Assembly (NCBI RefSeq): GCF_029395435.1
Contig: NZ_CP113915.1
Span: forward strand, 620,001-684,000
Source: Bifidobacterium sp. ESL0790
GTDB taxonomy: Bacteria > Actinomycetota > Actinomycetes > Actinomycetales > Bifidobacteriaceae
DNA length: 64,000 nt
Direction: 5' to 3'
Below are positions 1 through 64,000 of the stretch, in pieces. The first letter of the stretch is position 1; every line of letters starts with the position of its first letter. The position numbers and the translations under genes were made by a program. The notes under the pieces were generated by a model that saw nothing but the letters and a program-made list of their open reading frames with translations, had not been told where the DNA came from and did no database searches.

Positions 1-1
1 C

Positions 2-967
2 CATAACATCCTGAACGGCATGACCTTCGCGCCTAGCGACGACGCCACCAAGGCCGCCAACGCCAAGGCCTACGTGGCCTCGCTGCCCGTCTCCGACCAG
101 GCGAACATGGCCAAGAGCCTCATGACCCAGGCTCCCGGAGGCATGGGCGCGGCGAGCTCCAACCAGTCTGCCGACGTCACCGCGCAACGCAACGCCGCCG
201 CGGCCGCCGCGGGCAACTCCGCCGTCGCCAGCAACCCGCAGGAAGCGATCTCCGGCATGGGCGAGCAACAGGTGGCGCAGGCCTTCAGCAACTACCTCGC
301 CACGGCCCCTGAGAACGTGCTGGTCTCGATTTACAACCAGTACGTCTCCACCGGCACCTACAACGGCAACCTCGCCGATTTCGGCGTCATCGGCCGCGAC
401 GCCCCGAGCTCCATCAAGATCTACGCCGACAGTTTCGACGCGAAGAACAAGATCGAGGACGCCATCAAGCAATACAACGACGGCGCCAAGAAGAAGGACC
501 GCATCGTCTACACCGATTACGCGGGCCTGATGATGAACTCGGTGACCACCATCATCAACGTCATCACCTACGTGCTGATTGCCTTCGTGGGCGTCTCGCT
601 GGTGGTCTCGTCGATCATGATTGGCATCATCACCTACATCTCCGTGCTCGAACGCACCAAGGAGATTGGCATCCTGCGCGCGATGGGCGCCTCGAAGCAC
701 AACGTCTCCACGGTCTTCAACGCCGAGACGGGCATCATCGGGCTGTGTGCCGGCGTCATCGGCATCCTGGTGACGCTGATACTGATCGTGCCCGGCAACG
801 CGGTGATGCACCACTTCATGGGCACCAACCGCGTCAACGCCGCGCTGCCACTCTCCGGCGCGATCATATTGATCGTGCTGTCGGTGGTACTGACGCTTAT
901 CGGTGGCCTCATCCCGTCGCGCAAGGCCGCCAAGCAGGACCCGGCGACGGCGTTGCGTACCGAGTAA
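2..967 (+). CDS. ABC transporter permease, FtsX/MacB-like, C-terminal part
   Basis: The reading frame is open from the window edge, so the gene starts upstream and only about 321 residues are visible. The last 150 residues hold three hydrophobic segments. The juxtamembrane motif 'ERTKEIGILRAMGAS' and the ending 'PSRKAAKQDPATALR' are the hallmarks of FtsX-type permeases of the MacB/LolC class, which work with a separate ATPase in lipid or peptide export. The Ala/Asn-rich region before the membrane part belongs to the large extracytoplasmic domain. The ATPase partner is not in the window. Two hairpins follow the stop. Family assignment is firm; the substrate is unknown. Confidence 0.9.
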   Translation, partial: HNILNGMTFAPSDDATKAANAKAYVASLPVSDQANMAKSLMTQAPGGMGAASSNQSADVTAQRNAAAAAAGNSAVASNPQEAISGMGEQQVAQAFSNYLATAPENVLVSIYNQYVSTGTYNGNLADFGVIGRDAPSSIKIYADSFDAKNKIEDAIKQYNDGAKKKDRIVYTDYAGLMMNSVTTIINVITYVLIAFVGVSLVVSSIMIGIITYISVLERTKEIGILRAMGASKHNVSTVFNAETGIIGLCAGVIGILVTLILIVPGNAVMHHFMGTNRVNAALPLSGAIILIVLSVVLTLIGGLIPSRKAAKQDPATALRTE

Positions 968-987
968 ATCCCAGCTACCACCCATAA

Positions 988-1027
988 CCTTTTCTATCGC
1001 TGAGTGGTGAGTCAGCGATAGAAAAGG
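988..1027 (+). terminator. 16-bp perfect inverted repeat after the permease gene
   Basis: Arms 988-1003 and 1012-1027 are perfectly complementary, with an 8-nt loop. The arm reads CCTTTTCTATCGCTGA. It lies just after the permease stop, so it can serve as a terminator. The core TATCGCTGA recurs at 22.8 kb, so it may also belong to a dispersed hairpin family. Confidence 0.7.
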
Positions 1028-1043
1028 TGCGTGGCTGCTTCTT

Positions 1044-1084
1044 TTCCCATCGTCGAGTTATGGGCTGGCGATGGGAACTTTTTT
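1044..1084 (+). terminator. Second hairpin with T-run
   Basis: Arms TTCCCATCG (1044-1052) and CGATGGGAA (1069-1077) are followed by a run of T at 1079-1084. It sits about 52 bp after the previous hairpin and aligns with it, so the two form a short tandem pair. Confidence 0.65.
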
Positions 1085-1260
1085 GCTGTCTGTGACTTGC
1101 TCCCTGTTTTTGGTTTGACGAGTCTGCGCTTGGAAATGTCGCCGAGCGGGAAGCGTTGAGCCGTCTATAGATTTTTGATATGGCGGGGCGCGTGGCGGCG
1201 CTGGTTCGGCACGATAATGTGGTACCCAAATCTGGTATCGGGTATTACATGGGAGGCGTG

Positions 1261-2787
1261 ATGGGCGAGTCGAAGCGCGAGTCGCATGACTGTGACGACA
1301 AGTTCCGTAAGACGACGGGAAGTTTGTCGCCGGGCGGGCGAACCAGCCAAGACGAACAGGGCCGACAAGACGAACAGGCCAATAATCCGACAAGCCAAAC
1401 CGCTGCTGGCGGTCCCGTAGTCAGCGCTTCCAGTGAGTCGACAAATCAGACAGCCAGCAATAGGAACAAAGACAGCGACCCGGCGCATAACGACAGCCTG
1501 GGCTTCGAGACCCGTGCCGTGCATGCCGGCTACGATCCCTACGAGCACAACGGTTCCGTGAGCGTGCCCATCTACCAGAGCGCGGCCTTCGCCATGCACG
1601 ACGCCGTGCGCGGCGACGGTCTTTCGTCCGGCGAGATCGAGGGGTTCTCCTATTCGCGCTGCGGCAATCCCACGGTGGATGCGCTGGAACGCCGCATCGC
1701 CGACCTCGAAGGTGGCGCTTCGGCGGTGGCGCTGGCCTCGGGCATGGCGGCGGTCTCGTTCGCCCTGCTCTGCGCGGCCGAGGGCGGCGGCCGGCTCATC
1801 GCCCCGACCGACCTCTACGGCGCCTCCGTGGACGCCATGGAATCGTTCTTCCCGCAGTTCGGCATCCACACCGATTTCGTCAACGACGTCAACGACATCG
1901 ACGAGGTGGAATCGAAAATCACACCCGAGACCCGCGCCGTCTTCGCCGAATCCGTGGCCAACCCCTCCACCCGCGTCACCGACATCGAGCCGCTCGCCGC
2001 GATGCTCCATCGCCACGGCGTCGCCCTGATCGTCGACAACACCGTGCCCACGCCCTACCTCTTCCGCCCCATCGAATTCGGCGCCGACGTCGTAGTCCAT
2101 TCCACCACCAAAGGCATCAGCGGCCACGGCAACGCGCTCGGGGGAGTGGTGGTCGATTCCGGCCGGTTTGATTGGGCCAACGGCCGCTTCCCGCAGTTCA
2201 CACGCCCCGAGCTGGTGGTCAGCGACGAGCGCCGCGGCATCTGGAAGAGCTTTGCGCAGGCCTATGGGCCCGAGGCGTTCGCCGGCCGCGTGCGCACCAA
2301 ATACCTGCACAACCTCGGCGCGGTGATGTCGCCGGCCAACGCCTACCTCCAGCTCATCGGCCTGGAGACCCTGCCCCAGCGCTTCCGCCAGGAGAGCGAC
2401 ACGGCCCTCGCCATCGCCCGCCACTTGCAAGGAGTGCCGCACGTCACCCAGGTCAATTACTCCGCCTTGGAATCGAGCCCGGACTTCGCGCTGGCCTCGC
2501 GCTACCTGCCCAACGGCCTGGGCCCCGTCCTCTCCTTCCGGCTCGAGGGCGACGAATCGCATGTCAACCGCGTGGTCGACTCGGTCAAGGTCTTCTCCTA
2601 CGTGCCCAACATCGGCGACACCCATTCGCTGATCGTCAATCCGGCCCGCATCACCCACCGAGAGGTGCCGGGGAGCTATCGCCGAGCCGCCGGCGTGGAC
2701 GACCAGTTGCTCAGGCTTTCGATAGGTCTGGAGCGCTCGGAGGACCTCATCGCGGATTTGGATCTCGCCATCGAGGGTGCTTATTAA
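1261..2787 (+). CDS. O-acetylhomoserine sulfhydrylase-type Cys/Met metabolism PLP enzyme
   Basis: A protein of 508 residues. From about residue 80 it has the full Cys/Met-metabolism PLP fold: 'VHAGYDPYEHNGSVSVPIYQS', 'FSYSRCGNPTVDALE', and the PLP lysine (about K284) in 'HSTTKGISGHG'. The 'STTK..GGHG'-like lysine context fits O-acetylhomoserine (thiol)-lyases, which make homocysteine from sulfide; cystathionine gamma-synthase is the alternative. The first 80 residues are a hydrophilic Gln/Ser/Asn/Asp-rich extension not usual in the family. ATG 1261 is preferred because GGGAGG lies just upstream; an in-frame start at 1180 has no such site. Followed by a strong bidirectional hairpin. Confidence 0.85.
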   Translation: MGESKRESHDCDDKFRKTTGSLSPGGRTSQDEQGRQDEQANNPTSQTAAGGPVVSASSESTNQTASNRNKDSDPAHNDSLGFETRAVHAGYDPYEHNGSVSVPIYQSAAFAMHDAVRGDGLSSGEIEGFSYSRCGNPTVDALERRIADLEGGASAVALASGMAAVSFALLCAAEGGGRLIAPTDLYGASVDAMESFFPQFGIHTDFVNDVNDIDEVESKITPETRAVFAESVANPSTRVTDIEPLAAMLHRHGVALIVDNTVPTPYLFRPIEFGADVVVHSTTKGISGHGNALGGVVVDSGRFDWANGRFPQFTRPELVVSDERRGIWKSFAQAYGPEAFAGRVRTKYLHNLGAVMSPANAYLQLIGLETLPQRFRQESDTALAIARHLQGVPHVTQVNYSALESSPDFALASRYLPNGLGPVLSFRLEGDESHVNRVVDSVKVFSYVPNIGDTHSLIVNPARITHREVPGSYRRAAGVDDQLLRLSIGLERSEDLIADLDLAIEGAY

Positions 2788-2876
2788 TCGCGCTTGCCGT
2801 CTGTGTGCCGGGCGTTGTTTCGGGCGTCGTAGGTCGCTGTTGCCTAAGCTGCCCCTAAAATATTATTCACTAACGC

Positions 2877-2934
2877 AAAAGACCTGCCTTCCTTCCCGAA
2901 AAATCGAAATCGGGAATGGAAGACAGGCCTTTTT
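2877..2934. terminator. Bidirectional terminator between convergent genes
   Basis: An imperfect stem of about 22 bp (2877-2899 with 2910-2934) has A-rich sequence on one side and TTTTT on the other. It separates the PLP-enzyme gene (+) from the NADH oxidase gene (-). Confidence 0.85.
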
Positions 2935-3025
2935 ATTAGCTTTATCAGCGCCATGGTCTCATCGTCAAACCACAGCGCCGCAATGACGACTTAAACTCAC
3001 GTCAGTCGTTGCTCGGCCACAAGGC

Positions 3026-4435
3026 TCACTCGTTGCCCTCCGCGGCGTCACGCTTGGCGACGGCGGTCATGGCCAGCGAGCTGACGAAGTTGATCGGCTG
3101 CGTGAAGTTCGGCTGGAAGAACATGTCCGTGCCGGCGAGGTCGTCGATGGTGAACTTCGCCTGGATGGCCACGGAGATGAGGTTGGCGGCCATGGAGATG
3201 TCGTGCTTGGCAGCGAACTGCGCGCCGAGGATCCGATTCGTCTTCTTGTCCCAGATGAGCGTGGCGGTCACCGGCGTGGTCGTGAGCATGAAGTCGGGGC
3301 GGTAGTCCTCCGTGATGGTGGCGGAATCGGCCTCGATGTGGCGGCGCTGCGCGAGATCCAAGGTGATGCCGCTGGAGGCCATCGACAGGTCGTAGAGCTG
3401 CACGCCGCTGGTCGCCTGCGTGCCGGCGTAGGCCACCGTCGGCTCCTCGATGTTCTTGCCGATGAGCATCGCCTCGCGGATCGCGTTGCTGGCGAGCGGG
3501 CGGTATTCGTCGGAGTCAGTGGGGTTGAAGTGCACCGTGGCGCTGTCGCCCGCGGCGAAGACGTAGTCGAGCACGTCGTTGTCGGGTGTGGAGGCGCGCA
3601 TGTATTCGTCGACGATGATGGCGCCGTAGCCCAGGGTGCGCACCTGCGCGGAGACCAGGCTGGTTTGCGGGACGAACCCGACGCCGATGATCGCCAGGTC
3701 GGCGGTGTATTCGCCGAGCTCGGTGACCACGGTGATGCCATGGCCGTCCACGCCGTCACTGCCCACGTCGGAGCGGAACGCGACGACCTTCTGGTTCATC
3801 GCCAGGGTGACGTCGTGGTCGCGGAAGGTCTGCTCGGCCTGGTCGGTGACGCTGGAGTCGAAGTTGTTGTCGAGCACATGCGGCAGCGCGTCGATGAGCG
3901 TGGTCTTGATGCCCCTCGTGCTCAGCTGCTCGGCGAGCTCGGAGCCGATGTATCCGGCGCCCACCACGATCACGGACTTGATGTTCTCGGTGGCTTTGAC
4001 GATGTGCTGCGCGTCGGCGAAGTCTTTGCACAGCGTCGCCCGGCCTTCCTTCAGCTCCTCGTTGAGCCCTTGGATGGAGGGCTTGGCGGGGGAGGAGCCG
4101 GTGGTGATCACCAGTTTGTCGAAATGATAGGTGCTGATCTTGCCGGTCTCGAGGTCGGTGGCCCGCAGGGACTTGCCCTGCACGTCGACGTCGTTGACCT
4201 CGGTGCGCATGTGCATGGTCGCGCCGGCCTCCTCGAGCTTTTGTGGCGAGGAGTAGAACATGCGTTGCGGGTCGCTGACGTGTTTGCCCGCCCACAGCGC
4301 GATGCCGCACGAGAGGAAGGAGATGTTGTCGTTCTTTTCGAAGACGTCGATCGTCCAGTCGGGATGCTCCTGAAGAATCGAGGTGGTCGCGAACGTGCCG
4401 GCGTGCGTGCAACCGATGACTGCCACTGTGGTCAT
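3026..4435 (-). CDS. nox: NADH oxidase (H2O-forming type), FAD-dependent
   Basis: A 469-residue flavoprotein disulfide reductase-like oxidase. It has an N-terminal FAD-binding fold ('VAVIGCTHAGTFA'), a redox-active single cysteine C43 in 'FLSCGIALW', and a NAD(P)H-binding 'VIVVGAGYIGSELAEQL'. A single Cys in this motif is typical of water-forming NADH oxidase, NADH peroxidase and CoA-disulfide reductase. In bifidobacteria such enzymes consume O2 and regenerate NAD+. The start at 4435 follows a clear GGAGGA. The reading frame runs 32 codons further upstream without a ribosome site. An AAACGTTT palindrome lies upstream at 4549-4556, next to a TTGACA-like element on the gene's strand. Confidence 0.9.
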   Translation of the reverse strand: MTTVAVIGCTHAGTFATTSILQEHPDWTIDVFEKNDNISFLSCGIALWAGKHVSDPQRMFYSSPQKLEEAGATMHMRTEVNDVDVQGKSLRATDLETGKISTYHFDKLVITTGSSPAKPSIQGLNEELKEGRATLCKDFADAQHIVKATENIKSVIVVGAGYIGSELAEQLSTRGIKTTLIDALPHVLDNNFDSSVTDQAEQTFRDHDVTLAMNQKVVAFRSDVGSDGVDGHGITVVTELGEYTADLAIIGVGFVPQTSLVSAQVRTLGYGAIIVDEYMRASTPDNDVLDYVFAAGDSATVHFNPTDSDEYRPLASNAIREAMLIGKNIEEPTVAYAGTQATSGVQLYDLSMASSGITLDLAQRRHIEADSATITEDYRPDFMLTTTPVTATLIWDKKTNRILGAQFAAKHDISMAANLISVAIQAKFTIDDLAGTDMFFQPNFTQPINFVSSLAMTAVAKRDAAEGNE

Positions 4436-5063
4436 AAAATCCTCCATGACTTGTTCCCAGATATTCTCGCGAGTGCGGAATACTATTCCTAAAGGTTTAA
4501 TAGTACAGAAGACTACCGACGGCAAGAGCATTATCCTTCCGTTTTGTCAAACGTTTTAAGTAAGCGAGACACCGCGTTGGGTCGGCTGATTGCGACCTTC
4601 GGGATGCCTTGGGTATCGCCTATTTGTATGACAAATTGAGTGGTGTGGGCCCATTCCTTCCATCCTTTCACCTGACGGGAGCATGGGCAAGCGCTATCCG
4701 TTTGATATGCTTTGCCGTCGCTGATGCTCGCATCGTTGTCTACTGGGGTTATCCGCCCGGCGGGGCGCGCGTTTGACATCGCCATTCCGGCCTTGTGTGG
4801 TTTCGATGTTCTGAGGTGTATGCAAGAGGGATTTAAGAGGGATGCTCGGGAAGAGCGTATAGACGAGGAATCAAAGCCTGTTCCTGGCAGATTGACTTCC
4901 TGTCCGATTGTGCCCAAATCCAGACATTCCGCGTGCCGGCGGCCAGCTTTTGCGAAGCATGCGTAAACGTGACGAACCGTTGTGGTGATGCGGGCCGGCA
5001 CGGGTATACATTTGGAGGCGCCGCGCCACGTTTGGACGACGCGTGAGGGGGAAGGTGCGAGTG
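4436..5063. other. Divergent intergenic region between nox and the fluoride channel gene
   Basis: About 630 bp with no convincing gene. Long reading frames on the minus strand here run out of the channel gene and look like high-GC shadows. The palindrome AAACGTTT at 4549-4556 is a candidate operator for nox. I looked for a crcB-type fluoride riboswitch before the channel gene and could not recognise one. Confidence 0.5.
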
Positions 5064-6089
5064 ATGAGCGCGAACATGAACGCGAAGGCGGATATGGCGG
5101 ATTCAGAGCAATGTCCGAATCCGAATCCGAATCCAGAGTCGCGCCCGAAGCCGCATCGTAGCTCTGAACCCAGCTTCGTGGTCGCCGTGGGCCTCGTGGC
5201 GGGAGGCGCGTGCGGCTCGTTGATACGCCTGGCCCTGAGCGCCCTGCAGTCTCCCGACGTAGCATGGCCGTGGATGACGATGGCGATCAACCTCACCGGC
5301 GCCGTGCTGCTCGGCTGCCTGACCGCCTATATGGCCGCGATCGGCCCCGACATCGGTGAATGGCGGGTGGTCCGTCTCTCCCTGGGCACCGGGATGGTTG
5401 GCGGCTACACGACTTACAGCACCTTCATGCTTGAGGCCGCCCAGCGTGTGACGGCCGGCAAAGCGGGCCTCGCCATGGGCTATCTGGCGGCGAGCATCGT
5501 GTTCGGACTGCTGTGCGCGATGCTGGGGCTGGCCTTGGGCTCAAGGCTCGGCCGTTGGCACGCCGGCCGCATCGATTTCCACCCCGACCGCGCCACCGGT
5601 GGCGATGCCGCGCCCCGCCGCGCGCCGAACTGGGGGCCGGTGACGCAGGTCGCCGCGCTCCTCGCCGTCCTTGTGATGGTGCTGGCCATCGGCGTCAACG
5701 CGCGTTTCCGCCACGGCGCGGCCCTCGGGCTGCTCCTGCTCGCCTCGCTGCTCGGCGGTTGCGGCGCGTTCATGCGCTACCTCATCGACGCCTGGACCAA
5801 CAACCACGTCCATCTGCCATTCCCCTGCGGCACCATCGTCGTCAACGTCACCGCCTGCCTGCTGATGGGCCTGATGGCCGGCTGGTGCGGCGCGCACGCC
5901 GGCCTGGAGACCCTGCGCTATCTGCTCGCCTCCGGCTTGCTCGGCGGTTATTCGACCTTCGGCACCGCCAGTCTCGAGGGCGCCAAGCTGGTCAACCAAG
6001 GCAAAATTTGGCAAACCGCCGTCCATACGCTGGGCATGGCGCTGGTGAGCTTCGCCGCCATCATGGTGGGGCTGCTCGCGTTGCGTTGA
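5064..6089 (+). CDS. crcB: Fused tandem CrcB/Fluc fluoride channel
   Basis: A 341-residue protein made of two CrcB/Fluc domains (about 37-160 and 217-341), each with four predicted membrane segments. They are joined by one extra hydrophobic segment (about 193-212). Each half keeps the TM2 Asn (N76 in 'INLTGA', N261 in 'VNVTAC') and the TM3 motif: 'GGYTTYSTF' (113-121) in the first half and 'GGYSTFGTA' (294-302) in the second. Fluc channels export toxic fluoride, normally as antiparallel dimers of single-domain subunits. The extra helix would invert the second half, as in eukaryotic FEX proteins. ATG 5064 is chosen because GAGGGGGAAGG lies 8-9 nt upstream; a GTG 21 nt earlier is possible. The first 36 residues are hydrophilic. 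Confidence 0.88.
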   Translation: MSANMNAKADMADSEQCPNPNPNPESRPKPHRSSEPSFVVAVGLVAGGACGSLIRLALSALQSPDVAWPWMTMAINLTGAVLLGCLTAYMAAIGPDIGEWRVVRLSLGTGMVGGYTTYSTFMLEAAQRVTAGKAGLAMGYLAASIVFGLLCAMLGLALGSRLGRWHAGRIDFHPDRATGGDAAPRRAPNWGPVTQVAALLAVLVMVLAIGVNARFRHGAALGLLLLASLLGGCGAFMRYLIDAWTNNHVHLPFPCGTIVVNVTACLLMGLMAGWCGAHAGLETLRYLLASGLLGGYSTFGTASLEGAKLVNQGKIWQTAVHTLGMALVSFAAIMVGLLALR

Positions 6090-6430
6090 GCCCCGCTTGT
6101 CTTTCGGCCGGGTTTGGTGGTGTTCGTTCGGAGGCGGTTGCAATATTCAAAGTGAATATTCAATATCATTATCCAGTACTGAATATCTATTACGGAACAT
6201 CCATCCGAGAAAATACAAAATACCTTGTCAAACGTCCGCAGCGAACTGGCGGAAATATCCACGTTTAACCATCCATGTCGTATTATCCGCTTCGCGGCTG
6301 GTAGTATCGAAACCGCAAGGCCCTCGGAGGCCGCCGCGCGAGGTTGGGCGATGATGGAACGGCCCCAATCCGCCACGTGTCGGGCACGGGGACGTGAAAC
6401 AAACAGAGACAAGTAGGAGAATAAGAGCAC
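6090..6430 (+). other. Intergenic region with an AT-rich palindromic block
   Basis: No gene is seen. At about 6145-6200 an AT-rich block contains repeats of GAATATTC/CAATAT/GAATAT in otherwise GC-rich DNA. It may be a promoter or operator for the downstream SPFH gene. The ribosome site AGGAGA before ATG 6431 is clear. Confidence 0.4.
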
Positions 6431-7324
6431 ATGGGCTTGATTCTTTTGATAATCCTCATCGTCATCATCGTCGCGCTGGTGATCTCGGGGCTGTTCGTCG
6501 TCCCGCAGCAGCAGGCGTACGTCGTCGAGCGGTTCGGCAAGTTCCTCCAGGTGCAGTTCGCGGGCATCCATCTGAAGATCCCCTTTGTCGACCGCATCGC
6601 CACGAAGACCAACATGCGAGTCAACCAGCTCAACGTGAAGCTGGAGACCAAGACGCTCGACAACGTCTTCGTCACCGTGGTGGCCTCCACCCAGTTCCGC
6701 GTCGACCCCAACAATGTGGCCACGGCCTACTACGAGCTGCGCGACCCGGCCGGCCAGCTGCGCAGCTACGTCGAGGACGCGCTGCGTAGCGCCATCCCCG
6801 CCCTCTCGCTCGACGACGCCTTCGCCAAGAAGGACGACATCGCCGCCGACGTGCAGAAGACGGTTGGCGGCGAGATGGCGAAGTTCGGCTTCACCGTCGT
6901 CAAGACGCTGATCACCGCCATCGACCCGAGCCCCGCGATGAAGACCGCTATGGACTCCATCAACGCCGCCCAGCGCGAGAAGGAGGCCACCCGCCAGCGC
7001 GCCGAGGCCCAGCGCATCCAGATCGAGACGCAGGCCACCGCCGACGCCGAGAAGACCCGTCTGCAGGGCCAGGGCCAGGCCAACTACCGCCGTGAGATCG
7101 CCAACGGCATCGTCGACCAGATCAAGAGCCTGCAGGGGGTGGGCATGAACATCAGCGAGGTCAACAACGTTGTGCTCTTCAACCAGTACCTCGACGTCAT
7201 GCGCTCGCTGAGCGAATCCGGCAACGCCAAGACCGTCGTGCTGCCCGCCTCCACGCCCGGCGGCTACGAGCAGCTCTTCAACGAGATCACCAAGGCGATG
7301 GTCACCGCCAACGAGAGCAAGTGA
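6431..7324 (+). CDS. SPFH/Band 7 (stomatin-like) membrane protein
   Basis: A 297-residue protein with one N-terminal membrane helix (about 2-22), then a Band 7 domain beginning 'VVPQQQAYVVERFGKFLQV'. A charged Glu/Ala/Gln-rich helix (about 175-215) matches the family's coiled coil. This is the QmcA/stomatin-like architecture; such proteins form oligomers in membrane microdomains and often regulate FtsH or other membrane proteases. No NfeD partner is next to it. The start is supported by AGGAGA upstream. It is transcribed alone and ends at a strong bidirectional terminator. Confidence 0.9.
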   Translation: MGLILLIILIVIIVALVISGLFVVPQQQAYVVERFGKFLQVQFAGIHLKIPFVDRIATKTNMRVNQLNVKLETKTLDNVFVTVVASTQFRVDPNNVATAYYELRDPAGQLRSYVEDALRSAIPALSLDDAFAKKDDIAADVQKTVGGEMAKFGFTVVKTLITAIDPSPAMKTAMDSINAAQREKEATRQRAEAQRIQIETQATADAEKTRLQGQGQANYRREIANGIVDQIKSLQGVGMNISEVNNVVLFNQYLDVMRSLSESGNAKTVVLPASTPGGYEQLFNEITKAMVTANESK

Positions 7325-7388
7325 GCTTTCGAGGGTAAGTGGCAATTAGACCGGTAGGCCAATAGACCTGATCGGTCGATACACAAAC

Positions 7389-7456
7389 GAAAACCGAGTG
7401 GTCTAAACGGCGGCGGGTATTATCCCCACCGAACGTTCAGGCCACTCGGTTTTTTA
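7389..7456. terminator. Bidirectional terminator
   Basis: AAAACCGAGTGG (from 7390) pairs with CCACTCGGTTTT (to 7453), and an inner region can pair further. T-runs occur on both strands. It lies between the convergent SPFH and patatin genes. Confidence 0.8.
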
Positions 7457-7482
7457 GAAGTCGCGTAGCACCGCGATGCCGG

Positions 7483-8328
7483 TCAGCTTTCGATGAACTC
7501 GGGGATCGCGTCCGCGGCGCTGATGCCCTTCTGGTACATCTTCTCGAGCCCTTCGGCGTTCTTCGTCAACGTGTCGAGCCCGCACAGGTCGTCGGGCGCG
7601 AGGATGAGCAGGCGCCCCTCGGAGGCCATGCGCTCGGCCACCTTCATCTCTTCGTTGTAGGTGCGGTAGCGGTTCTTGAGCCGTTCGGCCGCGGCGGGGT
7701 AGGTGCGGCGCAGGATCTTGGAAGGCAGCACGTCCTTCTTCGCCTCGCGCACGAAATCGCGCTGGTGGGTGAGGATGAGCACGATGCGGTCGTAGCCCTC
7801 GTCCGCCGCCAGCTGCACGGGGATCGGGTCGGCGATGCCACCGTCGAAATAGGGCACGCCATTGACCATGTAGGGCTCGCAGGCCACGGGCACGGCGCTC
7901 GAGGCCTTCAAAACGTCGTAATCATCCTGGGCCACGTCGTCCTTGCTGAAGTACTTCGCGTGCCCGTCGCGCGCGTCGCACGCCACCACCGTGAAGTCGG
8001 TCGGGTTCGCCTTGAACGCCTCGTAGTCCACCGGGTATTCGCCGTCGTGGTTCGAAAGCGTGCCGTAGACGTAGTCCAGGTCCACAAAATTGTGGATCTT
8101 GAAGAAGTTGGAGGCGCTCGCGTACTCCTTGCGGAAGGCATATTCGGTGTAGAACTTGTGGGTGCGCTTGGGCTGGTGGGCGATGTAGGTGAACATGTTG
8201 GCGCTGCCGGCCGACACACCGTAGCACTTGTCGAAATCGATGCCCAGCTCCAGCAGGCGGTCCATGACGCCCGCCCCGTAGATGGAGCGGAAGCCGCCGC
8301 CCACGTCGATCAATGCGGTCTTTGCCAT
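7483..8328 (-). CDS. Patatin-like phospholipase family protein
   Basis: A 281-residue protein with the complete patatin dyad: the oxyanion-hole loop 'DVGGGFRSIYGAG' near the N-terminus, nucleophile S39 in 'GVSAG', and the catalytic Asp in 'FDGGIADP'. It resembles the bacterial YjjU/RssA group, cytoplasmic hydrolases acting on acyl lipids of unknown identity. No signal peptide or membrane helix is seen. GAAAGAGG precedes the start. The gene stands alone between terminators and a 278-bp upstream gap. Confidence 0.9.
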   Translation of the reverse strand: MAKTALIDVGGGFRSIYGAGVMDRLLELGIDFDKCYGVSAGSANMFTYIAHQPKRTHKFYTEYAFRKEYASASNFFKIHNFVDLDYVYGTLSNHDGEYPVDYEAFKANPTDFTVVACDARDGHAKYFSKDDVAQDDYDVLKASSAVPVACEPYMVNGVPYFDGGIADPIPVQLAADEGYDRIVLILTHQRDFVREAKKDVLPSKILRRTYPAAAERLKNRYRTYNEEMKVAERMASEGRLLILAPDDLCGLDTLTKNAEGLEKMYQKGISAADAIPEFIES

Positions 8329-8606
8329 GTTGCCTCTTTCGTTCGTTTGTTTCTGAGCTAAGCGGTTGTGTTCGCGCTTGAACTGGTGCCTGCTCTCGCC
8401 TTGAGATTTGCCTAATTAGGAGCTTACGCCGCGTTCGCCGACATTGTGGACGGATAAGCGGTAGGTGAGAAAGGCGGGGATTTGGTAGTGGAGGGTAGCG
8501 AAAGCGGGAGGCCGCGCGGTTTGGACGTTCGGCCATTCGGCTGTCTATTGGATTATTGAGACGCCCGGCCGTTCACGGTATTCGACATTCACCCGACTCA
8601 CTCGAT

Positions 8607-9383
8607 TCACTCGCTCAGGAAGCGTTCGGCGCGCTCGGCCATCTCGGGGCTGGTGTCGGAATTGCGCAACTCGACGCCGCCCTTGGCTCCGTCATCGGCC
8701 AGCGCGTCGTTGGCCGCGAGCAGGTCGCGCAGGTGGTGGATGGTGCCCTCGTTGCCGTCGATGATCGCGGTCGACTCGGGCAAGAGCTCGCGGAAATAGT
8801 CGCGGTAGAAGACGAAATGCGTGCAGCCGAGCACCACCGAGTCGATGGTGGAGAGGTCGTAGTCGTCGAAATAGCGGTGCAGCGTGGTCATCACCAGGTC
8901 GTGATCGCCGATATGGCCCTGCTCCATGATCTCCACCAGGTCGGGGCACGGCTGGCGATAGATGACGTTGGTGGCGTTGAAGCGGTCCATCAGCTCGGTG
9001 AACTTCTTTTCGCGTAGGGTCAGCGGTGTGGCGGCCACGATGACGTGCTGCGGCTTGCCGTCGCCCCTGTCGCAGGCCGGTTTGAGCGCTGGTTCCATGC
9101 CGACGATCGGCAGGCTGTAGTCCTCGCGCAGCTGCTTGCTCGCGGCGGAGGAAGCGGTGTTGCAGGCGATCACGACGGCCTTGGCGCCCTCCTTGGCGAA
9201 TTTGTCGACGATGTCGAAGGAGAGGCGGCGCACCTCCTCGGTGGGCTTGACGCCGTAGGGCGCGTTGGCGGAGTCGCCGAAATAGATGACCCGCTCGTTG
9301 GGAAGTTGCTGGCGCAGTTCGCGCACGACCGAGATGCCGCCAAGTCCGGAATCGAAGACGCCGATGGGGGCATTGGATGTCAT
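8607..9383 (-). CDS. murI: Glutamate racemase
   Basis: A 258-residue enzyme interconverting L- and D-glutamate for peptidoglycan. '[10 protein letters not shown]' is at the N-terminus. The two catalytic cysteines are in 'ACNTASS' (C74) and 'LGCTHF' (near 185), and '[11 protein letters not shown]' is also typical. The length is normal. The ribosome site AAGGAGA lies before ATG 9383. Confidence 0.97.
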
Positions 9384-9717
9384 GTCGTGTTCTCCTTCTT
9401 CCGAGCGTGGCGCGGGGCGTTGGGCCGTAAACCAGCACTAGGATACTCCTCTGACCACGTCGACGGCATGGCTTGTGGCGAACGTCCACAAGAGGCGCAA
9501 ACCCCGGGACGTGGGTTGCCTGCGCATGGCGATGTCTTCAAGGTGTCGCCAAAGTATCGCCGTCATTGCTCGGCATTGGCTTGGTATAGCCGCTATTAGC
9601 TGGAATGGTGGTTGAATCGCGTTCTTTCTGGTCCCGTCACGCCCGCTCTTCGCGCGGCAATCCGCTGGCCGAATGGAAACCCGTGGCGATTCCGCATCCG
9701 TGGCTAGACTTGTGGTC
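9384..9717. other. Divergent promoter region between murI and dapF
   Basis: 334 bp without a gene. On the plus side TAGACT at 9705-9710 is a good -10 hexamer only 7 nt before the dapF ATG, with no Shine-Dalgarno, which suggests a leaderless dapF transcript. Confidence 0.5.
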
Positions 9718-10623
9718 ATGACTTTGCCACGAACCATCTATAAAGCCCACGCCACCGGCAACGATTTCATCACCTACATCGACCGCTCGGGCGACCGCGA
9801 GCCCGGCGCCGATGAGGTGCGTCGGATCTGCGACCGCCATTTCGGCATCGGCGGCGACGGGGTCATCAGGCTGGCCCACCCGCGCGACGTCAGCGACCTG
9901 AGCGAGGCCCAAGTCGCCGAATGCGAGGCCGGGGGAGCGCAATGGTTCATGGATTACCGCAACGCCGACGGCAGCTTGGCGGAGATGTGCGGCAACGGCA
10001 CGCGCGCCATCACCCTGCTCGCCCAGCGCGCCGGACTGGCCGCTCCCGCCGGCGGCGAGCCGTTCGTCCTTGGCACCAGGGCGGGCGTCAAGACCTTGAC
10101 ATCATTGGGGAACCTCGAGCCTTACGGCCGCGACGTCTTCCAGGTGAGCCTCGGCCAGTGGAGCCGCGGTGACATCGACGCCTACACCGTCACCATTCCG
10201 GGCACGCCGGGCCAAGCCAAGGGCACGTTCGTCGACATGGGCAACCCTCACGTCGTCTCCGTGCTCGAGGATGGCGAGGCCACGCTGCCGGCGGTCGAGG
10301 AACTGGACCTGGTCACCAAGCCTGTGGTCGAGCCCGCGCTCGAATCGGACCAGAACGCCGAGTTCGTGCGCGTCGAAAGCCGCGATGAGGCGGCGAACCA
10401 CGGCAAGGCCACCATGCGTGTCAACGAGCGCGGCTGCGGCGAGACGCTCTCCTGCGGCACGGGCCTGTGCGCCACGGCCATCACCCTGCGCGCCAAAACC
10501 GGCGTCGACCATTGGGACATCCGCGTGCGCGGCGGCCTGCTGCGCGTCGACGTGAGCGACGACGACGTGCGTCTGACCGGCTCGGCGACCATCGTGGCGA
10601 AAGTCGAGCTGCTCGACCGGTGA
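9718..10623 (+). CDS. dapF: Diaminopimelate epimerase
   Basis: A 301-residue enzyme converting LL- to meso-diaminopimelate in lysine biosynthesis. It has 'HATGNDF', the first catalytic Cys (C91) in 'MCGNGTRA' and the second in 'LSCGTGLCA', plus 'MGNPHVV' for substrate binding. ATG 9718 is chosen because homologues begin near 'YKAHATGNDF' and because of the -10-like TAGACT just upstream. An ATG 45 nt earlier would overlap that element. A 16-bp hairpin follows. Confidence 0.95.
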   Translation: MTLPRTIYKAHATGNDFITYIDRSGDREPGADEVRRICDRHFGIGGDGVIRLAHPRDVSDLSEAQVAECEAGGAQWFMDYRNADGSLAEMCGNGTRAITLLAQRAGLAAPAGGEPFVLGTRAGVKTLTSLGNLEPYGRDVFQVSLGQWSRGDIDAYTVTIPGTPGQAKGTFVDMGNPHVVSVLEDGEATLPAVEELDLVTKPVVEPALESDQNAEFVRVESRDEAANHGKATMRVNERGCGETLSCGTGLCATAITLRAKTGVDHWDIRVRGGLLRVDVSDDDVRLTGSATIVAKVELLDR

Positions 10624-10803
10624 TTCGGTCGTTTGACGCTCGATTCCGACCGCTTGGTCCAGGATTCAGGCCGTTTGGCCGATAATTTCAGCTTTCAGGT
10701 CAAGTAGCCCCGTCGTTATGGTTTTCGCGAGGTTTTTCGCAAGGTTTCCGAGAATTTTCCTGAACGCATAAACGTATAGACGAGACGAGAACAAGCAAGA
10801 CAA

Positions 10804-10845
10804 AAACGGCACCATACCAAGTAAAACCCTGGTATGGTGCCGTTT
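10804..10845. terminator. Bidirectional terminator between dapF and the VKOR gene
   Basis: A perfect 16-bp stem, AAACGGCACCATACCA (10804-10819) with its complement at 10830-10845, and a 10-nt loop. It is flanked by A-rich and T-rich sequence and lies between convergent genes. Confidence 0.9.
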
Positions 10846-10883
10846 CTACGTTTCCATCCACGTCGCCGTGGACGTGAAGGCGA

Positions 10884-11621
10884 TCAGGCGAAGATGGCCG
10901 CGCCCTCGTTGACGAAGATAAGCGCGATGATGGCGAGGATCCAGACCACGTCCACCATCAGGTCGTAACGCATGCGGTAGTAGGTGTTGAGCGCCTTGGC
11001 GTTGCGCGGGATATGCTGCACGGTCACCGTGGCGTGCGAGGTCGCCATGAACATGAAGGTCGTGGCGAACATCATGGTCATGCACCACGGGCACAGGGCG
11101 CGGATGACGAACATCGACTGGGTGAAGAGCCAGTAGGCGTAGCACAGCGCCGCCACGCTGCCGAGCCAGGTGCACAGGTTGAACCAGTGGGGCAGCTTGC
11201 TGCCGGTGAGCCCGATCACCGCGATGGTGATGAAGACGCTGTAGGCGGCGATGCCGAAGAAGGCGTTCGGGAAGCTCAGGCCGCCGAACTTGATGATCTC
11301 GGCTTGCCACGATTCGGCCACGGTGGAGCAGGAGAGCACGGAGTTGACGTCGCAACCCAACGCCTTGTTGGGGTTACGCGCGAGCTTCAGGGTGTCGGCG
11401 GCCAGCATCAGCGAGGCGAAAAGGCCGACGGCCGCGGCGATGAGCATGATCAGATAGTTCCATATATTGCCATGGAAGAAACCGGTCGGCTTCTTGCGTT
11501 GCGTGAGCTGCTGCTGCACGCCCATGGGCATTCCGGCCCCCTGCGCCTGTGTCGGTATCTGGTCTTGCGGCACCTGCGTCTGCAGGTTCTTAACGGCATC
11601 GACACTGTGTTTGTTCGACAT
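10884..11621 (-). CDS. Vitamin K epoxide reductase (VKOR) family membrane protein
   Basis: A 245-residue protein with a Gln-rich cytoplasmic N-terminus of about 50 residues and about five membrane helices. The active site is 'CPWC' (C177/C180), and the loop cysteines are C90 and C98 in 'GCDVNSVLSCS'. Bacterial VKORs re-oxidise DsbA-like proteins by passing electrons to quinone, supporting disulfide formation outside the membrane. No DsbA-like gene is next to it here. GGAGAT lies upstream of the start. The low-complexity N-terminus may carry no conserved function. Confidence 0.93.
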   Translation of the reverse strand: MSNKHSVDAVKNLQTQVPQDQIPTQAQGAGMPMGVQQQLTQRKKPTGFFHGNIWNYLIMLIAAAVGLFASLMLAADTLKLARNPNKALGCDVNSVLSCSTVAESWQAEIIKFGGLSFPNAFFGIAAYSVFITIAVIGLTGSKLPHWFNLCTWLGSVAALCYAYWLFTQSMFVIRALCPWCMTMMFATTFMFMATSHATVTVQHIPRNAKALNTYYRMRYDLMVDVVWILAIIALIFVNEGAAIFA

Positions 11622-11686
11622 GCTATATCTCCGACTTTCTACTCATCTTCAAATATCTCCCAGATTCTTGGCTTACGATGGGGAAC

Positions 11687-12574
11687 ATGACTCGACACGT
11701 TCCGCCTCACGATCGCAATTGCGCCAACGGTTGGGATTTGCACTGCCATACAGTTTATTCCGATGGTACCAAAACCCCTGCAGAATTGATAACTCTTGCT
11801 CACGACCTTGGACTGCATGGAGTGGCCATCACCGACCACGACACCACCGCCGGTTGGGCGGACGCGGCCAGACAGGCCGAGGCCGTGGGATTGCCGCTGC
11901 TGCGTGGCACCGAGATCACCGCCGAGGACGGGGCCGTCTCCGTGCACATGCTCGCTTACCAATACGACCCCAAAAACGAAGCCATCACCGAGCTGTTCCG
12001 CGCCACCAGGCTCGCCCGCGTCGAACGTGCCAAGCGCATGGTCGCCAGGCTCGCCGAGGATTTCCCGATCAGCTGGGAGAGCGTGACCGCCCAGGCGAAG
12101 CAAGGCAAGAAGACCACCGTCGGCCGGCCGCATATGGCCGACGCGCTTGTGGCCGCCGGGGTCTACGCCACCCGTTCGGACGCGTTCGCCGGCGCCATTT
12201 CGGGGACGAGCAAGTATTACATTCCGACGCCTTCTCCCAGCACCCACGAGGTGGTGCGCACGGTGCGCGAGGCCGGTGGCGTGAGCGTCATCGCGCACCC
12301 CGGCGATCGCGCCCGCAACCGTGTGCTGCTCAGCGACAGGCAGATCAGGGACCTCGCGGCCGAGGGTCTTGGCGGGCTCGAGGTCTGGCATCGCGGCAAC
12401 GACGAGGAGCAGCGCCGCCGTCTGCTCGGCCTCGCCGACGAGCTGGGTCTTTTGGTCACTGGGGGCTCGGACTGGCACGGCGCCGGCAAGCCGAACCTGT
12501 TGGGGGAGAACCTCACCGACGACGCCACCGTCGCCGAGATCGTCCGCCGTGGCGCGATTCCACTGGTGGGCTGA
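11687..12574 (+). CDS. PHP domain phosphoesterase (RNase AM/TrpH type)
   Basis: A 295-residue protein. Metal-binding PHP motifs are 'DLHCHTVYSDG' near the N-terminus, 'ITDHDT', 'GTEITAE', 'VIAHPGD' and 'GGSDWHG' near the end. The closest characterised relatives are the 3',5'-nucleotide bisphosphatase and 5'-exonuclease group (YciV/RNase AM). I choose ATG 11687: the ATG 9 nt earlier lies inside a -10-like TACGAT (11674-11679), so the mRNA is probably leaderless from 11687. No neighbour suggests its substrate. Confidence 0.88.
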   Translation: MTRHVPPHDRNCANGWDLHCHTVYSDGTKTPAELITLAHDLGLHGVAITDHDTTAGWADAARQAEAVGLPLLRGTEITAEDGAVSVHMLAYQYDPKNEAITELFRATRLARVERAKRMVARLAEDFPISWESVTAQAKQGKKTTVGRPHMADALVAAGVYATRSDAFAGAISGTSKYYIPTPSPSTHEVVRTVREAGGVSVIAHPGDRARNRVLLSDRQIRDLAAEGLGGLEVWHRGNDEEQRRRLLGLADELGLLVTGGSDWHGAGKPNLLGENLTDDATVAEIVRRGAIPLVG

Positions 12575-12699
12575 AGGTCGGGCTGAGAGGCCGGGCTGAG
12601 GAACCGTGCTGAGACGGCTGGTTTGGCTGGGTCGGCCGCCCAATCCGATGGAAGCCAGTTGACCGGTTGGTTTCTGATTCCGTTCATCGCTGCCCTGCC

Positions 12700-12845
12700 G
12701 GAGACCGTTTTTAGGCATGGGCTGTCGGCGATGCTGGAAACCGGCCAGTGAGACGTTGCTAATGGCCGGTTTTGTGTATATCGGAATGTGGGTGCTGGAA
12801 ACCGGACTATTGGGCCGTGTCAGTGGCCTGTTTTGGGCATGAGGT
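12700..12845. repeat. 61-bp tandem hairpin array, about 3 units
   Basis: The CCG/CCT of the shared element falls at 12705, 12766 and 12827, exactly 61 bp apart. Each unit has a (T)GGCCG-TTTT..GGCATG half and, after about 10 nt, a GATGC-GGAAAC-GGCC half in reverse complement. It lies between convergent genes and immediately before a separate 18-bp hairpin. Confidence 0.75.
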
Positions 12846-12859
12846 GGTGGAATTACGAC

Positions 12860-12905
12860 AATGTGGGGCGCGCAACCCGTTCATTCAGGTTGCGCGCCCC
12901 ACATT
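12860..12905. terminator. 18-bp perfect inverted repeat
   Basis: Arms 12860-12877 and 12888-12905 (AATGTGGGGCGCGCAACC and complement) are perfect, with a 10-nt loop. It lies between the convergent PHP and DUF3107 genes. There is no long T-run, so terminator function is inferred from stability and position. Confidence 0.65.
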
Positions 12906-12985
12906 CATAACGTTTGTTTCACACAATTGCCGTCATCGCGCCGATGTGGAGCGTGACGGTCTGGGCGTTAGATATTAGTTGCCTA

Positions 12986-13210
12986 TCAGAGGGCGCCGAA
13001 GCCGACCGCATGCTTGGTCTCGGAGCCGATCATGGCGTAGCCAAGGGCGCCGGCGGGCACGATGATGTGGCGGCCCTTGTCGTCGACCAGGTCGATCGGC
13101 TCGCCCTTCGTGACGGCCTGGCGCACGGCGTCGCCCACCTTCTCGGCGCTGTCGTCGGTGGTGAAATTGACCGGGCGGGCCACATTCTGAATGCCGAATT
13201 CGACGTCCAT
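12986..13210 (-). CDS. DUF3107 family protein
   Basis: A 74-residue actinobacterial protein. The opening 'MDVEFGIQNVARPVNF' and the later 'VDDKGRHIIVPAGALGYAMIG' match DUF3107, a small conserved family without established function. The spacing of AGAGG before the start is good. The neighbourhood (phosphotransferase-like gene, UvrD2) is typical for actinobacteria. Confidence 0.9.
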   Translation of the reverse strand: MDVEFGIQNVARPVNFTTDDSAEKVGDAVRQAVTKGEPIDLVDDKGRHIIVPAGALGYAMIGSETKHAVGFGAL

Positions 13211-13409
13211 GGATTGCCTCTTTCTGTTTGGTGTTGTTGTATAGGTTCATTGTGCCCGTCGCCGCGCCATTTCGCTGGTGGCGAGGTCGCCGCCGGTTTG
13301 TCCGTGGTCGGGAGAGCGGGGTGGACGATTATGGGATTGACGAAGTCCTGATTATCGCCGCTCAGTCCGCCATATCATGCGCATCGAGCGGCGACATAGC
13401 TTCATGTCC

Positions 13410-15245
13410 TCACGATTGGTCGGATGCCGAAGACTGCTTCTTGCCGTCGTCTTCCGCGTCGGCGTCGCTGTCATCGTCGTCAGAAGTGTCGTCAATTTTC
13501 GATTCCGCTTCGTCGATATCTTCCGAAGAGTCATCGTCAATGGTGCCGTCGGATTCGTCAGCGGTAGCATCGCCGTCGCGAGCGGTTTCATCCTTCAGCG
13601 TATTGCCTTCGGAGTCACTGTCACTGGCGTCATCGCCCAAGCCGTCGTTGGTGGCGTCGTCAGCGTCGCCTTCGTCATCGGTCTCGGGAATCGCCATGCT
13701 CATCTGCACGGCCACCTCGGCCTCGCCCGTCGAATCCTCCAAGGCCTCGTCGCTGGCTTCGGCATCGGCCTTGGAATCGAGATCATCATGATGCTCGGCC
13801 TGCTCGTGCTCATGCTCCTCGTATTCCTCAAGCCCGATCTGCGCGTCGTGCAACGCACGCTCCTGGCGCTCGAGCAGTGGGATGAGCATGGTCGGGGCGG
13901 CGCTATCAGCGTGCTCCTTCTCATCGTGGCCTTGCCCGCCAAGCTCGGAAGACGAATCGCTCGAGGCGTCGTTGATGGAATCCTTGCCGGCCTGGGTGAG
14001 CACCATGGTGGCGCTCGAGGAGGGGGAGGGCATGTCGGGGTAGGGGCGTGACGCTTTGGCGCTGGAAGCGGCGACCGGGTGGCTCTCGGTGGAATCCGAA
14101 GGCTGGTTACGCAGCACCTCGGCCGAACCGGTGCGGTCGGTCTCGCCGGTCGCGTCATCGGCGAACAGTTCGCCGGAATCGCTGGAACCAAGCGGGTTCG
14201 AGGCGTTGGTGTCGTCGTTCTCGTCGTTGGAATTCGCGGCCGCGTTCTGATGGGCCACGGTGGCGGCGATGGTGGCGCTCGAGGCCGAGGTGGCGCGGTT
14301 GGTCACGACGGTGAGCTGGTGGGCCAGATGCTCCACCTGCGCCTTGAAACGCATGATCTTGGTGTTGTCGGCCTGGTTCAGGGCCTCGATGAACTCGCCG
14401 ACCTGCTCCATCTGCAGCCACAGGTTGGCGCGCAGCATGATGAGGTCGTCGATGCGCGAGCCCATCATGCGCCCGTAGGAGCCCATGAGCGCGCTGCGGT
14501 GCGGCTCGTCCATCTTGGCGAACATCCACGCCAGGTCGCGCGCCGGGTCGTTGATCTGCATGTTCTGCCAGTTGCTCACCTCGGTGATCGAGGAGCCGGA
14601 GAAGATGAAATCGCCATCCTGGAATCCGCCGTGCACCAGGCAGGTGGAGAAGGACCACAGCCCCTCCGTCTCGATGACCTGCGCCCAGCTCGAGGTGATG
14701 GCGGGCGGGATGTGCCCGGCCTGCTGCAGACGCTGGATCCAGCCAGTCAACTGCGCGCGGATCTGCCCGGTGGTGAAGGCCGAGTAGTGGTTCTCGGTCA
14801 GGAAACTGGAACGCTGGCGGTGGATGGCGCCGATGGCGGTGCCCACGCTCGAGGCGTCCTCGAGGGTCAGCAGATCGAGCTGTCGTGCCTCGCCCTCGGC
14901 ATACGGGGTCACCAACACGGCGTAGTCGCCGGTCGGGCTTTTCTCGCCCGCGTCGCGGAAGGCCAGAGCGCGGTCGAGCGCGAAGCCGAGCCCGCCCACC
15001 TCACGTGAGCGCTCGAGGGTTCGCGCGGCCTTGGCGCGCTGGCGGAGGCGCTTGCGTCCGGCATCCTCGTCGGAGGCGAAAACGTCATAGCAACGGCCCG
15101 AGGCATCCTGCACCACGGCGTGGGTGATGCCCATGCGATCGTCCGTGGCGCTGTCCTGCCCGCTTTCGCGCACGCCGGCCACGGCGACGCTGGGCATGGC
15201 GGCGGAGGCGAGCGCCGCCAGCTTGAAGTTCTTCGGTAAAGTCAC
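13410..15245 (-). CDS. APH-like phosphotransferase with degenerate active site and long acidic tail
   Basis: A 611-residue protein. Residues about 80-320 resemble the aminoglycoside-phosphotransferase/kinase fold, and the catalytic segment reads 'LVHGGFQDGDFIF' (203-215) with '..EVSNWQN' following. Aligned with the usual HGDxxxGN...DW, the catalytic Asp is Gly (207), the metal-binding Asn is Asp (212) and the second metal Asp is Asn (225), so it may be a pseudokinase. Residues about 330-611 are a low-complexity Asp/Glu/Ser/Ala tail. GTG 15245 is the apparent start. Its position next to uvrD2 and a zincin-like gene matches the mycobacterial Rv3195-Rv3198 neighbourhood. Confidence 0.75.
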   Translation of the reverse strand: MTLPKNFKLAALASAAMPSVAVAGVRESGQDSATDDRMGITHAVVQDASGRCYDVFASDEDAGRKRLRQRAKAARTLERSREVGGLGFALDRALAFRDAGEKSPTGDYAVLVTPYAEGEARQLDLLTLEDASSVGTAIGAIHRQRSSFLTENHYSAFTTGQIRAQLTGWIQRLQQAGHIPPAITSSWAQVIETEGLWSFSTCLVHGGFQDGDFIFSGSSITEVSNWQNMQINDPARDLAWMFAKMDEPHRSALMGSYGRMMGSRIDDLIMLRANLWLQMEQVGEFIEALNQADNTKIMRFKAQVEHLAHQLTVVTNRATSASSATIAATVAHQNAAANSNDENDDTNASNPLGSSDSGELFADDATGETDRTGSAEVLRNQPSDSTESHPVAASSAKASRPYPDMPSPSSSATMVLTQAGKDSINDASSDSSSELGGQGHDEKEHADSAAPTMLIPLLERQERALHDAQIGLEEYEEHEHEQAEHHDDLDSKADAEASDEALEDSTGEAEVAVQMSMAIPETDDEGDADDATNDGLGDDASDSDSEGNTLKDETARDGDATADESDGTIDDDSSEDIDEAESKIDDTSDDDDSDADAEDDGKKQSSASDQS

Positions 15246-15346
15246 ACATTAAGACTAATACATCGTATGTCCTTAAGGCCCCTTGAGACCCGCTGTGGCT
15301 TGGGTTTCGCCGGGGTGGGACCAGCCCCGCTGGCACAATGGAGGCC

Positions 15347-16840
15347 ATGACGGAACAAGCGGGGGAGATGCTCGAGGGCCTCGATGAGGCGCAGCTGGCG
15401 GCGGCCACGGCGCTCGGCGGCCCGGTGCGCATCATCGCGGGCGCGGGGGCGGGCAAGACCCGCACGGTCACCCGCCGCATCGCCTATGCGTGCAAAAGCG
15501 GCAAGTGGGAGGCCGGCCGTACGCTGGCGGTCACCTTCTCAATCAGGGCCGCCAACGAGATGAAGAAGCGCCTGGCCACGTTGGGTGTGGGTGGCGAGGT
15601 CACCGCCGCCACCTTCCATTCCGCCGCGCTGCACCAGCTGCGTCAGGTGTGGACGGAGATCACCGAGGCGCCCTTCCCGCGCGTCGCCACCGACACCAAA
15701 GACATCATCAACCGGGCGGTGACGCGCGCCACCGACTCCGACCAGTTCGACGAGATGACCAACCGCAACCTGCTCGCCGAGATCAACTGGGCCAAGGTCT
15801 CGCTCATCGCGCCCGACGATTACGCGCGTGTCTGCGCCGCCACCCACCGCACACCTCCCGCCGGCCTCGACCCCGAGCGGTTCGCCGAGATCTACGTGGC
15901 CTACGAGCAGGAGAAGACGGCTCGTGGGGAGATGGACTTCAACGACATTTTGCTCTTGGATTGCCACGTGCTCGACGCCTTCGACGAGCAGGCCGCGCAG
16001 ATCCGCCGCTCCGTCGGCTGGCTCACCGTCGACGAGTACCAGGACGTCTCGCCCCTGCAGCACCGGCTCATGCAACTGTGGCTCAAGGGCAACCGCAACG
16101 TGTGCGTGGTGGGCGACCCGGCCCAGACCATCTATTCCTTCGCGGGGGCCTCGAGCTATGGCCTGCTGCATTTCGCCGACGAGTTCGGCCCGCTGAGCGC
16201 CGACATCGATTTGAACACCGATTACCGCTCCACCCCGCAGGTCGTCTCCTGCGCCAACCGCGTGCTGGCCTCGGCGCCCAACCGTGAGGATTACCTGCGC
16301 CTCGTCTCGCCGCGCGGCAAGGGCATGCGCGTGGTGAAGACGGTCTACGACGATGACGACGAGGAGGCGCGTGGCGTGGCGCAACGCATCGCCCGCTTCG
16401 TCGCCGACGGGGCCAAACCTTCGGATTGCGCGGTGCTCACGCGGCTGAATGCCCAGCAGCAGGTGGTCGGGCGTGCGTTGAAGGGGCAGGACCTGCCCTA
16501 CCGCACCAGGCGTGACGCCGGCTGGCGGCAGTCGGCGTTGGGGGAGACCGACCAGGCCAAGCGCGACGCGTTGGAGGCGCTCAATCTGCGGGCCGAGCCG
16601 GGGGTCACCATCTCGACCATCCACGCGGCCAAAGGCCTCGAGTTCAAGCATGTCTTTCTGATCGGCTGCTCCGAAGGGCTGCTGCCATATGGCTCGCCGG
16701 CCCCGGGGCCCGACCTTGAGGAGGAGCGGCGGCTGATGTACGTCGGCGTCACCCGCGCCGAGGACTCGTTGCACATCTCGTACGCGCGCAGCAAGGACCC
16801 GGCCTCCACCTTCGCCCGCACCCCGAGCCGGTTCATCTAA
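15347..16840 (+). CDS. uvrD2: UvrD/PcrA-family ATP-dependent DNA helicase (UvrD2-like)
   Basis: A 497-residue SF1A helicase with Walker A 'GAGAGKTR', motif II 'VDEYQDVS', motif III 'GDPAQTIYSF', motif IV 'TDYRSTPQVV', motif V 'TIHAAKGLEF' and motif VI 'YVGVTRAED'. It is shorter than mycobacterial UvrD2 (about 700 residues) and shows no HRDC domain. ATG 15347 is preferred: the ATG at 15338 lies inside CACAAT (15334-15339), a -10-like element 7 nt before 15347, which points to a leaderless mRNA. It is divergent from the phosphotransferase-like gene. Confidence 0.92.
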   Translation: MTEQAGEMLEGLDEAQLAAATALGGPVRIIAGAGAGKTRTVTRRIAYACKSGKWEAGRTLAVTFSIRAANEMKKRLATLGVGGEVTAATFHSAALHQLRQVWTEITEAPFPRVATDTKDIINRAVTRATDSDQFDEMTNRNLLAEINWAKVSLIAPDDYARVCAATHRTPPAGLDPERFAEIYVAYEQEKTARGEMDFNDILLLDCHVLDAFDEQAAQIRRSVGWLTVDEYQDVSPLQHRLMQLWLKGNRNVCVVGDPAQTIYSFAGASSYGLLHFADEFGPLSADIDLNTDYRSTPQVVSCANRVLASAPNREDYLRLVSPRGKGMRVVKTVYDDDDEEARGVAQRIARFVADGAKPSDCAVLTRLNAQQQVVGRALKGQDLPYRTRRDAGWRQSALGETDQAKRDALEALNLRAEPGVTISTIHAAKGLEFKHVFLIGCSEGLLPYGSPAPGPDLEEERRLMYVGVTRAEDSLHISYARSKDPASTFARTPSRFI

Positions 16841-16890
16841 TAGCCAGAGACGTATACGTCTCGTTGGTGTCGATAGAGTATCGAGGCAAT

Positions 16891-16931
16891 ATTTAGGCGG
16901 TATCCAGATGGTGTCTGGGTACCGCCTAAAT
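16891..16931. terminator. Terminator between uvrD2 and the zincin-like gene
   Basis: ATTTAGGCGGTATCC (16891-16905) pairs with GGGTACCGCCTAAAT (to 16931) with one G-T type mismatch. It lies between convergent genes. A separate 16-bp palindrome, GAGACGTATACGTCTC, lies just before it at about 16847-16862. Confidence 0.75.
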
Positions 16932-16968
16932 CGTATTTACATATTTATCTGACGTCTAACGGGACGGC

Positions 16969-18657
16969 TCAGCTTTCGGCTGGCTTGTCGCCGTCGGAGT
17001 CGGCATCGGCGCTGGGATTGCTGGAATCGCCGCCGTCGTCGGAACCGGAATCGCCGCCGTCGTCAGGCTTGCCATCAGCCGAGTTGCTGCCATCGTTCAA
17101 ATCATCGCCGTCGGTCGAGTCGGCGTCATCGTCATGATGGGCGTTGTTCTCGTCGTCCAGCAGCTTGCTGAGCTCCGCGTCCCAATCGATATGCGAGCCT
17201 GATTTGCCGGAGCCCGAATCCGCGCCGTTGGCCGTGGATTCGCCAGTTCCGTTCGTCGTGGCCTCGTCGGCCTTCGAATCCGCGTCCTCGCCAACGCCTG
17301 CCGCCTCAGCACCACCGGCGATCGCGCCGTCACGGTCGGGGTCGGGCAGCTTCGGCAACAGGTCGGGGTGCGACCACATCTCATCGCGCGCCACGTCGCC
17401 CTGCTCGGCGGTGATCTTCTCCCAAACGGAGGCCGCCTCGCGCATGCGCTTGGGGCGCAGCTGCAGGCCCAGCAGGTTCTCGAAGGTCTGCTCGGCCGGG
17501 CCGCCCACCGCGCGCTCGCGGCGCACCATCTCGCGCAGCTGGTCGATATGCGGCAAGTGGGCCATGCCGGCCCGCCAGGTGACGCAATCCACCCAGCCCT
17601 CCACCAGCGCCAGCAGCGTCTCGAGGCTCTCCATGGCCTCCTTCTGCTCGGGGGTGTCGGGGATGCCGACCTTGGTGAGGTCCACGGCCCCGGAGATCGA
17701 CTCGGGGTCCATCGAGGTGGCCTCGCGCAGCTGCTCCTCCACCGCGTCAAGGTCGATGTTGACGCCACGCGCGTACTTGCCGATCAGCGCCTCGAAACGC
17801 GGCATGAGCCACGGCACATGCGCGAAGAGCCTGGCGTGTGCCACTTCCTCGAGGGCCAAAAAGGCGAGCACCTCGGCCTGGTCGATCTGCAACGATTTCG
17901 CGTATTCCACGGCGTTCTGCGCGATGAGCGCGCCGGCCGGGTTCTTCTGCAGCGCGATGCCCTGGTCGAAGCTGCCGCGCACCTCGTGCGAGAGGTTGCC
18001 GGCGGCGTGCCCGAGCTGCATCGAATAGGCCATGTTGCCCACCATGCGCATGATCTGCGCCGGGTCCTTCATGCTGTCGGGGATCTGGATGGGGATCGGC
18101 CCCGCGAAAACGCCCGCGATGCTGCCCTCGCCGAAGCTGTCGCCGAAACGTTCGGAGATCACCGCGGAGAGCGCGTCGCTCATCGACTGCTCCACCGGGC
18201 TGGCGAACTTCGCCCACGAGTCGATGGTGGCGTTGACCCAGTCGGCGCGGGTGAAGGCCTGGGGCGTGCCCGGCGCGGGGTCCAGCTCACAGGCCGTGTC
18301 GAGCCACAGGTTCGCCTCGGTCATGGCCCGGCGCACCGCCTCGCCGTTCTCGGCGCTCACGGTCTTCTCGCTCGATTCGTCGTTGGCCTGGGTCAGCGCG
18401 ATGGACGAGGCGAGCTGCACGTTGATCGGCCCCTGCTCGGCCGTGCGCTGCATGTCACCGACGGTGTTGAGCCCGCTCGAGGTGAACGCCTGCATGAGCG
18501 CCTGCACCTCCTGGGGCTTCGGCAGACGCGAGAGGTCCTGGCCGAACAGCTGCTCCTTGACCGCGTCGGGCAGGGCGTTGAGCTGGTTGAAGGCCATGTC
18601 GCCTTGCACCTGGCCAAAGCATTCGATCAGCCATTGGTGAATCGCGTTCTCGTCCAT
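16969..18657 (-). CDS. Zincin_2/DUF2342 (TIGR03624-like) putative hydrolase
   Basis: A 562-residue protein of the actinobacterial family often annotated as zinc-dependent metalloprotease. The diagnostic segment 'LEEVAHARLFAHVPWL' is at about 269-284. The family's canonical zinc motif is HExxH, but here it reads E270-E-V-A-H274, so the first His is missing and protease activity is doubtful. The last 120 residues are a low-complexity acidic tail rich in Asp/Gly/Ser, like that of the phosphotransferase-like protein across uvrD2. ATG 18657 is chosen because AAGGAAG lies upstream; the frame stays open 21 codons further without support. Confidence 0.85.
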   Translation of the reverse strand: MDENAIHQWLIECFGQVQGDMAFNQLNALPDAVKEQLFGQDLSRLPKPQEVQALMQAFTSSGLNTVGDMQRTAEQGPINVQLASSIALTQANDESSEKTVSAENGEAVRRAMTEANLWLDTACELDPAPGTPQAFTRADWVNATIDSWAKFASPVEQSMSDALSAVISERFGDSFGEGSIAGVFAGPIPIQIPDSMKDPAQIMRMVGNMAYSMQLGHAAGNLSHEVRGSFDQGIALQKNPAGALIAQNAVEYAKSLQIDQAEVLAFLALEEVAHARLFAHVPWLMPRFEALIGKYARGVNIDLDAVEEQLREATSMDPESISGAVDLTKVGIPDTPEQKEAMESLETLLALVEGWVDCVTWRAGMAHLPHIDQLREMVRRERAVGGPAEQTFENLLGLQLRPKRMREAASVWEKITAEQGDVARDEMWSHPDLLPKLPDPDRDGAIAGGAEAAGVGEDADSKADEATTNGTGESTANGADSGSGKSGSHIDWDAELSKLLDDENNAHHDDDADSTDGDDLNDGSNSADGKPDDGGDSGSDDGGDSSNPSADADSDGDKPAES

Positions 18658-18889
18658 ACCGTTGCTTCCTTTGTGTTGGCTTCGTCGGGCCATACTGTTG
18701 CGGCCGTTTGGTAATTCCATGATATTGGTTCGTGTGGTCTTACCCGCGCCCTCTTACGCTGGTAATGAGATTGGCGGTCCGCCGGTCGTGTCGCGCTCTG
18801 ATGCGCATGTGCAAAGGTTGATGATTATGTCGATAATCGCGTCGATATTCGCTCGATAAAACTATAACGATGGCATGAAAGTGAACGTT

Positions 18890-19106
18890 TCCGGCATCCA
18901 CATTCGTCAATGCACAAAACAGACCACTGGCGACATGTAATTGATCCGTTTTAGGCATCTGTGCTTAACCGTGCCTAAAACAGGCCGCTGGTAGTACCCA
19001 ATCGGTCCGTTTCACGCATCCGTACCACCATATGTCTAAAACAGGCCGGTGGTAGTGTCTGACGGCCTATTCCCGGCATTTGCGCAGGCCCGTGCCGAAA
19101 GCGGCC
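18890..19106. repeat. Tandem hairpin array of about 4 units, period 58-61 bp
   Basis: The element AAAACAGRCC falls at 18916, 18977 and 19038 (61 bp apart), with a weaker fourth copy at about 19098 and a weak one near 18858. Each is preceded by the inverted half GTTTTAGGCATC or similar across a loop of 10-12 nt; the unit at 18950 has GTTTTAGGCA with TGCCTAAAAC. The array occupies the divergent gap between the zincin-like and S16 protease genes and ends about 40 bp before the -10-like CATACT of the latter. Confidence 0.75.
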
Positions 19107-19157
19107 TCCGACGACGCTCGAATAGGCGAGTCTGGGCGCGTGGGCATACTTATGGGT

Positions 19158-20108
19158 ATGGCACGAAATCGGCGGCAAAACGCGCAAGAATCCACAGATT
19201 CCCAGACCGAAACGACGGTGGGGCAGGCCCCCATGGCCGAGGCCGTCAGCCCGGTCGCCAGCCAAGCCACCGACCAGGCCGCGCGTCGTGGTCAGTGGCA
19301 ATCCTTCAAGCGTTATTTCACCCGCCATTCCCTGCGGTATTTCGCCGGCCTCATCTGCGTGGTGCTCTGCCTGGCCGTGCTGGTGCTGCCGAGCCCCTAC
19401 GTCATCGAGTCGCCCGGCCCCACCCAGGACGTGCTCACCAGCGTCGACGGCAAGCCGGTCATCAAGGTCACGGGCGTCAAGACCTACAAGACCCGCGGCA
19501 AGCTCCTGATGCTCACCGCCAACGTGCAGGGCGTGCCCGGCTCCCCGGCCGCGGGCTGGCAGACCCTCGTGGCCTGGATTGACCCGCATGAGGAGGTCCT
19601 ACCCAGCGAGGCCGTGTTCCCCGTGGGCCAGTCCGAGCAGGACTATGAGAAGGACTCTGGCAAGGAGATGACCGGCTCGCAGGATTCGGCCAGCGTCGCC
19701 GCGCTCGACTTCGCCAAGAAGCACGGCATCGATACGGCCGGCGCGAAGGTGAGCATGCACGTCGACGACATCGGCGGCCCCTCGGCCGGCATGATGTACG
19801 CGCTCGGGGTCATCAACAAGCTCACCCCCGCCGACGAGACGGGCGGCAAGGTCATCGCGGGCACGGGCACCATCTCCAAATCCGGCAAGGTCGGCAAGAT
19901 CGGCAGCGTCAGGCTCAAGATGTTGGGCGCCAAGCGCGACGGAGCCACCTGGTTCCTGTCGCCAGCCTCCAATTGCGACGAGGTCGTGGGGCATGTGCCC
20001 GGCGGGCTGCGCGACGTGAAGGTCTCCACGCTGGATGACGCCTACAAGGCTGTGAAGGCCATCGGCAGCGGGCACGGCGATTCGTTGCCGCACTGCACCG
20101 TCGGCTAG
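19158..20108 (+). CDS. Lon-like S16 serine protease, membrane-anchored, without PDZ domain
   Basis: A 316-residue protein with a cytoplasmic N-terminus of 58 residues, one membrane helix (about 60-79), a domain beginning 'PSPYVIESPGPTQDVL' that is typical of the YlbL/Rv3194c family, and an S16 protease domain (about 185-316). The Ser/Lys dyad is S209 in 'GGPSAG' and K254 in 'IGSVRLK'. In YlbL-type proteins a PDZ domain separates the two parts; here 'SQDSASVAAL' leads straight into the protease. ATG 19158 follows a CATACT -10-like element by 7 nt. Its location next to the zincin-like gene matches actinobacterial synteny. Confidence 0.88.
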   Translation: MARNRRQNAQESTDSQTETTVGQAPMAEAVSPVASQATDQAARRGQWQSFKRYFTRHSLRYFAGLICVVLCLAVLVLPSPYVIESPGPTQDVLTSVDGKPVIKVTGVKTYKTRGKLLMLTANVQGVPGSPAAGWQTLVAWIDPHEEVLPSEAVFPVGQSEQDYEKDSGKEMTGSQDSASVAALDFAKKHGIDTAGAKVSMHVDDIGGPSAGMMYALGVINKLTPADETGGKVIAGTGTISKSGKVGKIGSVRLKMLGAKRDGATWFLSPASNCDEVVGHVPGGLRDVKVSTLDDAYKAVKAIGSGHGDSLPHCTVG

Positions 20109-20373
20109 GGGGAGCGTTTCGCGCGGTTGGGCGGCTCGTTCCATCGGGCCCACTCGGCTTGTGTTGGTCATCGGCCGGCGCTCGCCGGAGCCTTGAAGCG
20201 CTGTGGTTTCAGGGGAGCGGCGGTGGTCGCCACGTTCGCGACATGCCGTGGCTTCGAGTGTTTCTTTTTGTAATGCATACTTTGTTATTCTTTACTTCTC
20301 ATTCTGTCTAATTACCGCTGGCGTTTTGGTCACGTCCGGGCTACTGTTCGCACGTATTTGCTATATTGAAACT

Positions 20374-20790
20374 GTGAATGAAACGGCATCGAAAAACGCT
20401 GAGGAATTCGGTTTCCACGCTGGGGACATCGTGCAGGAATGGCTGTGGGATGACGACGTGAGTGAGTCGATTCGACAGAAAATCATGACGCTGACTGGAG
20501 AGGATCTTGTCGACGAGGACTATGGCTCCGCGGTCGACGGTGTCATTATTTGGTGGCGTGATGGCGACGACGAGGACGCGTTGTCCGACACCATCGTGGA
20601 CGCCCATAGTGTGCTTGGTGAGGACGGCCCCCTGTGGGTGCTCACCCCCAAGCCTGGCCGCCCGGGAGCCGCCAGCTCGGTCACCGTGCAGTCCGCGGCG
20701 AAGACCGCCGGCATGAACGCGGCCACCCCGCTCACGGTCTCCGAGGACTGGAACGGCATCCACCTGCGCGCCTTCGGCAAAGGCAAGTAA
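20374..20790 (+). CDS. DUF3052 family protein
   Basis: A 138-residue actinobacterial protein. The sequence 'FGFHAGDIVQEWLWDDDV' and 'VDGVIIWWRDGD' match DUF3052, whose members are about 140 residues and of unknown function. The family starts near 'NETASKNAEEFGF', so GTG 20374 is chosen. TATATT at 20362-20367 lies 6 nt before it and no ribosome site is seen, which fits a leaderless transcript. The frame is open upstream but would add a spurious hydrophobic stretch. Confidence 0.92.
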   Translation: MNETASKNAEEFGFHAGDIVQEWLWDDDVSESIRQKIMTLTGEDLVDEDYGSAVDGVIIWWRDGDDEDALSDTIVDAHSVLGEDGPLWVLTPKPGRPGAASSVTVQSAAKTAGMNAATPLTVSEDWNGIHLRAFGKGK

Positions 20791-20870
20791 GCCTTCCAAG
20801 GCTTGTCTAATCAATAAGATTTTCGTGGTATCGGTTTTAATGTCACCGGTGTCACGAAAAGTTTCATTGA

Positions 20871-21089
20871 ATGGGGACGATTATGGCATCTTCGTGTCTG
20901 AACCGTATGTCGAAGAAGCCGATCATGCTTTCTGAAAGTCAGATTCGACAGAAAATTCAGGAAACAGCCAGTCCTTTTGGTGGTGAAGCAAAACTCCGTT
21001 CCAAAGAGAAACGTAACATTCTTTCTCTCGATGAGATGTTTGCTTTGCAACGAATAGATAGCCTGAATTATCTATTGACGGGCGAATAG
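20871..21089 (+). CDS. Small hypothetical protein
   Basis: A possible 72-residue Ser/Lys/Glu-rich protein; I do not recognise the family. Its base composition is clearly more AT-rich than the neighbours. Support comes from position: a strong hairpin with T-run follows 60 bp after the stop, while the preceding DUF3052 gene has no terminator of its own. The start is uncertain (20871 or internal ATGs at 20883 and 20907). Confidence 0.35.
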   Translation: MGTIMASSCLNRMSKKPIMLSESQIRQKIQETASPFGGEAKLRSKEKRNILSLDEMFALQRIDSLNYLLTGE

Positions 21090-21150
21090 GATATTCGACC
21101 AACCCATCTCTGAGTAACAGAGAATATGAAATATAAGTAACCGATTACAG

Positions 21151-21192
21151 AAATTGGCGTTCATGGATTACTGATTCCATGAACGCCAATTT
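21151..21192. terminator. Bidirectional terminator before glyA 3' end
   Basis: A perfect 17-bp stem, AAATTGGCGTTCATGGA with its complement (21151-21167 and 21176-21192), an 8-nt loop, then a T-run. It lies between the convergent small ORF and glyA. Confidence 0.9.
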
Positions 21193-21222
21193 TTCATCTG
21201 TGCTTAGGCGAGCGGCAGCCTG

Positions 21223-22542
21223 TCACAGGCCGGGGTAGAGGGGGAAGTCCTCGGTGAGCTTGGTGACGCGGGCACGCAGCGCTTCCACGTCGGCGTCCTT
21301 TCCGCCGGCCAGAGCGGTGCCGATGATGTCGGCCACCTCCTCGTACTGCGGGGCCGCGAAGCCACGCGTGGCCAGCGCCGAGGTGCCGATGCGCAGGCCC
21401 GAGGCCACGGAGGCCGGGCGCGGGTCGAAGGGCACGGTGTTGCGGTTGACGGTGATGCCGCATTCCGCCAGCAGGTTCTCGCCCTGCTGCCCGTCCATCT
21501 CGCTGTTGCGTAGGTCGACCATCACCAGGTGCACGTCGGTGCCGCCGGTCAGAACGGTGATGCCCTGCGCTTTCACATCGTCGGCGTTGAGGCGGTCGGC
21601 CAGGATCTTCGCGCCCTCGAGCGTGCGCTCCATGCGATGTTTGAACGCCTCGGTGCCGGCGACCTTGAAGGCCACGGCCTTGGCGGCGATGATGTGCATG
21701 AGCGGCCCGCCCTGCTGGCCGGGGAAGACGGCGGAGTTGATCTTCTTGCCGTATTCCTTCTTGGCCAGGATGAAGCCGGAACGCGGCCCGCCGAGCGTCT
21801 TGTGCGCGGTGGAGGAGACCACGTCGGCGTAAGGTACGGGGCTCGGGTGCAGCTTGGCCGCCACCATGCCGGCGAAGTGGGCCATGTCGACCCACAGCTT
21901 CGCCCCGACCTCGTCGGCGATCTCCTTCAACGCCGCGAAGTCCTCGATGCGCGGGTAGGCGCTCCAGCCGCCCACGATGAGCTGCGGGTGGGTCTCGAGC
22001 GCGCGCTGGCGGATGATCTCGGGATCGATCAGGAAGGTGTCGGGGTTCACGCCGTAGGACTCGGCATGGTAGAACTTGCCCGAGAAGTTCATCTTGGTGC
22101 CGTGGGTCAGGTGGCCGCCATGGTCGAGCGCGAGGCCCAGCACGGTGTCGCCCGGCTTGATGAGCGCCTGGTAGACGGCGGCGTTGGCCTGCGCGCCCGA
22201 ATGGGGCTGCACGTTGGCGAACTCGGCGCCGAAGAGCTCCTTGGCGCGGTTGCGGGCCAGCGTCTCCACGCCGTCCACGAACTCGCAGCCGCCGTAGTAG
22301 CGGCGCCCGGGGTAGCCCTCGGCGTACTTGTTGGTCAGCACGGAGCCTTGCGCGTCAAGCACGGCGCGGGGCACGAAGTTTTCGGAGGCGATCATCTCAA
22401 GGCCGTTCTGCTGACGCTTGAGCTCGTCATTGATGAGCGACGAGATTTCGGGGTCCGCTTGTGCGATGGGTGCGTTGAACATGTCCGACGAGCTCTGCAC
22501 AACCGCTGGGTTGGATGTGTCGGTTTGGTATTGTTCAGCCAT
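21223..22542 (-). CDS. glyA: Serine hydroxymethyltransferase
   Basis: A 439-residue PLP enzyme converting serine and tetrahydrofolate to glycine and 5,10-methylene-THF. Motifs are '[13 protein letters not shown]', '[15 protein letters not shown]', 'GAQANAAVY' and the PLP lysine in '[13 protein letters not shown]'. A leader of about 30 residues precedes the conserved core. AAGGAGT upstream supports the start. It is the last clear housekeeping gene before the accessory region. Confidence 0.98.
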
Positions 22543-23065
22543 TTCAGACTCCTTTTATACTCGTTGCTTTATTCGTTGGTCGCCAGCCGGCGGCGGATTC
22601 GCATCCGTTGGTTGCCCGAGTTGGGGCGTATGGTCGGCTGGTTCGTGCGGCGGATGGCGTTTGGCCTTGCCACCACATGCCAACCATTATGCCAGAAGGA
22701 TTACGAAATGCGCGCCGCACGCCCTGTTTATGGACGTGATTGTTATCGCAGCCCCGGCGTGGTTGGGGGCATCAGGGATGGAAGCCCGCGGCCATCGCGC
22801 TGCCCTGCGTATGAATTTCCTATCGCTGAGGTAACCGTCACTGATAGTTTTTGTCCATTGATATATATTTTCTGTTGCTGAGCGCTCGCCAGCGATAGTT
22901 TTTCGTTGTGGGTGGACGTTTTCTATCGGTGAGTTGTGGGGCGCGGTGGGTTGTGGCGTGGTGGGTTTGACCGTGCGGTGAGGGCTGTGGCTGGTGTGCT
23001 TGGCGATGTGGTGATTGCCTGTGCGGCGGTGAGTTGTGGTGTGGTGGTGAGTGTGGCTTGCGGGC
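22543..23065. other. Gap between glyA and the surface protein, with short-period hairpins
   Basis: No gene is supported. At about 22819-22935 three copies of CTATCGCTGAG-like sequence occur at 22820, 22872 and 22923 (51-52 bp apart). The first two are followed by the inverted partner (CACTGATAG, CCAGCGATAG) and a T-run. They share the core with the hairpin at 988-1027. From about 22935 the DNA becomes a G/T-biased (on +) low-complexity stretch running into the surface protein tail. Confidence 0.55.
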
Positions 23066-25479
23066 TTATTTGGTGTGGCGGGGGCCGTGGGTGGTGTGCT
23101 TGGCGGTGTGGTGGAGCTTCGCGTGTGACGGCCCGTCGGACGCCGGCGAGGTGTTGGCTCGCATGGCCGCGGTGCGGTGGCCATTGGTTTGACGGTTGGT
23201 TGTGCGGTGGTTCGCTGTGTGGCAGTTGGTGGTGAAGCCGTGGGGGATTGGTGTGGTGCGGCCGGTGGGGGTGACCAGGCGGAGGGCGTGGTTGCGGCGG
23301 TTGCGCAGGGTGGTGGTGGCTCCGATGAGCATCACCGCTAGGAGGGTGAGCAGGAGCTTGGACCACAGTTGGGCTTGGCCACCGGTCAGTGGGATGGCGG
23401 TGATGGGGTCGGTGATCTTCTTGGTGTAGGGCTCGCTGGTGTTGATGCCGTCGCTCAGCACGTATTGGATTTTCTTGGCGCCGGTGACGGCGATTGGTTT
23501 GGTGGCGCTGAAGTGGCCTCCGGGGCCGGTGGCGACGGTGAGGGTCGTGGTGGTGCCGCCGCCGTCGGGCCAGCTGATGGGGGTGTCGGTGTTGTCGAGC
23601 CAGCTGATGGTGACCGTGTCTCCGGGCTCGGCGACGGCCTGAGATCGGTCAGAGCTCATGGCGACGCCGCCCGCGCTGCTGGACGTGGCGTATGAGTCGC
23701 TGATGCCGGGTGCGACCATGTCGGGGTAGCCGTCCTTGCCGGTGGACCATTGGCCGAGCGGGCCGCCGGCATCTTTGACTTGCGCGGTCACGGTGACTTT
23801 CGTGCCCGTGCCTATCAGGTCGGCGGCCGCCATGCTGGCGAGGCTGGGCGCGTCGGTGAGGTCGGCCGTCCAGTCACTGCCGTCGATGGTGCCGGTGGTG
23901 TCCTTGTGCTGTTCGGTTCCTGTTGCGTCGGTCCACGTGTAGCGCACGATCATGGTGTCGTCGCGGCGCAGGTCCGCGGCGGTGCCGGTGGCGCGGATGC
24001 TTGTGGATTCGCCGCCGAGGTCGTGTGGCCAGGTGACCGTGGTGACAGTGGGCACGGGCATGGGGTTCCACTGGGGTGTGACGGTCAACAGACCGTCCGG
24101 GGTGAGGGTGTCTCCGGGGATATGGGCGCCATTGGAGCCGTCAATCCAGCTGAGGCGCCGGCTCGGCGAGCCGGTCAGCCCCGTGGATCCGGCCACGGTG
24201 CAGGTATCGGTGTCGGTCCAGGCGAGGCACGGGTGGGGGTAGTCGCCGACGGTGCCGTCGGCGTGCGCGTACTCGATGCCTCCTTTCGCGGTGCCGAACC
24301 ACGTGGGCCGGGTCACCGCAGTGGAGTAAGCTCCTGCGGGCGTGGTGTTTGATTGAAAATGCTTCTGCTTGTAGATGGTCGAGCCGTCCGGCAGCGTGGT
24401 AGCCTCAAAGGCACCTTCGACGTAGACTGTCTCCCCGGGGTAGGCCGGGAACGCTCCCGACTGCACCGCAGAAGCCAGTGTGGAGGTGCCCGCTCCTAAT
24501 CTCAGTCGTTTGAGATGCGTGTAGCCGAACATGCTTGTGGTGTTGGTCACGTTGCTGGTGTCCCAGCCGCTCAGATCGAGGCTGACGAGCGAGGAAGCAT
24601 TCTGGAACATTGCGTACATTGTAGTGATTTTGCTGGTGTCCCAACCGCTGAGATTTACCGAGACTAGTGCGGAACAGCGGGAGAACATATACTGTGTGTT
24701 TTGCAGGTTTCTGCTGTCCCAGCCGCTCAGATTGAGATCTTCCAGTTTCGGGCAATCCTCGAAGATGCCTTCCATGTTGGATATGCCCGAGACGTTCAAA
24801 CCAGGCGCCGAAAAAGACTCCAGCTCAGTCATGTTAGAGAACCAGAAATTCATTGTGGTCACTCCGCTTGAGAGTTGCAGCGAACTGCTGATGGTCAGCG
24901 AGGTGATTTGATACCGGTAAACAGACCAGGGGAAAGGTGAAGTGTAATAAGGATAGTCATAGTTGAGTATTCCGCCGGTTATCGTCATATTGCAGTTGGC
25001 GTCGATGGTCCAGTCGATGTGGTCGGCGGTAGGACCGCCGTGGGCACTGCCCTGCCATGTCGCCGTCGTCGGCGTGCATGAGCTCTGCGGGCCCACCTGC
25101 GGTTGCTCAGTGGAGGTTGCATGGTGGGCCACGGCTGGTGGCCTGCTGGCCTGACTCTTTCCAGAGAAGCGCGTGAGCGAGGCCGCGTGGACTGAATTGG
25201 AAATGGAGCTGCGATGCTTCGAATCGGTCTTACGGTTGTGACCTGACTTTGTGGACGGGTGTGACGGGTTGCCAAGTTCCAACAACGATGAAAGTGACTT
25301 TGAAGATAAAGGTGAGAAGTGATTAGTTTGGGTTGGTGAGTTGTGATAAGAATTGGTCGTTAGGACTGCGGGGGGGGGTCGATCTCGGTGCTTTTTTGGT
25401 TGTCCACATTCGATAGGTTGCCCGTGAACGGCGCGAGCATCGCGGCGCACGCGAGCGCGGACACGACCATCTTCAACAT
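23066..25479 (-). CDS. BspA/DUF285-type sortase-anchored surface protein, out of frame at a C9 tract
   Basis: A start at 25479 gives a signal peptide (MLKMVVSALACAAMLA). The frame then stops just after a run of nine C (minus strand; 25370-25378), while the rest of the protein is open in another frame down to 23066. A run of 7 or 10 C would join them into about 800 residues: an Asn/Ser/Thr-rich linker, DUF285 repeats ('LNLSGWDSRNLQNTQYMF', 'VNLSGWDTSKITTMYAMF', 'LDLSGWDTSNVTNTTSMF'), Ig-like domains, then 'AIPLTGG', a membrane helix and basic residues. The gene is thus probably a phase-variable adhesin, currently OFF. An Arg/His/Thr-rich tail of about 75 residues extends past the normal anchor end. 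Confidence 0.8.
25370..25378. repeat. G9/C9 homopolymer (candidate slippage site)
   Basis: Nine consecutive G on the plus strand (C on the coding strand) lie about 35 codons after the signal-peptide start. With nine C the reading frame terminates within three codons; with seven or ten it continues through the surface protein. Confidence 0.85.
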
Positions 25480-25907
25480 CGAACCAAACCCCTTAACACC
25501 AAATTCTCCAACCGCGCGCCGCCGGCACCGCATCAGAATCACGAGGCCGCGGACCTTTCGGGTCGAGTCAAACGCCAATGGTTGAATGGTCTGACCTAAC
25601 TTCATGACTCGCTGCGATGCAACACAACGCGCTAACTCAATATGCTCAAGATATTACAACATTTAACCGACGAAAACGCGAAATTGCCCAATTAACCCAG
25701 TATTTTCCGCGAATTTCGCGGACGACACGCCCATTCACAGGTGTTTGAATAGTCATACATAACGTCTTTTTGAGGTTTTTCCGCCGCGATATTTCCAAGC
25801 CGATATGTGACTTGATGTGTCACTTTTCGGACACCTTCGAATGTAAAAGGTTCAAAGGCCCGGAACCGGAACCCGAAAATGACCGGGCGGCCAAGATCTT
25901 GCAAAGG
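25480..25907. other. Upstream region of the surface protein gene
   Basis: About 430 bp with no convincing gene; AT-rich for the window from 25590 to 25860. The surface protein's likely ribosome site AAGGGG lies just upstream of 25479. Promoter elements should lie here, but none is clear enough to mark. Confidence 0.4.
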
Positions 25908-25981
25908 TGGGCGATGAGGGATTCGAACCCCCGACATCCACCGTGTAAAGGTGGCGCTCTAACCAGCTGAGCTAATCGCCC
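25908..25981 (-). tRNA. tRNA-Val (anticodon UAC)
   Basis: On the minus strand the acceptor GGGCGAT pairs with ATCGCCC, the D arm is AGCTCAGCTGGTTAGAGC, the anticodon stem-loop is CCACC-TTTACAC-GGTGG with anticodon TAC, and the T arm is GGGGGTTCGAATCCC. The discriminator A is followed by CCT, so CCA is not fully encoded. The structure is complete and normal. Confidence 0.97.
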
Positions 25982-26158
25982 TTCGGACAATTGAACACTC
26001 TAGCGCGAAGGTTGGTCACTGGCATGGTGCGGCGGGGCGCTCGGCAGGTCGCTTCGTGGCGGCTCCCACGCACACCGAAACTGGCCACTTCGTGGAGTGA
26101 AGTTTCGGTGGTGTGATTGCGCCGATCCTGCAACGTGCCGAAGGCGACGGAGACAATC

Positions 26159-26312
26159 AATTGTCTGACGAAATCAAAGCTGGTGAATGTGGATAGCTGG
26201 TTCGCTATCATAGTGGCAGAGAACCAATGTCGTTAAACGTTTGTGGGAGTTGGGCTGCGCCCGTGTGAGCGAGTCCGTTGCGCGGCGATGCGAGTAGAAG
26301 AGGCGAAGGTCG
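26159..26312 (+). promoter_or_regulatory. Upstream regulatory region of YcxB-like gene 1 (copy 1 of a duplicated region)
   Basis: From ATTGTCT at 26159 the region matches that before gene 3 (28487-28636): GAATGTGGATAG then CGCTATCAT, and a palindrome AAACGTTT at 26235-26242. The dyad GATAGC (26192-26197) with GCTATC (26204-26209) looks like an operator. The gene start is marked by GAAGGTCG. The gap between the tRNA and 26159 shows nothing else. Confidence 0.6.
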
Positions 26313-27260
26313 ATGTCGATGGTTGATGGGGAAGAGCCGCAAATCGGTGGCGGTGTTGGCGATGGTGTCGCCGTTAGCGATGGTACCGCCGTCGGCAATG
26401 GTGTCCCCAATAGCGATGGCGTCACCGTCCCCGGTTCGGCCGCCGTCTCCAATTCGTCTCTGGATGATGGCGTAACGTTCGACTTCACGTTGAACGGCCC
26501 GATGTGGTGGGAGTTCGCGATGGCGTCGAACGCCTACGGGCGTGGGGTGAGGAAGATTTTCGTGCCTTTTGCAATATTCTGCACTGTGATTAGCCTGATT
26601 CTTCTTGATATACCGATAACCAGTAGTGACGATCTATGGGTTGTGGTTGTCATGCTCATTTTGACGGTCTTAAGTTGGATGTGCTGTGGTGGTTGGTTGG
26701 CTCGTTGGGGCGTGGCGAACAAGCTGGCGCCGTTCGTGTCGGAGTGGTTTCCGGTGCGGAGCACGAGCACGATTGATATCTGGCGGATACTGGGGCAGCG
26801 CAGCGATGGTTTCTTCAGCTCCGGCTGGTCGACGCCGTGCCGTCTGACGGTCGACGTGAACGGCGTGGTGTTGGAGCGTTGGGTGCGTGGCGCGCATGCG
26901 CGTGAGGGGTCGGCGGGCCGGCGCCGTGTGGTGCGTGCGCGTTGGTCGGATCTTGATTGTGTGCGGGTGACCGATCACGCGGTGGTGCTTTCGCCCTCGG
27001 CCGGCGGGAAGGCATCGATGGACATCATCCCTGCGGTGCCCGAATTCGGTTTCGCGGATCTGGACGGGTGTGTGCTGGTGGACCGGTCGGTGCTGCCTGA
27101 TGCGGAAGGCTTCGCGCGCTGGTGCCGGGAGCGTATCGCTGGGGCGTCCCCGTGGCCGGAGTCGGGCTGGCGGTTGCGGTTGTACCGTTTCCGGCGTTGG
27201 CTGTATGGGGACGACGAGTTTTTGGACGGCCCGCCGAAGGGCATGACCCGTGGGTGGTGA
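26313..27260 (+). CDS. YcxB-like membrane protein, paralogue 1
   Basis: A 315-residue protein. A Gly/Val/Ser-rich N-terminus of about 50 residues precedes 'FDFTLNGPMWWEFAMASNAYGRG', then two adjacent membrane helices (about 90-150) and a cytoplasmic C-terminal domain with 'WSDLDCVRVTDHAVVLSPS', 'ASMDIIPAVPEF' and 'VDRSVLPD'. Two helices followed by a domain of this type is the YcxB-like layout, a family of unknown function; this match is my inference from pattern, not a search. The first of four paralogues in this cluster. Its N-terminal part is almost the same as that of paralogue 2. Confidence 0.7.
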   Translation: MSMVDGEEPQIGGGVGDGVAVSDGTAVGNGVPNSDGVTVPGSAAVSNSSLDDGVTFDFTLNGPMWWEFAMASNAYGRGVRKIFVPFAIFCTVISLILLDIPITSSDDLWVVVVMLILTVLSWMCCGGWLARWGVANKLAPFVSEWFPVRSTSTIDIWRILGQRSDGFFSSGWSTPCRLTVDVNGVVLERWVRGAHAREGSAGRRRVVRARWSDLDCVRVTDHAVVLSPSAGGKASMDIIPAVPEFGFADLDGCVLVDRSVLPDAEGFARWCRERIAGASPWPESGWRLRLYRFRRWLYGDDEFLDGPPKGMTRGW

Positions 27261-27318
27261 CGGTGTCGCTGTCTGTCGTGTTTCTTTTTGTTGTGGTTTC
27301 CGGTGAAAGGGGTTGGTG

Positions 27319-27429
27319 ATGGCCGGTGGTCCCCGTCAGGTGTGGACGGTGGGTGCGTTGGGTTCCGTGGCGTTCAATCCGGATCGGACGAAGTTTACGT
27401 CGAAGGTGGCATGTGATGTCGGGTTTTGA
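27319..27429 (+). pseudogene. 36-codon remnant of the soluble protein family at 29677
   Basis: GAAAGGGG precedes ATG 27319. The 36-residue product contains 'VGALGSVAFNPDRTKF', clearly the counterpart of 'VAALGTVAFKPDQLYV' near the start of the 334-residue protein at 29677. The rest is missing and the short frame ends by overlapping the start of paralogue 2 (27416). It appears to be the 5' stub of a deleted gene copy that may still couple translation to the next gene. Confidence 0.65.
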
Positions 27430-28414
27430 TGCTTTTGTTCCTGCTGCGGGTGAGAATCATGTTGGAGGACAGGCGGCAGGTTCGGATGGCGGTGTGTCGC
27501 CGACTGATATCGGGAACGTCGGTTCAGGCACGGTTGATTCGCCGTTCGATGGCCAGAGGTCGTTCGATTTCACGCTGAACGGCCCGATGTGGTGGGAGTT
27601 CGCGATAGCATCGAACGCCTACGGGCGTGGGGTGAGGAAGATCTTCGTGCCTGGGGCGATATTTTGCACTGTGATTAGCCTGATTCTTCTTGACATACCG
27701 ATAACCACTCGTGACGATCTATGGACGCTGATTTTCTGTCTGGTCCTGACTGGTGTCTGCTGGTCGCTTTGTGGCGGTGTGCTGCCTCGTCGTCTGATGA
27801 TGAATCAGGCGGCGGGGTGGGTGTCGGTCTGGTTTCCGATACGGAGCACGAGTGGCGCGGAGATGCGCAGCGCGGTGTATGAGTGGAAGGACGGTAATTT
27901 CGACGATCGTTGGTCGACGCCGTCCCGGCTGGTGGTGGATTCTGACGGCCTGATGTGGATGTGGACCGTGGAGGGTGACGACCGATCCACAAGCGTGCGT
28001 TGGTCAGACCTGGATTGCGTGCGGCTCACGGAGCATGCGGTGGTGTTTTCGCCGTCGGCTGGAGGGAAGGCCTCGATGGATATCATCCCCGCGGTGCCGG
28101 ATGTGCAGTTCATGGACCTGGCTGGTTGCGTGATGGTGGACCGTTCGGTGGTGCCCGATCTGGATGGGTTCGTGGCGTGGTGCCGGGAGCGTGTGAAGGC
28201 TGCCGCGCGTGGTGCCGCACGTCAGCCTGAGCGTGAAGCCGGGTATGAAGCCCGCCATAGCTCGGGCCGTTCGCGGGTTCGTAGGCCTGGTTCGCGGGTT
28301 CGTGGGCTTGGCCGGTTGTCTGCGTTGTGGGGTCGGTTCCGTCGCTGGCTGTACGGCGATGACGAGTTCCTGGACGGGCCGCCGAAAAACTGGCTTAACG
28401 GTCTGGTGTTCTAG
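27416..28414 (+). CDS. YcxB-like membrane protein, paralogue 2
   Basis: A 332-residue protein with the same layout as paralogue 1: hydrophilic N-terminus, 'FDFTLNGPMWWEFAIASNAYGRG', two membrane helices, and the C-terminal domain with 'WSDLDCVRLTEHAVVFSPS' and 'ASMDIIPAVPDV'. It ends in 'RRWLYGDDEFLDGPPK', also the ending of paralogue 1. An Arg/Gly-rich insert of about 35 residues sits before that ending. GAAGGTGG lies 7 nt before ATG 27416. The 5' end overlaps the 36-codon remnant. Confidence 0.7.
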   Translation: MSGFDAFVPAAGENHVGGQAAGSDGGVSPTDIGNVGSGTVDSPFDGQRSFDFTLNGPMWWEFAIASNAYGRGVRKIFVPGAIFCTVISLILLDIPITTRDDLWTLIFCLVLTGVCWSLCGGVLPRRLMMNQAAGWVSVWFPIRSTSGAEMRSAVYEWKDGNFDDRWSTPSRLVVDSDGLMWMWTVEGDDRSTSVRWSDLDCVRLTEHAVVFSPSAGGKASMDIIPAVPDVQFMDLAGCVMVDRSVVPDLDGFVAWCRERVKAAARGAARQPEREAGYEARHSSGRSRVRRPGSRVRGLGRLSALWGRFRRWLYGDDEFLDGPPKNWLNGLVF

Positions 28415-28486
28415 GGGCGGTTTCGGGTTGGATTTGGTCTTTCGTTGGATGTGGTACGACCCTTGTCACGTGCCAACAGCAACCGA

Positions 28487-28636
28487 TTGTCTTACAAGAT
28501 CGGGGTTGGTTAATGTGGATAGATGATACGCTATCATGTTGCTAGAAATGTAATGTTGTCAAACGTTTGTTCGGGTTCGTGCCGCTCCCACGTGGGCGGG
28601 TTCGCTGCGCGACGGTGTGGATAAGGCTGGAAGTCG
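28487..28636 (+). promoter_or_regulatory. Upstream regulatory region of YcxB-like gene 3 (copy 2)
   Basis: Homologous to 26159-26312: ATTGTCTTACAAGAT, TTAATGTGGATAG, CGCTATCAT, then AAACGTTT at 28561-28568. The dyad GATAG/CTATC (about 28518-28535) and the AAACGTTT palindrome are kept, while the sequence between has drifted. Confidence 0.6.
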
Positions 28637-29575
28637 ATGTCGATGGCTGATGGGGGAGACGCGCAAATCAGTGCTGGCGCTGGCACCGGTGTCGGCGCTG
28701 GACTTGGTGGTAATGCTGTCGTTGATGACGGCGCGGATCTCGCCGTTGAAACCGAGATCGTTCCCAATTCCTCCCTGGACGACGGCGCGTCGTTCGATTT
28801 CACGCTGACGGCCCCGATGTGGGGCGAGTTCGTGGAGGCGGCGAACGCCTACGGTCGCGGGATGCGCCGCATCGGTTTGCCGTTCCTGGTGTTCTTTGGC
28901 TTTTTTAGCTTGTTGATTATCGGAAAGATGGGACTCTCGATTTTTGGCGATCGAGATATGTTGGTGACGCTCGTCGTGTTTCTCTTCTTTACAGCTTTTT
29001 CTCTGTTGCTCTTTTGGGGCAAGTTCGACTCGTTGCTGGTGCTGAAAGTGATGCTCCGTTCCGCGGAAGGCTGGTTCAACGTGCTGAGCGTAAGCACAAA
29101 GGAGCAGATTCGTGTTCGTGAGCAGTGGGATGGCGCGGATTTCGACAGTCATTGGGAGACGCCCTGCCGGCTGTTGGTGGATGGCGATGGCGTCGAACTG
29201 ATGGTGCATGTGCACGGCAAGGACTCTCACGTGCGGGTTGGTTGGTCCGATTTGGATTGCGTGCGCCTGACGCCGCGCGCGGTGGTGCTTTCGCCGTCGG
29301 CTGGCGGCAAGGCGGGCGTCGACATCATTCCCGCGGTTGCGGACGTGAGGTTCGCCGATGTGGACGGCAGCGTGATGGTGGACCGCTCGGTGCTGCCGGA
29401 TGTGGACGGGTTCGTGGACTGGTGCCGCGGGCATATCGCCGACGCCGCCGAACCGCAGCCATCGTCGGGCCTGCGTCGCCGGTTGCATTCGTTCTGGGTG
29501 TGGCTTTATGGCGACAAGGAGTTCTTGGATAGCCCGCCGGCGTGGTCGGCCGTGTGGTTCGACGATGATGTCTGA
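28637..29575 (+). CDS. YcxB-like membrane protein, paralogue 3
   Basis: A 312-residue protein. The N-terminus is Gly/Asp-rich; 'FDFTLTAPMWGEFVEAANAYGRG' precedes two membrane helices. The C-terminal domain has 'WSDLDCVRLTPRAVVLSPS', 'AGVDIIPAVADV' and 'VDRSVLPDVDGFVDWC'. The start context GAAGTCGATGTCGATG repeats that of paralogue 1. It ends 'WLYGDKEFLDSPPAWS'. Function unknown; likely an integral membrane protein with its C-terminal domain in the cytoplasm. Confidence 0.7.
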   Translation: MSMADGGDAQISAGAGTGVGAGLGGNAVVDDGADLAVETEIVPNSSLDDGASFDFTLTAPMWGEFVEAANAYGRGMRRIGLPFLVFFGFFSLLIIGKMGLSIFGDRDMLVTLVVFLFFTAFSLLLFWGKFDSLLVLKVMLRSAEGWFNVLSVSTKEQIRVREQWDGADFDSHWETPCRLLVDGDGVELMVHVHGKDSHVRVGWSDLDCVRLTPRAVVLSPSAGGKAGVDIIPAVADVRFADVDGSVMVDRSVLPDVDGFVDWCRGHIADAAEPQPSSGLRRRLHSFWVWLYGDKEFLDSPPAWSAVWFDDDV

Positions 29576-29676
29576 TCTCTGACGTCGTTGCCGGGTTGAT
29601 TCGGGTGGTTCCGGGTTGGTTTGTCGATTGATTTATCGGTTTAGTTGTATATGAGGATTAACGAAGGAGGCCAATG

Positions 29677-30681
29677 ATGGCTGAGGAAGTGACTGGCGGT
29701 TTCGCCCAAGGGCCGACCGTGGCGGCGTTGGGTACGGTGGCGTTCAAGCCGGACCAGTTGTACGTGCTCAATGGCGGGCCGGATTACTTGCGTTTCATGG
29801 TGCCGGAGCGCTTGGTGCCGTTCTCGAATGTGGGCGAGCCGAGGACGATCAACCGGATGCGCCAGCGCATGGCGTTCTCGCTGCAAAGGGAAGGCGCGGT
29901 GGACGCCAACGGCAATCCGTGCCCGGCTTTGGCGTCGTTGATGGCCCCGGTGCGCGACTGCGCGTTCGCGGTGGCCGATGGGCTGATGCCGGACCTTGAC
30001 GAGGACCAGAGCGAGGAGCGCTCGTTCGTCACGTATTTCGGGGCCGATACCGCCACTTTGGCTCGCTCCTCGTCGCGGTTGTTGGGCGGAGACACGTTCA
30101 ACCTGTATGGTTTGGGCGGCCCGCAGGGCTGGGAGGGCGCGTTCGCGCAGGCCTCGGGCCTGGGTTCCATGTTCCGTTTGGCGGGCACGCCGCTGTATGT
30201 GCGTTGCCGGAACGACGATGAGAAAGGGATGCTCGCCGGGCTCAGAGGTGGCAGCGTGGACGCCGCCGAGGCGCTGGCCGAGGCGCATGGCCTTGATCCC
30301 TCCATGCAGGCCATGCTGGCCGACGTGGCCGATGGCATCGACCGGGAGCGCTACCAGGTGATTCCGATGCAGGGCGTGGACTACCGGCAGACCAAGCTGG
30401 AGGGCATGGACCAGGCGCGTGACCTGCGTGTGGGCCCGCAGCCGTGGGTGTTCTCGTTCGTGGTGCCCGAGGTGGGCGTGATCATGCGCTCGGTGTATGT
30501 GCCGAACCCCGACCCGGACCTTTCGGTGTGGGACGAGCACCGTACGCAGTATTCGTATATGGACATCGAGTTCGTGGCCGGCGGGAGCGTCTTGGAGCGT
30601 CTTTCCGGCGTGCCGGCCGCCGAGTGGGGTGGGCGCAAGACCATCGACCGCTCCACGGCGGTTGCGGATCCGGCCCGGTGA
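29677..30681 (+). CDS. Conserved cluster protein of unknown family (soluble)
   Basis: A 334-residue protein without signal peptide or membrane helix; I do not recognise the family. It begins 'VAALGTVAFKPDQLYVLNGG' (about 14-33), has a Gly-rich centre ('LLGGDTFNLYGLGGPQGW') and ends with a conserved-looking acidic/aromatic region. AAGGAGG precedes the start; ATG 29677 is preferred over 29674 for spacing. It lies between paralogues 3 and 4, and a 5' fragment of a second copy lies between paralogues 1 and 2, so it seems to have been duplicated with them. An opposite-strand frame of 420 codons here is a shadow. Confidence 0.55.
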   Translation: MAEEVTGGFAQGPTVAALGTVAFKPDQLYVLNGGPDYLRFMVPERLVPFSNVGEPRTINRMRQRMAFSLQREGAVDANGNPCPALASLMAPVRDCAFAVADGLMPDLDEDQSEERSFVTYFGADTATLARSSSRLLGGDTFNLYGLGGPQGWEGAFAQASGLGSMFRLAGTPLYVRCRNDDEKGMLAGLRGGSVDAAEALAEAHGLDPSMQAMLADVADGIDRERYQVIPMQGVDYRQTKLEGMDQARDLRVGPQPWVFSFVVPEVGVIMRSVYVPNPDPDLSVWDEHRTQYSYMDIEFVAGGSVLERLSGVPAAEWGGRKTIDRSTAVADPAR

Positions 30682-30739
30682 CAGCAACAGTGACAGTGAC
30701 GGCGACAGCGACAGTGACGAAGATGAGGAAGCGTTGGTG

Positions 30740-31651
30740 ATGGCGGTGGCGGATGAGGTCGTGCCCGGTGGCGAGGCCGGAGAGCATGGGCTTGACGCCG
30801 AAGACGGTTTGGACGCGGTTGCGAATGTCTCCTTAAGCGCCACGGCCAACCAGGGTCCCGTCGCTGGCCTGTCGCCGGACGGCTCCGGCACGTTCGATTT
30901 CACGTTGACCGGCCCGATGTGGTGTGAGTTCGCACAGGCCTCGAACGCCTATGGACGCGGGGTGCGCGTGCTTGGAGCGCTCTGCGCCTTCGTCGGTTTC
31001 GTAATACTGTTCATGGGTATTCATGAAGACCTTGATATGGGCGACCTGCTGGTGTTTGCGTTTATCGGCGGTGTGGGGTTGTTGGCGTTCACGAGGTCGT
31101 ATTCGTCCTGGCTGGTGATGCGCATCACGCTGTGGTCGGCGCCGGCCTGGTTCCCCGTGCCGGAGCTCAACACCAGGCGCGCGCAGGAGACCGTCTCGGC
31201 CTGGCGCGACGGCAATTTCGACGGGCGCTGGAACACGCCTTGCCGCCTGCTCGTGGACGGGGATGGCGTGGATTGGCTGTGGCATCGCGCCAGTATGAAC
31301 GGTGGCGAAGGCGAGGATCGCGAGGTGCGCGTGGCGTGGTCGGATCTGGCCTGCGTGCGTCTGACGGAGCACGATGTCGTCTTGTCGCCCTCGGCGGCCG
31401 GCAAATCCGGGGTGGATATCATCCCGGCGGTCCCGGACGTGAAATTCGCCGATCTCACCAATTGCGTGATGGTGGACCGTTCGGTGCTGCCGGATGTGGA
31501 CGGTTTCGTGGCCTGGTGCCGCGCCTGCATCGCCGACGCCGCGGTGGCGCGCCCGAAGTCGGACCCGCGCTATTGGCTGCGCCGTTTCTGGTCCTGGCTC
31601 TACGCCGACCACGCCTACCTCGACGCCTCCCCGGCCTGGTCCGCCGCGTGA
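30740..31651 (+). CDS. YcxB-like membrane protein, paralogue 4
   Basis: A 303-residue protein: N-terminus of about 50 residues, 'FDFTLTGPMWCEFAQASNAYGRG', two membrane helices, then 'WSDLACVRLTEHDVVLSPS', 'SGVDIIPAVPDV' and 'VDRSVLPDVDGFVAWC'. ATG 30740 follows GAGGAAG by about 9 nt and gives the same length as its paralogues. The frame is open further upstream through a Ser/Asp repeat coding stretch (30680-30727) and into the previous gene, but that part has no support. Confidence 0.7.
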   Translation: MAVADEVVPGGEAGEHGLDAEDGLDAVANVSLSATANQGPVAGLSPDGSGTFDFTLTGPMWCEFAQASNAYGRGVRVLGALCAFVGFVILFMGIHEDLDMGDLLVFAFIGGVGLLAFTRSYSSWLVMRITLWSAPAWFPVPELNTRRAQETVSAWRDGNFDGRWNTPCRLLVDGDGVDWLWHRASMNGGEGEDREVRVAWSDLACVRLTEHDVVLSPSAAGKSGVDIIPAVPDVKFADLTNCVMVDRSVLPDVDGFVAWCRACIADAAVARPKSDPRYWLRRFWSWLYADHAYLDASPAWSAA

Positions 31652-31846
31652 CTCTCGCGGCATAGTACGAGAAAAGACGAAGAGCCGGAACCTTGAATCG
31701 GGTGATTCGGAATGCGGTTTGAGTAAATCGATATTGCGAAATTATATTATACTGAAGTTAGTTTTGTCGAATTTTTTGAGGGTCGAAGTCACCTTCGTGT
31801 GGTTGCCATGGCCGCGTGACCAGCCAGCCAAACTGTGGAAAGGTCG

Positions 31847-32884
31847 ATGTCGATGAGTCCATCGCAGGATCCGCAAATTTCCCATGACGCCGAAGTCGTG
31901 TCGCCGCAAGAAAAGCACAGTGATATGAACGCGCATGTGTCGCAAGGTGATTCGACTCCCTGGCTGGGTCCGTTCCGTTTCCGTGTGGATTATGAGGGGT
32001 TCAAGGATATCTACCACGCGGAGGATGATGGTTCTACGCGGAAGATTGGTTTTGTATTGGTCGTTTTTGGCTTTGCGTATGCTTATGTGTGTTCCGGAAT
32101 ACTTGTTGATCATTTGAGGTCCGCCGATTTGGGTTCTCTTGGTTTCATGGGTGTTCTTTCTTGCCTAGGTCTTATCGGTTTGTGGTTGTATGGGGTGTGG
32201 TGTCTGGTCCGTCCGCCGTTGACAACGGCGAAGGCGCAGGCTGTCAGGTTTTTCCGGTATCACGGGAGGCGTGTGGCGAAGAGAGAGATTGTGGAGTATG
32301 AGTCTGCGGTTCTTTCAATGTCATTGGGCCCGTTGGGGGGCGAGGAGGTCACGGATGATGGTGGCTTGATACGCTCGGCCTACGCTTTCATGCGTCGTCC
32401 GGTGGTGGCCCGCGGCTTTCTCTACGCGGGGATGCATGATGTGAGGCGTGATTCGTTGGTTTGGGAGATATTCTCCAGCATGGCTAAATCTCCCCGCCCC
32501 AATTGGGATTGCACCGGTGTGTTCATACCGGTCTCGTGCCTGGGTGGCCGGCTTCGCGCATGGCGTGCGTGTTTCCGGTTGGCATGGCGCATCAAGCTCG
32601 CCCGGCGTCGCTATCGCCATGCCGTGTGGTGGCGGAGAATAGGCCACATATGGCCGTTCGCCCGCCGTCGGGCGCGTGCCCTGATGGCTCCGGAGTTGGC
32701 ATGGCTTCAGGAGCTCGGCCCCGAAGGTCGCCGCGGCCCCGAGCCCGAACGGGACGGGGATGATAAGCCGGCGAGGATTGGCCACTCTTCGGTAGCCTTG
32801 CGTGGTGCCAAGGCGTTCCATACTGCTCAGGCTTCGTCGTCGGGCGGTTCCGGCTATAGCCATGCGGCCGCTGGTGAGCGGTGA
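31847..32884 (+). CDS. Membrane protein at the end of the YcxB-like cluster
   Basis: A 345-residue protein with a short hydrophilic N-terminus, two membrane helices (about 60-125), then a long basic, Arg/Trp-rich cytoplasmic part. It shares the start context AGGTCGATGTCGATG with paralogues 1 and 3 and the overall layout, but I see no clear sequence motif in common, so it is either a very distant relative or unrelated. A TATACT element near 31750 lies in an AT-rich stretch upstream and may be its promoter. ATG 31847 is preferred to GTG 31835 because GGAAAGG lies between them. Confidence 0.55.
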   Translation: MSMSPSQDPQISHDAEVVSPQEKHSDMNAHVSQGDSTPWLGPFRFRVDYEGFKDIYHAEDDGSTRKIGFVLVVFGFAYAYVCSGILVDHLRSADLGSLGFMGVLSCLGLIGLWLYGVWCLVRPPLTTAKAQAVRFFRYHGRRVAKREIVEYESAVLSMSLGPLGGEEVTDDGGLIRSAYAFMRRPVVARGFLYAGMHDVRRDSLVWEIFSSMAKSPRPNWDCTGVFIPVSCLGGRLRAWRACFRLAWRIKLARRRYRHAVWWRRIGHIWPFARRRARALMAPELAWLQELGPEGRRGPEPERDGDDKPARIGHSSVALRGAKAFHTAQASSSGGSGYSHAAAGER

Positions 32885-33200
32885 ATCTGTTAAATCAATG
32901 GACGGTGTGCCACTTCATGTGCGAATCTGGAACGATTATTTTTCAGTGTCGAAGATTGAGAATGTAAAGGAATTTTGTTTATTTTCTTGTGGATATGCCC
33001 AATAACGCGACAATGAAGAATATATTGTTGTATATAACCAACAATGGAGGGGTTGCTGGGGGAGTGATTCGTGGCCTTTGATGAAACGTTGCACATCGAA
33101 TGGTGATGAAAAGGACATCTGTTTTGATATCTTTATGTCAGAGTCGAAACGACCACGTAAACTAAAACTATTGAGAATTCTTTTTCAGGAGGCAGGTTCG
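32885..33200 (+). other. AT-rich intergenic region before the DivIVA-like gene
   Basis: About 316 bp with no supported gene; markedly AT-rich from 32920 to 33190. AGGAGG at 33187-33192 is the ribosome site of the next gene. Several A/T-rich hexamers could be promoters; none stands out. Confidence 0.45.
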
Positions 33201-34436
33201 ATGGCTGACAACACGACCAACAATCAGAATTCGAACGGAATCGAATACACCAGCAAACGCAAGTGGGGTTATGACCCCCGTCAGGTCGACGCCTTCCTCG
33301 AGAACGCCCACGAGCTTTACGACCGTGACGACGACGAGCTGACCCAGCAGGATATCCAGAGCGCCGCGTTCGCTTTCAGCAAAGGCGGCTATGTGATCGC
33401 CGAGGTCGACGCCGCGCTGGCCAGGCTCGAGCACGCGGTGGTCGATCGCCAGACCGCCCGTCAGATCTCCAACAACGGCCGTGTGGCGTGGAAGGCCGAG
33501 ACCGACCGCCTCTACCAGGTGGTCCGCGAGCACGCCTCGCGCGCCCAGAAGGAGCGCTTCGCCCGCGCCCTCTCCAAGCATCCCTCCTACGACATCAAGC
33601 AGGTCGACAACCTCATCGACGAGGTTGTGGTGCGCACTTCCGACGACCTGGGCGTGAAGACCATGACGCCGAGTGAGGCGAAGGATCTCGCCGGTTTCAA
33701 TTCCAGCACCGTCTCCAACGCCATCTTCGTGCAGCGCAAGGGCAAGAAGGGCTATGACGAGCGTCAGGTCGATTACTACCTCGATTCCTGCGTGCAGCTG
33801 CTCAGCCGCATCGAGTCCTACGAGCGCCTCACCAAGTACGAGGCCGCGAATGGGGGAGCCCAGGAGCCTTTGGCGAATCGTTCGGCGGGTGAGGCCAACC
33901 AGGCCGCGATGAACGTGCCGCAGTCGGTTTCCGCTCAGCAGGAGACCTCCGTGGTCACGCCGCTCTTCACCGAGCAGGCTTCCGCGGCCGCCACCTCCGC
34001 GACTGCCCCGGCCGGTGCGCAGGGTGCGACGTTCAACGACGTGCACGAGGAGGAGCAGAAGATTTTCGCTCCCACCCCCGCGCAGAACGGTGCCACTTCG
34101 GCCGTGCCGACCCCCGCTTCTCCGGTCGTGCCGTCGCTGCCGAATGAGGCAGCTTCGGCCAGCAACGTCCCGACGGCCGGTGCCACCGCAGGCGACGCCC
34201 AGGGCAGCAGCTCCTCGCTGGCGGCTCTGGCGAACATGGCCCAGACCTCTCAGACCGCCGCTCCCGAGCAGCCGGCCAGTTTCAGCCCGCAGATGCCCCC
34301 GCTGGCCTCCGACGGCGCTGGCTCCCAGGCCAACGGCGCCAAACCCGCCTCCGCCTCCGGCGACGACATGGGCATTCCCGATATCTCGCTCAACTCATTC
34401 GACTCGAAGCAGGGCAATGACGTCAACGGGCAGTGA
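33201..34436 (+). CDS. DivIVA-domain-containing protein
   Basis: A 411-residue protein. Two segments resemble the DivIVA N-terminal membrane-binding motif: 'RKWGYDPRQVDAFLENAHELY' near residue 20 and 'KGKKGYDERQVDYYLDSC' near 180, with charged helical sequence between. The last 190 residues are Ala/Pro/Ser/Thr-rich and probably disordered. DivIVA-like proteins bind curved membrane at poles and septa. A separate, canonical Wag31-type protein is encoded at 45420. The Shine-Dalgarno AGGAGG before ATG 33201 decides the start. Confidence 0.8.
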   Translation: MADNTTNNQNSNGIEYTSKRKWGYDPRQVDAFLENAHELYDRDDDELTQQDIQSAAFAFSKGGYVIAEVDAALARLEHAVVDRQTARQISNNGRVAWKAETDRLYQVVREHASRAQKERFARALSKHPSYDIKQVDNLIDEVVVRTSDDLGVKTMTPSEAKDLAGFNSSTVSNAIFVQRKGKKGYDERQVDYYLDSCVQLLSRIESYERLTKYEAANGGAQEPLANRSAGEANQAAMNVPQSVSAQQETSVVTPLFTEQASAAATSATAPAGAQGATFNDVHEEEQKIFAPTPAQNGATSAVPTPASPVVPSLPNEAASASNVPTAGATAGDAQGSSSSLAALANMAQTSQTAAPEQPASFSPQMPPLASDGAGSQANGAKPASASGDDMGIPDISLNSFDSKQGNDVNGQ

Positions 34437-34478
34437 TTTCCATCTTCTTTCCCGCCTGGCGTCCGTGAAGCCGGTGTG

Positions 34479-36182
34479 ATGAGTTCAGCATCGACCGCCG
34501 TGGTGGCGCCTGAGCGGGGAGAGGGCAATACCGGTTGGGGACTTGGCAAGCGCGTGCTGGTCACAGTCCCCATTTTCATCATGCTTTTGGGCCTGTTGGT
34601 CACAGTCTCCAGCCTGACCAGCGTGCCATGGAACAGGGAACCCACCGGGCAGAGCCTCGAGACCCTTTCCGCCAGCACCGCCGTCTCCTTCGACAATCCG
34701 CAAGGCCTCGCGTTGCCGGGCAAGGGCACCTACGCGGTCGCGTTGCGCCATGTCACCATCGACGCCAAGCGCCCCTCCACCGGCGAGGTGCAGCGTATCC
34801 GCGTGCTCATCCGCCAGCCGCTCAACGCCCCCGCGGGCCAACCCGGCGTCGTCTTCATGCACGGCGCGGGCTACGGCACCTGCGACAACTCCTTCGGCGA
34901 CGTGGCCAACGACCTCGCCTCCGCCGGATTCGTCACCGCCGTGCTAGACAAGCCGGTCTGGTCGACCAACGACCTCACCCGCGACTACCCGGGCAGCGCC
35001 GTGGCCTACGACCAGGTAGTCCAATACCTGCGTGGCATAAGTTCGGTCAACCCCGACAAGATCGGCATCTACGCCACCTCCGAAAGCACGTGGATCTCGC
35101 CCTACCTGCTCCAACGCGACAAACGCATCGCCTTCCAGGTGCTGCTGAGCCCCATGGTCTATTCGCCACGGCAGTCGCTCGGCTTCTTCGTCACCCAGGA
35201 CTTCTCGCTGGTCGGGGCCAACAATGGCTACCAGTCCATCGTCCGCCGGCTCTTCCACGCCGACCTCGGCAAGCCGGGCTCAAACTTCGACGTCAGGGTC
35301 GACCTGCCGGGCGCCTACGCCATCCCGACGCTCGCGGTCTATGGCTCCAAGGACGTGATGACCGCGCAGGTGGAGGGCATCGAGCACATCATGGACTCGG
35401 CTCACAAGGCCGGCAACCGCAACGTCACCGTGCGTAGCTACTCCGTGGCCAACCACGTGCTGCGCCTGGGCGATGAGGCCGACGAGGGCACGCCGCTGGC
35501 CGACGACTACATCAACGACCTCACCTCGTGGGCCACGGGCACGGTGGCGGGCTTGCGGCAGACCAGCGAGCCGGTGGCGGGCGTGACCATCCACCAGTCG
35601 ATCGCCGTGCCCACCGAGCTGCGCGCCAACCGCCAGCTCACCGTCTACGGCGCCATCATCCACATCGCCATGGTGCTGCTGCTTTTCGTCTCGCTGCTGA
35701 TGGCCCTGGCCGCGCTGGTGCTGAAAATCGTGCGATTCCTGCGCCATCGCGACGCCAAGGTGTTCGGCTTCTTGCACGGCTTCGGCGGCGAGCTGCTCGG
35801 CATCGCCGTGACCACTCTGGCCACGCTGGTACTGTTCGCCTCGGGCCTGGGCCAGGTGATCATGGCCGTGGTGAGGCTCGGTTGGGGCGGCGCACCCGTG
35901 GAGGACCCGGGCATGATGTATTGGAGCTGGCCGGTCATCCAGGTGGTCTCCACCCTGGTCGTCTGGGCGTGGTCGCGCGTGCTGGCCCGGCTCATCGAGG
36001 TGGCGCAGAGCCGTGGCATCACGCAGCTGCCGCCGCGCAAGGACGCCATCCGCGACTTGGTGAGCGGTCGCGAGCCCGTTTTGGCCTCCAGCCGTTTCGG
36101 CCGCGTCTATTTCTGGGTCACCGCCGCCGCGATGTTCGGCGTGCTGCTGGTCTTCGCCTTCTGGGGCTTCTTCATCTACTAG
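34479..36182 (+). CDS. Membrane-bound alpha/beta hydrolase family protein
   Basis: A 567-residue protein: one N-terminal membrane helix (about 27-47), an extracytoplasmic alpha/beta hydrolase domain with 'VVFMHGAGYG' (oxyanion region) and a nucleophile candidate in 'IGIYATSEST', then 'PTLAVYGSKD' and 'VANHVLRLGDE' for the Asp and His positions. The C-terminal third has about four membrane helices. The nucleophile elbow is not the usual GxSxG (it is ATSES). Substrate unknown. GTG-ATG overlap at the start; ATG 34479 is used. It follows the DivIVA-like gene by about 40 bp, probably in one transcript. Confidence 0.75.
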   Translation: MSSASTAVVAPERGEGNTGWGLGKRVLVTVPIFIMLLGLLVTVSSLTSVPWNREPTGQSLETLSASTAVSFDNPQGLALPGKGTYAVALRHVTIDAKRPSTGEVQRIRVLIRQPLNAPAGQPGVVFMHGAGYGTCDNSFGDVANDLASAGFVTAVLDKPVWSTNDLTRDYPGSAVAYDQVVQYLRGISSVNPDKIGIYATSESTWISPYLLQRDKRIAFQVLLSPMVYSPRQSLGFFVTQDFSLVGANNGYQSIVRRLFHADLGKPGSNFDVRVDLPGAYAIPTLAVYGSKDVMTAQVEGIEHIMDSAHKAGNRNVTVRSYSVANHVLRLGDEADEGTPLADDYINDLTSWATGTVAGLRQTSEPVAGVTIHQSIAVPTELRANRQLTVYGAIIHIAMVLLLFVSLLMALAALVLKIVRFLRHRDAKVFGFLHGFGGELLGIAVTTLATLVLFASGLGQVIMAVVRLGWGGAPVEDPGMMYWSWPVIQVVSTLVVWAWSRVLARLIEVAQSRGITQLPPRKDAIRDLVSGREPVLASSRFGRVYFWVTAAAMFGVLLVFAFWGFFIY

Positions 36183-36269
36183 ACCTGTTTGGCTGGTCAG
36201 GCATGACGGACTGGCATAGAGCCGGGGCGCGTTGTATGGTGTTGACGGAATCAGGATCGAGGTGAGGGC

Positions 36270-36992
36270 ATGGCGTTGTACCGCGACGAGGGCGTTGTGC
36301 TCAAAACCGTGAAACTCGGCGAGGCCGACCGCATCATCACCCTGCTCACCCGCCGACACGGCAAGGTGCGCGCCGTGGCCAAGGGCGTGCGTCGCACCAA
36401 ATCCCGCTTCGGCGGCCGGCTCGAGCCCTTCATGCGCTGCGACCTGCTCATCGCCGAGGGCCGTTCGCTCGACGTCGTCTCCCAGGCCGCCTCGCTCGCC
36501 GCCTACGCCGCCCCGATCTGCGGCGATTACGCGGCCTACACCGCCGCCAACGTGATGGTCGAGACCGCCGACAAGATCGTCTCCACCGAGCACGAGCCCG
36601 CCCAACGCCAATATTTGCTCCTCATCGGCGCCCTGGCCGCCCTGGCACGAGCCAAGCACCCGGCCGAGGCCATCGGCGACTCGTTCCTCATGCGCTCGCT
36701 TTCCCTGGCCGGTTGGAGCCCGCGCCTGTCGTCCTGCGTGGTGTGCGGCACACGTGACGACCTGGTCTACTTCTCCATAGCCTCCGGCGGCGTGATGTGC
36801 GCCTCCGACCACACGCCAGACGCCAAGCGCGTCGACATCAACGTGCGCGAGCAGCTCGAGGCGCTGGTCGAAGGCGACTGGAGCGTGCTCGATAGCACAC
36901 CGCTCAACGGCGACACACGCCGACTTGTTGAAGAATGGGGAGAATATTACCTGGAACGCCCCATTCGTTCGATGAGGTTGTTAGATTCGTAG
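36270..36992 (+). CDS. recO: DNA repair protein RecO
   Basis: A 240-residue recombination mediator that loads RecA on SSB-coated DNA with RecR. The N-terminal OB-fold begins 'LYRDEGVVLKTVKLGEADRI' and is followed by 'LLTRRHGKVRAVAKGVRRTK'. A partial zinc-finger region has 'CVVCGTRDD' and a later 'GVMCASDH'. GAGGTGAGGG lies before the start. It ends 1 nt before the uppS start. Confidence 0.95.
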   Translation: MALYRDEGVVLKTVKLGEADRIITLLTRRHGKVRAVAKGVRRTKSRFGGRLEPFMRCDLLIAEGRSLDVVSQAASLAAYAAPICGDYAAYTAANVMVETADKIVSTEHEPAQRQYLLLIGALAALARAKHPAEAIGDSFLMRSLSLAGWSPRLSSCVVCGTRDDLVYFSIASGGVMCASDHTPDAKRVDINVREQLEALVEGDWSVLDSTPLNGDTRRLVEEWGEYYLERPIRSMRLLDS

Positions 36993-36993
36993 T

Positions 36994-37791
36994 ATGGCTT
37001 TTGAACAAATGGACTACACGTCCCTTGAAGTCCCGGCCGCGCCGTTCTCCGACCCCGCGATCATCCCGGACTTCCCCAAGGCGAAGGTGCCCCGCCACAT
37101 CGGCGTGATCATGGACGGCAACGGCCGTTGGGCCCAGCAGCGCGGCCTGATCCGCACCGATGGCCACCAGGCCGCCGAGCCCGTCGTCTTCGACACCATC
37201 GCCGGTGCCATCGAGGCCGGCGTGCGCTATCTGAGCCTCTACACCTTCTCCACCGAGAACTGGAAGCGCAGCCCGCAGGAGGTCCGCTTCCTCATGGGCT
37301 TCTCGCGCGACATCATCCACCGCCGCGTCGCCCAGATGGACGATTGGGGCGTGCGCGTGCGCTGGTCCGGCCGTCGCCCGAAGCTCTGGAAATCTGTGAT
37401 CGACGAGCTCGAGGTCGCCATGGAGCGCACCAAGCACAACAAGACGATCGACGTAGTCTTCTGCATCAACTACGGCGGCCGGGCCGAGATCGCCGACGCC
37501 GCCGCGCGGATCGCCCAGGAGGTGCGCGACGGACGCATCAGCGGCGACCGCGTCACCGAGAAGATGCTCTCCGAGCACCTCTACAACCCCGACATCCCCG
37601 ATTGCGACCTGGTCATCCGCACCTCGGGCGAGCAGCGCACCTCGAACTTCCTGCCGTGGGAGGCCGCCTACGCCGAGCTCGACTTCGCGCCCGAGCTCTT
37701 CCCGGACTATGGCCGCGAGGCGCTGTGGCGCTCGATCGACCACTACGTGCACCGCGACCGTCGTTTCGGAGGCGTGAAACCAAAGAAGTAG
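36994..37791 (+). CDS. uppS: Isoprenyl transferase (undecaprenyl diphosphate synthase)
   Basis: A 265-residue cis-prenyltransferase making the lipid carrier for cell-wall synthesis. 'PRHIGVIMDGNGRWAQQRG' carries the catalytic Asp; 'LYTFSTENWKRSPQEV' and 'IRTSGEQRTSNFLPW' are also diagnostic. TAGATT at 36982-36987 lies 6 nt before the ATG, inside the end of recO, so besides the operon transcript a leaderless one may start here. Confidence 0.97.
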   Translation: MAFEQMDYTSLEVPAAPFSDPAIIPDFPKAKVPRHIGVIMDGNGRWAQQRGLIRTDGHQAAEPVVFDTIAGAIEAGVRYLSLYTFSTENWKRSPQEVRFLMGFSRDIIHRRVAQMDDWGVRVRWSGRRPKLWKSVIDELEVAMERTKHNKTIDVVFCINYGGRAEIADAAARIAQEVRDGRISGDRVTEKMLSEHLYNPDIPDCDLVIRTSGEQRTSNFLPWEAAYAELDFAPELFPDYGREALWRSIDHYVHRDRRFGGVKPKK

Positions 37792-37869
37792 CGGGAGAGA
37801 GAGTGCGAGGCTCTGTGCTTCGCTAACACCCCAAACCGATAATCCGAATGTAAAACGGTATGGAAAACA

Positions 37870-37910
37870 GTTGTGGCTGGCGAATCATCCATTGACTCGC
37901 CAGCCACAAC
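37870..37910. terminator. Terminator between uppS and the LacI-type gene
   Basis: A perfect 14-bp stem, GTTGTGGCTGGCGA (37870-37883) with TCGCCAGCCACAAC (37897-37910). A T-rich stretch follows on the minus strand, fitting the LacI gene's terminator; it can also serve uppS. Confidence 0.8.
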
Positions 37911-37968
37911 CGCTACAACATTGAAAACGTGCCTGACTCGTGCCCGTTTGGCGGGCGCAGTGAGGTCT

Positions 37969-39033
37969 TTACTCGCCTGACCCGATCACCGAGCTGTTCT
38001 CGATGAGCTTGCAGTGCACCTGCGCGGGGATCGGAGCGTCCACCGGCGGCAGGTTGTTGAGGTGCTCCGGGAACGGATGCTCGCCCAGCGAACGCTTCTC
38101 GATGAGCGAGACGAGCTTGCACACCGCCCAATAGCCCATCTCGTAATACGGCATCGCGATGGTGGTGAGCTTCGGGGTGAAGGTGCTGGTGATGATGGGG
38201 GTGTCGCCCACACCAATCACCGAAAGGTCCTTGCCCACGGTGAGCCCGCGGCGGGCCGCGCACTCGTAGACGTACCAGCAACGGCCGTCGTCATAGCAGA
38301 AGAAGGCGTCGGGCTTCTCGGTCTCGAAGAGGTTCGAAACGGCCTTGAGCGCCTCATCGTTGGTGGTCACGTTGGTCACGAGGTTCTTGTCGAAGGGCGT
38401 GCCGCTCTCCTTCAACGCGCGGCGATAGCCCTCGAGCCTGGTGGCCTGGGCGATGGTCGGCTCCGCGTTGCCGATATAGGCGATCTTCTTGGCGCCGCTT
38501 TCGAGCAGCCTCTTGGTGGCGTCATAGCCGATGAGGAACTCGTTGGGCTCCACGATGGGGAAGCGGTTGTCGACCGTGTTGGTGGAGATGAGCACCAGCG
38601 GGGAGTGCACCAGGTCCTCGGGCACCTCGGTGACCTGGCTGGAGGGCTTGGCGTAGAGGAAGCCGTCCATGCCGTAGCGCTGCAGCGCCGAGGTCTGCTC
38701 GGACTGGCTCACCGAGCCGTCGGTGTCGACCAGAAGGATGATGTAGCCCAGTTGGCTGGCGGCGTCCTGCGCACCCTGCAGCGTCTGCGAGGTGTAGGGG
38801 ATGTCGTGGATTTGTTCGGCGACGAAGCCGAGGATGCCGGTTTTGCTGGTCCTCAGTGACCGAGCCATCGGATTGGGCTTATATCCAAGCTCGTCCGCGA
38901 TTTGCCGTACATTTGCCGCAATCTTCGCTTTGACGCGGCCGGCGTCTCTGTTGTTGAGCACGAGCGAAACGGTGGAGATGGAGACTCCCGCCTTTTCAGC
39001 GACGTTTTTCATTGTTATCATAACTTCAAACAT
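37969..39033 (-). CDS. LacI-family transcriptional regulator
   Basis: A 354-residue regulator. The helix-turn-helix is 'MKNVAEKAGVSISTVSLVLN', with hinge helix 'PNPMARSLRTSKTG', followed by a periplasmic-binding-protein-like sugar-sensing domain ('KKIAYIGNAEPT', 'DAFFCYDDG', 'SVIGVGDTPII'). The start may be 39033, 39021 or 39012; none has a strong ribosome site. No sugar operon adjoins it, so its targets are elsewhere. AAACGTTT palindromes typical of LacI-family operators occur in this window at 4549, 26235 and 28561, but a link to this protein is only a possibility. Confidence 0.9.
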   Translation of the reverse strand: MFEVMITMKNVAEKAGVSISTVSLVLNNRDAGRVKAKIAANVRQIADELGYKPNPMARSLRTSKTGILGFVAEQIHDIPYTSQTLQGAQDAASQLGYIILLVDTDGSVSQSEQTSALQRYGMDGFLYAKPSSQVTEVPEDLVHSPLVLISTNTVDNRFPIVEPNEFLIGYDATKRLLESGAKKIAYIGNAEPTIAQATRLEGYRRALKESGTPFDKNLVTNVTTNDEALKAVSNLFETEKPDAFFCYDDGRCWYVYECAARRGLTVGKDLSVIGVGDTPIITSTFTPKLTTIAMPYYEMGYWAVCKLVSLIEKRSLGEHPFPEHLNNLPPVDAPIPAQVHCKLIENSSVIGSGE

Positions 39034-39107
39034 ATACCCTTTTACAGACTAGTTAAACTTTATGACGTGATTTGTCTGTATGGCCGCCATCAAGCGCAAA
39101 GCGGGGT

Positions 39108-39497
39108 TTACTCCGTTTGACGCAGAATTTGGTCAACCAATTGCTGCTTTTCGTTTATCTGCCCTTTGAAACCGGGTCGAATATCAAGCTTTAACGTCAC
39201 TTCGGTGCGGTATCCCTGGCCGGCCAGCGTCATCGACGCGTCGCGCACCACGGCGAGCACCTGGTCGAGGTCGCCCTCGATGTTGGTGAACATCGCGTTG
39301 GTCTCGCAAGGCAGCCCGGACTTGCGGATCACGTCGACCACCCGCGCCACGTGTTGGCTCAGCTCCGCTCCCACACCGCTTGGGGCGACGGCCAGCGCCG
39401 CCACCGTGTTGATATAGGGCTTGCCGGTTTTCGCGTCAATCGGCACTTCCTGTTTCTCTGCGTTTCTGTCGATCTCGCCTGACGTTTGCTGTGCCAT
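39108..39497 (-). CDS. MTH1187/YqgV (DUF77) family thiamine-binding protein
   Basis: A 129-residue protein. The core 'ALAVAPSGVGAELSQHVARVV', followed by 'GLPCETNAMFTNIEGDLDQV', is typical of the MTH1187 family, small ferredoxin-like proteins that bind thiamine or a related ligand. An N-terminal extension of about 30 polar residues is unusual. ATG 39497 follows AAAGGA; the frame is open five codons further. Stands alone; no thiamine riboswitch was recognised nearby. Confidence 0.88.
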   Translation of the reverse strand: MAQQTSGEIDRNAEKQEVPIDAKTGKPYINTVAALAVAPSGVGAELSQHVARVVDVIRKSGLPCETNAMFTNIEGDLDQVLAVVRDASMTLAGQGYRTEVTLKLDIRPGFKGQINEKQQLVDQILRQTE

Positions 39498-39913
39498 TTC
39501 GGTTCCTTTCATTTGCTGTATATACGTTAAAAAACCATGGATACGTCTTCACGTTTTAATTCGCGGGTTTATATCGTTTTGTCTAATTTGACCCTTTTGC
39601 CGTGATTTTTGACGAAGTTATTGCAAAGTGATAATCCGGGGCCGCGCCGCCTATGGTGCATCGTCCATCATCGCTCCCTACGCTGGGTCTTGGCCATCCA
39701 GGTTCCAAGGGTCTGGCGCTCGCGCCACTCTCAACCCGCCTGCCCGGGTTCCCCTGCTTACGCTGTGAACGCTAGAAGCCATATGCGACAATCGGGCGCG
39801 CCCGCGCAGGCCCGCCAATCGGCTTCGCCGCGCGGCTGAGGTGTCATGCTCTGTCGATAAAATCGGCCTCATATTGTCTCTGATCTCTTCAACCAATAAT
39901 CGGAAGGTGTGTC
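39498..39913. other. Divergent intergenic region before glyS
   Basis: About 416 bp with no gene seen. I looked for a T-box leader before the glycyl-tRNA synthetase gene (specifier stem, conserved T-box sequence, terminator) and found none. The glyS ribosome site GGAAGG lies at 39902-39907. Confidence 0.5.
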
Positions 39914-41434
39914 GTGGCTCAATCCAAACTTGATGAAGTCGTATCGCTGGCCAAGCGTCGTGGTTTCGTGTTCCCTGCGGGGGAGATTTACGGCGGCACG
40001 CGTTCCGCATGGGATTACGGCCCGCTCGGCGTCGCGCTGAAAGACAATATCAAGCGCGAATGGTGGCGCTCGATGGTGGTCACCCGCGGCGATGTCGTCG
40101 GCGTCGACACTTCTATTATTCTGCCTTCCGCCGTCTGGGAGGCTTCCGGCCACGTCAAGGTCTTCAACGACCCGCTGATCGAATGCCTCAACTGCCATAA
40201 GCGTCAGCGCGCCGACAAGCTTGAGGAATCCTACGCCGAGAAGCATGGCGACAAGATGCCGGAAGACGGCCTCAAGTCGATTGTCTGCCCCGACTGCGGC
40301 ACTCGTGGCCAGTGGACGGAACCGCGTGATTTCAACATGATGCTGCGCACCCACCTCGGCCCCGTCGACGACGAGAACTCGTTGCACTATCTGCGTCCGG
40401 AAACAGCCCAGGGCATCTTTGTGGACTTCAAGAACGTGATGACCTCTTCGCGTTCGAAGCCGCCGTTCGGCATCGCCAACATGGGCAAGTCGTTCCGCAA
40501 CGAGATCACGCCTGGCAACTTCATCTTCCGCACCCGCGAGTTCGAGCAGATGGAGATGGAGTTCTTCGTCGAGCCTGGCACCGACGAGGAATGGCACCAG
40601 TACTGGATCGACACCCGCACCCGCTGGTACACCGATCTGGGCATCAACCCGGAGAACCTGCGCCACTACGAGCATCCCAAGGAGAAGCTCGCACACTATT
40701 CCAAGCGCACTGTCGACATCGAATACAAGTTCGGCTTCAAGGGCTCCGACTGGGGCGAGCTCGAAGGCGTGGCCAACCGCACCGACTTCGACCTTTCCGC
40801 GCATCAGGAGCATTCCGGCGAAGATCTGGCCTTCTTCGACCAGGCCAGCGGCAAGAAGTACATCCCTTACGTCATCGAGCCGGCCGCAGGCCTGACCCGT
40901 TCGCTCATGGCCTTCCTTGTGGACGCCTACGCCGTCGACGAGGCGCCGAACACCAAGGGCGGCGTCGACCGCCGCACCGTGCTGCGCCTCGACCCGCGCC
41001 TTTCGCCGGTCAAGGCCGCTGTCTTCCCGTTGAGCAAGAAGGCGCCGCTGCAGGGCATCGCCCACGATCTGGCCGCTGAGCTGCGCCAGCACGACTGGAT
41101 GATCGACTACGACGAGTCCGGCGCCATCGGCCGCCGCTACCGCCGTCAGGACGAGATCGGCACCCCGCTGTGCATCACCGTCGACTTCGACACCGCCGAC
41201 GACCACGCGGTCACCATCCGCGAGCGTGACTCGATGAAGCAGGAGCGCGTCGACCTCGACAACGTGGCCAAGTACGTCGCCGACCGCATCGGCGAGAAGC
41301 GCGTGCGCTACCCCGAAGGCCCGGCCTCCATCGTCGGCACCACCGCGGCCGACGGAGCCGTGGACTTCGCCAAGGAGTCCGGCATCGACGAGTCCGCCCC
41401 CGTCAAGGTAGCCGAGGCCGGCGGTCTCTACTAA
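39914..41434 (+). CDS. glyS: Glycine--tRNA ligase (dimeric type)
   Basis: A 506-residue class II synthetase. It begins '[23 protein letters not shown]', with motif 2 region '[26 protein letters not shown]', and has '[12 protein letters not shown]' and '[10 protein letters not shown]' resembling zinc-binding knuckles. GTG start with GGAAGG at proper distance. Transcribed alone; two long hairpins follow. Confidence 0.97.
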
Positions 41435-41470
41435 ACCGCTTTCGGTTGAATAACGGTTTCTAACTGTGCG

Positions 41471-41553
41471 GAGACCGCGGAATATGCTGTGTTCGGGACA
41501 CTCAAGGCCGTTCGGCCAAGCCTACGCCCGAACACAGCATATTCCGCGGTCTC
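41471..41553. repeat. Long hairpin 1 (27-bp perfect arms) after glyS
   Basis: Arms 41471-41497 and 41527-41553 are perfectly complementary over 27 bp. The 29-nt loop contains GGCCGTTCGGCC, itself self-complementary. It is homologous, in opposite orientation, to the hairpin at 41618-41709: the reverse complement of this loop, CTTGGCCGAACGGCCTTGAG, matches the other loop. May act as a terminator for glyS but is far longer than needed. Confidence 0.85.
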
Positions 41554-41617
41554 AATCAATTAATGTATGATTTGAGTTTGCTCATCGTAATACTGTGTGC
41601 GGTTTAGATACCGTTGA

Positions 41618-41709
41618 GTGCTTGGGGCTGGGATATGCGATGTCAGACCGTATGACTTGGCCGAGCGGCCCGGAGCGTGTCGGACATCGTATATCCCAGT
41701 CCCAAGCAC
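41618..41709. repeat. Long hairpin 2 (27-bp arms, two mismatches) before dusB
   Basis: Arms 41618-41644 and 41683-41709 pair at 25 of 27 positions; the loop has CTTGGCCGAGCGGCCCGGAG. Its loop is homologous to that of hairpin 1 in reverse orientation. Part of the arms can also be aligned (GGAATATGCTGTGT with GGGATATGCGATGT), while the outer arm sequences differ and remain self-complementary. Confidence 0.85.
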
Positions 41710-41784
41710 GTCAGTTGAAATATATTGGTTGGCGAATCGAATTTTTTAAGCGGAAATAAGCGAATAAGCGGAGGAAATGAATAG

Positions 41785-43098
41785 GTGAAGGACTTTGAGG
41801 AGTGGCTGAAGAGGGTGGATTATTCCGAGGCTCGGCAGAAGTTTGATGACGGATGGGACCAGGTGCTTGAGGGGCTGCCTGGGACCGATGCGGGGGATAC
41901 CAGCGCGCAGGCCGGGGAATATGAGGCCGCCGATGATGGCAAGCCGGTGCCGAAGATCGCGCCGGTGGAGCTGGGCCCGTTGCATATCGAGACGCCGGTG
42001 GTCCTTTCTCCCATGGCGGGCGTTACCAACTGGCCGTTCCGCTCAATCTGCCGCGCGTACGGCCCCGACGGGCTCTACGTGGCCGAGATGATCACCTCGC
42101 GAGCCCTCGTGGCCCGCAATCCCAAGGCGTTCAGGCTCTGCCGCTTCGCGCCCACCGAGCAGCCCCGCTCGCTGCAGCTTTACGGCGTCGACCCCAACAT
42201 CACCGCGCAGGCCGCGCGCATGGTGGTCGACGGCAATCTGGCCGACCACGTCGACCTCAACTTCGGCTGCCCGGTGCCCAAGGTCACGCGCCGTGGGGGA
42301 GGCTCCGCGCTGCCGTGGAAGACCGACCTCTTCCGCGAGCTCATCCACCGTGTGGTCGAGGTGTGCAACGATGCCAATATTCCGGTGACCGCCAAGATCC
42401 GCGTGGGCATCGACGCGGACCATACCACCTTCCTCGACGCCGCCCGCATCGCCGAGGACGAGGGGTGCGCCGCCGTCACGCTGCACGCGCGCACCACCGC
42501 CGAATATTATGGAGGCCACTCCGACTGGGAACGCATCGCCGAGCTGGTGGATGCCGTCGACATCCCCGTGTTTGGCAACGGCGACATCTGGGGTGCCGAG
42601 GACGCCTTGGAGATGGTGCGGCAGACCGGTTGCGCCGGTGTCGCCATCGGCCGCGGCTGCCAGGGTCGCCCGTGGATCTTCTCCGACATCAAGCATGCCT
42701 TCACCGGCTCCGACGAGCGGTTCAACCCGACGCTGGGCGGGGTCTTCAAGATCATCATGGCCCACGGCCAGCTGCTGGTGCGCTTCTATGACGGCGACGA
42801 GCGCATGGCCGTGCACGACCTGCGCAAGCATATCGCCTGGTATCTCAAGGGCTTCCCGGTGGGTGGCTCCACCAGACGCGAGTTCATGGAGTCCGAGACG
42901 CTGGCCGACGTGCAGGCGGTGATGGACCGGCTCGACCCGTCGATCACCTATCCGGAGCGTGTGGTCGACAAGCCCCGCGGCCGCGTGCGCTATGCGAAAA
43001 AGGTTCACGTGCCGTATGGCTGGTTCGATTCGAGGACCACCACCCACGAGGAGCGCGAACAGCTCTTCGGCGACGATCCGATGGACGCCAGCTACTGA
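41785..43098 (+). CDS. dusB: tRNA-dihydrouridine synthase
   Basis: A 437-residue FMN enzyme reducing uridines in tRNA. Motifs are 'PVVLSPMAGVTNWPFRSIC', 'LNFGCPVPKVTRRGGGSALP' (catalytic Cys), 'IPVTAKIRVGID', 'LHARTTAEYY' and 'IPVFGNGDIWGAEDAL'. GTG start with GGAGGA about 9 nt upstream. An N-terminal extension of about 50 polar residues precedes the barrel. Confidence 0.95.
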   Translation: MKDFEEWLKRVDYSEARQKFDDGWDQVLEGLPGTDAGDTSAQAGEYEAADDGKPVPKIAPVELGPLHIETPVVLSPMAGVTNWPFRSICRAYGPDGLYVAEMITSRALVARNPKAFRLCRFAPTEQPRSLQLYGVDPNITAQAARMVVDGNLADHVDLNFGCPVPKVTRRGGGSALPWKTDLFRELIHRVVEVCNDANIPVTAKIRVGIDADHTTFLDAARIAEDEGCAAVTLHARTTAEYYGGHSDWERIAELVDAVDIPVFGNGDIWGAEDALEMVRQTGCAGVAIGRGCQGRPWIFSDIKHAFTGSDERFNPTLGGVFKIIMAHGQLLVRFYDGDERMAVHDLRKHIAWYLKGFPVGGSTRREFMESETLADVQAVMDRLDPSITYPERVVDKPRGRVRYAKKVHVPYGWFDSRTTTHEEREQLFGDDPMDASY

Positions 43099-43215
43099 TT
43101 TGTCGGGCATCGGCGAATATATCGGCAGGGTTTGTGGTACATACCGGGAAATAGTCTTACTCTAGGCGGGTTCTGCGATAGAATAATTGGCATAACCGTG
43201 AAGTGACAGGAGACT

Positions 43216-44418
43216 ATGGTGAGCGAGATTGCCCAGAATGACAATTTCAACGATAAGACGAGCATCAAGGTGGTCGGTGTCGGCGGTGCCGGTGGTAACG
43301 CCGTCAATCGCATGATCGCCGAAGGCTTGCAGAACGTTGAATTTGTAGCGATCAATACCGATGCGAAGGATCTGCTTCGCAGCGACGCGGATGTGAAGAT
43401 CTCGCTGAGCGACCATTCCAGCCGAGGGCTGGGCGCCGGGGCCGACCCCGAGAAAGGCGCGAAGGCCGCGCAGGACCACCAGTCCGACATCGAGGAGGCG
43501 CTTAAGGGCGCCGATATGGTCTTCGTCACCTGCGGCGAGGGCGGCGGCACTGGAACTGGCGCAAGCCCTATCGTCGCGCGTGCGGCTCACCAGCAGGGTG
43601 CGCTGACTATCGCTGTGGTCACCCGTCCGTTCGCCTTCGAGGGACCGCAGCGCGCGGCCTCCGCCAAGCTGGGCATCGAGAACCTGCGCAAGGAAGTCGA
43701 CGCGCTCATCGTCATTCCCAACGACCGTCTCCTGGAGCTTTCCGACAAGACCATCGGCATCGTCGACGCCTTCAAGACCGCCGACACCGCGTTGCTCGCC
43801 GGCGTGCAGGGCATCACCGACCTGATCACGATGAACTCCTATATTCACGTCGACTTCTCCGACGTCACCGCGATTCTGCGCGGCGCGGGCACCGCCCTCT
43901 TCGGCATCGGCTCGGCACGTGGCGAGGACCGCGCCACCCAGGCCGCCGAGATCGCCATCAGCTCGCCGCTTCTGGAGGAGAGCATCGAGGGCGCTCATGG
44001 TGCGCTCATCAACATCGCGGGTCCGACGGATCTCAAGCTGCAGGAGGCCAGCGACGCCACCGAGCTGGTGCGCAAGGCCATCCACCCCGAGGCCCAGATC
44101 ATCTGGGGCCTCGCGCTCGACGATTCCTATGGCGACGAGGTGCGTGTCACCGTCATCGCCGCGGGCTTCGATTCGGAGTCGAAGAAGAGCGACGACGCCT
44201 CCGCGCTCCCGGCCGCTGGTGAGACCGCGCAGCTTGGTCAGAACGATTTCGCGCGGCACGACGCCGGCGAATCCGGCTCCAGCACGCTGCCGGATCTCGA
44301 CGCCCCCATGATCTCCCACACCCCGGAGGAGCCCATCTCCAACGACTTCCCGGATGACTCGCAGGGCTCCTCGTCCGAGGATCCCGGCGATTTGGACATT
44401 CCCGATTTTCTGCGCTGA
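43216..44418 (+). CDS. ftsZ: Cell division protein FtsZ
   Basis: A 400-residue tubulin-like GTPase that forms the Z ring. 'IKVVGVGGAGGNAVNRMI' and the GTP signature 'GGGTGTG' are intact, as is the T7-loop region. The C-terminal peptide 'DLDIPDFLR', which binds SepF and other partners, is present. CAGGAG precedes the ATG. First gene of a division cluster with sepF, yggT and wag31. Confidence 0.99.
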   Translation: MVSEIAQNDNFNDKTSIKVVGVGGAGGNAVNRMIAEGLQNVEFVAINTDAKDLLRSDADVKISLSDHSSRGLGAGADPEKGAKAAQDHQSDIEEALKGADMVFVTCGEGGGTGTGASPIVARAAHQQGALTIAVVTRPFAFEGPQRAASAKLGIENLRKEVDALIVIPNDRLLELSDKTIGIVDAFKTADTALLAGVQGITDLITMNSYIHVDFSDVTAILRGAGTALFGIGSARGEDRATQAAEIAISSPLLEESIEGAHGALINIAGPTDLKLQEASDATELVRKAIHPEAQIIWGLALDDSYGDEVRVTVIAAGFDSESKKSDDASALPAAGETAQLGQNDFARHDAGESGSSTLPDLDAPMISHTPEEPISNDFPDDSQGSSSEDPGDLDIPDFLR

Positions 44419-44453
44419 TAAACGTCGATGAAGAAGAGTGAAAGGACTTTGGT

Positions 44454-44924
44454 ATGGCTGGGTATATGAAAAAGGCGATGTCGTATCTGGGCATGACGGA
44501 CGTGGTCGATGACGATGACGAGTTGGTGGACGACGAGCCGGACTCCACCGATTTCGACTCCGACGCCACCGTGGCTCCCGTGCTCCAGCAGTCCACGAGC
44601 GCGTCGACGGCCCAGGCCGCGCCGAGCCACGGCTCCAGGACCTTCCCGGCCGGCAGGCTCAGCCGCATCGCCACCATCTGCCCGAAGTCCTACGACGACG
44701 CGCAGAAGGTCGGGCGTGCCGTGCGCGACGGCATCCCCGTGGTCCTCAACCTCACCGGCCTGGCCGAGTCCGTGGCCTATCGCATCGTCGATTTCTCCGC
44801 CGGCGTGGTCTTCGGTGTGCGCGGTTCCATCGAACGTGTGACCCCGAGGGTCTTCCTCCTGAGCCCCTCCCAGGTGAAGATCAAGGTCGAGGACGCCAAA
44901 GACGCCGACAGCGATCTCTTCTGA
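44454..44924 (+). CDS. sepF: Cell division protein SepF
   Basis: A 156-residue protein with an N-terminal amphipathic, membrane-binding sequence ('MAGYMKKAMSYLGMTD'), an acidic linker and a C-terminal SepF domain ('PKSYDDAQKVGRAVRDGIPV', 'RIVDFSAGVVFGVRGSIERV'). SepF anchors FtsZ to the membrane in actinobacteria that lack FtsA. It lies 35 bp after ftsZ in the same operon. Confidence 0.97.
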   Translation: MAGYMKKAMSYLGMTDVVDDDDELVDDEPDSTDFDSDATVAPVLQQSTSASTAQAAPSHGSRTFPAGRLSRIATICPKSYDDAQKVGRAVRDGIPVVLNLTGLAESVAYRIVDFSAGVVFGVRGSIERVTPRVFLLSPSQVKIKVEDAKDADSDLF

Positions 44925-44930
44925 GGCCTG

Positions 44931-45221
44931 ATGCTGCTTTTCATCATCAAAGCCCTGCTGCTCTGGCTCATCGGCCTCTATATGACGGTGCTGTTCATCC
45001 GTGTCATCATCGACTGGGTGGCCTACCTGTTGCCCCGTTGGCGCCCGAATCGTGTGATTTTGGCCATCTTCAACGTCTTCTATGTGCTCACCGATCCGCC
45101 GCTGCGCTGGTTGCGCCGGTTCATCCCCATCATGCGCCTGGGCAACGGTGGTATCGATTTCACTCCCGTGGTCCTGTGGTTCGTCTTGGCCGTGGTGCAG
45201 GTGCTCATCGGGTTTATCTAA
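44931..45221 (+). CDS. yggT: YggT family membrane protein
   Basis: A 96-residue protein with two membrane helices: one at the N-terminus and one at the C-terminus, linked by 'VLTDPPLRWLRRFIP', the family signature. It starts 6 nt after the sepF stop. Widely found between sepF and divIVA; its role in division or osmotic tolerance is not settled. Confidence 0.95.
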   Translation: MLLFIIKALLLWLIGLYMTVLFIRVIIDWVAYLLPRWRPNRVILAIFNVFYVLTDPPLRWLRRFIPIMRLGNGGIDFTPVVLWFVLAVVQVLIGFI

Positions 45222-45344
45222 AGAGTTCCGTTGCCCGTTGGCCCGGGCGGGTTTGACGGCTGGGGGTTCTTCCGCGGTTATCGGTTGACGCCTTCGCCTC
45301 ATCCGCTCCGAGTTTCCTTGACGTAGTGGTGCAAGACGTCGGGG

Positions 45345-45350
45345 TATACT
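45345..45350 (+). promoter_or_regulatory. Candidate -10 element of the wag31 promoter
   Basis: TATACT, with TTGACG at 45318-45323 upstream. The 21-nt spacing is longer than the usual 17, so the -35 assignment is weak. The position about 65 nt before the start leaves room for an untranslated leader. Confidence 0.5.
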
Positions 45351-45419
45351 GTGTGGTGTACTATCGCAAAGAGATATCAACGTAAGAGGCATCAAGCCCA
45401 AAGTGAGGTGTAAAGGTTT

Positions 45420-46679
45420 ATGGCACTGTTAACGCCGAAGGATATCAGGGAACATGCCTTCCAGACTGTCCGTTTCAAAGAAGGCTACGACGTCGAGGAG
45501 GTCGATGACTTCCTCGATCAGGTCACCGAGACCGTGGAGGCTCTTGGCAAGCAGGCCATGCAGGGCGGCCAGTCCACGCAGTCGCTGGGCCCGGATGTCA
45601 GCAATCTCAATACCAAGATCTCTGACCTGACCGGCCAGGTGCAATCCCTGACCCGCGAGAACGAGTCGCTCAAGGCTGCCTCCGCCAAGTCCGGAGACAA
45701 CACTGCGCAGGCCGCGCAGATCGCCCAGGCGACGCAGGAAGCCAAGCTCGCCTCCTCCAAGCTTTCCGAGGCCGAGGAGAGCAACCGTGCCCTCCAGGAC
45801 CAGAACAAGCAGCTCAAGGACCAGGTCGACCGGCTCAACGCCCAGATCGACCAGCTCACCGCCCAGGCCGCCAAGACGCAGGGCAAGCAGGACCTCGGCG
45901 ACCAGCTCGTCGCCGTGCAGCGCGAGCGCGACGAGTTCCGCTCCAACAACGAGAACCTTTCCCGCCAGCTCCAGCAGGCCCGCCAGCAGGTCGAGAAGGC
46001 CGACGAGCAGTCCAAGCAGCTCCAAGAGGTCTCCAAGCAGCTTGAGGAGTCCAAGCAGCGTGAGAACCAGCTGCGCGCGCAGGTCTCCAAGGTCGAGCCC
46101 GACACGCAGACCGGCAGCCTCCAGAAGATCGCGGGCGCCGCTTCCGGCGCGTCCAGCGAGCCCGAGCGCGCCACCGCCATGCTGACCCTGGCCATGCAGC
46201 TGCACGACCAGTACGTCGACAAGGGCAAGGCGAAGGCCAAGGAGATCACCGACGCCAGCCAGGTCAAGTACCAGGAGCTGGTCAACAAGGCCAACGATTA
46301 TTCCTCCCGCACCCGCAGCGAGTCCGACGACTATAGCAAGCGCACGCGCAACGAGGCCGACGCCTACTCGCAGAAGACCCGTTCCGCCGCTGACGGCTAC
46401 TCCAAGGAGAAGCACGCCGAGGCCGACAAGTACGAGTCCGAGGTGCAGAAGCGCGCGGCCGACTACGACCAGAAGACGCGTTCCGCCGCCGAGACCTACG
46501 CCCAGCAGGTGCGCGACAACCTCGAGTCCCAGTCCAAGGTCATGGAAGGCAACATCCAGAACCTCAAGCAGTTCGAGACCGAGTATCGCACCCGCCTCAC
46601 CGAGTTCCTGGGCCAGCTTGTCTCCCAGGTCTCCGACACGAGCACCTACAACAAATTGGACTCGGCCAACAAGGACTGA
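45420..46679 (+). CDS. wag31: DivIVA/Wag31 polar growth protein
   Basis: A 419-residue protein. The DivIVA N-terminal motif 'LLTPKDIREHAFQTVRFKEG' continues with 'YDVEEVDDFLDQV', followed by long Gln/Lys/Glu-rich coiled coils. Residues about 290-385 contain short repeats of the type 'SRTRSESDDYSKRTRNEAD' and 'SQKTRSAADGYSKEKH'. In actinobacteria Wag31 marks the poles and directs cell-wall growth. It is longer than mycobacterial Wag31 (about 260 residues), mainly through coiled coil and repeats. AAAGG precedes the ATG. Confidence 0.96.
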   Translation: MALLTPKDIREHAFQTVRFKEGYDVEEVDDFLDQVTETVEALGKQAMQGGQSTQSLGPDVSNLNTKISDLTGQVQSLTRENESLKAASAKSGDNTAQAAQIAQATQEAKLASSKLSEAEESNRALQDQNKQLKDQVDRLNAQIDQLTAQAAKTQGKQDLGDQLVAVQRERDEFRSNNENLSRQLQQARQQVEKADEQSKQLQEVSKQLEESKQRENQLRAQVSKVEPDTQTGSLQKIAGAASGASSEPERATAMLTLAMQLHDQYVDKGKAKAKEITDASQVKYQELVNKANDYSSRTRSESDDYSKRTRNEADAYSQKTRSAADGYSKEKHAEADKYESEVQKRAADYDQKTRSAAETYAQQVRDNLESQSKVMEGNIQNLKQFETEYRTRLTEFLGQLVSQVSDTSTYNKLDSANKD

Positions 46680-46691
46680 GTCGCTACGTTG

Positions 46692-47336
46692 ATGAAGGCT
46701 AACGATGCAAAACGGCTGCGCGTTCGCGTGGCCGTTTTCCTTGCCGTAGCGCTGCTCGCGCTCCTCGTCGACAGGGTCACCAAGATCTGGGCCGCCCACG
46801 CCCTCGGCGACGGCAGGACCATCGTCGTCATTCCACGGCTGCTGTCGCTCACCTTGGTGCACAACCCTGGGGCCTCGCTGGGCCTCGGCTCGTCGGTGAC
46901 CTGGCTGATCTCATGCGTGGCGTTTGTGGCGTGCCTGGTGATGGCCTATTTCGCCCTGACCACCGTCTCGCTGTGGTGGACCGTCGGGCTTGGGCTCGGC
47001 TTCGCGGGGGCGATGGGCAACCTCATCGACCGTGTGATCTACGCCGACGGCTTTGTGAACGGCCGGGTGGTCGATTTTCTCAATTACGGATGGTCCGTGG
47101 GCAACGTGGCCGACATCATCCTGATGGTCGCGGCCGCCATCATCATCGTGCTGATCCTCGCGCAGGTGCCTTTCAGCAGACATGACGTCGAGGACGGTTC
47201 GGCGCCGCATGATGCTGATGCCGCCGATAACACGAATATTTCCGATGCCGCGAACGTCGCTGATGACTTGAACGCCGCTGATAACTCCAATATCGCCGCC
47301 GCCGAATCAGACGTGCACACCGGGGGAGTGGTGTGA
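46692..47336 (+). CDS. lspA: Lipoprotein signal peptidase (signal peptidase II)
   Basis: A 214-residue membrane aspartic protease that cleaves prolipoproteins. Four membrane helices and the conserved 'VHNPGASLG', 'AGAMGNLIDRV' (catalytic Asp) and 'VVDFLNYG' (catalytic Asp) are present. The C-terminal 50 residues are an Asp/Asn/Ala-rich tail absent from most homologues. ATG 46692 is used; TTG 46689 is the alternative. The stop overlaps the rluD start. Confidence 0.96.
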   Translation: MKANDAKRLRVRVAVFLAVALLALLVDRVTKIWAAHALGDGRTIVVIPRLLSLTLVHNPGASLGLGSSVTWLISCVAFVACLVMAYFALTTVSLWWTVGLGLGFAGAMGNLIDRVIYADGFVNGRVVDFLNYGWSVGNVADIILMVAAAIIIVLILAQVPFSRHDVEDGSAPHDADAADNTNISDAANVADDLNAADNSNIAAAESDVHTGGVV

Positions 47337-48283
47337 TGTCGAAGCTCTCGCCGGCTCCCGAGAACCTGGTGGGCAGACGCTTCGACGTCGCCGTCTCCAA
47401 GATGCTCGGTGTATCGCGCTCGAAGGCGGCCCAGCTCATCGAGACCGGCCAGGTGGGTGTGCTCGGCCGCGACATCTCGAAATCCGGCACTTTGGCCGAC
47501 ACCGACACCGTGGAATTCGACATCGCCGAGGAGCGCGAGGAGCCCGAACCCATCGCCTCCGGCATGGCCGTGGCCTACGAGGACGACGACGTGGTGGTGG
47601 TCGACAAGCCCGTCGGCGTGGCGGCACACGCCTCCGCCGGTTGGACCGGGCCCACCGTGCTCGGCAGCCTGCTGGCACGTGGCACGCATATCACCTCGCT
47701 GGGAGCGCCGGGGCGCCAGGGCATCGTCAGCAGACTCGACGTGGGTACCAGCGGGCTCATGCTCGTCTGCAAGTCCGATCTCGCCTACAAGGAGATGCGC
47801 CATCAATTCGCCGCGCACGAGGTCGTCAAGACCTACCACGCCCTGGTGCAGGGCAATCTCAAGGACGACAAGGCCACCATCGAGGCGCCCATCGGCCGGG
47901 CCAAGGTCTCGGATTTCCGCTTCACCGTCACCGCCGCGGGCAAACCGGCCGTCACCCACTGGGATGTGCTCGAGCGCTTCGGCGAGGCCACGCTGGTCAG
48001 CGTGAACCTCGAGACGGGCCGCACCCACCAGATCCGCGTGCACTTCTCGTCCATCGGCCACCCGCTGGTCGGCGACCCGATGTATGGCGGCAACCCGGTG
48101 CTTGCCAAGCGTCTCGGGCTCGACCGGCAGTGGCTGCACGCCATGCAGCTGGAGTTCAAGCACCCGCGCACCCGGGTGTGGACCACGGTGAAATCGCACT
48201 ATCCAATGGATTTGCACAACGCCTTACAGTTGCTGCGTGACGAGAAGGACGAGAAAATGGGTGAGCCCGGAGACGAGCGGTAG
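47336..48283 (+). CDS. rluD: RluD-type 23S rRNA pseudouridine synthase
   Basis: A 315-residue protein: S4 RNA-binding domain ('RRFDVAVSKMLGVSRSKAAQLI'), then the RluA-family catalytic domain with the Asp in 'SRLDVGTSGLMLV' (usually HRLD, here SRLD), and 'TGRTHQIRVH'. It overlaps lspA by one base (TGATG), which indicates translational coupling, and GGGGGAG lies upstream. Confidence 0.93.
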   Translation: MSKLSPAPENLVGRRFDVAVSKMLGVSRSKAAQLIETGQVGVLGRDISKSGTLADTDTVEFDIAEEREEPEPIASGMAVAYEDDDVVVVDKPVGVAAHASAGWTGPTVLGSLLARGTHITSLGAPGRQGIVSRLDVGTSGLMLVCKSDLAYKEMRHQFAAHEVVKTYHALVQGNLKDDKATIEAPIGRAKVSDFRFTVTAAGKPAVTHWDVLERFGEATLVSVNLETGRTHQIRVHFSSIGHPLVGDPMYGGNPVLAKRLGLDRQWLHAMQLEFKHPRTRVWTTVKSHYPMDLHNALQLLRDEKDEKMGEPGDER

Positions 48284-48482
48284 CGTTCGTTCGGCTTGCT
48301 GATCGGTCTTCTTGCGGTTCAGCAGGTACCGGGTTCGCTCGGTAGGCAGCGCAGTGCCAGTCGTCGTTTCGTTCCACGAATTGTCTTGGTCGTGCGAACC
48401 GTCTTGGTTGTGCGAAACGTCGTTATCATCGGGGATTTCTCGCCGATTCCCAATCCTGTTTGCCTGTTGCCCGGCACGGGAG

Positions 48483-49193
48483 CTATGGGAGAACGAGCAA
48501 CACTGCTTCGGCGATCAACGGCAGAGCACCGAGTACCAATCCCACCAACGCGAGGGATTTGCCCCGTGGCTTCAAGCCTGTCATCGGGTCGGGGTGACGG
48601 ATTTGCACCAACGCCGCGACCGCGACGATAACCGTGGCGAGACTGAACGGAAGGCACACCACGAAGGCCACTTCTTGGGCGAGGAATACCAGCACATCGA
48701 GCGGATTGTAGGTGCCGCGCGTCAAGTAGCGGTCCAATGCCAACGCCACCAGGACCAGCGCGATGTCGACGATGCCCAGAATAAACGCCGTGACGCAGCT
48801 TTTGGACATGGGAGCGTTGGCTCCATGTCCGTTCCGCCAGGCATGGCTGTCAGCGGCCCCTTCCGGACCGTATGGGAAGGCGACGGGGCGCTCGCCGCCC
48901 GCAATCCGAAAGCCGTCGGCAGGAACCTGTGGGCCATGCGTCGAAGTTTGGAAATCCCCAGCCGGAACTTGTGGTTGAGCGTCCGAAATCGGTGGCCTTT
49001 CGCCAGAACCCGAAACTTTGGAATCGAACATGGGGACTTGGTATTCGTTGCCGGCCGTCTGTGACTGGTAGGTCGGCATTGGCGATAGGGGAGCGTCTTG
49101 TGCATTCCCAGCATTCCCAGCATTCCCAGCGTTCCCGGCGGTTTCAGCGGGCCCTGGCGCCATGGAATCGCAGGGCGGTCGGCTCTCGGTCAT
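48483..49193 (-). CDS. DUF4190-like membrane protein with variable N-terminus
   Basis: A 236-residue protein. The first 125 residues are polar and contain a tandem Asn-Ala-Gly stretch encoded by 9-bp repeats at 49102-49140. Two hydrophobic regions (about 128-150 and 165-190) precede a final 'GKSLALVGLVLGALPLI' typical of DUF4190 proteins. Function unknown. AAGGAGG upstream fixes ATG 49193; the frame is open 27 codons beyond. Confidence 0.75.
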   Translation of the reverse strand: MTESRPPCDSMAPGPAETAGNAGNAGNAGNAQDAPLSPMPTYQSQTAGNEYQVPMFDSKVSGSGERPPISDAQPQVPAGDFQTSTHGPQVPADGFRIAGGERPVAFPYGPEGAADSHAWRNGHGANAPMSKSCVTAFILGIVDIALVLVALALDRYLTRGTYNPLDVLVFLAQEVAFVVCLPFSLATVIVAVAALVQIRHPDPMTGLKPRGKSLALVGLVLGALPLIAEAVLLVLP

Positions 49194-49540
49194 TTCCTCT
49201 CCTCCTTGGGACAACTGGTCATTCAACGAGATATTGATACATTCCAGTCTTGCGGATAATCGGGGAATGGGCAAGGTGGACGGGCCAATGTGAATAACTG
49301 GTCGGGATATTCAGATCGCCCGGGCGTGTCGCGCTAGAAACTCATGTTTCACTCACTTTTGGATTCTGCCTTACTGTGGAGTTTAATGTATGAACGAGGG
49401 GCATCAGAAAGATGCGAGTTTGCGATCGACTGGTGTCGCGGAATCATCATCGATGCGACACTCCGGGTGGGGGACTGCCACGTGGCAGATGTTTGCTGCG
49501 GGCTTCACGAGAGTCGGCTTCAATCGCTACCCTAGAAGCT
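49194..49540 (+). promoter_or_regulatory. Divergent region before dnaE with likely leaderless promoter
   Basis: 347 bp. TACCCT at 49528-49533 lies 7 nt before the dnaE ATG and no ribosome site is seen. The dnaE frame stays open to 49412, but nothing conserved lies in that extension. Otherwise no feature is seen. Confidence 0.5.
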
Positions 49541-52500
49541 ATGGCTCAATCGGGAAATTTCGTGCAATTGCATAACCACACGCACTATTCGCTTTTGGAC
49601 GGCGCCTCCAAGATTCCCGACCTGGTCGCGCGCGCCAAAGAGCTCAACATGCCGGCCGTCGGCATCACCGACCACGGCAACATGCACGGCGCCTACGAGA
49701 TGTGGAGCAACGCCGTGAGCGCCGGAATCAAGCCGATCATCGGCATCGAGGCCTACCTCACCCCGGAGACCTCCCGCACCGACAAATCGCGTGTGCACTG
49801 GGGCACCGAGGCCCAGCGCAGCGACGACGTCTCCGGCGGCGGCTTCATCACCCACATGACCCTCTGGGCCGAGAACGACGAGGGTTTGGTCAACCTGATG
49901 AAGGCCTCTTCCGTGGCCAACCTCGAAGGCCGCGTCGGCAAGTGGCCGCGTATGGACTACGACGTGCTGCAGACCTACCACAAAGGCGTCATCGGCACCA
50001 CCGGATGCCCGTCCGGCATCGTCCAGACCAGGCTGCGCCTGGGCCAATACAAGGAGGCCCTGCGCGCCGCCCACCAGCTGCAGGACATCTTCGGCAAAGA
50101 CAACTTCTACGTCGAGCTGATGGACCACAACCTCGAGATCGAGAAGCGCGTCTCCGCCGACCTGCTCAAGATCGCCAAGGACCTGGGCGCTCCCATCATC
50201 GCCACCAACGATTCCCACTACGTCCACGAAGCCGACCGCGGCTCGCAGGACGCGATGCTTTGCATCAACTCCGGCTCCCACCTGGACGACCCGAACCGCT
50301 TCAAGTTCGACGGCTCCGGCTATTACATCAAGTCGGCCGAGGAGATGCGCGCCCTCTTCAAGGACCTGCCCGAGGCCTGCGACAACACCCTCGAGGTGGC
50401 CGAACGCTGCAACGTGATGTTCGACGACCACGAGGACGGCGCGTTCATGCCCAACTTCGACTGTCCCGAGGGCTGGGACGAGACCTCGCTCTTTTTGCAC
50501 GACGTGCAGCAGGGCCTCGAGAAACGCTACGACCACAACGTGCCCGAGGACGTGCGCAAGCAGGCCGACTACGAGTGCGGCGTGATCTGCCAGATGCAGT
50601 TCTGCGGCTACTTCCTGGTCGTCTCCGACTACATCAACTGGGCCAAGGAGCACGGCGTGATGGTGGGCCCCGGGCGTGGCTCGGCGGCAGGCTCCATGGT
50701 GGCCTACGCCATGGGCATCACCGAGCTCGACCCGCTGAAGCACGGCCTGATCTTCGAGCGATTCCTCAACCCCGAGCGCGTCTCGCTGCCTGATATCGAT
50801 ATCGATTTCGACCCCGAGGGCCGCCAGAAGGTGCTGGACTACGTCGGCGACAAATACGGGCACGACAAGGTGGCCCAGTGCGTCATCTACGGCACCATCA
50901 AGACCAAGCAGGCCCTGAAGGACTCCGCGCGCATCATGGGCTACGAGTTTTCCGTGGGCGACAAGCTCGTCAAGGCGCTGCCGCCGAGCAAGAACGGCAA
51001 GGACGCCAGCCTCAAGGACATGTTCGACCCGAACTCCAAGAAGTACGCCGAGGCGCGCGAGTTCCGCGAGCTCTACGACGCCGATCCCGACGCCAAGCGC
51101 ATCACCGACCAGGCCAAGGGCATCGAGGGCCTGATCCGCCAGACCGGTGTGCACGCCTGCGCCACCATCATGTCGGCCACGCCGATCACCGACACCTCGC
51201 CGCTGCTGGAACGCACCGACGGCACGGTGACCACGACCTTCGAATATCATACCTGCGAGACGCTCGGCCTGGTGAAGAACGACTTCCTCGGCCTCTCCAA
51301 CTTGACCGTCATCCGCGACACCCTGAAGAACATCGAGATCAACGGCAAGGAGCCAATCGACTACACCAAGATCCCGCTGGACGACAAGGAGACCTACCAG
51401 CTGCTGACCCGGGGCGACACCCTCGGCGTCTTCCAGCTCGATGGCGACGGCATGCGCGCGCTGCTCAAAAGCCTCAAACCCGATAACTTCAACGATATCT
51501 CCGCGTTGATCGCGCTCTACCGCCCGGGCCCGATGGATATGGACTCGCACAACAACTACGCCAAGCGCAAGAACGGTCTGCAGCCCATCACCCCGATCAA
51601 CGACGAGGTGGCCGAGGCGCTCGCCCCGGTGCTCGACGAGACCTACGGCCTGATCGTCTACCAGGAGCAGGTGCAGTCCGCGGCGCGAATCCTGGCCGGC
51701 TACTCGCTGGGCCGAGCGGACGTGCTGCGCCGAGCCATGGGCAAGAAGAAGCCCGAGGTGCTGGCCAAGGAGCAGGGGCCGTTCTTCGAGGGCATGAAGG
51801 AGCACGGCTACTCCGAGAAGGCCGCGCAGGACGTCTGGGACATCCTCGTGCCCTTCTCCGGCTACGCGTTCAATAAGGCGCATTCCGCCGCCTACGGCAT
51901 GATCTCCTATTGGACCGCCTACCTGAAGACCCACTATCCGGTCGAGTTCATGGCCGCCCTGCTGCAGGCCGAACGCAACAACAAGGACAAGACCGCGCTC
52001 TATCTGGGCGAGGCGAGGCGCATGGGCATCAAGGTGCTGCCGCCGGACGTCAACGAGTCGCGCCTGGAGTACGCCCCTGTGGGCGACATCATCCGTTTCG
52101 GCCTCGGCGCCATCCGCAACGTGGGCGACAAGGCGGTGCAGGACATCATCACCGAGCGCGAGAGCAAGCGCGGCAAGTTTGTCAGCTTCATGGACTTCAT
52201 CCGGCGTGTCTCGCTCGAGGCGCTCAACAAGCGCTCCGTGGAATCACTGATCAAGGCCGGCGCCTTCGACTCGATCGACCCCAACCGCCGCGCCCTCTTC
52301 CAGATCCACGAGACCGCCATCGACTCGGTGCTGAGCCTCAAGCGCAAGCAGGCCGAGGGGCAGTTCGACCTCTTCAGCGACCTTGACGGTGATGACGACG
52401 GGCAGGGTGAGGACGCGATGGGCGACGCCCAGGTCAACGTGCCCGACATCGAGGATTGGGACAAGAAGACGAGGCTCAACTTCGAGCGTGAGATGCTCGG

Positions 52501-53104
52501 CCTCTACGTCTCCGACCATCCGCTCTCCGGCATGACCGCGGTGCTTTCGGGCCTGCGCGACATGTCGATCGCGCACCTGATCAACAGTGCCAAGGACATC
52601 GACGAGCGCGCGCAGATCACCATCGCCGGGCTCATCACCAACGTGGACCGCAGGGTCTCCAAGCGCGGCAATCCCTGGGCCATCGTCACCATCGAGGACA
52701 TGGAGAGCTCCATCCAGTGCCTCTTCTTCGGCAAGGCCTATACCCGCTGTGCCGAGGACATGGCCATCGACGAGGTGGTGCAGATTCGCGGGCAGATCGA
52801 GGAACGCGACGAGACGGTGAGCATGCGCGCCAACGACATGGTCGTGCCCACCCTCGAGGCCGAGGACGAGCGGCCGTTGGTGCTCACGCTGCCGCAGATC
52901 GCGCTCGACCGTAGGCATGTCATGCAGCTCGGGAGGGTGCTCACCAGCCATCCCGGCTACTGCGAGGTGCGGCTGGCGATCATGGACGGCAAGGGCAACG
53001 CGCAGGTGCTCACCTTCGGCGACCGGTTCCGCGTCAAGCGTGACGCCTCGCTGTTCGGCGAGATCAAGACGCTGTTCGGGCCCAGCTGCCTGCCCGCCGC
53101 CTGA
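49541..53104 (+). CDS. dnaE: DNA polymerase III subunit alpha
   Basis: A 1187-residue replicative polymerase. The N-terminal PHP domain has 'QLHNHTHYSLLDGASK' and 'GITDHGNMHGA'. The polymerase active site has 'VGPGRGSAAGSMVAYAMGIT' and 'LPDIDIDFD'. Helix-hairpin-helix ('RFGLGAIRNVGDKAVQDI') and OB-fold ('ITIAGLITNVDRRVSKRG') regions follow in the usual order. Starts at 49541 because homologues begin near 'FVQLHNHTHYS'. A GC-rich inverted repeat at about 53134-53170 follows. Confidence 0.98.
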   Translation: MAQSGNFVQLHNHTHYSLLDGASKIPDLVARAKELNMPAVGITDHGNMHGAYEMWSNAVSAGIKPIIGIEAYLTPETSRTDKSRVHWGTEAQRSDDVSGGGFITHMTLWAENDEGLVNLMKASSVANLEGRVGKWPRMDYDVLQTYHKGVIGTTGCPSGIVQTRLRLGQYKEALRAAHQLQDIFGKDNFYVELMDHNLEIEKRVSADLLKIAKDLGAPIIATNDSHYVHEADRGSQDAMLCINSGSHLDDPNRFKFDGSGYYIKSAEEMRALFKDLPEACDNTLEVAERCNVMFDDHEDGAFMPNFDCPEGWDETSLFLHDVQQGLEKRYDHNVPEDVRKQADYECGVICQMQFCGYFLVVSDYINWAKEHGVMVGPGRGSAAGSMVAYAMGITELDPLKHGLIFERFLNPERVSLPDIDIDFDPEGRQKVLDYVGDKYGHDKVAQCVIYGTIKTKQALKDSARIMGYEFSVGDKLVKALPPSKNGKDASLKDMFDPNSKKYAEAREFRELYDADPDAKRITDQAKGIEGLIRQTGVHACATIMSATPITDTSPLLERTDGTVTTTFEYHTCETLGLVKNDFLGLSNLTVIRDTLKNIEINGKEPIDYTKIPLDDKETYQLLTRGDTLGVFQLDGDGMRALLKSLKPDNFNDISALIALYRPGPMDMDSHNNYAKRKNGLQPITPINDEVAEALAPVLDETYGLIVYQEQVQSAARILAGYSLGRADVLRRAMGKKKPEVLAKEQGPFFEGMKEHGYSEKAAQDVWDILVPFSGYAFNKAHSAAYGMISYWTAYLKTHYPVEFMAALLQAERNNKDKTALYLGEARRMGIKVLPPDVNESRLEYAPVGDIIRFGLGAIRNVGDKAVQDIITERESKRGKFVSFMDFIRRVSLEALNKRSVESLIKAGAFDSIDPNRRALFQIHETAIDSVLSLKRKQAEGQFDLFSDLDGDDDGQGEDAMGDAQVNVPDIEDWDKKTRLNFEREMLGLYVSDHPLSGMTAVLSGLRDMSIAHLINSAKDIDERAQITIAGLITNVDRRVSKRGNPWAIVTIEDMESSIQCLFFGKAYTRCAEDMAIDEVVQIRGQIEERDETVSMRANDMVVPTLEAEDERPLVLTLPQIALDRRHVMQLGRVLTSHPGYCEVRLAIMDGKGNAQVLTFGDRFRVKRDASLFGEIKTLFGPSCLPAA

Positions 53105-53133
53105 TACCTGATAGGGGAGCGCGAGAGGGTTTC

Positions 53134-53170
53134 GAGCCGGCCTGTCCCAAGGAATTGGGCGGGCCGGTTC
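53134..53170. terminator. GC-rich inverted repeat after dnaE
   Basis: GAGCCGGCCTGTCCC pairs imperfectly with GGGCGGGCCGGTTC across an 8-nt loop. A second copy of the right arm (GGCGGGCCGGTT) lies about 25 bp on. No T-run, so termination is uncertain. Confidence 0.45.
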
Positions 53171-53292
53171 GCGTTATGCATGGGAATTGGCGGGCCGGTT
53201 TGCTTGGGCAATTGATGTTATCGGCGGGTATTGGTCTCAGCATGTGGCTGATTGCAAAGTGGGATAACTCACAGTGGATACGATAAACAGCT

Positions 53293-54690
53293 ATGAGCGA
53301 TAACACCATGCGAATCATTGACCTGCGCGGAAAGCGCCTCACCCGAGCCCAGATGCTGGAGGCCATGCCCCGTGCCGAAATGGGCACGAACGAGGCCAGC
53401 AGCGCCGTGCGCCCGATCCTCGACGATGTCAAAGCCCGTGGAGCCGCGGCTCTGCGTGATTTCGAGGAGAAGTTCGACCATATTCGCCCGCATGATCTGC
53501 GTGTGCCCGTCGAGGCGATGCAAAGCGCGCTTGAGGAGCTGGACCCGGAAGTCCGCGCCGCCATCGAGGAGTCGGTGCGCCGCATCCGCAAGGTCTGCGC
53601 CTCGCAGGTGCCGAAAGACTTTTATACCGACTTGGCCGAAGGAGCCCGCGTCGCCGAACGCTGGATTCCGGTCGAGCGCGTCGGCCTGTACGTGCCCGGC
53701 GGCAAGGCCGTCTATCCGACTTCCGTGATCATGAACGCCGTGCCGGCCCAAGTCGCGGGCGTCTCTTCGCTCGCCATCGCCACGCCTCCGAGCGCCGAGA
53801 ACGGCGGCCTGCCCAACAAGACCATTCTCGCCACCTGCGCCATCCTCGGCGTCGACGAGGTCTACGCGGTCGGCGGGGCACAAGCCGTCGCCATGTTCGC
53901 CTACGGCGCCAACGGTTCCGAGCCGCAGGACGGCGAGGTGCTCTGCGAGCCGGTCGACAAAATCACCGGTCCGGGCAACATCTTCGTGGCCACGGCCAAG
54001 GGCATGGTCTCCGGCATCGTCGGCATCGACGCGGTCGCCGGACCCACCGAAATCGCGATTCTGGCCGACAAGACCGCCAACCCGAGCTGGGTGGCCGCCG
54101 ATCTCATCGGCCAAGCGGAGCACGACGAGCTCGCCGGTTCCGTCCTGATCACCGACAGCGAGGAGCTGGCCAAGAAGACCCAGGAAAGCCTTGACTATCG
54201 CGTGCCGCGCACCATGTCGCACAAGCGCGTCGCCACGTCGCTGACCGGCCGTCAGTCCGGCATCATTTTGACCGACGGGCTCGATCAGTCGGTCGACGCC
54301 GCCAACGCCTACGCCGCCGAGCACTTGGAGATCCAGACCGAAAACCCGGACGAGGTCGTGCCGCGCATCAAGAACGCCGGCGCCATCTTCCGCGGGCCGT
54401 ATTCGCCGGTCCCGCTGGGCGACTACATGTCCGGCTCGAACCACGTGCTGCCCACCGGCGGCACCGCCCGCTTCGCCTGTGGTCTCGGCGTGCACACCTT
54501 CATGAAGCCGGTCGAGGTCATCGAATACGACGAGCAGGGCCTGAAGCCGCTGGCGTCGCTCATCAATGCCTTCGCGGTTTCCGAAGACCTGCCTGCCCAC
54601 GGCGAGTGCGTGCTGAGCCGCTTCATCGACGACCCGTACGACAAGGCCACGTTGAAGGACCAGGAGCGCAAGGCCGGCCTGCGCAAGTAG
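53293..54690 (+). CDS. hisD: Histidinol dehydrogenase
   Basis: A 465-residue NAD- and zinc-dependent enzyme catalysing the last two steps of histidine synthesis. Signatures are 'VERVGLYVPGGKAVYPTSV', 'GPGNIFVATAKGMV', 'IDAVAGPTEIAILAD' and 'GSNHVLPTGGTARFACGL'. TACGAT at 53279-53284 lies 8 nt before the ATG, again without Shine-Dalgarno. First visible gene of the his cluster; separated from hisC by a 61-bp repeat array. Confidence 0.97.
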   Translation: MSDNTMRIIDLRGKRLTRAQMLEAMPRAEMGTNEASSAVRPILDDVKARGAAALRDFEEKFDHIRPHDLRVPVEAMQSALEELDPEVRAAIEESVRRIRKVCASQVPKDFYTDLAEGARVAERWIPVERVGLYVPGGKAVYPTSVIMNAVPAQVAGVSSLAIATPPSAENGGLPNKTILATCAILGVDEVYAVGGAQAVAMFAYGANGSEPQDGEVLCEPVDKITGPGNIFVATAKGMVSGIVGIDAVAGPTEIAILADKTANPSWVAADLIGQAEHDELAGSVLITDSEELAKKTQESLDYRVPRTMSHKRVATSLTGRQSGIILTDGLDQSVDAANAYAAEHLEIQTENPDEVVPRIKNAGAIFRGPYSPVPLGDYMSGSNHVLPTGGTARFACGLGVHTFMKPVEVIEYDEQGLKPLASLINAFAVSEDLPAHGECVLSRFIDDPYDKATLKDQERKAGLRK

Positions 54691-54773
54691 TGTATGGCCA
54701 TACTCTGGTATGGTTCTATGTTGCAAAATCGTCAGTAGAGCACTCGTGGGAACGGGACGGTTAAGAACACGTA

Positions 54774-55130
54774 GTGATCGGTTTCTGGCATGTTGTTTTC
54801 AGGATGCCGAAAACCGATCACTAAATTGTTCTCGGTGACTGTTTTTCGGCATGGTTGTGGTGAGATGCAGAAAAACGTTCATTTGCAGCTGTTCAGTGAC
54901 TGTTTTTATGCATGGAGTCGGTAAGATGCAGAAAAGTGATTGTTGAGAGAGGTTCAGTGGCCGCTTTCCAGCACGGGCTGCGTTGGATGCTGGAAAGTGG
55001 TCGTTTAGAGTCTGTGAGTGTCCGTTTTCTGGCATGAGGTAGGTAAGATGCCGGAAAATGGTCGTTTGGGATGACTCAGTGGCCGTTTTCTGGCATGGCT
55101 TGTGCCGGATGCCAGAAAACGGACACTGTC
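54774..55130 (+). repeat. 61-bp tandem hairpin array, 6 units, between hisD and hisC
   Basis: Units start (GTGRYCG / GTGACTG) at 54774, 54835, 54896, 54957, 55018 and 55079, each exactly 61 bp apart. Each unit is an inverted pair: the last has CCGTTTTCTGGCAT and ATGCCAGAAAACGG with a 12-nt loop. Arms vary between units with compensation: GTGATCGG with CCGATCAC in unit 1, TCCAGCA with TGCTGGA in unit 4. The array ends about 20 bp before hisC. Confidence 0.85.
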
Positions 55131-55150
55131 GAAACGAAGGGAAGAGCAAG

Positions 55151-56314
55151 ATGACCAATACGATTCCGCAGGACCTGCCGTTGCGCAACGACCTCATCGG
55201 GGAGGTCCCCTACGGCGCACCGCAGCTCGACGTGCCGGTGTGCCTGAACGTCAACGAGAACCCGTACCAGCCCGAGCCGGCCGTCGTGGACGAGATTGCC
55301 GAGCGTGTGCGGCAGGTGGCCCCGACCCTCAACCGTTATCCCGACCGCGAGCACACCGCCCTGCGCGAGGCGTTCGCCCGCTACCTCAAGCGCGAGTCTG
55401 GCGTGTGGCTCGACGTCGGGCAGATCTGGGGCGCCAACGGCTCCAACGAGATCATGCTGCAGGTCTTCCAGGCCTTCGGCGGTCCGGGGCGCAAGGCGCT
55501 GGGCGCCGACCCCACCTATTCGATGTATCCCGAATACGCCCGCGACACCTTCACCCAGTGGCTCACCGTGCCGCGCCGCGACGACTTCACGCTCGACCTC
55601 GACGCGCTGCTGCGGGCCATGGGGCGCGAGAAGCCGGCGATCGTGCTGCTCACCAGCCCCAACAACCCGACCGGCACCATCCTGCCGATGGATGACCTCG
55701 AGGCGGTGCTCAAGGCCTCGGCCGAGATCGGCGTGGCCGGCGCCAAGGACGGCGTGCATCCAGTGGTCGTGGTCGACGAGGCCTATATCGAGTTCCGCGA
55801 CCCGGGCATGCCCACGGCCCTGGAGCTGCTCGGCCGCTATCCGAACCTCGCCGTGAGCCGCACCATGAGCAAGGCCTTCGCCTTCGCCGGGGCGCGCGTG
55901 GGCTATCTCGCCGCCTCACCCGGCATCATCGACTGCGTGCGCATCGTGCGCATGCCCTACCATCTTTCCGCCGTCACGCAGGCCACGGCGCTCGCCGCCC
56001 TGGAGCACACCGACGAGCAGCTGGCCCAGGTGAGCCACCTGCGCGAGACCCGCGAGGCCACCGCCGACTGGCTTAAGCACCAGACTTGGCATGGCCAGCC
56101 GCTCAAGGTGGCCGATTCCCAGTCCAACTTCCTGCTCTTCGGCGGCTCGTTCGACGACCGCGACCGCATTTTCGACGAGCTGCTGAAGCGCGGTGTGCTC
56201 ATCCGCGTGGTCGGGCCCGAGGGCTGGCTGCGCGTGTGCATGGGCATCGACGAAGAGATGGCGCGCTTCCGTGAGGCGTTGACCGAGGTGCTGGCGCAGC
56301 TCGAACACGAATAG
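55151..56314 (+). CDS. hisC: Histidinol-phosphate aminotransferase
   Basis: A 387-residue class I/II PLP aminotransferase of histidine synthesis. 'CLNVNENPYQPEPAVV', 'LNRYPDREHTALREAFARYL', 'WGANGSNEIMLQVFQAF' and the PLP lysine in 'SRTMSKAFAFAGARVGY' are seen. ATG 55151 follows GAAGGGAAG; the frame is open into the repeat array upstream but that part is not conserved-looking. Next his gene lies 324 bp downstream. Confidence 0.95.
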   Translation: MTNTIPQDLPLRNDLIGEVPYGAPQLDVPVCLNVNENPYQPEPAVVDEIAERVRQVAPTLNRYPDREHTALREAFARYLKRESGVWLDVGQIWGANGSNEIMLQVFQAFGGPGRKALGADPTYSMYPEYARDTFTQWLTVPRRDDFTLDLDALLRAMGREKPAIVLLTSPNNPTGTILPMDDLEAVLKASAEIGVAGAKDGVHPVVVVDEAYIEFRDPGMPTALELLGRYPNLAVSRTMSKAFAFAGARVGYLAASPGIIDCVRIVRMPYHLSAVTQATALAALEHTDEQLAQVSHLRETREATADWLKHQTWHGQPLKVADSQSNFLLFGGSFDDRDRIFDELLKRGVLIRVVGPEGWLRVCMGIDEEMARFREALTEVLAQLEHE

Positions 56315-56638
56315 GCGTTGTGGGCTGTTCGCGGCGCGGATGCGTTTCGTGGCTTCAATCGCATCCGGCCTGTTTGCTGGTTGCTGTGTGTTGATCGGCA
56401 TGGGTTGGCCATGTGGGCGTGACTGCGCGGCGTGGCCTGGCGTGTGATCGCGTGTGCGGGATTTGGAATAATCGCGAGTCGGTTGCGCCGATGGGGAATG
56501 GTCGGCTGAGAATATCCGCGCGGCTCGGAAACGTCGCGTTATGGCCGTGGGCCGGGCGAGGCGTTCCCGGTTGGCTTCGCGATGAATTATGATGGTGAAA
56601 GCCTTGAAATGTGTGGGAACCAGTGAAAAGGAGCGGAC
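56315..56638 (+). other. Intergenic region between hisC and hisB
   Basis: 324 bp, no gene seen. It has some G/T-biased, weakly repetitive sequence (GGCATGGGTTGGCCATG near 56398) but no regular 61-bp spacing that I can find. The hisB ribosome site AAAAGGAGCGG lies at its end. Confidence 0.45.
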
Positions 56639-57241
56639 ATGGCAAGAACGGCGACGATAGTGCGCGAGACCAGCGAATCCAAGGTGGAGCTGAGCCTGAA
56701 TCTGGACGGCACCGGCAAAACCGACATCGAGACCTCGGTGCCGTTTTACAACCACATGATGAACGCGCTGGGCAAGCATTCGCTGATCGACCTGAAGATT
56801 CGCGCCACCGGCGACACCGACATCGACGTGCACCACACCGTGGAGGACACGGCAATCGTCTTCGGCGAGGCGTTGAAGCAGGCGCTGGGCGACAAGCGCG
56901 GCATCCGCCGGTTCGCCGACGCCACCGTGCCGCTCGACGAGGCCCTGGCGCGCGCCGTGGTCGATATCTCCGGCCGCCCGTACGCCGTGTGCACCGGGGA
57001 GCCCGAAGGCTTCCAATACGCGATGATCGGCGGGCATTTCACCGGTTCGCTGGTCCGCCACGTCATGGAATCCATCGCCTTCCACGCCGACCTCTGCCTG
57101 CACATGACGGTGCTCGCAGGCCGTGACCCGCACCATATCGCCGAGGCCGAGTTCAAGGCGTTGGCCCGTGCGCTGCGGTTCGCCGTCGAGCCCGACCCGC
57201 GCATCGCCGGCATCATCCCGAGCACCAAGGGAGCGCTGTGA
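56639..57241 (+). CDS. hisB: Imidazoleglycerol-phosphate dehydratase
   Basis: A 200-residue manganese-dependent enzyme. The metal-binding histidine motifs '[11 protein letters not shown]' and '[18 protein letters not shown]', with '[13 protein letters not shown]', are intact. The single-function length is as in actinobacteria (no phosphatase fusion). Its stop overlaps the start of the next gene by one base. Confidence 0.97.
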
Positions 57242-58032
57242 TGGCCGACGACAAGGGCGAGGACAGCAAGGGCCAGGATTTCGGCGAAGGCGACCACGAC
57301 GGGGAGTCTGATGACCTGCACTTCAGCGACGCCGAGCTCGAGGCGGCCATGGCCGGTTTCGAGAAGGAGTTCGCCGACCAGGATGCTGGTGGCGATGCCG
57401 GTACTGATGCTGGGGCTCAAGCGGATAACTCCGGGGATGCTGGCAGTGCCGATGATGGTGACGATGATGCCGGTGACGACTCGAACGATGGCTCAGACGA
57501 CGATGCGCAAACCGTCACCGGTGCTGCCGAAGAGACGCTGAACTTCGACGACGAGCTGCAAGGGCTTTTGGGCAATCGCGCCAAGGTGGCGGTGCTTGTC
57601 ACGCGTCTCTCCTCGGCCGACCTGCTCGCCGCGTTCTGCCAGATCGCCGACATCTCCGCCGAATGCCTGGCCGACGAGAGCGGGGCGGTGGCGGTGCTGC
57701 GCAACCTCGATGGCGACGCGCCCGAGGCCGCGGCCAAGGACCTCACCCGCGTGGTCAACGGCATGCCCGTGGTGCTGGTCGTCAACCGCGCCGACAAGCT
57801 CGAGGCCACCCTCTACCTCGGCGGCGAGCCGGGCCAGAAATTCGCCCCGCCGGCCCTGCTGGATTCCTCGCCCGCGTTCGTCGAGGACCTCATGCTCGGC
57901 ATGATGGACGTGATGGGGCTGAAGGCGCAGGGCGAGCATGTCATCGACACCGGCGAGTTCAACCGCGTGAAGGCCATGAAGATCATCGCCGACCACGTCA
58001 AATTCGGCCGCCGAGGCCCCCAGATCCAATAA
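57241..58032 (+). CDS. Acidic protein of unknown function in the his cluster
   Basis: A 263-residue protein translationally coupled to hisB (TGATG overlap). The first 95 residues are very acidic and low-complexity (Asp/Gly/Ala). The remainder looks like a small alpha/beta domain ('VAVLVTRLSSADLLAAFCQI', 'VVNGMPVVLVVNRADKLEA'). I recognise no enzyme motif. Its place between hisB and hisH suggests an accessory role or simple co-transcription. GTG 57238 is an alternative start. Confidence 0.8.
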   Translation: MADDKGEDSKGQDFGEGDHDGESDDLHFSDAELEAAMAGFEKEFADQDAGGDAGTDAGAQADNSGDAGSADDGDDDAGDDSNDGSDDDAQTVTGAAEETLNFDDELQGLLGNRAKVAVLVTRLSSADLLAAFCQIADISAECLADESGAVAVLRNLDGDAPEAAAKDLTRVVNGMPVVLVVNRADKLEATLYLGGEPGQKFAPPALLDSSPAFVEDLMLGMMDVMGLKAQGEHVIDTGEFNRVKAMKIIADHVKFGRRGPQIQ

Positions 58033-58038
58033 TCCGGA

Positions 58039-58290
58039 GCCTGGCCGGTCACTTTGGCGGCCCCAAAATGGCGCAACGATGGGATTGCGCCATAAATGGG
58101 CCGTTGGTGTTGCCTTAGTGGCGTGAATATGGCGTATTTCTGGGGTTGCGCCATAAATGGGCCACTAGCGTTGCCTTAGTGGCGTGAAAATGGTGTAACT
58201 CTGGGATTGCGCCATAAATGGGCCGCTGGCATGCATTCAGTGGCGTGAATATGGCGGAACCTTGGGTTTGCGTTGCAGACCTATCTTTCG
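58039..58290 (+). repeat. 61-bp tandem hairpin array, 4 units, before hisH
   Basis: TTGCGCCATAAATGGGCC and variants start at 58085, 58146, 58207 and 58268, exactly 61 bp apart, with a degenerate unit before the first. Each unit carries CGCCATAAATGGGCCGCT, about 11 nt, then AGTGGCGTGAATATGGCG, its approximate reverse complement. The core GGGCCGCTGG / AGTGGC resembles that of the hisD-hisC array, while the outer arms are different. Confidence 0.85.
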
Positions 58291-58443
58291 TGATGATGTT
58301 GGCTAGGTGACCATCCGTCTGGCGTCATGTCCCGCGATATGAGCCGGATGGGGTCTCGCACAGGGTGGGCGCATAGGATGAAAGCATTGTGTTGGCAGGT
58401 GCTCCAGGTGTCTCTTGATGCCCATTCCTAGCGGGAGGTGACG

Positions 58444-59130
58444 ATGGCGAAGGTCGTCGTGTTTGATTATGGCTTCGGCAATGTGCGCTCGATGATGCGC
58501 GCGCTCGCCCATATCGGCCTGGACGCCACCCTCACCAGTGACCACCGGCAATCGCTTGAGGCCGACGGGCTGGTGGTGCCCGGCGTCGGCGCGTTCGCCG
58601 CCTGCATGGAGGGGCTGCGGGCCGTGCGCGGGGACGACGTCATCCTGCAACGGCTCGCCGCGGGTCGGCCGGTGCTCGGCGTGTGCGTCGGATTGCAGGT
58701 CATGTTCACACAGGGCAGCGAGAGCGGCGTCGTGACGCCCGGGCTTGGCGTGATCGATGGCAGCGTCGACCTGATCGACGCCGACGTGGTGCCGCATATG
58801 GGCTGGGACACCATCCAAGCGCCCGCTGATTCCACTTTGTTGCGGAGCCTGGGCGACGAGCGCTTCTATTTCGTGCACTCCTACGCCGCGTCGTCGGCCG
58901 AGATTCCCGAAGCTAGCTCCAACGGGAAAGCCGGCATGGCGTCAAAACCAAGGCCATCCGCGCTGATCGCCCCCGACGTGGCGCAACGGGTGACATGGTG
59001 CGATTACGGCCGCAGCCATTTTGTCGCCGCCTACGAGCGCGGCCCGCTTTCCGCCACGCAGTTCCACCCCGAGAAGTCCGGCGAGGCCGGTTCAGCGTTG
59101 TTGAGGAACTGGGCCGAAACCCTGCGGTGA
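58444..59130 (+). CDS. hisH: Imidazole glycerol phosphate synthase subunit HisH
   Basis: A 228-residue class I glutamine amidotransferase that supplies ammonia to HisF. The catalytic Cys (C81) lies in 'VLGVCVGLQVMF' and the His-Glu pair in 'ATQFHPEKSG'. GGGAGG is 6 nt before ATG 58444; GTG 58438 is the alternative. A polar insertion of about 20 residues ('ASSNGKAGMASKPRPSA') interrupts the C-terminal part. hisF is not in the window. Confidence 0.95.
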   Translation: MAKVVVFDYGFGNVRSMMRALAHIGLDATLTSDHRQSLEADGLVVPGVGAFAACMEGLRAVRGDDVILQRLAAGRPVLGVCVGLQVMFTQGSESGVVTPGLGVIDGSVDLIDADVVPHMGWDTIQAPADSTLLRSLGDERFYFVHSYAASSAEIPEASSNGKAGMASKPRPSALIAPDVAQRVTWCDYGRSHFVAAYERGPLSATQFHPEKSGEAGSALLRNWAETLR

Positions 59131-59237
59131 AATTCACGAATTCGCGAATCCGCGAATAAGACCTACAAACGCGATAAACAAAAACTGAACGAGCAAACGA
59201 GTACCAGAGAGATACAGACCAGAGAAAAGAGAAGATC

Positions 59238-59960
59238 ATGATTACATTGCTTCCCGCCGTCGACGTCAGGGACGGCAAGGCCGTGCGTCTGCGCCAAGGC
59301 AAGTCCGGCTCCGAGACCGACTACGGCAGCCCGCTCGAGGCCGCGCAGACCTGGGTGGACGCCGGGGCGGAATGGATCCACTTGGTCGACCTCGACGCCG
59401 CGTTCGGCACCGGCGACAACCGCGCCCAGCTGCGCGAGATCGCCCAAAAGCTGGGCGACAAGGTCAAGATCGAGATGAGCGGGGGAGTGCGTGACGACGC
59501 GAGCCTGGGCGCGGCGCTCGAGGCGGGCGCGGCACGCGTCAACATCGGCACCGCGGCGCTGGAGAACCCGGATTGGACCGTCTCGATCATCAAGAAGTAC
59601 GGCGACCGCGTGGCCGTGGGCCTCGACGTCAAAGGGCACACGCTCTCCGCCCGCGGCTGGACCCGCGACGGCGGCGACCTCTTCGAGACGATGGAGATGC
59701 TCGACAAGGCCGGCTGCACCCGCTACGTGGTCACGGACGTGGCGCGCGACGGCATGATGACTGGTCCGAACCTCACCCTGCTGCGTGAGGTCGCTGAACG
59801 CACCGACGCCCACGTCACCGCCTCGGGCGGCATCTCCAGCCTCGACGACATCTGCGCCATCAAAGGGCTCGAGGGCATCGGCGTCGACGCCGCCATCGTC
59901 GGCAAGTCGCTCTACGCCGGGGCCTTCACGCTGCAGGAGGCGCTTGAGGTCGTAGGCTGA
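59238..59960 (+). CDS. priA: Phosphoribosyl isomerase A (HisA, possibly also TrpF activity)
   Basis: A 240-residue (beta/alpha)8 barrel. '[20 protein letters not shown]', 'GGVRDDASL', '[14 protein letters not shown]' and '[11 protein letters not shown]' match the HisA/PriA family. In actinobacteria this enzyme often serves both histidine and tryptophan synthesis; whether this one does cannot be told from the motif alone. GAGAAAAGAGAAG precedes the ATG. Confidence 0.93.
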
Positions 59961-60201
59961 TAATCCTGGTGTGGGCGGTCGCGCGCGAATGGTCTTGCCG
60001 CATAATCCCGGATGGTTTTCGCGTGCGACGCCAAGCGTGGCCGATAACGCCGCTGCGAACAATTACCCAATGCATAATTGCCGGTCATAATTGTCCGTCA
60101 AATGATAACGGTGACGGTATTCCCAAGCCCACCCCACCCCACCCAGCAACCTCACGCCTGCTGTTTAACTGGCCGTAATATTGCAATGAGAAAATGGCGA
60201 T

Positions 60202-61539
60202 ATGGATAAACAGCAGGAATTCGCCTTGCGTACCGTCGAGGAACGCGATGTGCGATTTATTCGTTTGTGGTTCACCGACGTGCTGGGGACGCTGAAGTCC
60301 GTGGCCATCGCGCCAGCCGAACTTGAGGACGCCTTCGAGGAGGGTCTGGGCTTCGACGGCTCGGCCATCGAGGGCATGACGCGTGTCTCGGAGGACGACA
60401 TGATCGTCTGCCCCGACCCCTCCACCTTCCAGATCTTGCCATGGCGAGGCGGCCCGCAAGGCACCGCGCGCATGTTCTGCAACATCTACACCCCCGACGG
60501 CGAGCCCTCGCTCGGCGACCCGCGCCACATCTTGAAGCGTGAGCTGGAGAAGGCCAAGGAGAAGGGGTTCACCTTCTATGTGCACCCCGAGATCGAGTTC
60601 TACCTCTTCGAGCAACAGGACGATTGGGGCGTGCCGCCCACGCCGATCGACCACGGCTCCTACTTCGACCACGTGCCGCGCAGCCCCGGGATGGACTTCC
60701 GCCGCGCCGCGGTCAATATGCTCGAGCAGATGGGCATCTCCGTGGAATACTCGCACCACGAGGTGGGCCCGGGCCAGAACGAGATCGACCTGCGCTACGC
60801 CGACGCGATGGCCACGGCCGACAACATCATGACCTTCCGCACCGTCATCAAGGAGATCTCGCTGGAGCGCGGCATCCAGGCCAGCTTCATGCCCAAGCCC
60901 CTGACCGACGAGGCCGGCAGCGGCATGCACACCCACCTGAGCCTTTTCGACGGGGATTCGAACGCCTTCTACGAGGCCGGGCAGGAATTCAACATGTCGC
61001 TGATCGCCCGGCAGTTCGCCGCCGGCATCCTGCACCACGCCGCCGAGATCTGCGCGATCACCGACCAATACGTCAATTCCTACAAGCGCCTGTGGGGCGG
61101 CAAGGAGGCCCCGAGCTACGTGTGCTGGGGCCACAACAACCGCTCCGCGCTGCTGCGCATCCCGCAATACAAGCCGGGCAAGGGCAACTCGGCGCGCATG
61201 GAGTTCCGCGCGCTCGACCCGGTGGCCAACCCCTATCTCGCCTTCTCCGTGCTGCTCGCGGCGGGGCTCGACGGCATCGAGCAGCAGATGACGCTCGGCG
61301 AGCCGACCAGCGACGCGGTGTGGGACCTCACCGACGCCGAGCGCAAGGCCATGGGCATCGAGCCGCTGCCGGAATCGCTCGACGACGCGCTGAAGGTGAT
61401 GGAGAAGTCCGAGTTCGTCGCCGGGGTGCTGGGCGAGCACGTCTTCGAGTACTTCCTGCGCAACAAGCACCAGGAGTGGGAGGACTACCGCCGCCAGGTC
61501 ACCCGCTACGAGCTGGAGAAGTACCTGCCCAGGCTCTGA
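60202..61539 (+). CDS. glnA: Glutamine synthetase, type I without adenylylation site
   Basis: A 445-residue enzyme. 'GLGFDGSAIEGM', 'FYVHPEIEFYLF', 'GSGMHTHLSLF' and 'NRSALLRIPQY' are the family's metal and ATP sites. The Tyr-containing 'NLYDLP'-like adenylylation segment of GSI-beta is absent, and the length fits GSI-alpha/GlnA2 types. A TAATAT -10-like element at 60176-60181 lies about 20 nt upstream. A 61-bp array follows the stop. Confidence 0.95.
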   Translation: MDKQQEFALRTVEERDVRFIRLWFTDVLGTLKSVAIAPAELEDAFEEGLGFDGSAIEGMTRVSEDDMIVCPDPSTFQILPWRGGPQGTARMFCNIYTPDGEPSLGDPRHILKRELEKAKEKGFTFYVHPEIEFYLFEQQDDWGVPPTPIDHGSYFDHVPRSPGMDFRRAAVNMLEQMGISVEYSHHEVGPGQNEIDLRYADAMATADNIMTFRTVIKEISLERGIQASFMPKPLTDEAGSGMHTHLSLFDGDSNAFYEAGQEFNMSLIARQFAAGILHHAAEICAITDQYVNSYKRLWGGKEAPSYVCWGHNNRSALLRIPQYKPGKGNSARMEFRALDPVANPYLAFSVLLAAGLDGIEQQMTLGEPTSDAVWDLTDAERKAMGIEPLPESLDDALKVMEKSEFVAGVLGEHVFEYFLRNKHQEWEDYRRQVTRYELEKYLPRL

Positions 61540-61544
61540 CAGTG

Positions 61545-61787
61545 CAATTGCGCCATAATTACGCCGCTGAGTGTACCTATGCGGCCCAAAAATGGCGGGA
61601 AAATGTGGTTACGCCATAAATGGGCCGCTTGGAGTCTCTCAGCGGCTTGTTTATGGCGAGACTGTTGAATGTCGACATTTTTAAGCCACTGAGTTGGGCT
61701 GAGTGGCTCAAAAATGGCTGGAAATTCGAATTGCGCCATTTTGGGTCGCTGAGTGAGGCTGAGTGGCGTGTGTATGGCAGTCGCGCC
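61545..61787. repeat. 61-bp tandem hairpin array, 4 units, between glnA and the lysozyme-like gene
   Basis: Corresponding positions (TTGCGCC, TTACGCC, TGTCGAC, TTGCGCC) fall at 61548, 61609, 61670 and 61731, exactly 61 bp apart. The core is GCCRCTGAG..CTGAGYGGC, for example GCCACTGAG and CTGAGTGGC in unit 3. It occupies the entire gap between convergent genes, so it may also terminate transcription. Confidence 0.85.
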
Positions 61788-62705
61788 CTATTTGCGGGGG
61801 TCGCCGAACCAGTTGTCGTAGATCAGGGCGAAGTTGCGGTTGCCGTAGCTGGAGCACGAGTCGCCCTCGTTGAAGCCGGCGGCCAGCGCGGCGTTGTTGG
61901 GCTGGTAGGGCGTGTAGACGTAGAGCAGCGCCGTGGCCGAGTTGCGGATGTAGACCTGGGTGCCGCCGCAGCTCTTGTTCGGGTGGTATTGCACGTAGTT
62001 GAGGGTGCCGGCGTGGTAGCCGTACTGGCTTTCGTGCGCCTGATAATACCTGAAGCGTTTCGCCGAGCCGTAGACCTGGCGGAAGAACCCGGCGTATTGC
62101 GGGTCGCAGTCGGCGTCATCGGGGCAGCTCAGCCCCATGGCGGACTTGTATTGGAAGTCGCTCGGGTTGGCGGAGCCGATGAGATGTTGCTCCTTCTGCA
62201 TGACGGTGAGCAGTACCTTCTCGCTGACCCCGCAGGCTTGGGCCGACTTGTAGATGATGGCGCTCGCGAGCTCGCCCTTGGCGCCCTGGTAGGCCTTGCA
62301 CTGCTCGTTGGCCGGCATGGTCTCGGTGTCGAAGGTCTTGACGGGCAGGCAGTTGGCCGACGTGCAGTTCGGCCCGTGCTTGATGATGAACGCCTGCACC
62401 TCGGCCTGGCTCATCGCGTCGGCGTTGAAGAACTGCGAGTCGGAGATGATGTCACCGGGGTCGAAATCGTATTGCTGAACCAGCTGTTCCTGCCGCTTCT
62501 GTGCTTCGGTGACCTCGACGTGCCACTGGACCACGCGCACCAGGCCCATCACGAGAGCCATCACGCAGATGGCCGCCACGACGCCCACGAGCACGGCCGC
62601 CACGCGTGCGGGCGTGCTGGCCAGGCGCCATTTGCGCTTGAGGGATTTCGAGAATGAGCCGGAGGAATGGGAGCGGGTGCGGGAACGAGAAGTCACGTGA
62701 GCCAT
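61788..62705 (-). CDS. Membrane-anchored protein with lysozyme-like domain
   Basis: A 305-residue protein. A basic cytoplasmic N-terminus (about 1-30) precedes one membrane helix (about 33-57). The extracytoplasmic part has six or more cysteines ('GPNCTSANCLP', 'LSCPDDADC') and 'KVLLTVMQKEQHLIG', followed by 'KSAMGLSCPD', which resembles the catalytic-Glu and GLMQ-like region of lytic transglycosylases. A peptidoglycan-hydrolase-like role is an inference. Similar bifidobacterial proteins are sometimes called hemagglutinin-like. No clear ribosome site. Confidence 0.65.
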   Translation of the reverse strand: MAHVTSRSRTRSHSSGSFSKSLKRKWRLASTPARVAAVLVGVVAAICVMALVMGLVRVVQWHVEVTEAQKRQEQLVQQYDFDPGDIISDSQFFNADAMSQAEVQAFIIKHGPNCTSANCLPVKTFDTETMPANEQCKAYQGAKGELASAIIYKSAQACGVSEKVLLTVMQKEQHLIGSANPSDFQYKSAMGLSCPDDADCDPQYAGFFRQVYGSAKRFRYYQAHESQYGYHAGTLNYVQYHPNKSCGGTQVYIRNSATALLYVYTPYQPNNAALAAGFNEGDSCSSYGNRNFALIYDNWFGDPRK

Positions 62706-62756
62706 GGTAGCGCCCGCACCTGAAAGTTTTCCGGCAGAGATTTTTTATTGTTTGTG

Positions 62757-63106
62757 GTTGCTTGCTTTGGGGCAGGTTTCACTGATAGTGAGTTCAGTGC
62801 CGCGAACGTTCACGCTGGGTGAGTGTTGCGATATGCCCACTCCACTTTCGAACTGGATTGATTCGTTCGGTGGCGGCTGGTGTCCGTTGCGATATATCCA
62901 TTTCATTACTGAACTGGACGGGTTTGGTCGTTGGCACAAGGTGAGCGTTGCAATATATCCACTCCGACATTGGACTGGACGCATCTGCACGCTGGTGCCG
63001 AGTGAGCATATGGATGTGTCCGGTCCAAGGGACAACTGGATGGATTCGTTCGCTGGGGCCGAGTGAGCGTGCGGATGTTTCCAGTTCGGCTTTCGAGGTA
63101 TCTGGT
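62757..63106. repeat. 61-bp tandem array, 5 or more diverged units
   Basis: Units begin (GGTGAGTG, GGTGTCCG, GGTGAGCG, AGTGAGCA, AGTGAGCG) at 62818, 62879, 62940, 63001 and 63062, each 61 bp apart. A weaker unit precedes them. Shared pieces are GTTGCRATATATCCA, GAACTGGA and GATTCGTTCGCTGG. Sequence differs from the other arrays, but the period is the same. It abuts the stop codon of the surface protein gene. Confidence 0.75.
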
Positions 63107-64000
63107 TCAGTGGCGTTGGCGCTTGCGTTGGGCATAGGCTCCGGTGGTGATGGCCAGCACAACGGCCACAGCGAAGGCGATGAGACCGTTGTGCTGCCAG
63201 TGGTGGCCGGTGAGGGGGAGCTTGTCGACGGTCGGCGGAGTGAGCTTCACTCCGATGGAAGTCATGTTGGCTTTGTTCTCGATGCCGGCGGGGTGGTTGG
63301 GGTCGGTGCCGTCGCCGTCGGCGTTGTCCCACACCTTGACGGTCGCCTCACTTCCGTCAAGCGCCTGCCCGCTGGGGATGTCGATGGCGAATGACCCGTC
63401 GGCCGCGCTGACGATGCTGCCGTTGGATCCCTTAGGCAGTGGTGACCCGTCAGCCTTGGCTCCGCTGGTGGTGCCGTCGGGCCAGGTGATGGTGATGCGG
63501 TCGCCGGCCTCGACGGTGTTGCCCGGCTGGGCGACGCTGTCGCCGCTGGTGCGGACCATGCCCTTGATGGTCGCCTGCACGCCCGGGCCGCTGGAGGCGG
63601 TGCGCCCGCCGATGTGTGATTGGAGTCCGGGGGCGACGGTGTCGACGGTGAGCTTCTTTCTGGCGGATTCGCCGCTGGTCGTGTTGTCGGCCTGGGTGAG
63701 CTTGGACGTGAACCACATACTGGTTCCCGTCCCGACGGTGTCGGCGGGGTAGGGGTTGGTGGTGTCCGAATAGTCTGCGGTCCATGAACCGTCATTTGGT
63801 GCGCTGGCGGTGACTTCGGTCACGGTGGCGCTGGTGGAGCTGGCGCCCGCGGTGCCTCCCGAAGCGGCCGCGTATGGTGTGGCAGTGTATGTGTCGCCGG
63901 TGAGGGTGCCGCCGGGCATGCCCCCGCCCACGGTCAGGCTCCCGCCGGCGTGTGGTGTGGCCTTACTGACTCCTGGAGGGGTGAGCGGGCTCCATACGGG
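63107..64000 (-). CDS. LPLTG-anchored surface protein, C-terminal part
   Basis: The frame is open to the window edge, so the N-terminus is missing; 297 residues are visible. Ig-like or big-type domains ('GDRITITWPDGTTSG', 'SEATVKVWDNADGDG') lead to a sortase signal 'DKLPLTG', a membrane helix and the final 'QRKRQRH'. It shares domain type and anchor with the out-of-frame surface protein at 23066, but here the protein ends normally after the basic residues. Confidence 0.85.
   Translation of the reverse strand, partial: PVWSPLTPPGVSKATPHAGGSLTVGGGMPGGTLTGDTYTATPYAAASGGTAGASSTSATVTEVTASAPNDGSWTADYSDTTNPYPADTVGTGTSMWFTSKLTQADNTTSGESARKKLTVDTVAPGLQSHIGGRTASSGPGVQATIKGMVRTSGDSVAQPGNTVEAGDRITITWPDGTTSGAKADGSPLPKGSNGSIVSAADGSFAIDIPSGQALDGSEATVKVWDNADGDGTDPNHPAGIENKANMTSIGVKLTPPTVDKLPLTGHHWQHNGLIAFAVAVVLAITTGAYAQRKRQRH

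Follow-up and report, generated by a model that had tools for sequence, protein, structure and literature searches.

Intergenic arrays of self-complementary units at a 61–62-bp pitch, with a core common to many species, are widespread in Bifidobacterium

The stretch of DNA analysed here (64,000 nucleotides; hereafter the window) covers bases 620001–684000 of the 2.25 Mb single-contig genome of Bifidobacterium sp. ESL0790, and holds six arrays of palindromic units between its genes. Genes adjoining the arrays include hisD, hisC, a hisA-trpF type gene (here referred to as hisA) and glnA. The first array lies between hisD (53293–54690), whose product is 97% identical to HisD of Bifidobacterium sp. 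B-bin1 and ESL0682, and hisC (55151–56314), whose product is 82–84% identical to HisC of four near relatives; the third is flanked by glnA (60202–61539) and a minus-strand gene (61788–62705), and the fifth is the sole one of the six to sit between divergent genes. Names of stem families (A, B, C, D) are labels of this analysis, and no strand is assigned to any of the following features:

Array 1, 54774–55130, no strand: six palindromic family A units in exact 61-bp steps (self-comparison, unit alignment, covariance model).
Array 2, 58054–58272, no strand: family B (GTGGC...ATGGCG / CGCCATA...GGCCAC), period 61 bp (TRF and self-comparison).
Array 3, 61538–61790, no strand: family B (self-comparison, including lag 122).
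Array 4, 62807–63120, no strand: a further family (GAGCGTTGC...TCCA / TGGA...), period 61 bp (self-comparison).
Array 5, 18860–19110, no strand: related to family A (self-comparison; covariance-model steps of 60 and 121).
Array 6, 12700–12860, no strand: family A, two to three units with a 61-bp step, the weakest array.
Type 1 junction dyad (example), 54987–55036, no strand: in array 1, between units 4 and 5.

Upon ungapped comparison of the window with itself at lags 20–199, lags 61 and 122 came out on top, and lag 183 was visible too. Segments at lag 61 begin at 18886, 54774, 58054 and 62818 (scores 34, 94, 88 and 67, respectively), the array at 61.6 kb scored 30 at lag 122, and a lower threshold added 61548–61742 and 12732–12840 at lag 61, with a score of 20 each. 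All six loci at which a preliminary description of this DNA had claimed hairpin arrays are thus recovered, those at 12.7 and 61.6 kb being the weakest. TRF alone reported period 61 in the window only at 54985–55119 and 58068–58272, with 74 and 80% matches; when the arrays are stacked at 61, their units can be seen by eye. The covariance model, which was built partly from the units at 54774 and 12.7 kb, placed six units in array 1, spaced by 61 bp five times. Likewise, 25 family A units, excised manually in a common register (21 from the source genome and four from the near relative G014), align without a gap, with about nine variable loop bases and a mean column identity of 71%, in agreement with the unit first proposed: an element, about 10 nt, and its reverse complement. 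A chance origin can be rejected, as lag 61 stands out in the window and dinucleotide-shuffled intergenic regions (196 from this genome and 702 from other Bifidobacterium, one copy each) gave no array at all at lags 30–120; the regular alignments in shuffled sequence that would have undone the original claim did not appear.

Palindrome arrays are far more widespread in the source genome than these six loci. We scanned the window together with twenty 20-kb stretches (464 kb in total) without any sequence reference; five of the twenty (L100, L101, L104, L108, L111), as well as one stretch of G014 (L127), had been placed on earlier matches. At a score of at least 24, 13 segments fell at lag 61 and 12 at lag 62, the next most frequent lag being 81 with nine, eight of them in a single stretch (L102). 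Requiring the inverted-repeat register left 12 segments at each of lags 61 and 62, and no more than one at any other lag between 46 and 79 not divisible by three. Among intergenic tandem arrays with lags of 30 to 120, 24 of 39 were at 61/62 (16 of 28 without the five placed stretches). The lag-81 repeats of L102 (genome positions 1020–1040 kb) extend over several kilobases (67–4937 of that stretch) and perhaps encode a protein with 27-residue repeats.

The stems of this genome belong to several families: A (GTGACCGTTTTTCGGCATG), B (CAGTGGCTTGTTTATGGCG), C (GTTGCAAACGTGACGC, period 62), D (CGTTTCGTAACAG) and others. By covariance model, family A comprises 34 hairpins in 12 clusters, with a spacing of 61 in 20 of 22 short steps. 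Family C has 27 clusters with a total of at least 140 hairpins, a lower bound because no more than 150 candidates were scored per family; of its 113 steps no longer than 200, 52 are at 61–62, and a second mode lies at 52–53 (10 of 113). Single copies account for three clusters in each of the two families. In family C, the dyad taken as core-centred measures 21 nt in 20 of 21 steps, and the linkers vary. Two-unit (122 bp) near-identical blocks were seen by eye in L095. Family A arrays share flanking sequence on the right at L104 and L108 and on the left at L101 and L108; a search for these flanks located the right motif nowhere else, and the left motif occurred close to arrays at L101, L108 and, weakly, L099 and at no others.

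Comparable arrays occur throughout much of the genus. Of the 80 loci returned by a hisD query, 75 come from members or close relatives of the Bifidobacteriaceae. Palindromic 61-bp arrays were found in B. olomucense, B. scaligerum, B. saguinibicoloris, B. saguini, B. felsineum, B. ramosum, B. colobi and B. rousetti, and in all eight species the stems differ from the window's. Further stretches of B. colobi, B. rousetti, B. ramosum, B. tibiigranuli, G014 and, weakly, G018 contain arrays at 61–63, and six of 11 sampled genomes (G012, G019, G020, G025, G006 and G022) showed no array at 58–65. In 121 loci from other Bifidobacterium, a set that leaves out nine loci of other or unclear genus (L062, L063, L065, L069, L070, L073, L075, L076 and L084), 17 of 79 intergenic tandem arrays were palindromic with a period of 61/62. 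No palindromic 61/62 array was detected in 506 kb from other actinobacterial families, the one lag-61 array in that set being non-palindromic. Several species hold arrays at the place corresponding to the hisA-downstream site, with stems of different families.

Other periods are also present in these loci. At a score of at least 26, lags 66, 99 and 132 are commoner in the other-species loci than 61 (34, 27 and 20 versus 10). In a separate scan, 43 of 44 lag-66 segments were non-palindromic. All 20 intergenic lag-66 arrays come from one genome, G020 (L177–L180), and may be pieces of a CRISPR array. B. ramosum (L193–L195) has more palindromic arrays, at lags 79, 104, 105, 108, 111 and 118, of which 104 is twice 52. 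In B. merycicum (L032, 3048–3170) and in G078, arrays with the core described below have a pitch of 52 bp, and their outer arms are poorly palindromic.

Outward from one of their two dyads, many arrays begin like T[CT]AG[CT]G, and in other species the conserved dyad, CTGA-N7-TCAG, is the 7-nt junction between the hairpins as first drawn, so that the palindrome may be centred on the junction. In the window, the dyad at 54987–55036 is degenerate; the same place holds CRCTGA-N7-TCAGYG in other species. Within 2.8 Mb, CRCTGA and TCAGYG were separated by 7 nt in 23 cases and by 8 nt in five, with none to two at each other gap from 3 to 14. All 28 exact cores with a gap of 7 or 8 are intergenic by our own gene calls, and 16 lie inside detected arrays. 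In whole-genome searches, the exact core was present in 76 of 112 Bifidobacterium genomes and absent from 36; 40 genomes have it at least three times, with a maximum of 59, and 36 of the 76 have only one or two, the reversed pattern occurring zero to three times. The source genome has 10 exact cores, including one exact pair at spacing 51, and most of its arrays carry a degenerate core; its near relatives G012, G014, G018 and G025 have none or one.

Tandem copies of CTGA-N7-TCAG were found in 33 of the 112 genomes, giving 98 forward pairs versus four in the reversed control, with spacing left free from 43 to 73. Of these 98, 75 are listed individually, and a hand tally of the 31 spacings allowed puts 57 of the 75 at 60–62 (49 at 61, five at 62 and three at 60) and 11 at 51–52 (nine at 52 and two at 51), with seven elsewhere. 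Core pairs are sparse and dispersed across 246 genomes of the class, with the exception of a promoter-like locus in genus g35: 30 genomes besides the source hold a pair, and 10 of 40 forward rows fall at 60–62, eight of them in g35. In that genus (6–11 Mb genomes; L258–L259), two CTGA-N7-TCAG dyads, often about 60–65 bp apart, flank promoter-like sequence next to what by eye are oxidoreductase-type genes; they look like the operators of a regulator sharing the half-site, and no regulator was identified among the neighbouring genes.

To assess pairing, 49 units at 61-bp spacing, taken from tandem core pairs and including some homologous copies, were aligned without gaps. With the helix in register, 79.4% of cells form standard pairs, compared with 35–44% in six registers slid by one to three columns, and 181 cells are changed on both sides versus 91.8 ± 8.1 in shuffles (0 of 500). 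Two of five covariation measures do not exceed the shuffles: the number of pairs with a double change (13 versus 13.1) and the number of further pair types (42 versus 39.3; 72 of 500). In 16 non-redundant units, pairing is 0.612 within units versus 0.415 between units (0 of 10000 permutations); stem positions 18–21 span C-G, G-C, U-A and A-U, and positions 22–24 are mostly A or T, with pairing little above random in that register. Family A (the 25 units above) has 32 double-changed cells versus 16.9 ± 3.9 in shuffles, and family C shows no covariation. Arms around CTGA-N7-TCAG pair at 50 intergenic loci (0.529 within versus 0.295 across) and are unpaired at 37 coding loci (0.235 within, 0.276 across).

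We therefore regard these arrays as a real intergenic class, widespread in Bifidobacterium, that is defined by self-complementary arms, a 61–62-bp pitch and, in many species, the core. Its units are imperfect palindromes whose arms differ by family yet remain self-complementary, arranged head to tail at 61–62 bp, or at 52 bp in some species. The first description, of a constant period alongside widely divergent sequence, was incomplete in that it lacked the co-change of stem partners and the core common to many species. Pairing cannot decide which of the two dyads is the hairpin: the type 1 dyad pairs better in 18 of 37 arrays, so that neither wins, and in nine truly adjacent unit pairs, which include two homologous copies (two further pairs from different contigs or genomes having been dropped), the core-flanking type 1 arms pair better, at 7.6 versus 6.1 of 9. 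Furthermore, the covariation could have arisen without selection, through the correction of imperfect palindromes by template switching.

The genomic context suggests a position downstream of genes. The 61/62 arrays occupy 35 intergenic regions, of which two are divergent, compared with 182 of 898 regions overall (p 0.03), and 14 convergent, compared with 161 of 898 (p 0.002). Seven or eight of the 35 represent the hisA-downstream site; when six of these copies are left out, divergent regions number 2 of 29 (p 0.10) and convergent ones 9 of 29 (p 0.08), so that the downstream position is no more than suggested. Of the 27 model clusters, 3 lie in divergent regions, as do 5 of the 32 core-hairpin loci. 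The hisD-hisC gap, which is 460 nt here, measures 3 to 222 nt in six relatives measured closely, and in three near relatives (L012, L013 and L163) it appears by eye to contain a single terminator-like hairpin. Long T runs, such as would follow the G+C-rich hairpin of an intrinsic terminator, are not evident by eye in 42 core hairpins. Elsewhere, single long core hairpins in L228, L239, L242 and L203 lie about 30–60 nt from the end of a gene, in some cases with convergent genes on either side; they resemble terminators, but no T run is clear.

The strand test used those 42 core hairpins, which had been chosen for at least 9 of 16 pairs. Among the hairpins of other species, 19 are co-directional, and in these the transcribed strand has the larger share of G-U type mismatches, 34 against 14 (p 0.006 if independent). 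In the source genome, the G.T/A.C asymmetry tracks the replichore, as does the skew of array-free intergenic regions, in which keto (G+T) skew, regardless of gene direction, is about +0.1 along one chromosome half and negative along the other. The strand bias may thus be mutational and is no proof of RNA, and the G.T excess was dropped as proof of selection on RNA in this genome.

The arrays match none of the classes for which we searched. At the gathering threshold, Rfam identified only a tRNA in the window, and with E values up to 1 the sole match in array 1 lay far below its own threshold, so that Rfam RNA families were rejected. The source genome has no match to Cas1 (PF01867), found in 9 of 14 genomes as a control, or to the RAYT-type Y1 transposase (PF01797), found in 5 of 14, and REPs driven by a RAYT of this genome were accordingly rejected. 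Array 1 has no blastn match in plasmid and phage collections, and an origin from either was rejected at that sensitivity. No description of these arrays appeared in searches of open-licence PMC papers. The preliminary remark that the arrays belong to no known repeat class holds as far as we have looked, and no CRISPR or other named class emerged that would have overturned it; as far as the literature search goes, the class of core-tagged palindromes is new to us.

Our first choice among the explanations, tentative and held at somewhat below even confidence, is that these are REP/BIME-like, core-tagged palindromes, widespread in the genus, on whose folded strand selection may act, the likeliest form being a chain of hairpins in RNA downstream of genes. 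A common host factor would read the core, and pairing would be all that is required of the outer arms. Arrays would grow and stay in register through unequal recombination between units, and the elements would be non-autonomous in the source genome, since no RAYT was found there. This folded-strand reading alone does not account for the 61–62-bp pitch, as an RNA hairpin chain offers no reason for a fixed one. Of the three readings originally offered, a transcribed hairpin chain and a phased protein-binding array both remain viable, and a mobile tandem element is only hinted at.

The main rival to the folded-strand reading, which we consider possible and on the whole rather unlikely, is a phased array acting as duplex DNA, in which a putative dimeric protein, present in much of the genus, would bind CTGA-N7-TCAG. 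With cores about six (or five) helical turns apart, the proteins would lie on one face and might serve nucleoid or domain organisation, or titration. The two sharp modes of core spacing in the genus, about one helical turn apart, fit such an arrangement, as do the corresponding two modes of family C, the rigid gap within the core, the constant core-centred dyad of family C between its variable linkers, and the g35 dyads, which flank promoter-like sequence, often at similar spacing, as operators do. However, the outer arms change by full base-pair exchange, which the specificity of a single protein does not need; 61 bp amounts to 5.8 turns at 10.5 bp per turn rather than 6; and some family C spacings (66–68, 70 and 74–77) are out of phase. 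Duplex phased binding accounts for the pitch and the core better than the folded-strand reading, and for the arms worse. A more novel and speculative idea, which we rate as a minority possibility, is a Bifidobacterium ruler system in which one conserved factor would read CTGA-N7-TCAG and keep or build palindromes at 61–62 bp (52 in some lineages), the outer stems being free as long as they are self-complementary.

It is doubtful that the arrays are recombinase or transposase sites, with the 7-bp variable centre of the core as crossover or cleavage site and the arrays as a mobile, tandemly inserting element. Tyrosine-recombinase core sites consist of two inverted boxes around a centre of fixed length, an arrangement that the core, with its fixed 7-nt variable centre, seems to resemble; moreover, the gap occupied by array 1 is shorter in the six relatives measured, two pairs of family A arrays share a flank, and the hisA-downstream site holds arrays of different families in several species. 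Against this, the source genome lacks a Y1 transposase family match, single copies are few in both families modelled, no enzyme is linked to the arrays, and array 1 has no blastn match in the plasmid and phage collections. Still more of a long shot are passive tandem repeats, that is, old palindromes without function, kept alike by template switching and unequal crossing-over. The near-identical two-unit blocks of L095, a strand skew like that of array-free sequence and the two covariation measures at shuffle level would suit them, but core and period are common to many species whose stems are otherwise unlike, and the exact core is absent from coding sequence (28 of 28 intergenic). CRISPR arrays, which in type I-E also have a 61-bp period, agree in that number and are otherwise next to impossible: here the conserved part is the palindromic arms and not a direct repeat, the arrays are many and their stems differ, and the lack of a Cas1 match led us to reject CRISPR for the source genome.

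Within one genus, then, the pitch is kept by many species and the core by many, while stems turn over with their partners co-changing; structure and spacing are in this way separable from sequence. The role of REP-like arrays thereby becomes testable, because core and pitch can serve as bait and corresponding sites as natural compensatory mutants, and the core gives a simple search pattern for annotating these intergenic regions.

Intergenic palindrome arrays are known chiefly from proteobacteria, as sequence families. Among other known systems, CRISPR arrays share a regular period of similar size with the arrays described here, whose units differ in being palindromic inverted repeats without an identical direct repeat. 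Integron attC sites are hairpins that keep their structure while their sequence varies, and that bear conserved boxes at one end; the arrays are similar in their variable sequence and retained structure; however, no cassettes were seen beside them. The MIRUs of mycobacteria are likewise tandem units of 50–100 bp that lie between actinobacterial genes, including genes of one operon, but have a sequence common to their loci and are not known to be palindrome arrays.

The closest likeness is to REPs and BIMEs: short intergenic palindromes of high copy number, in alternating orientation, clustered and regularly spaced. The arrays, too, are clusters of regularly spaced palindromes in alternating orientation. 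Passages in two published accounts (PMC3733652, PMC2817692), in whose main text the word Bifidobacterium does not occur, present REPs and BIMEs as GTAG- and CGTC-tagged palindromes, and in one of them (PMC3733652) CGTC REPs are likewise described as lacking a dedicated transposase. By eye, no unpaired GTAG/CGTC end tag is present in the consensus of 25 family A units or in the 49-unit alignment, in which CTGA/TCAG was imposed by the search pattern, and the CGTC of family C lies inside a paired stem. Because no such tag was seen by eye and the source genome has no match to RAYT, the gene that accompanies the GTAG class, we call the arrays BIME-like yet do not file them as REPs. In contrast to REPs and BIMEs, their shared motif is the paired CRCTGA/TCAGYG core, and their arms vary by family, both within a genome and across species, with one 61–62-bp pitch kept.
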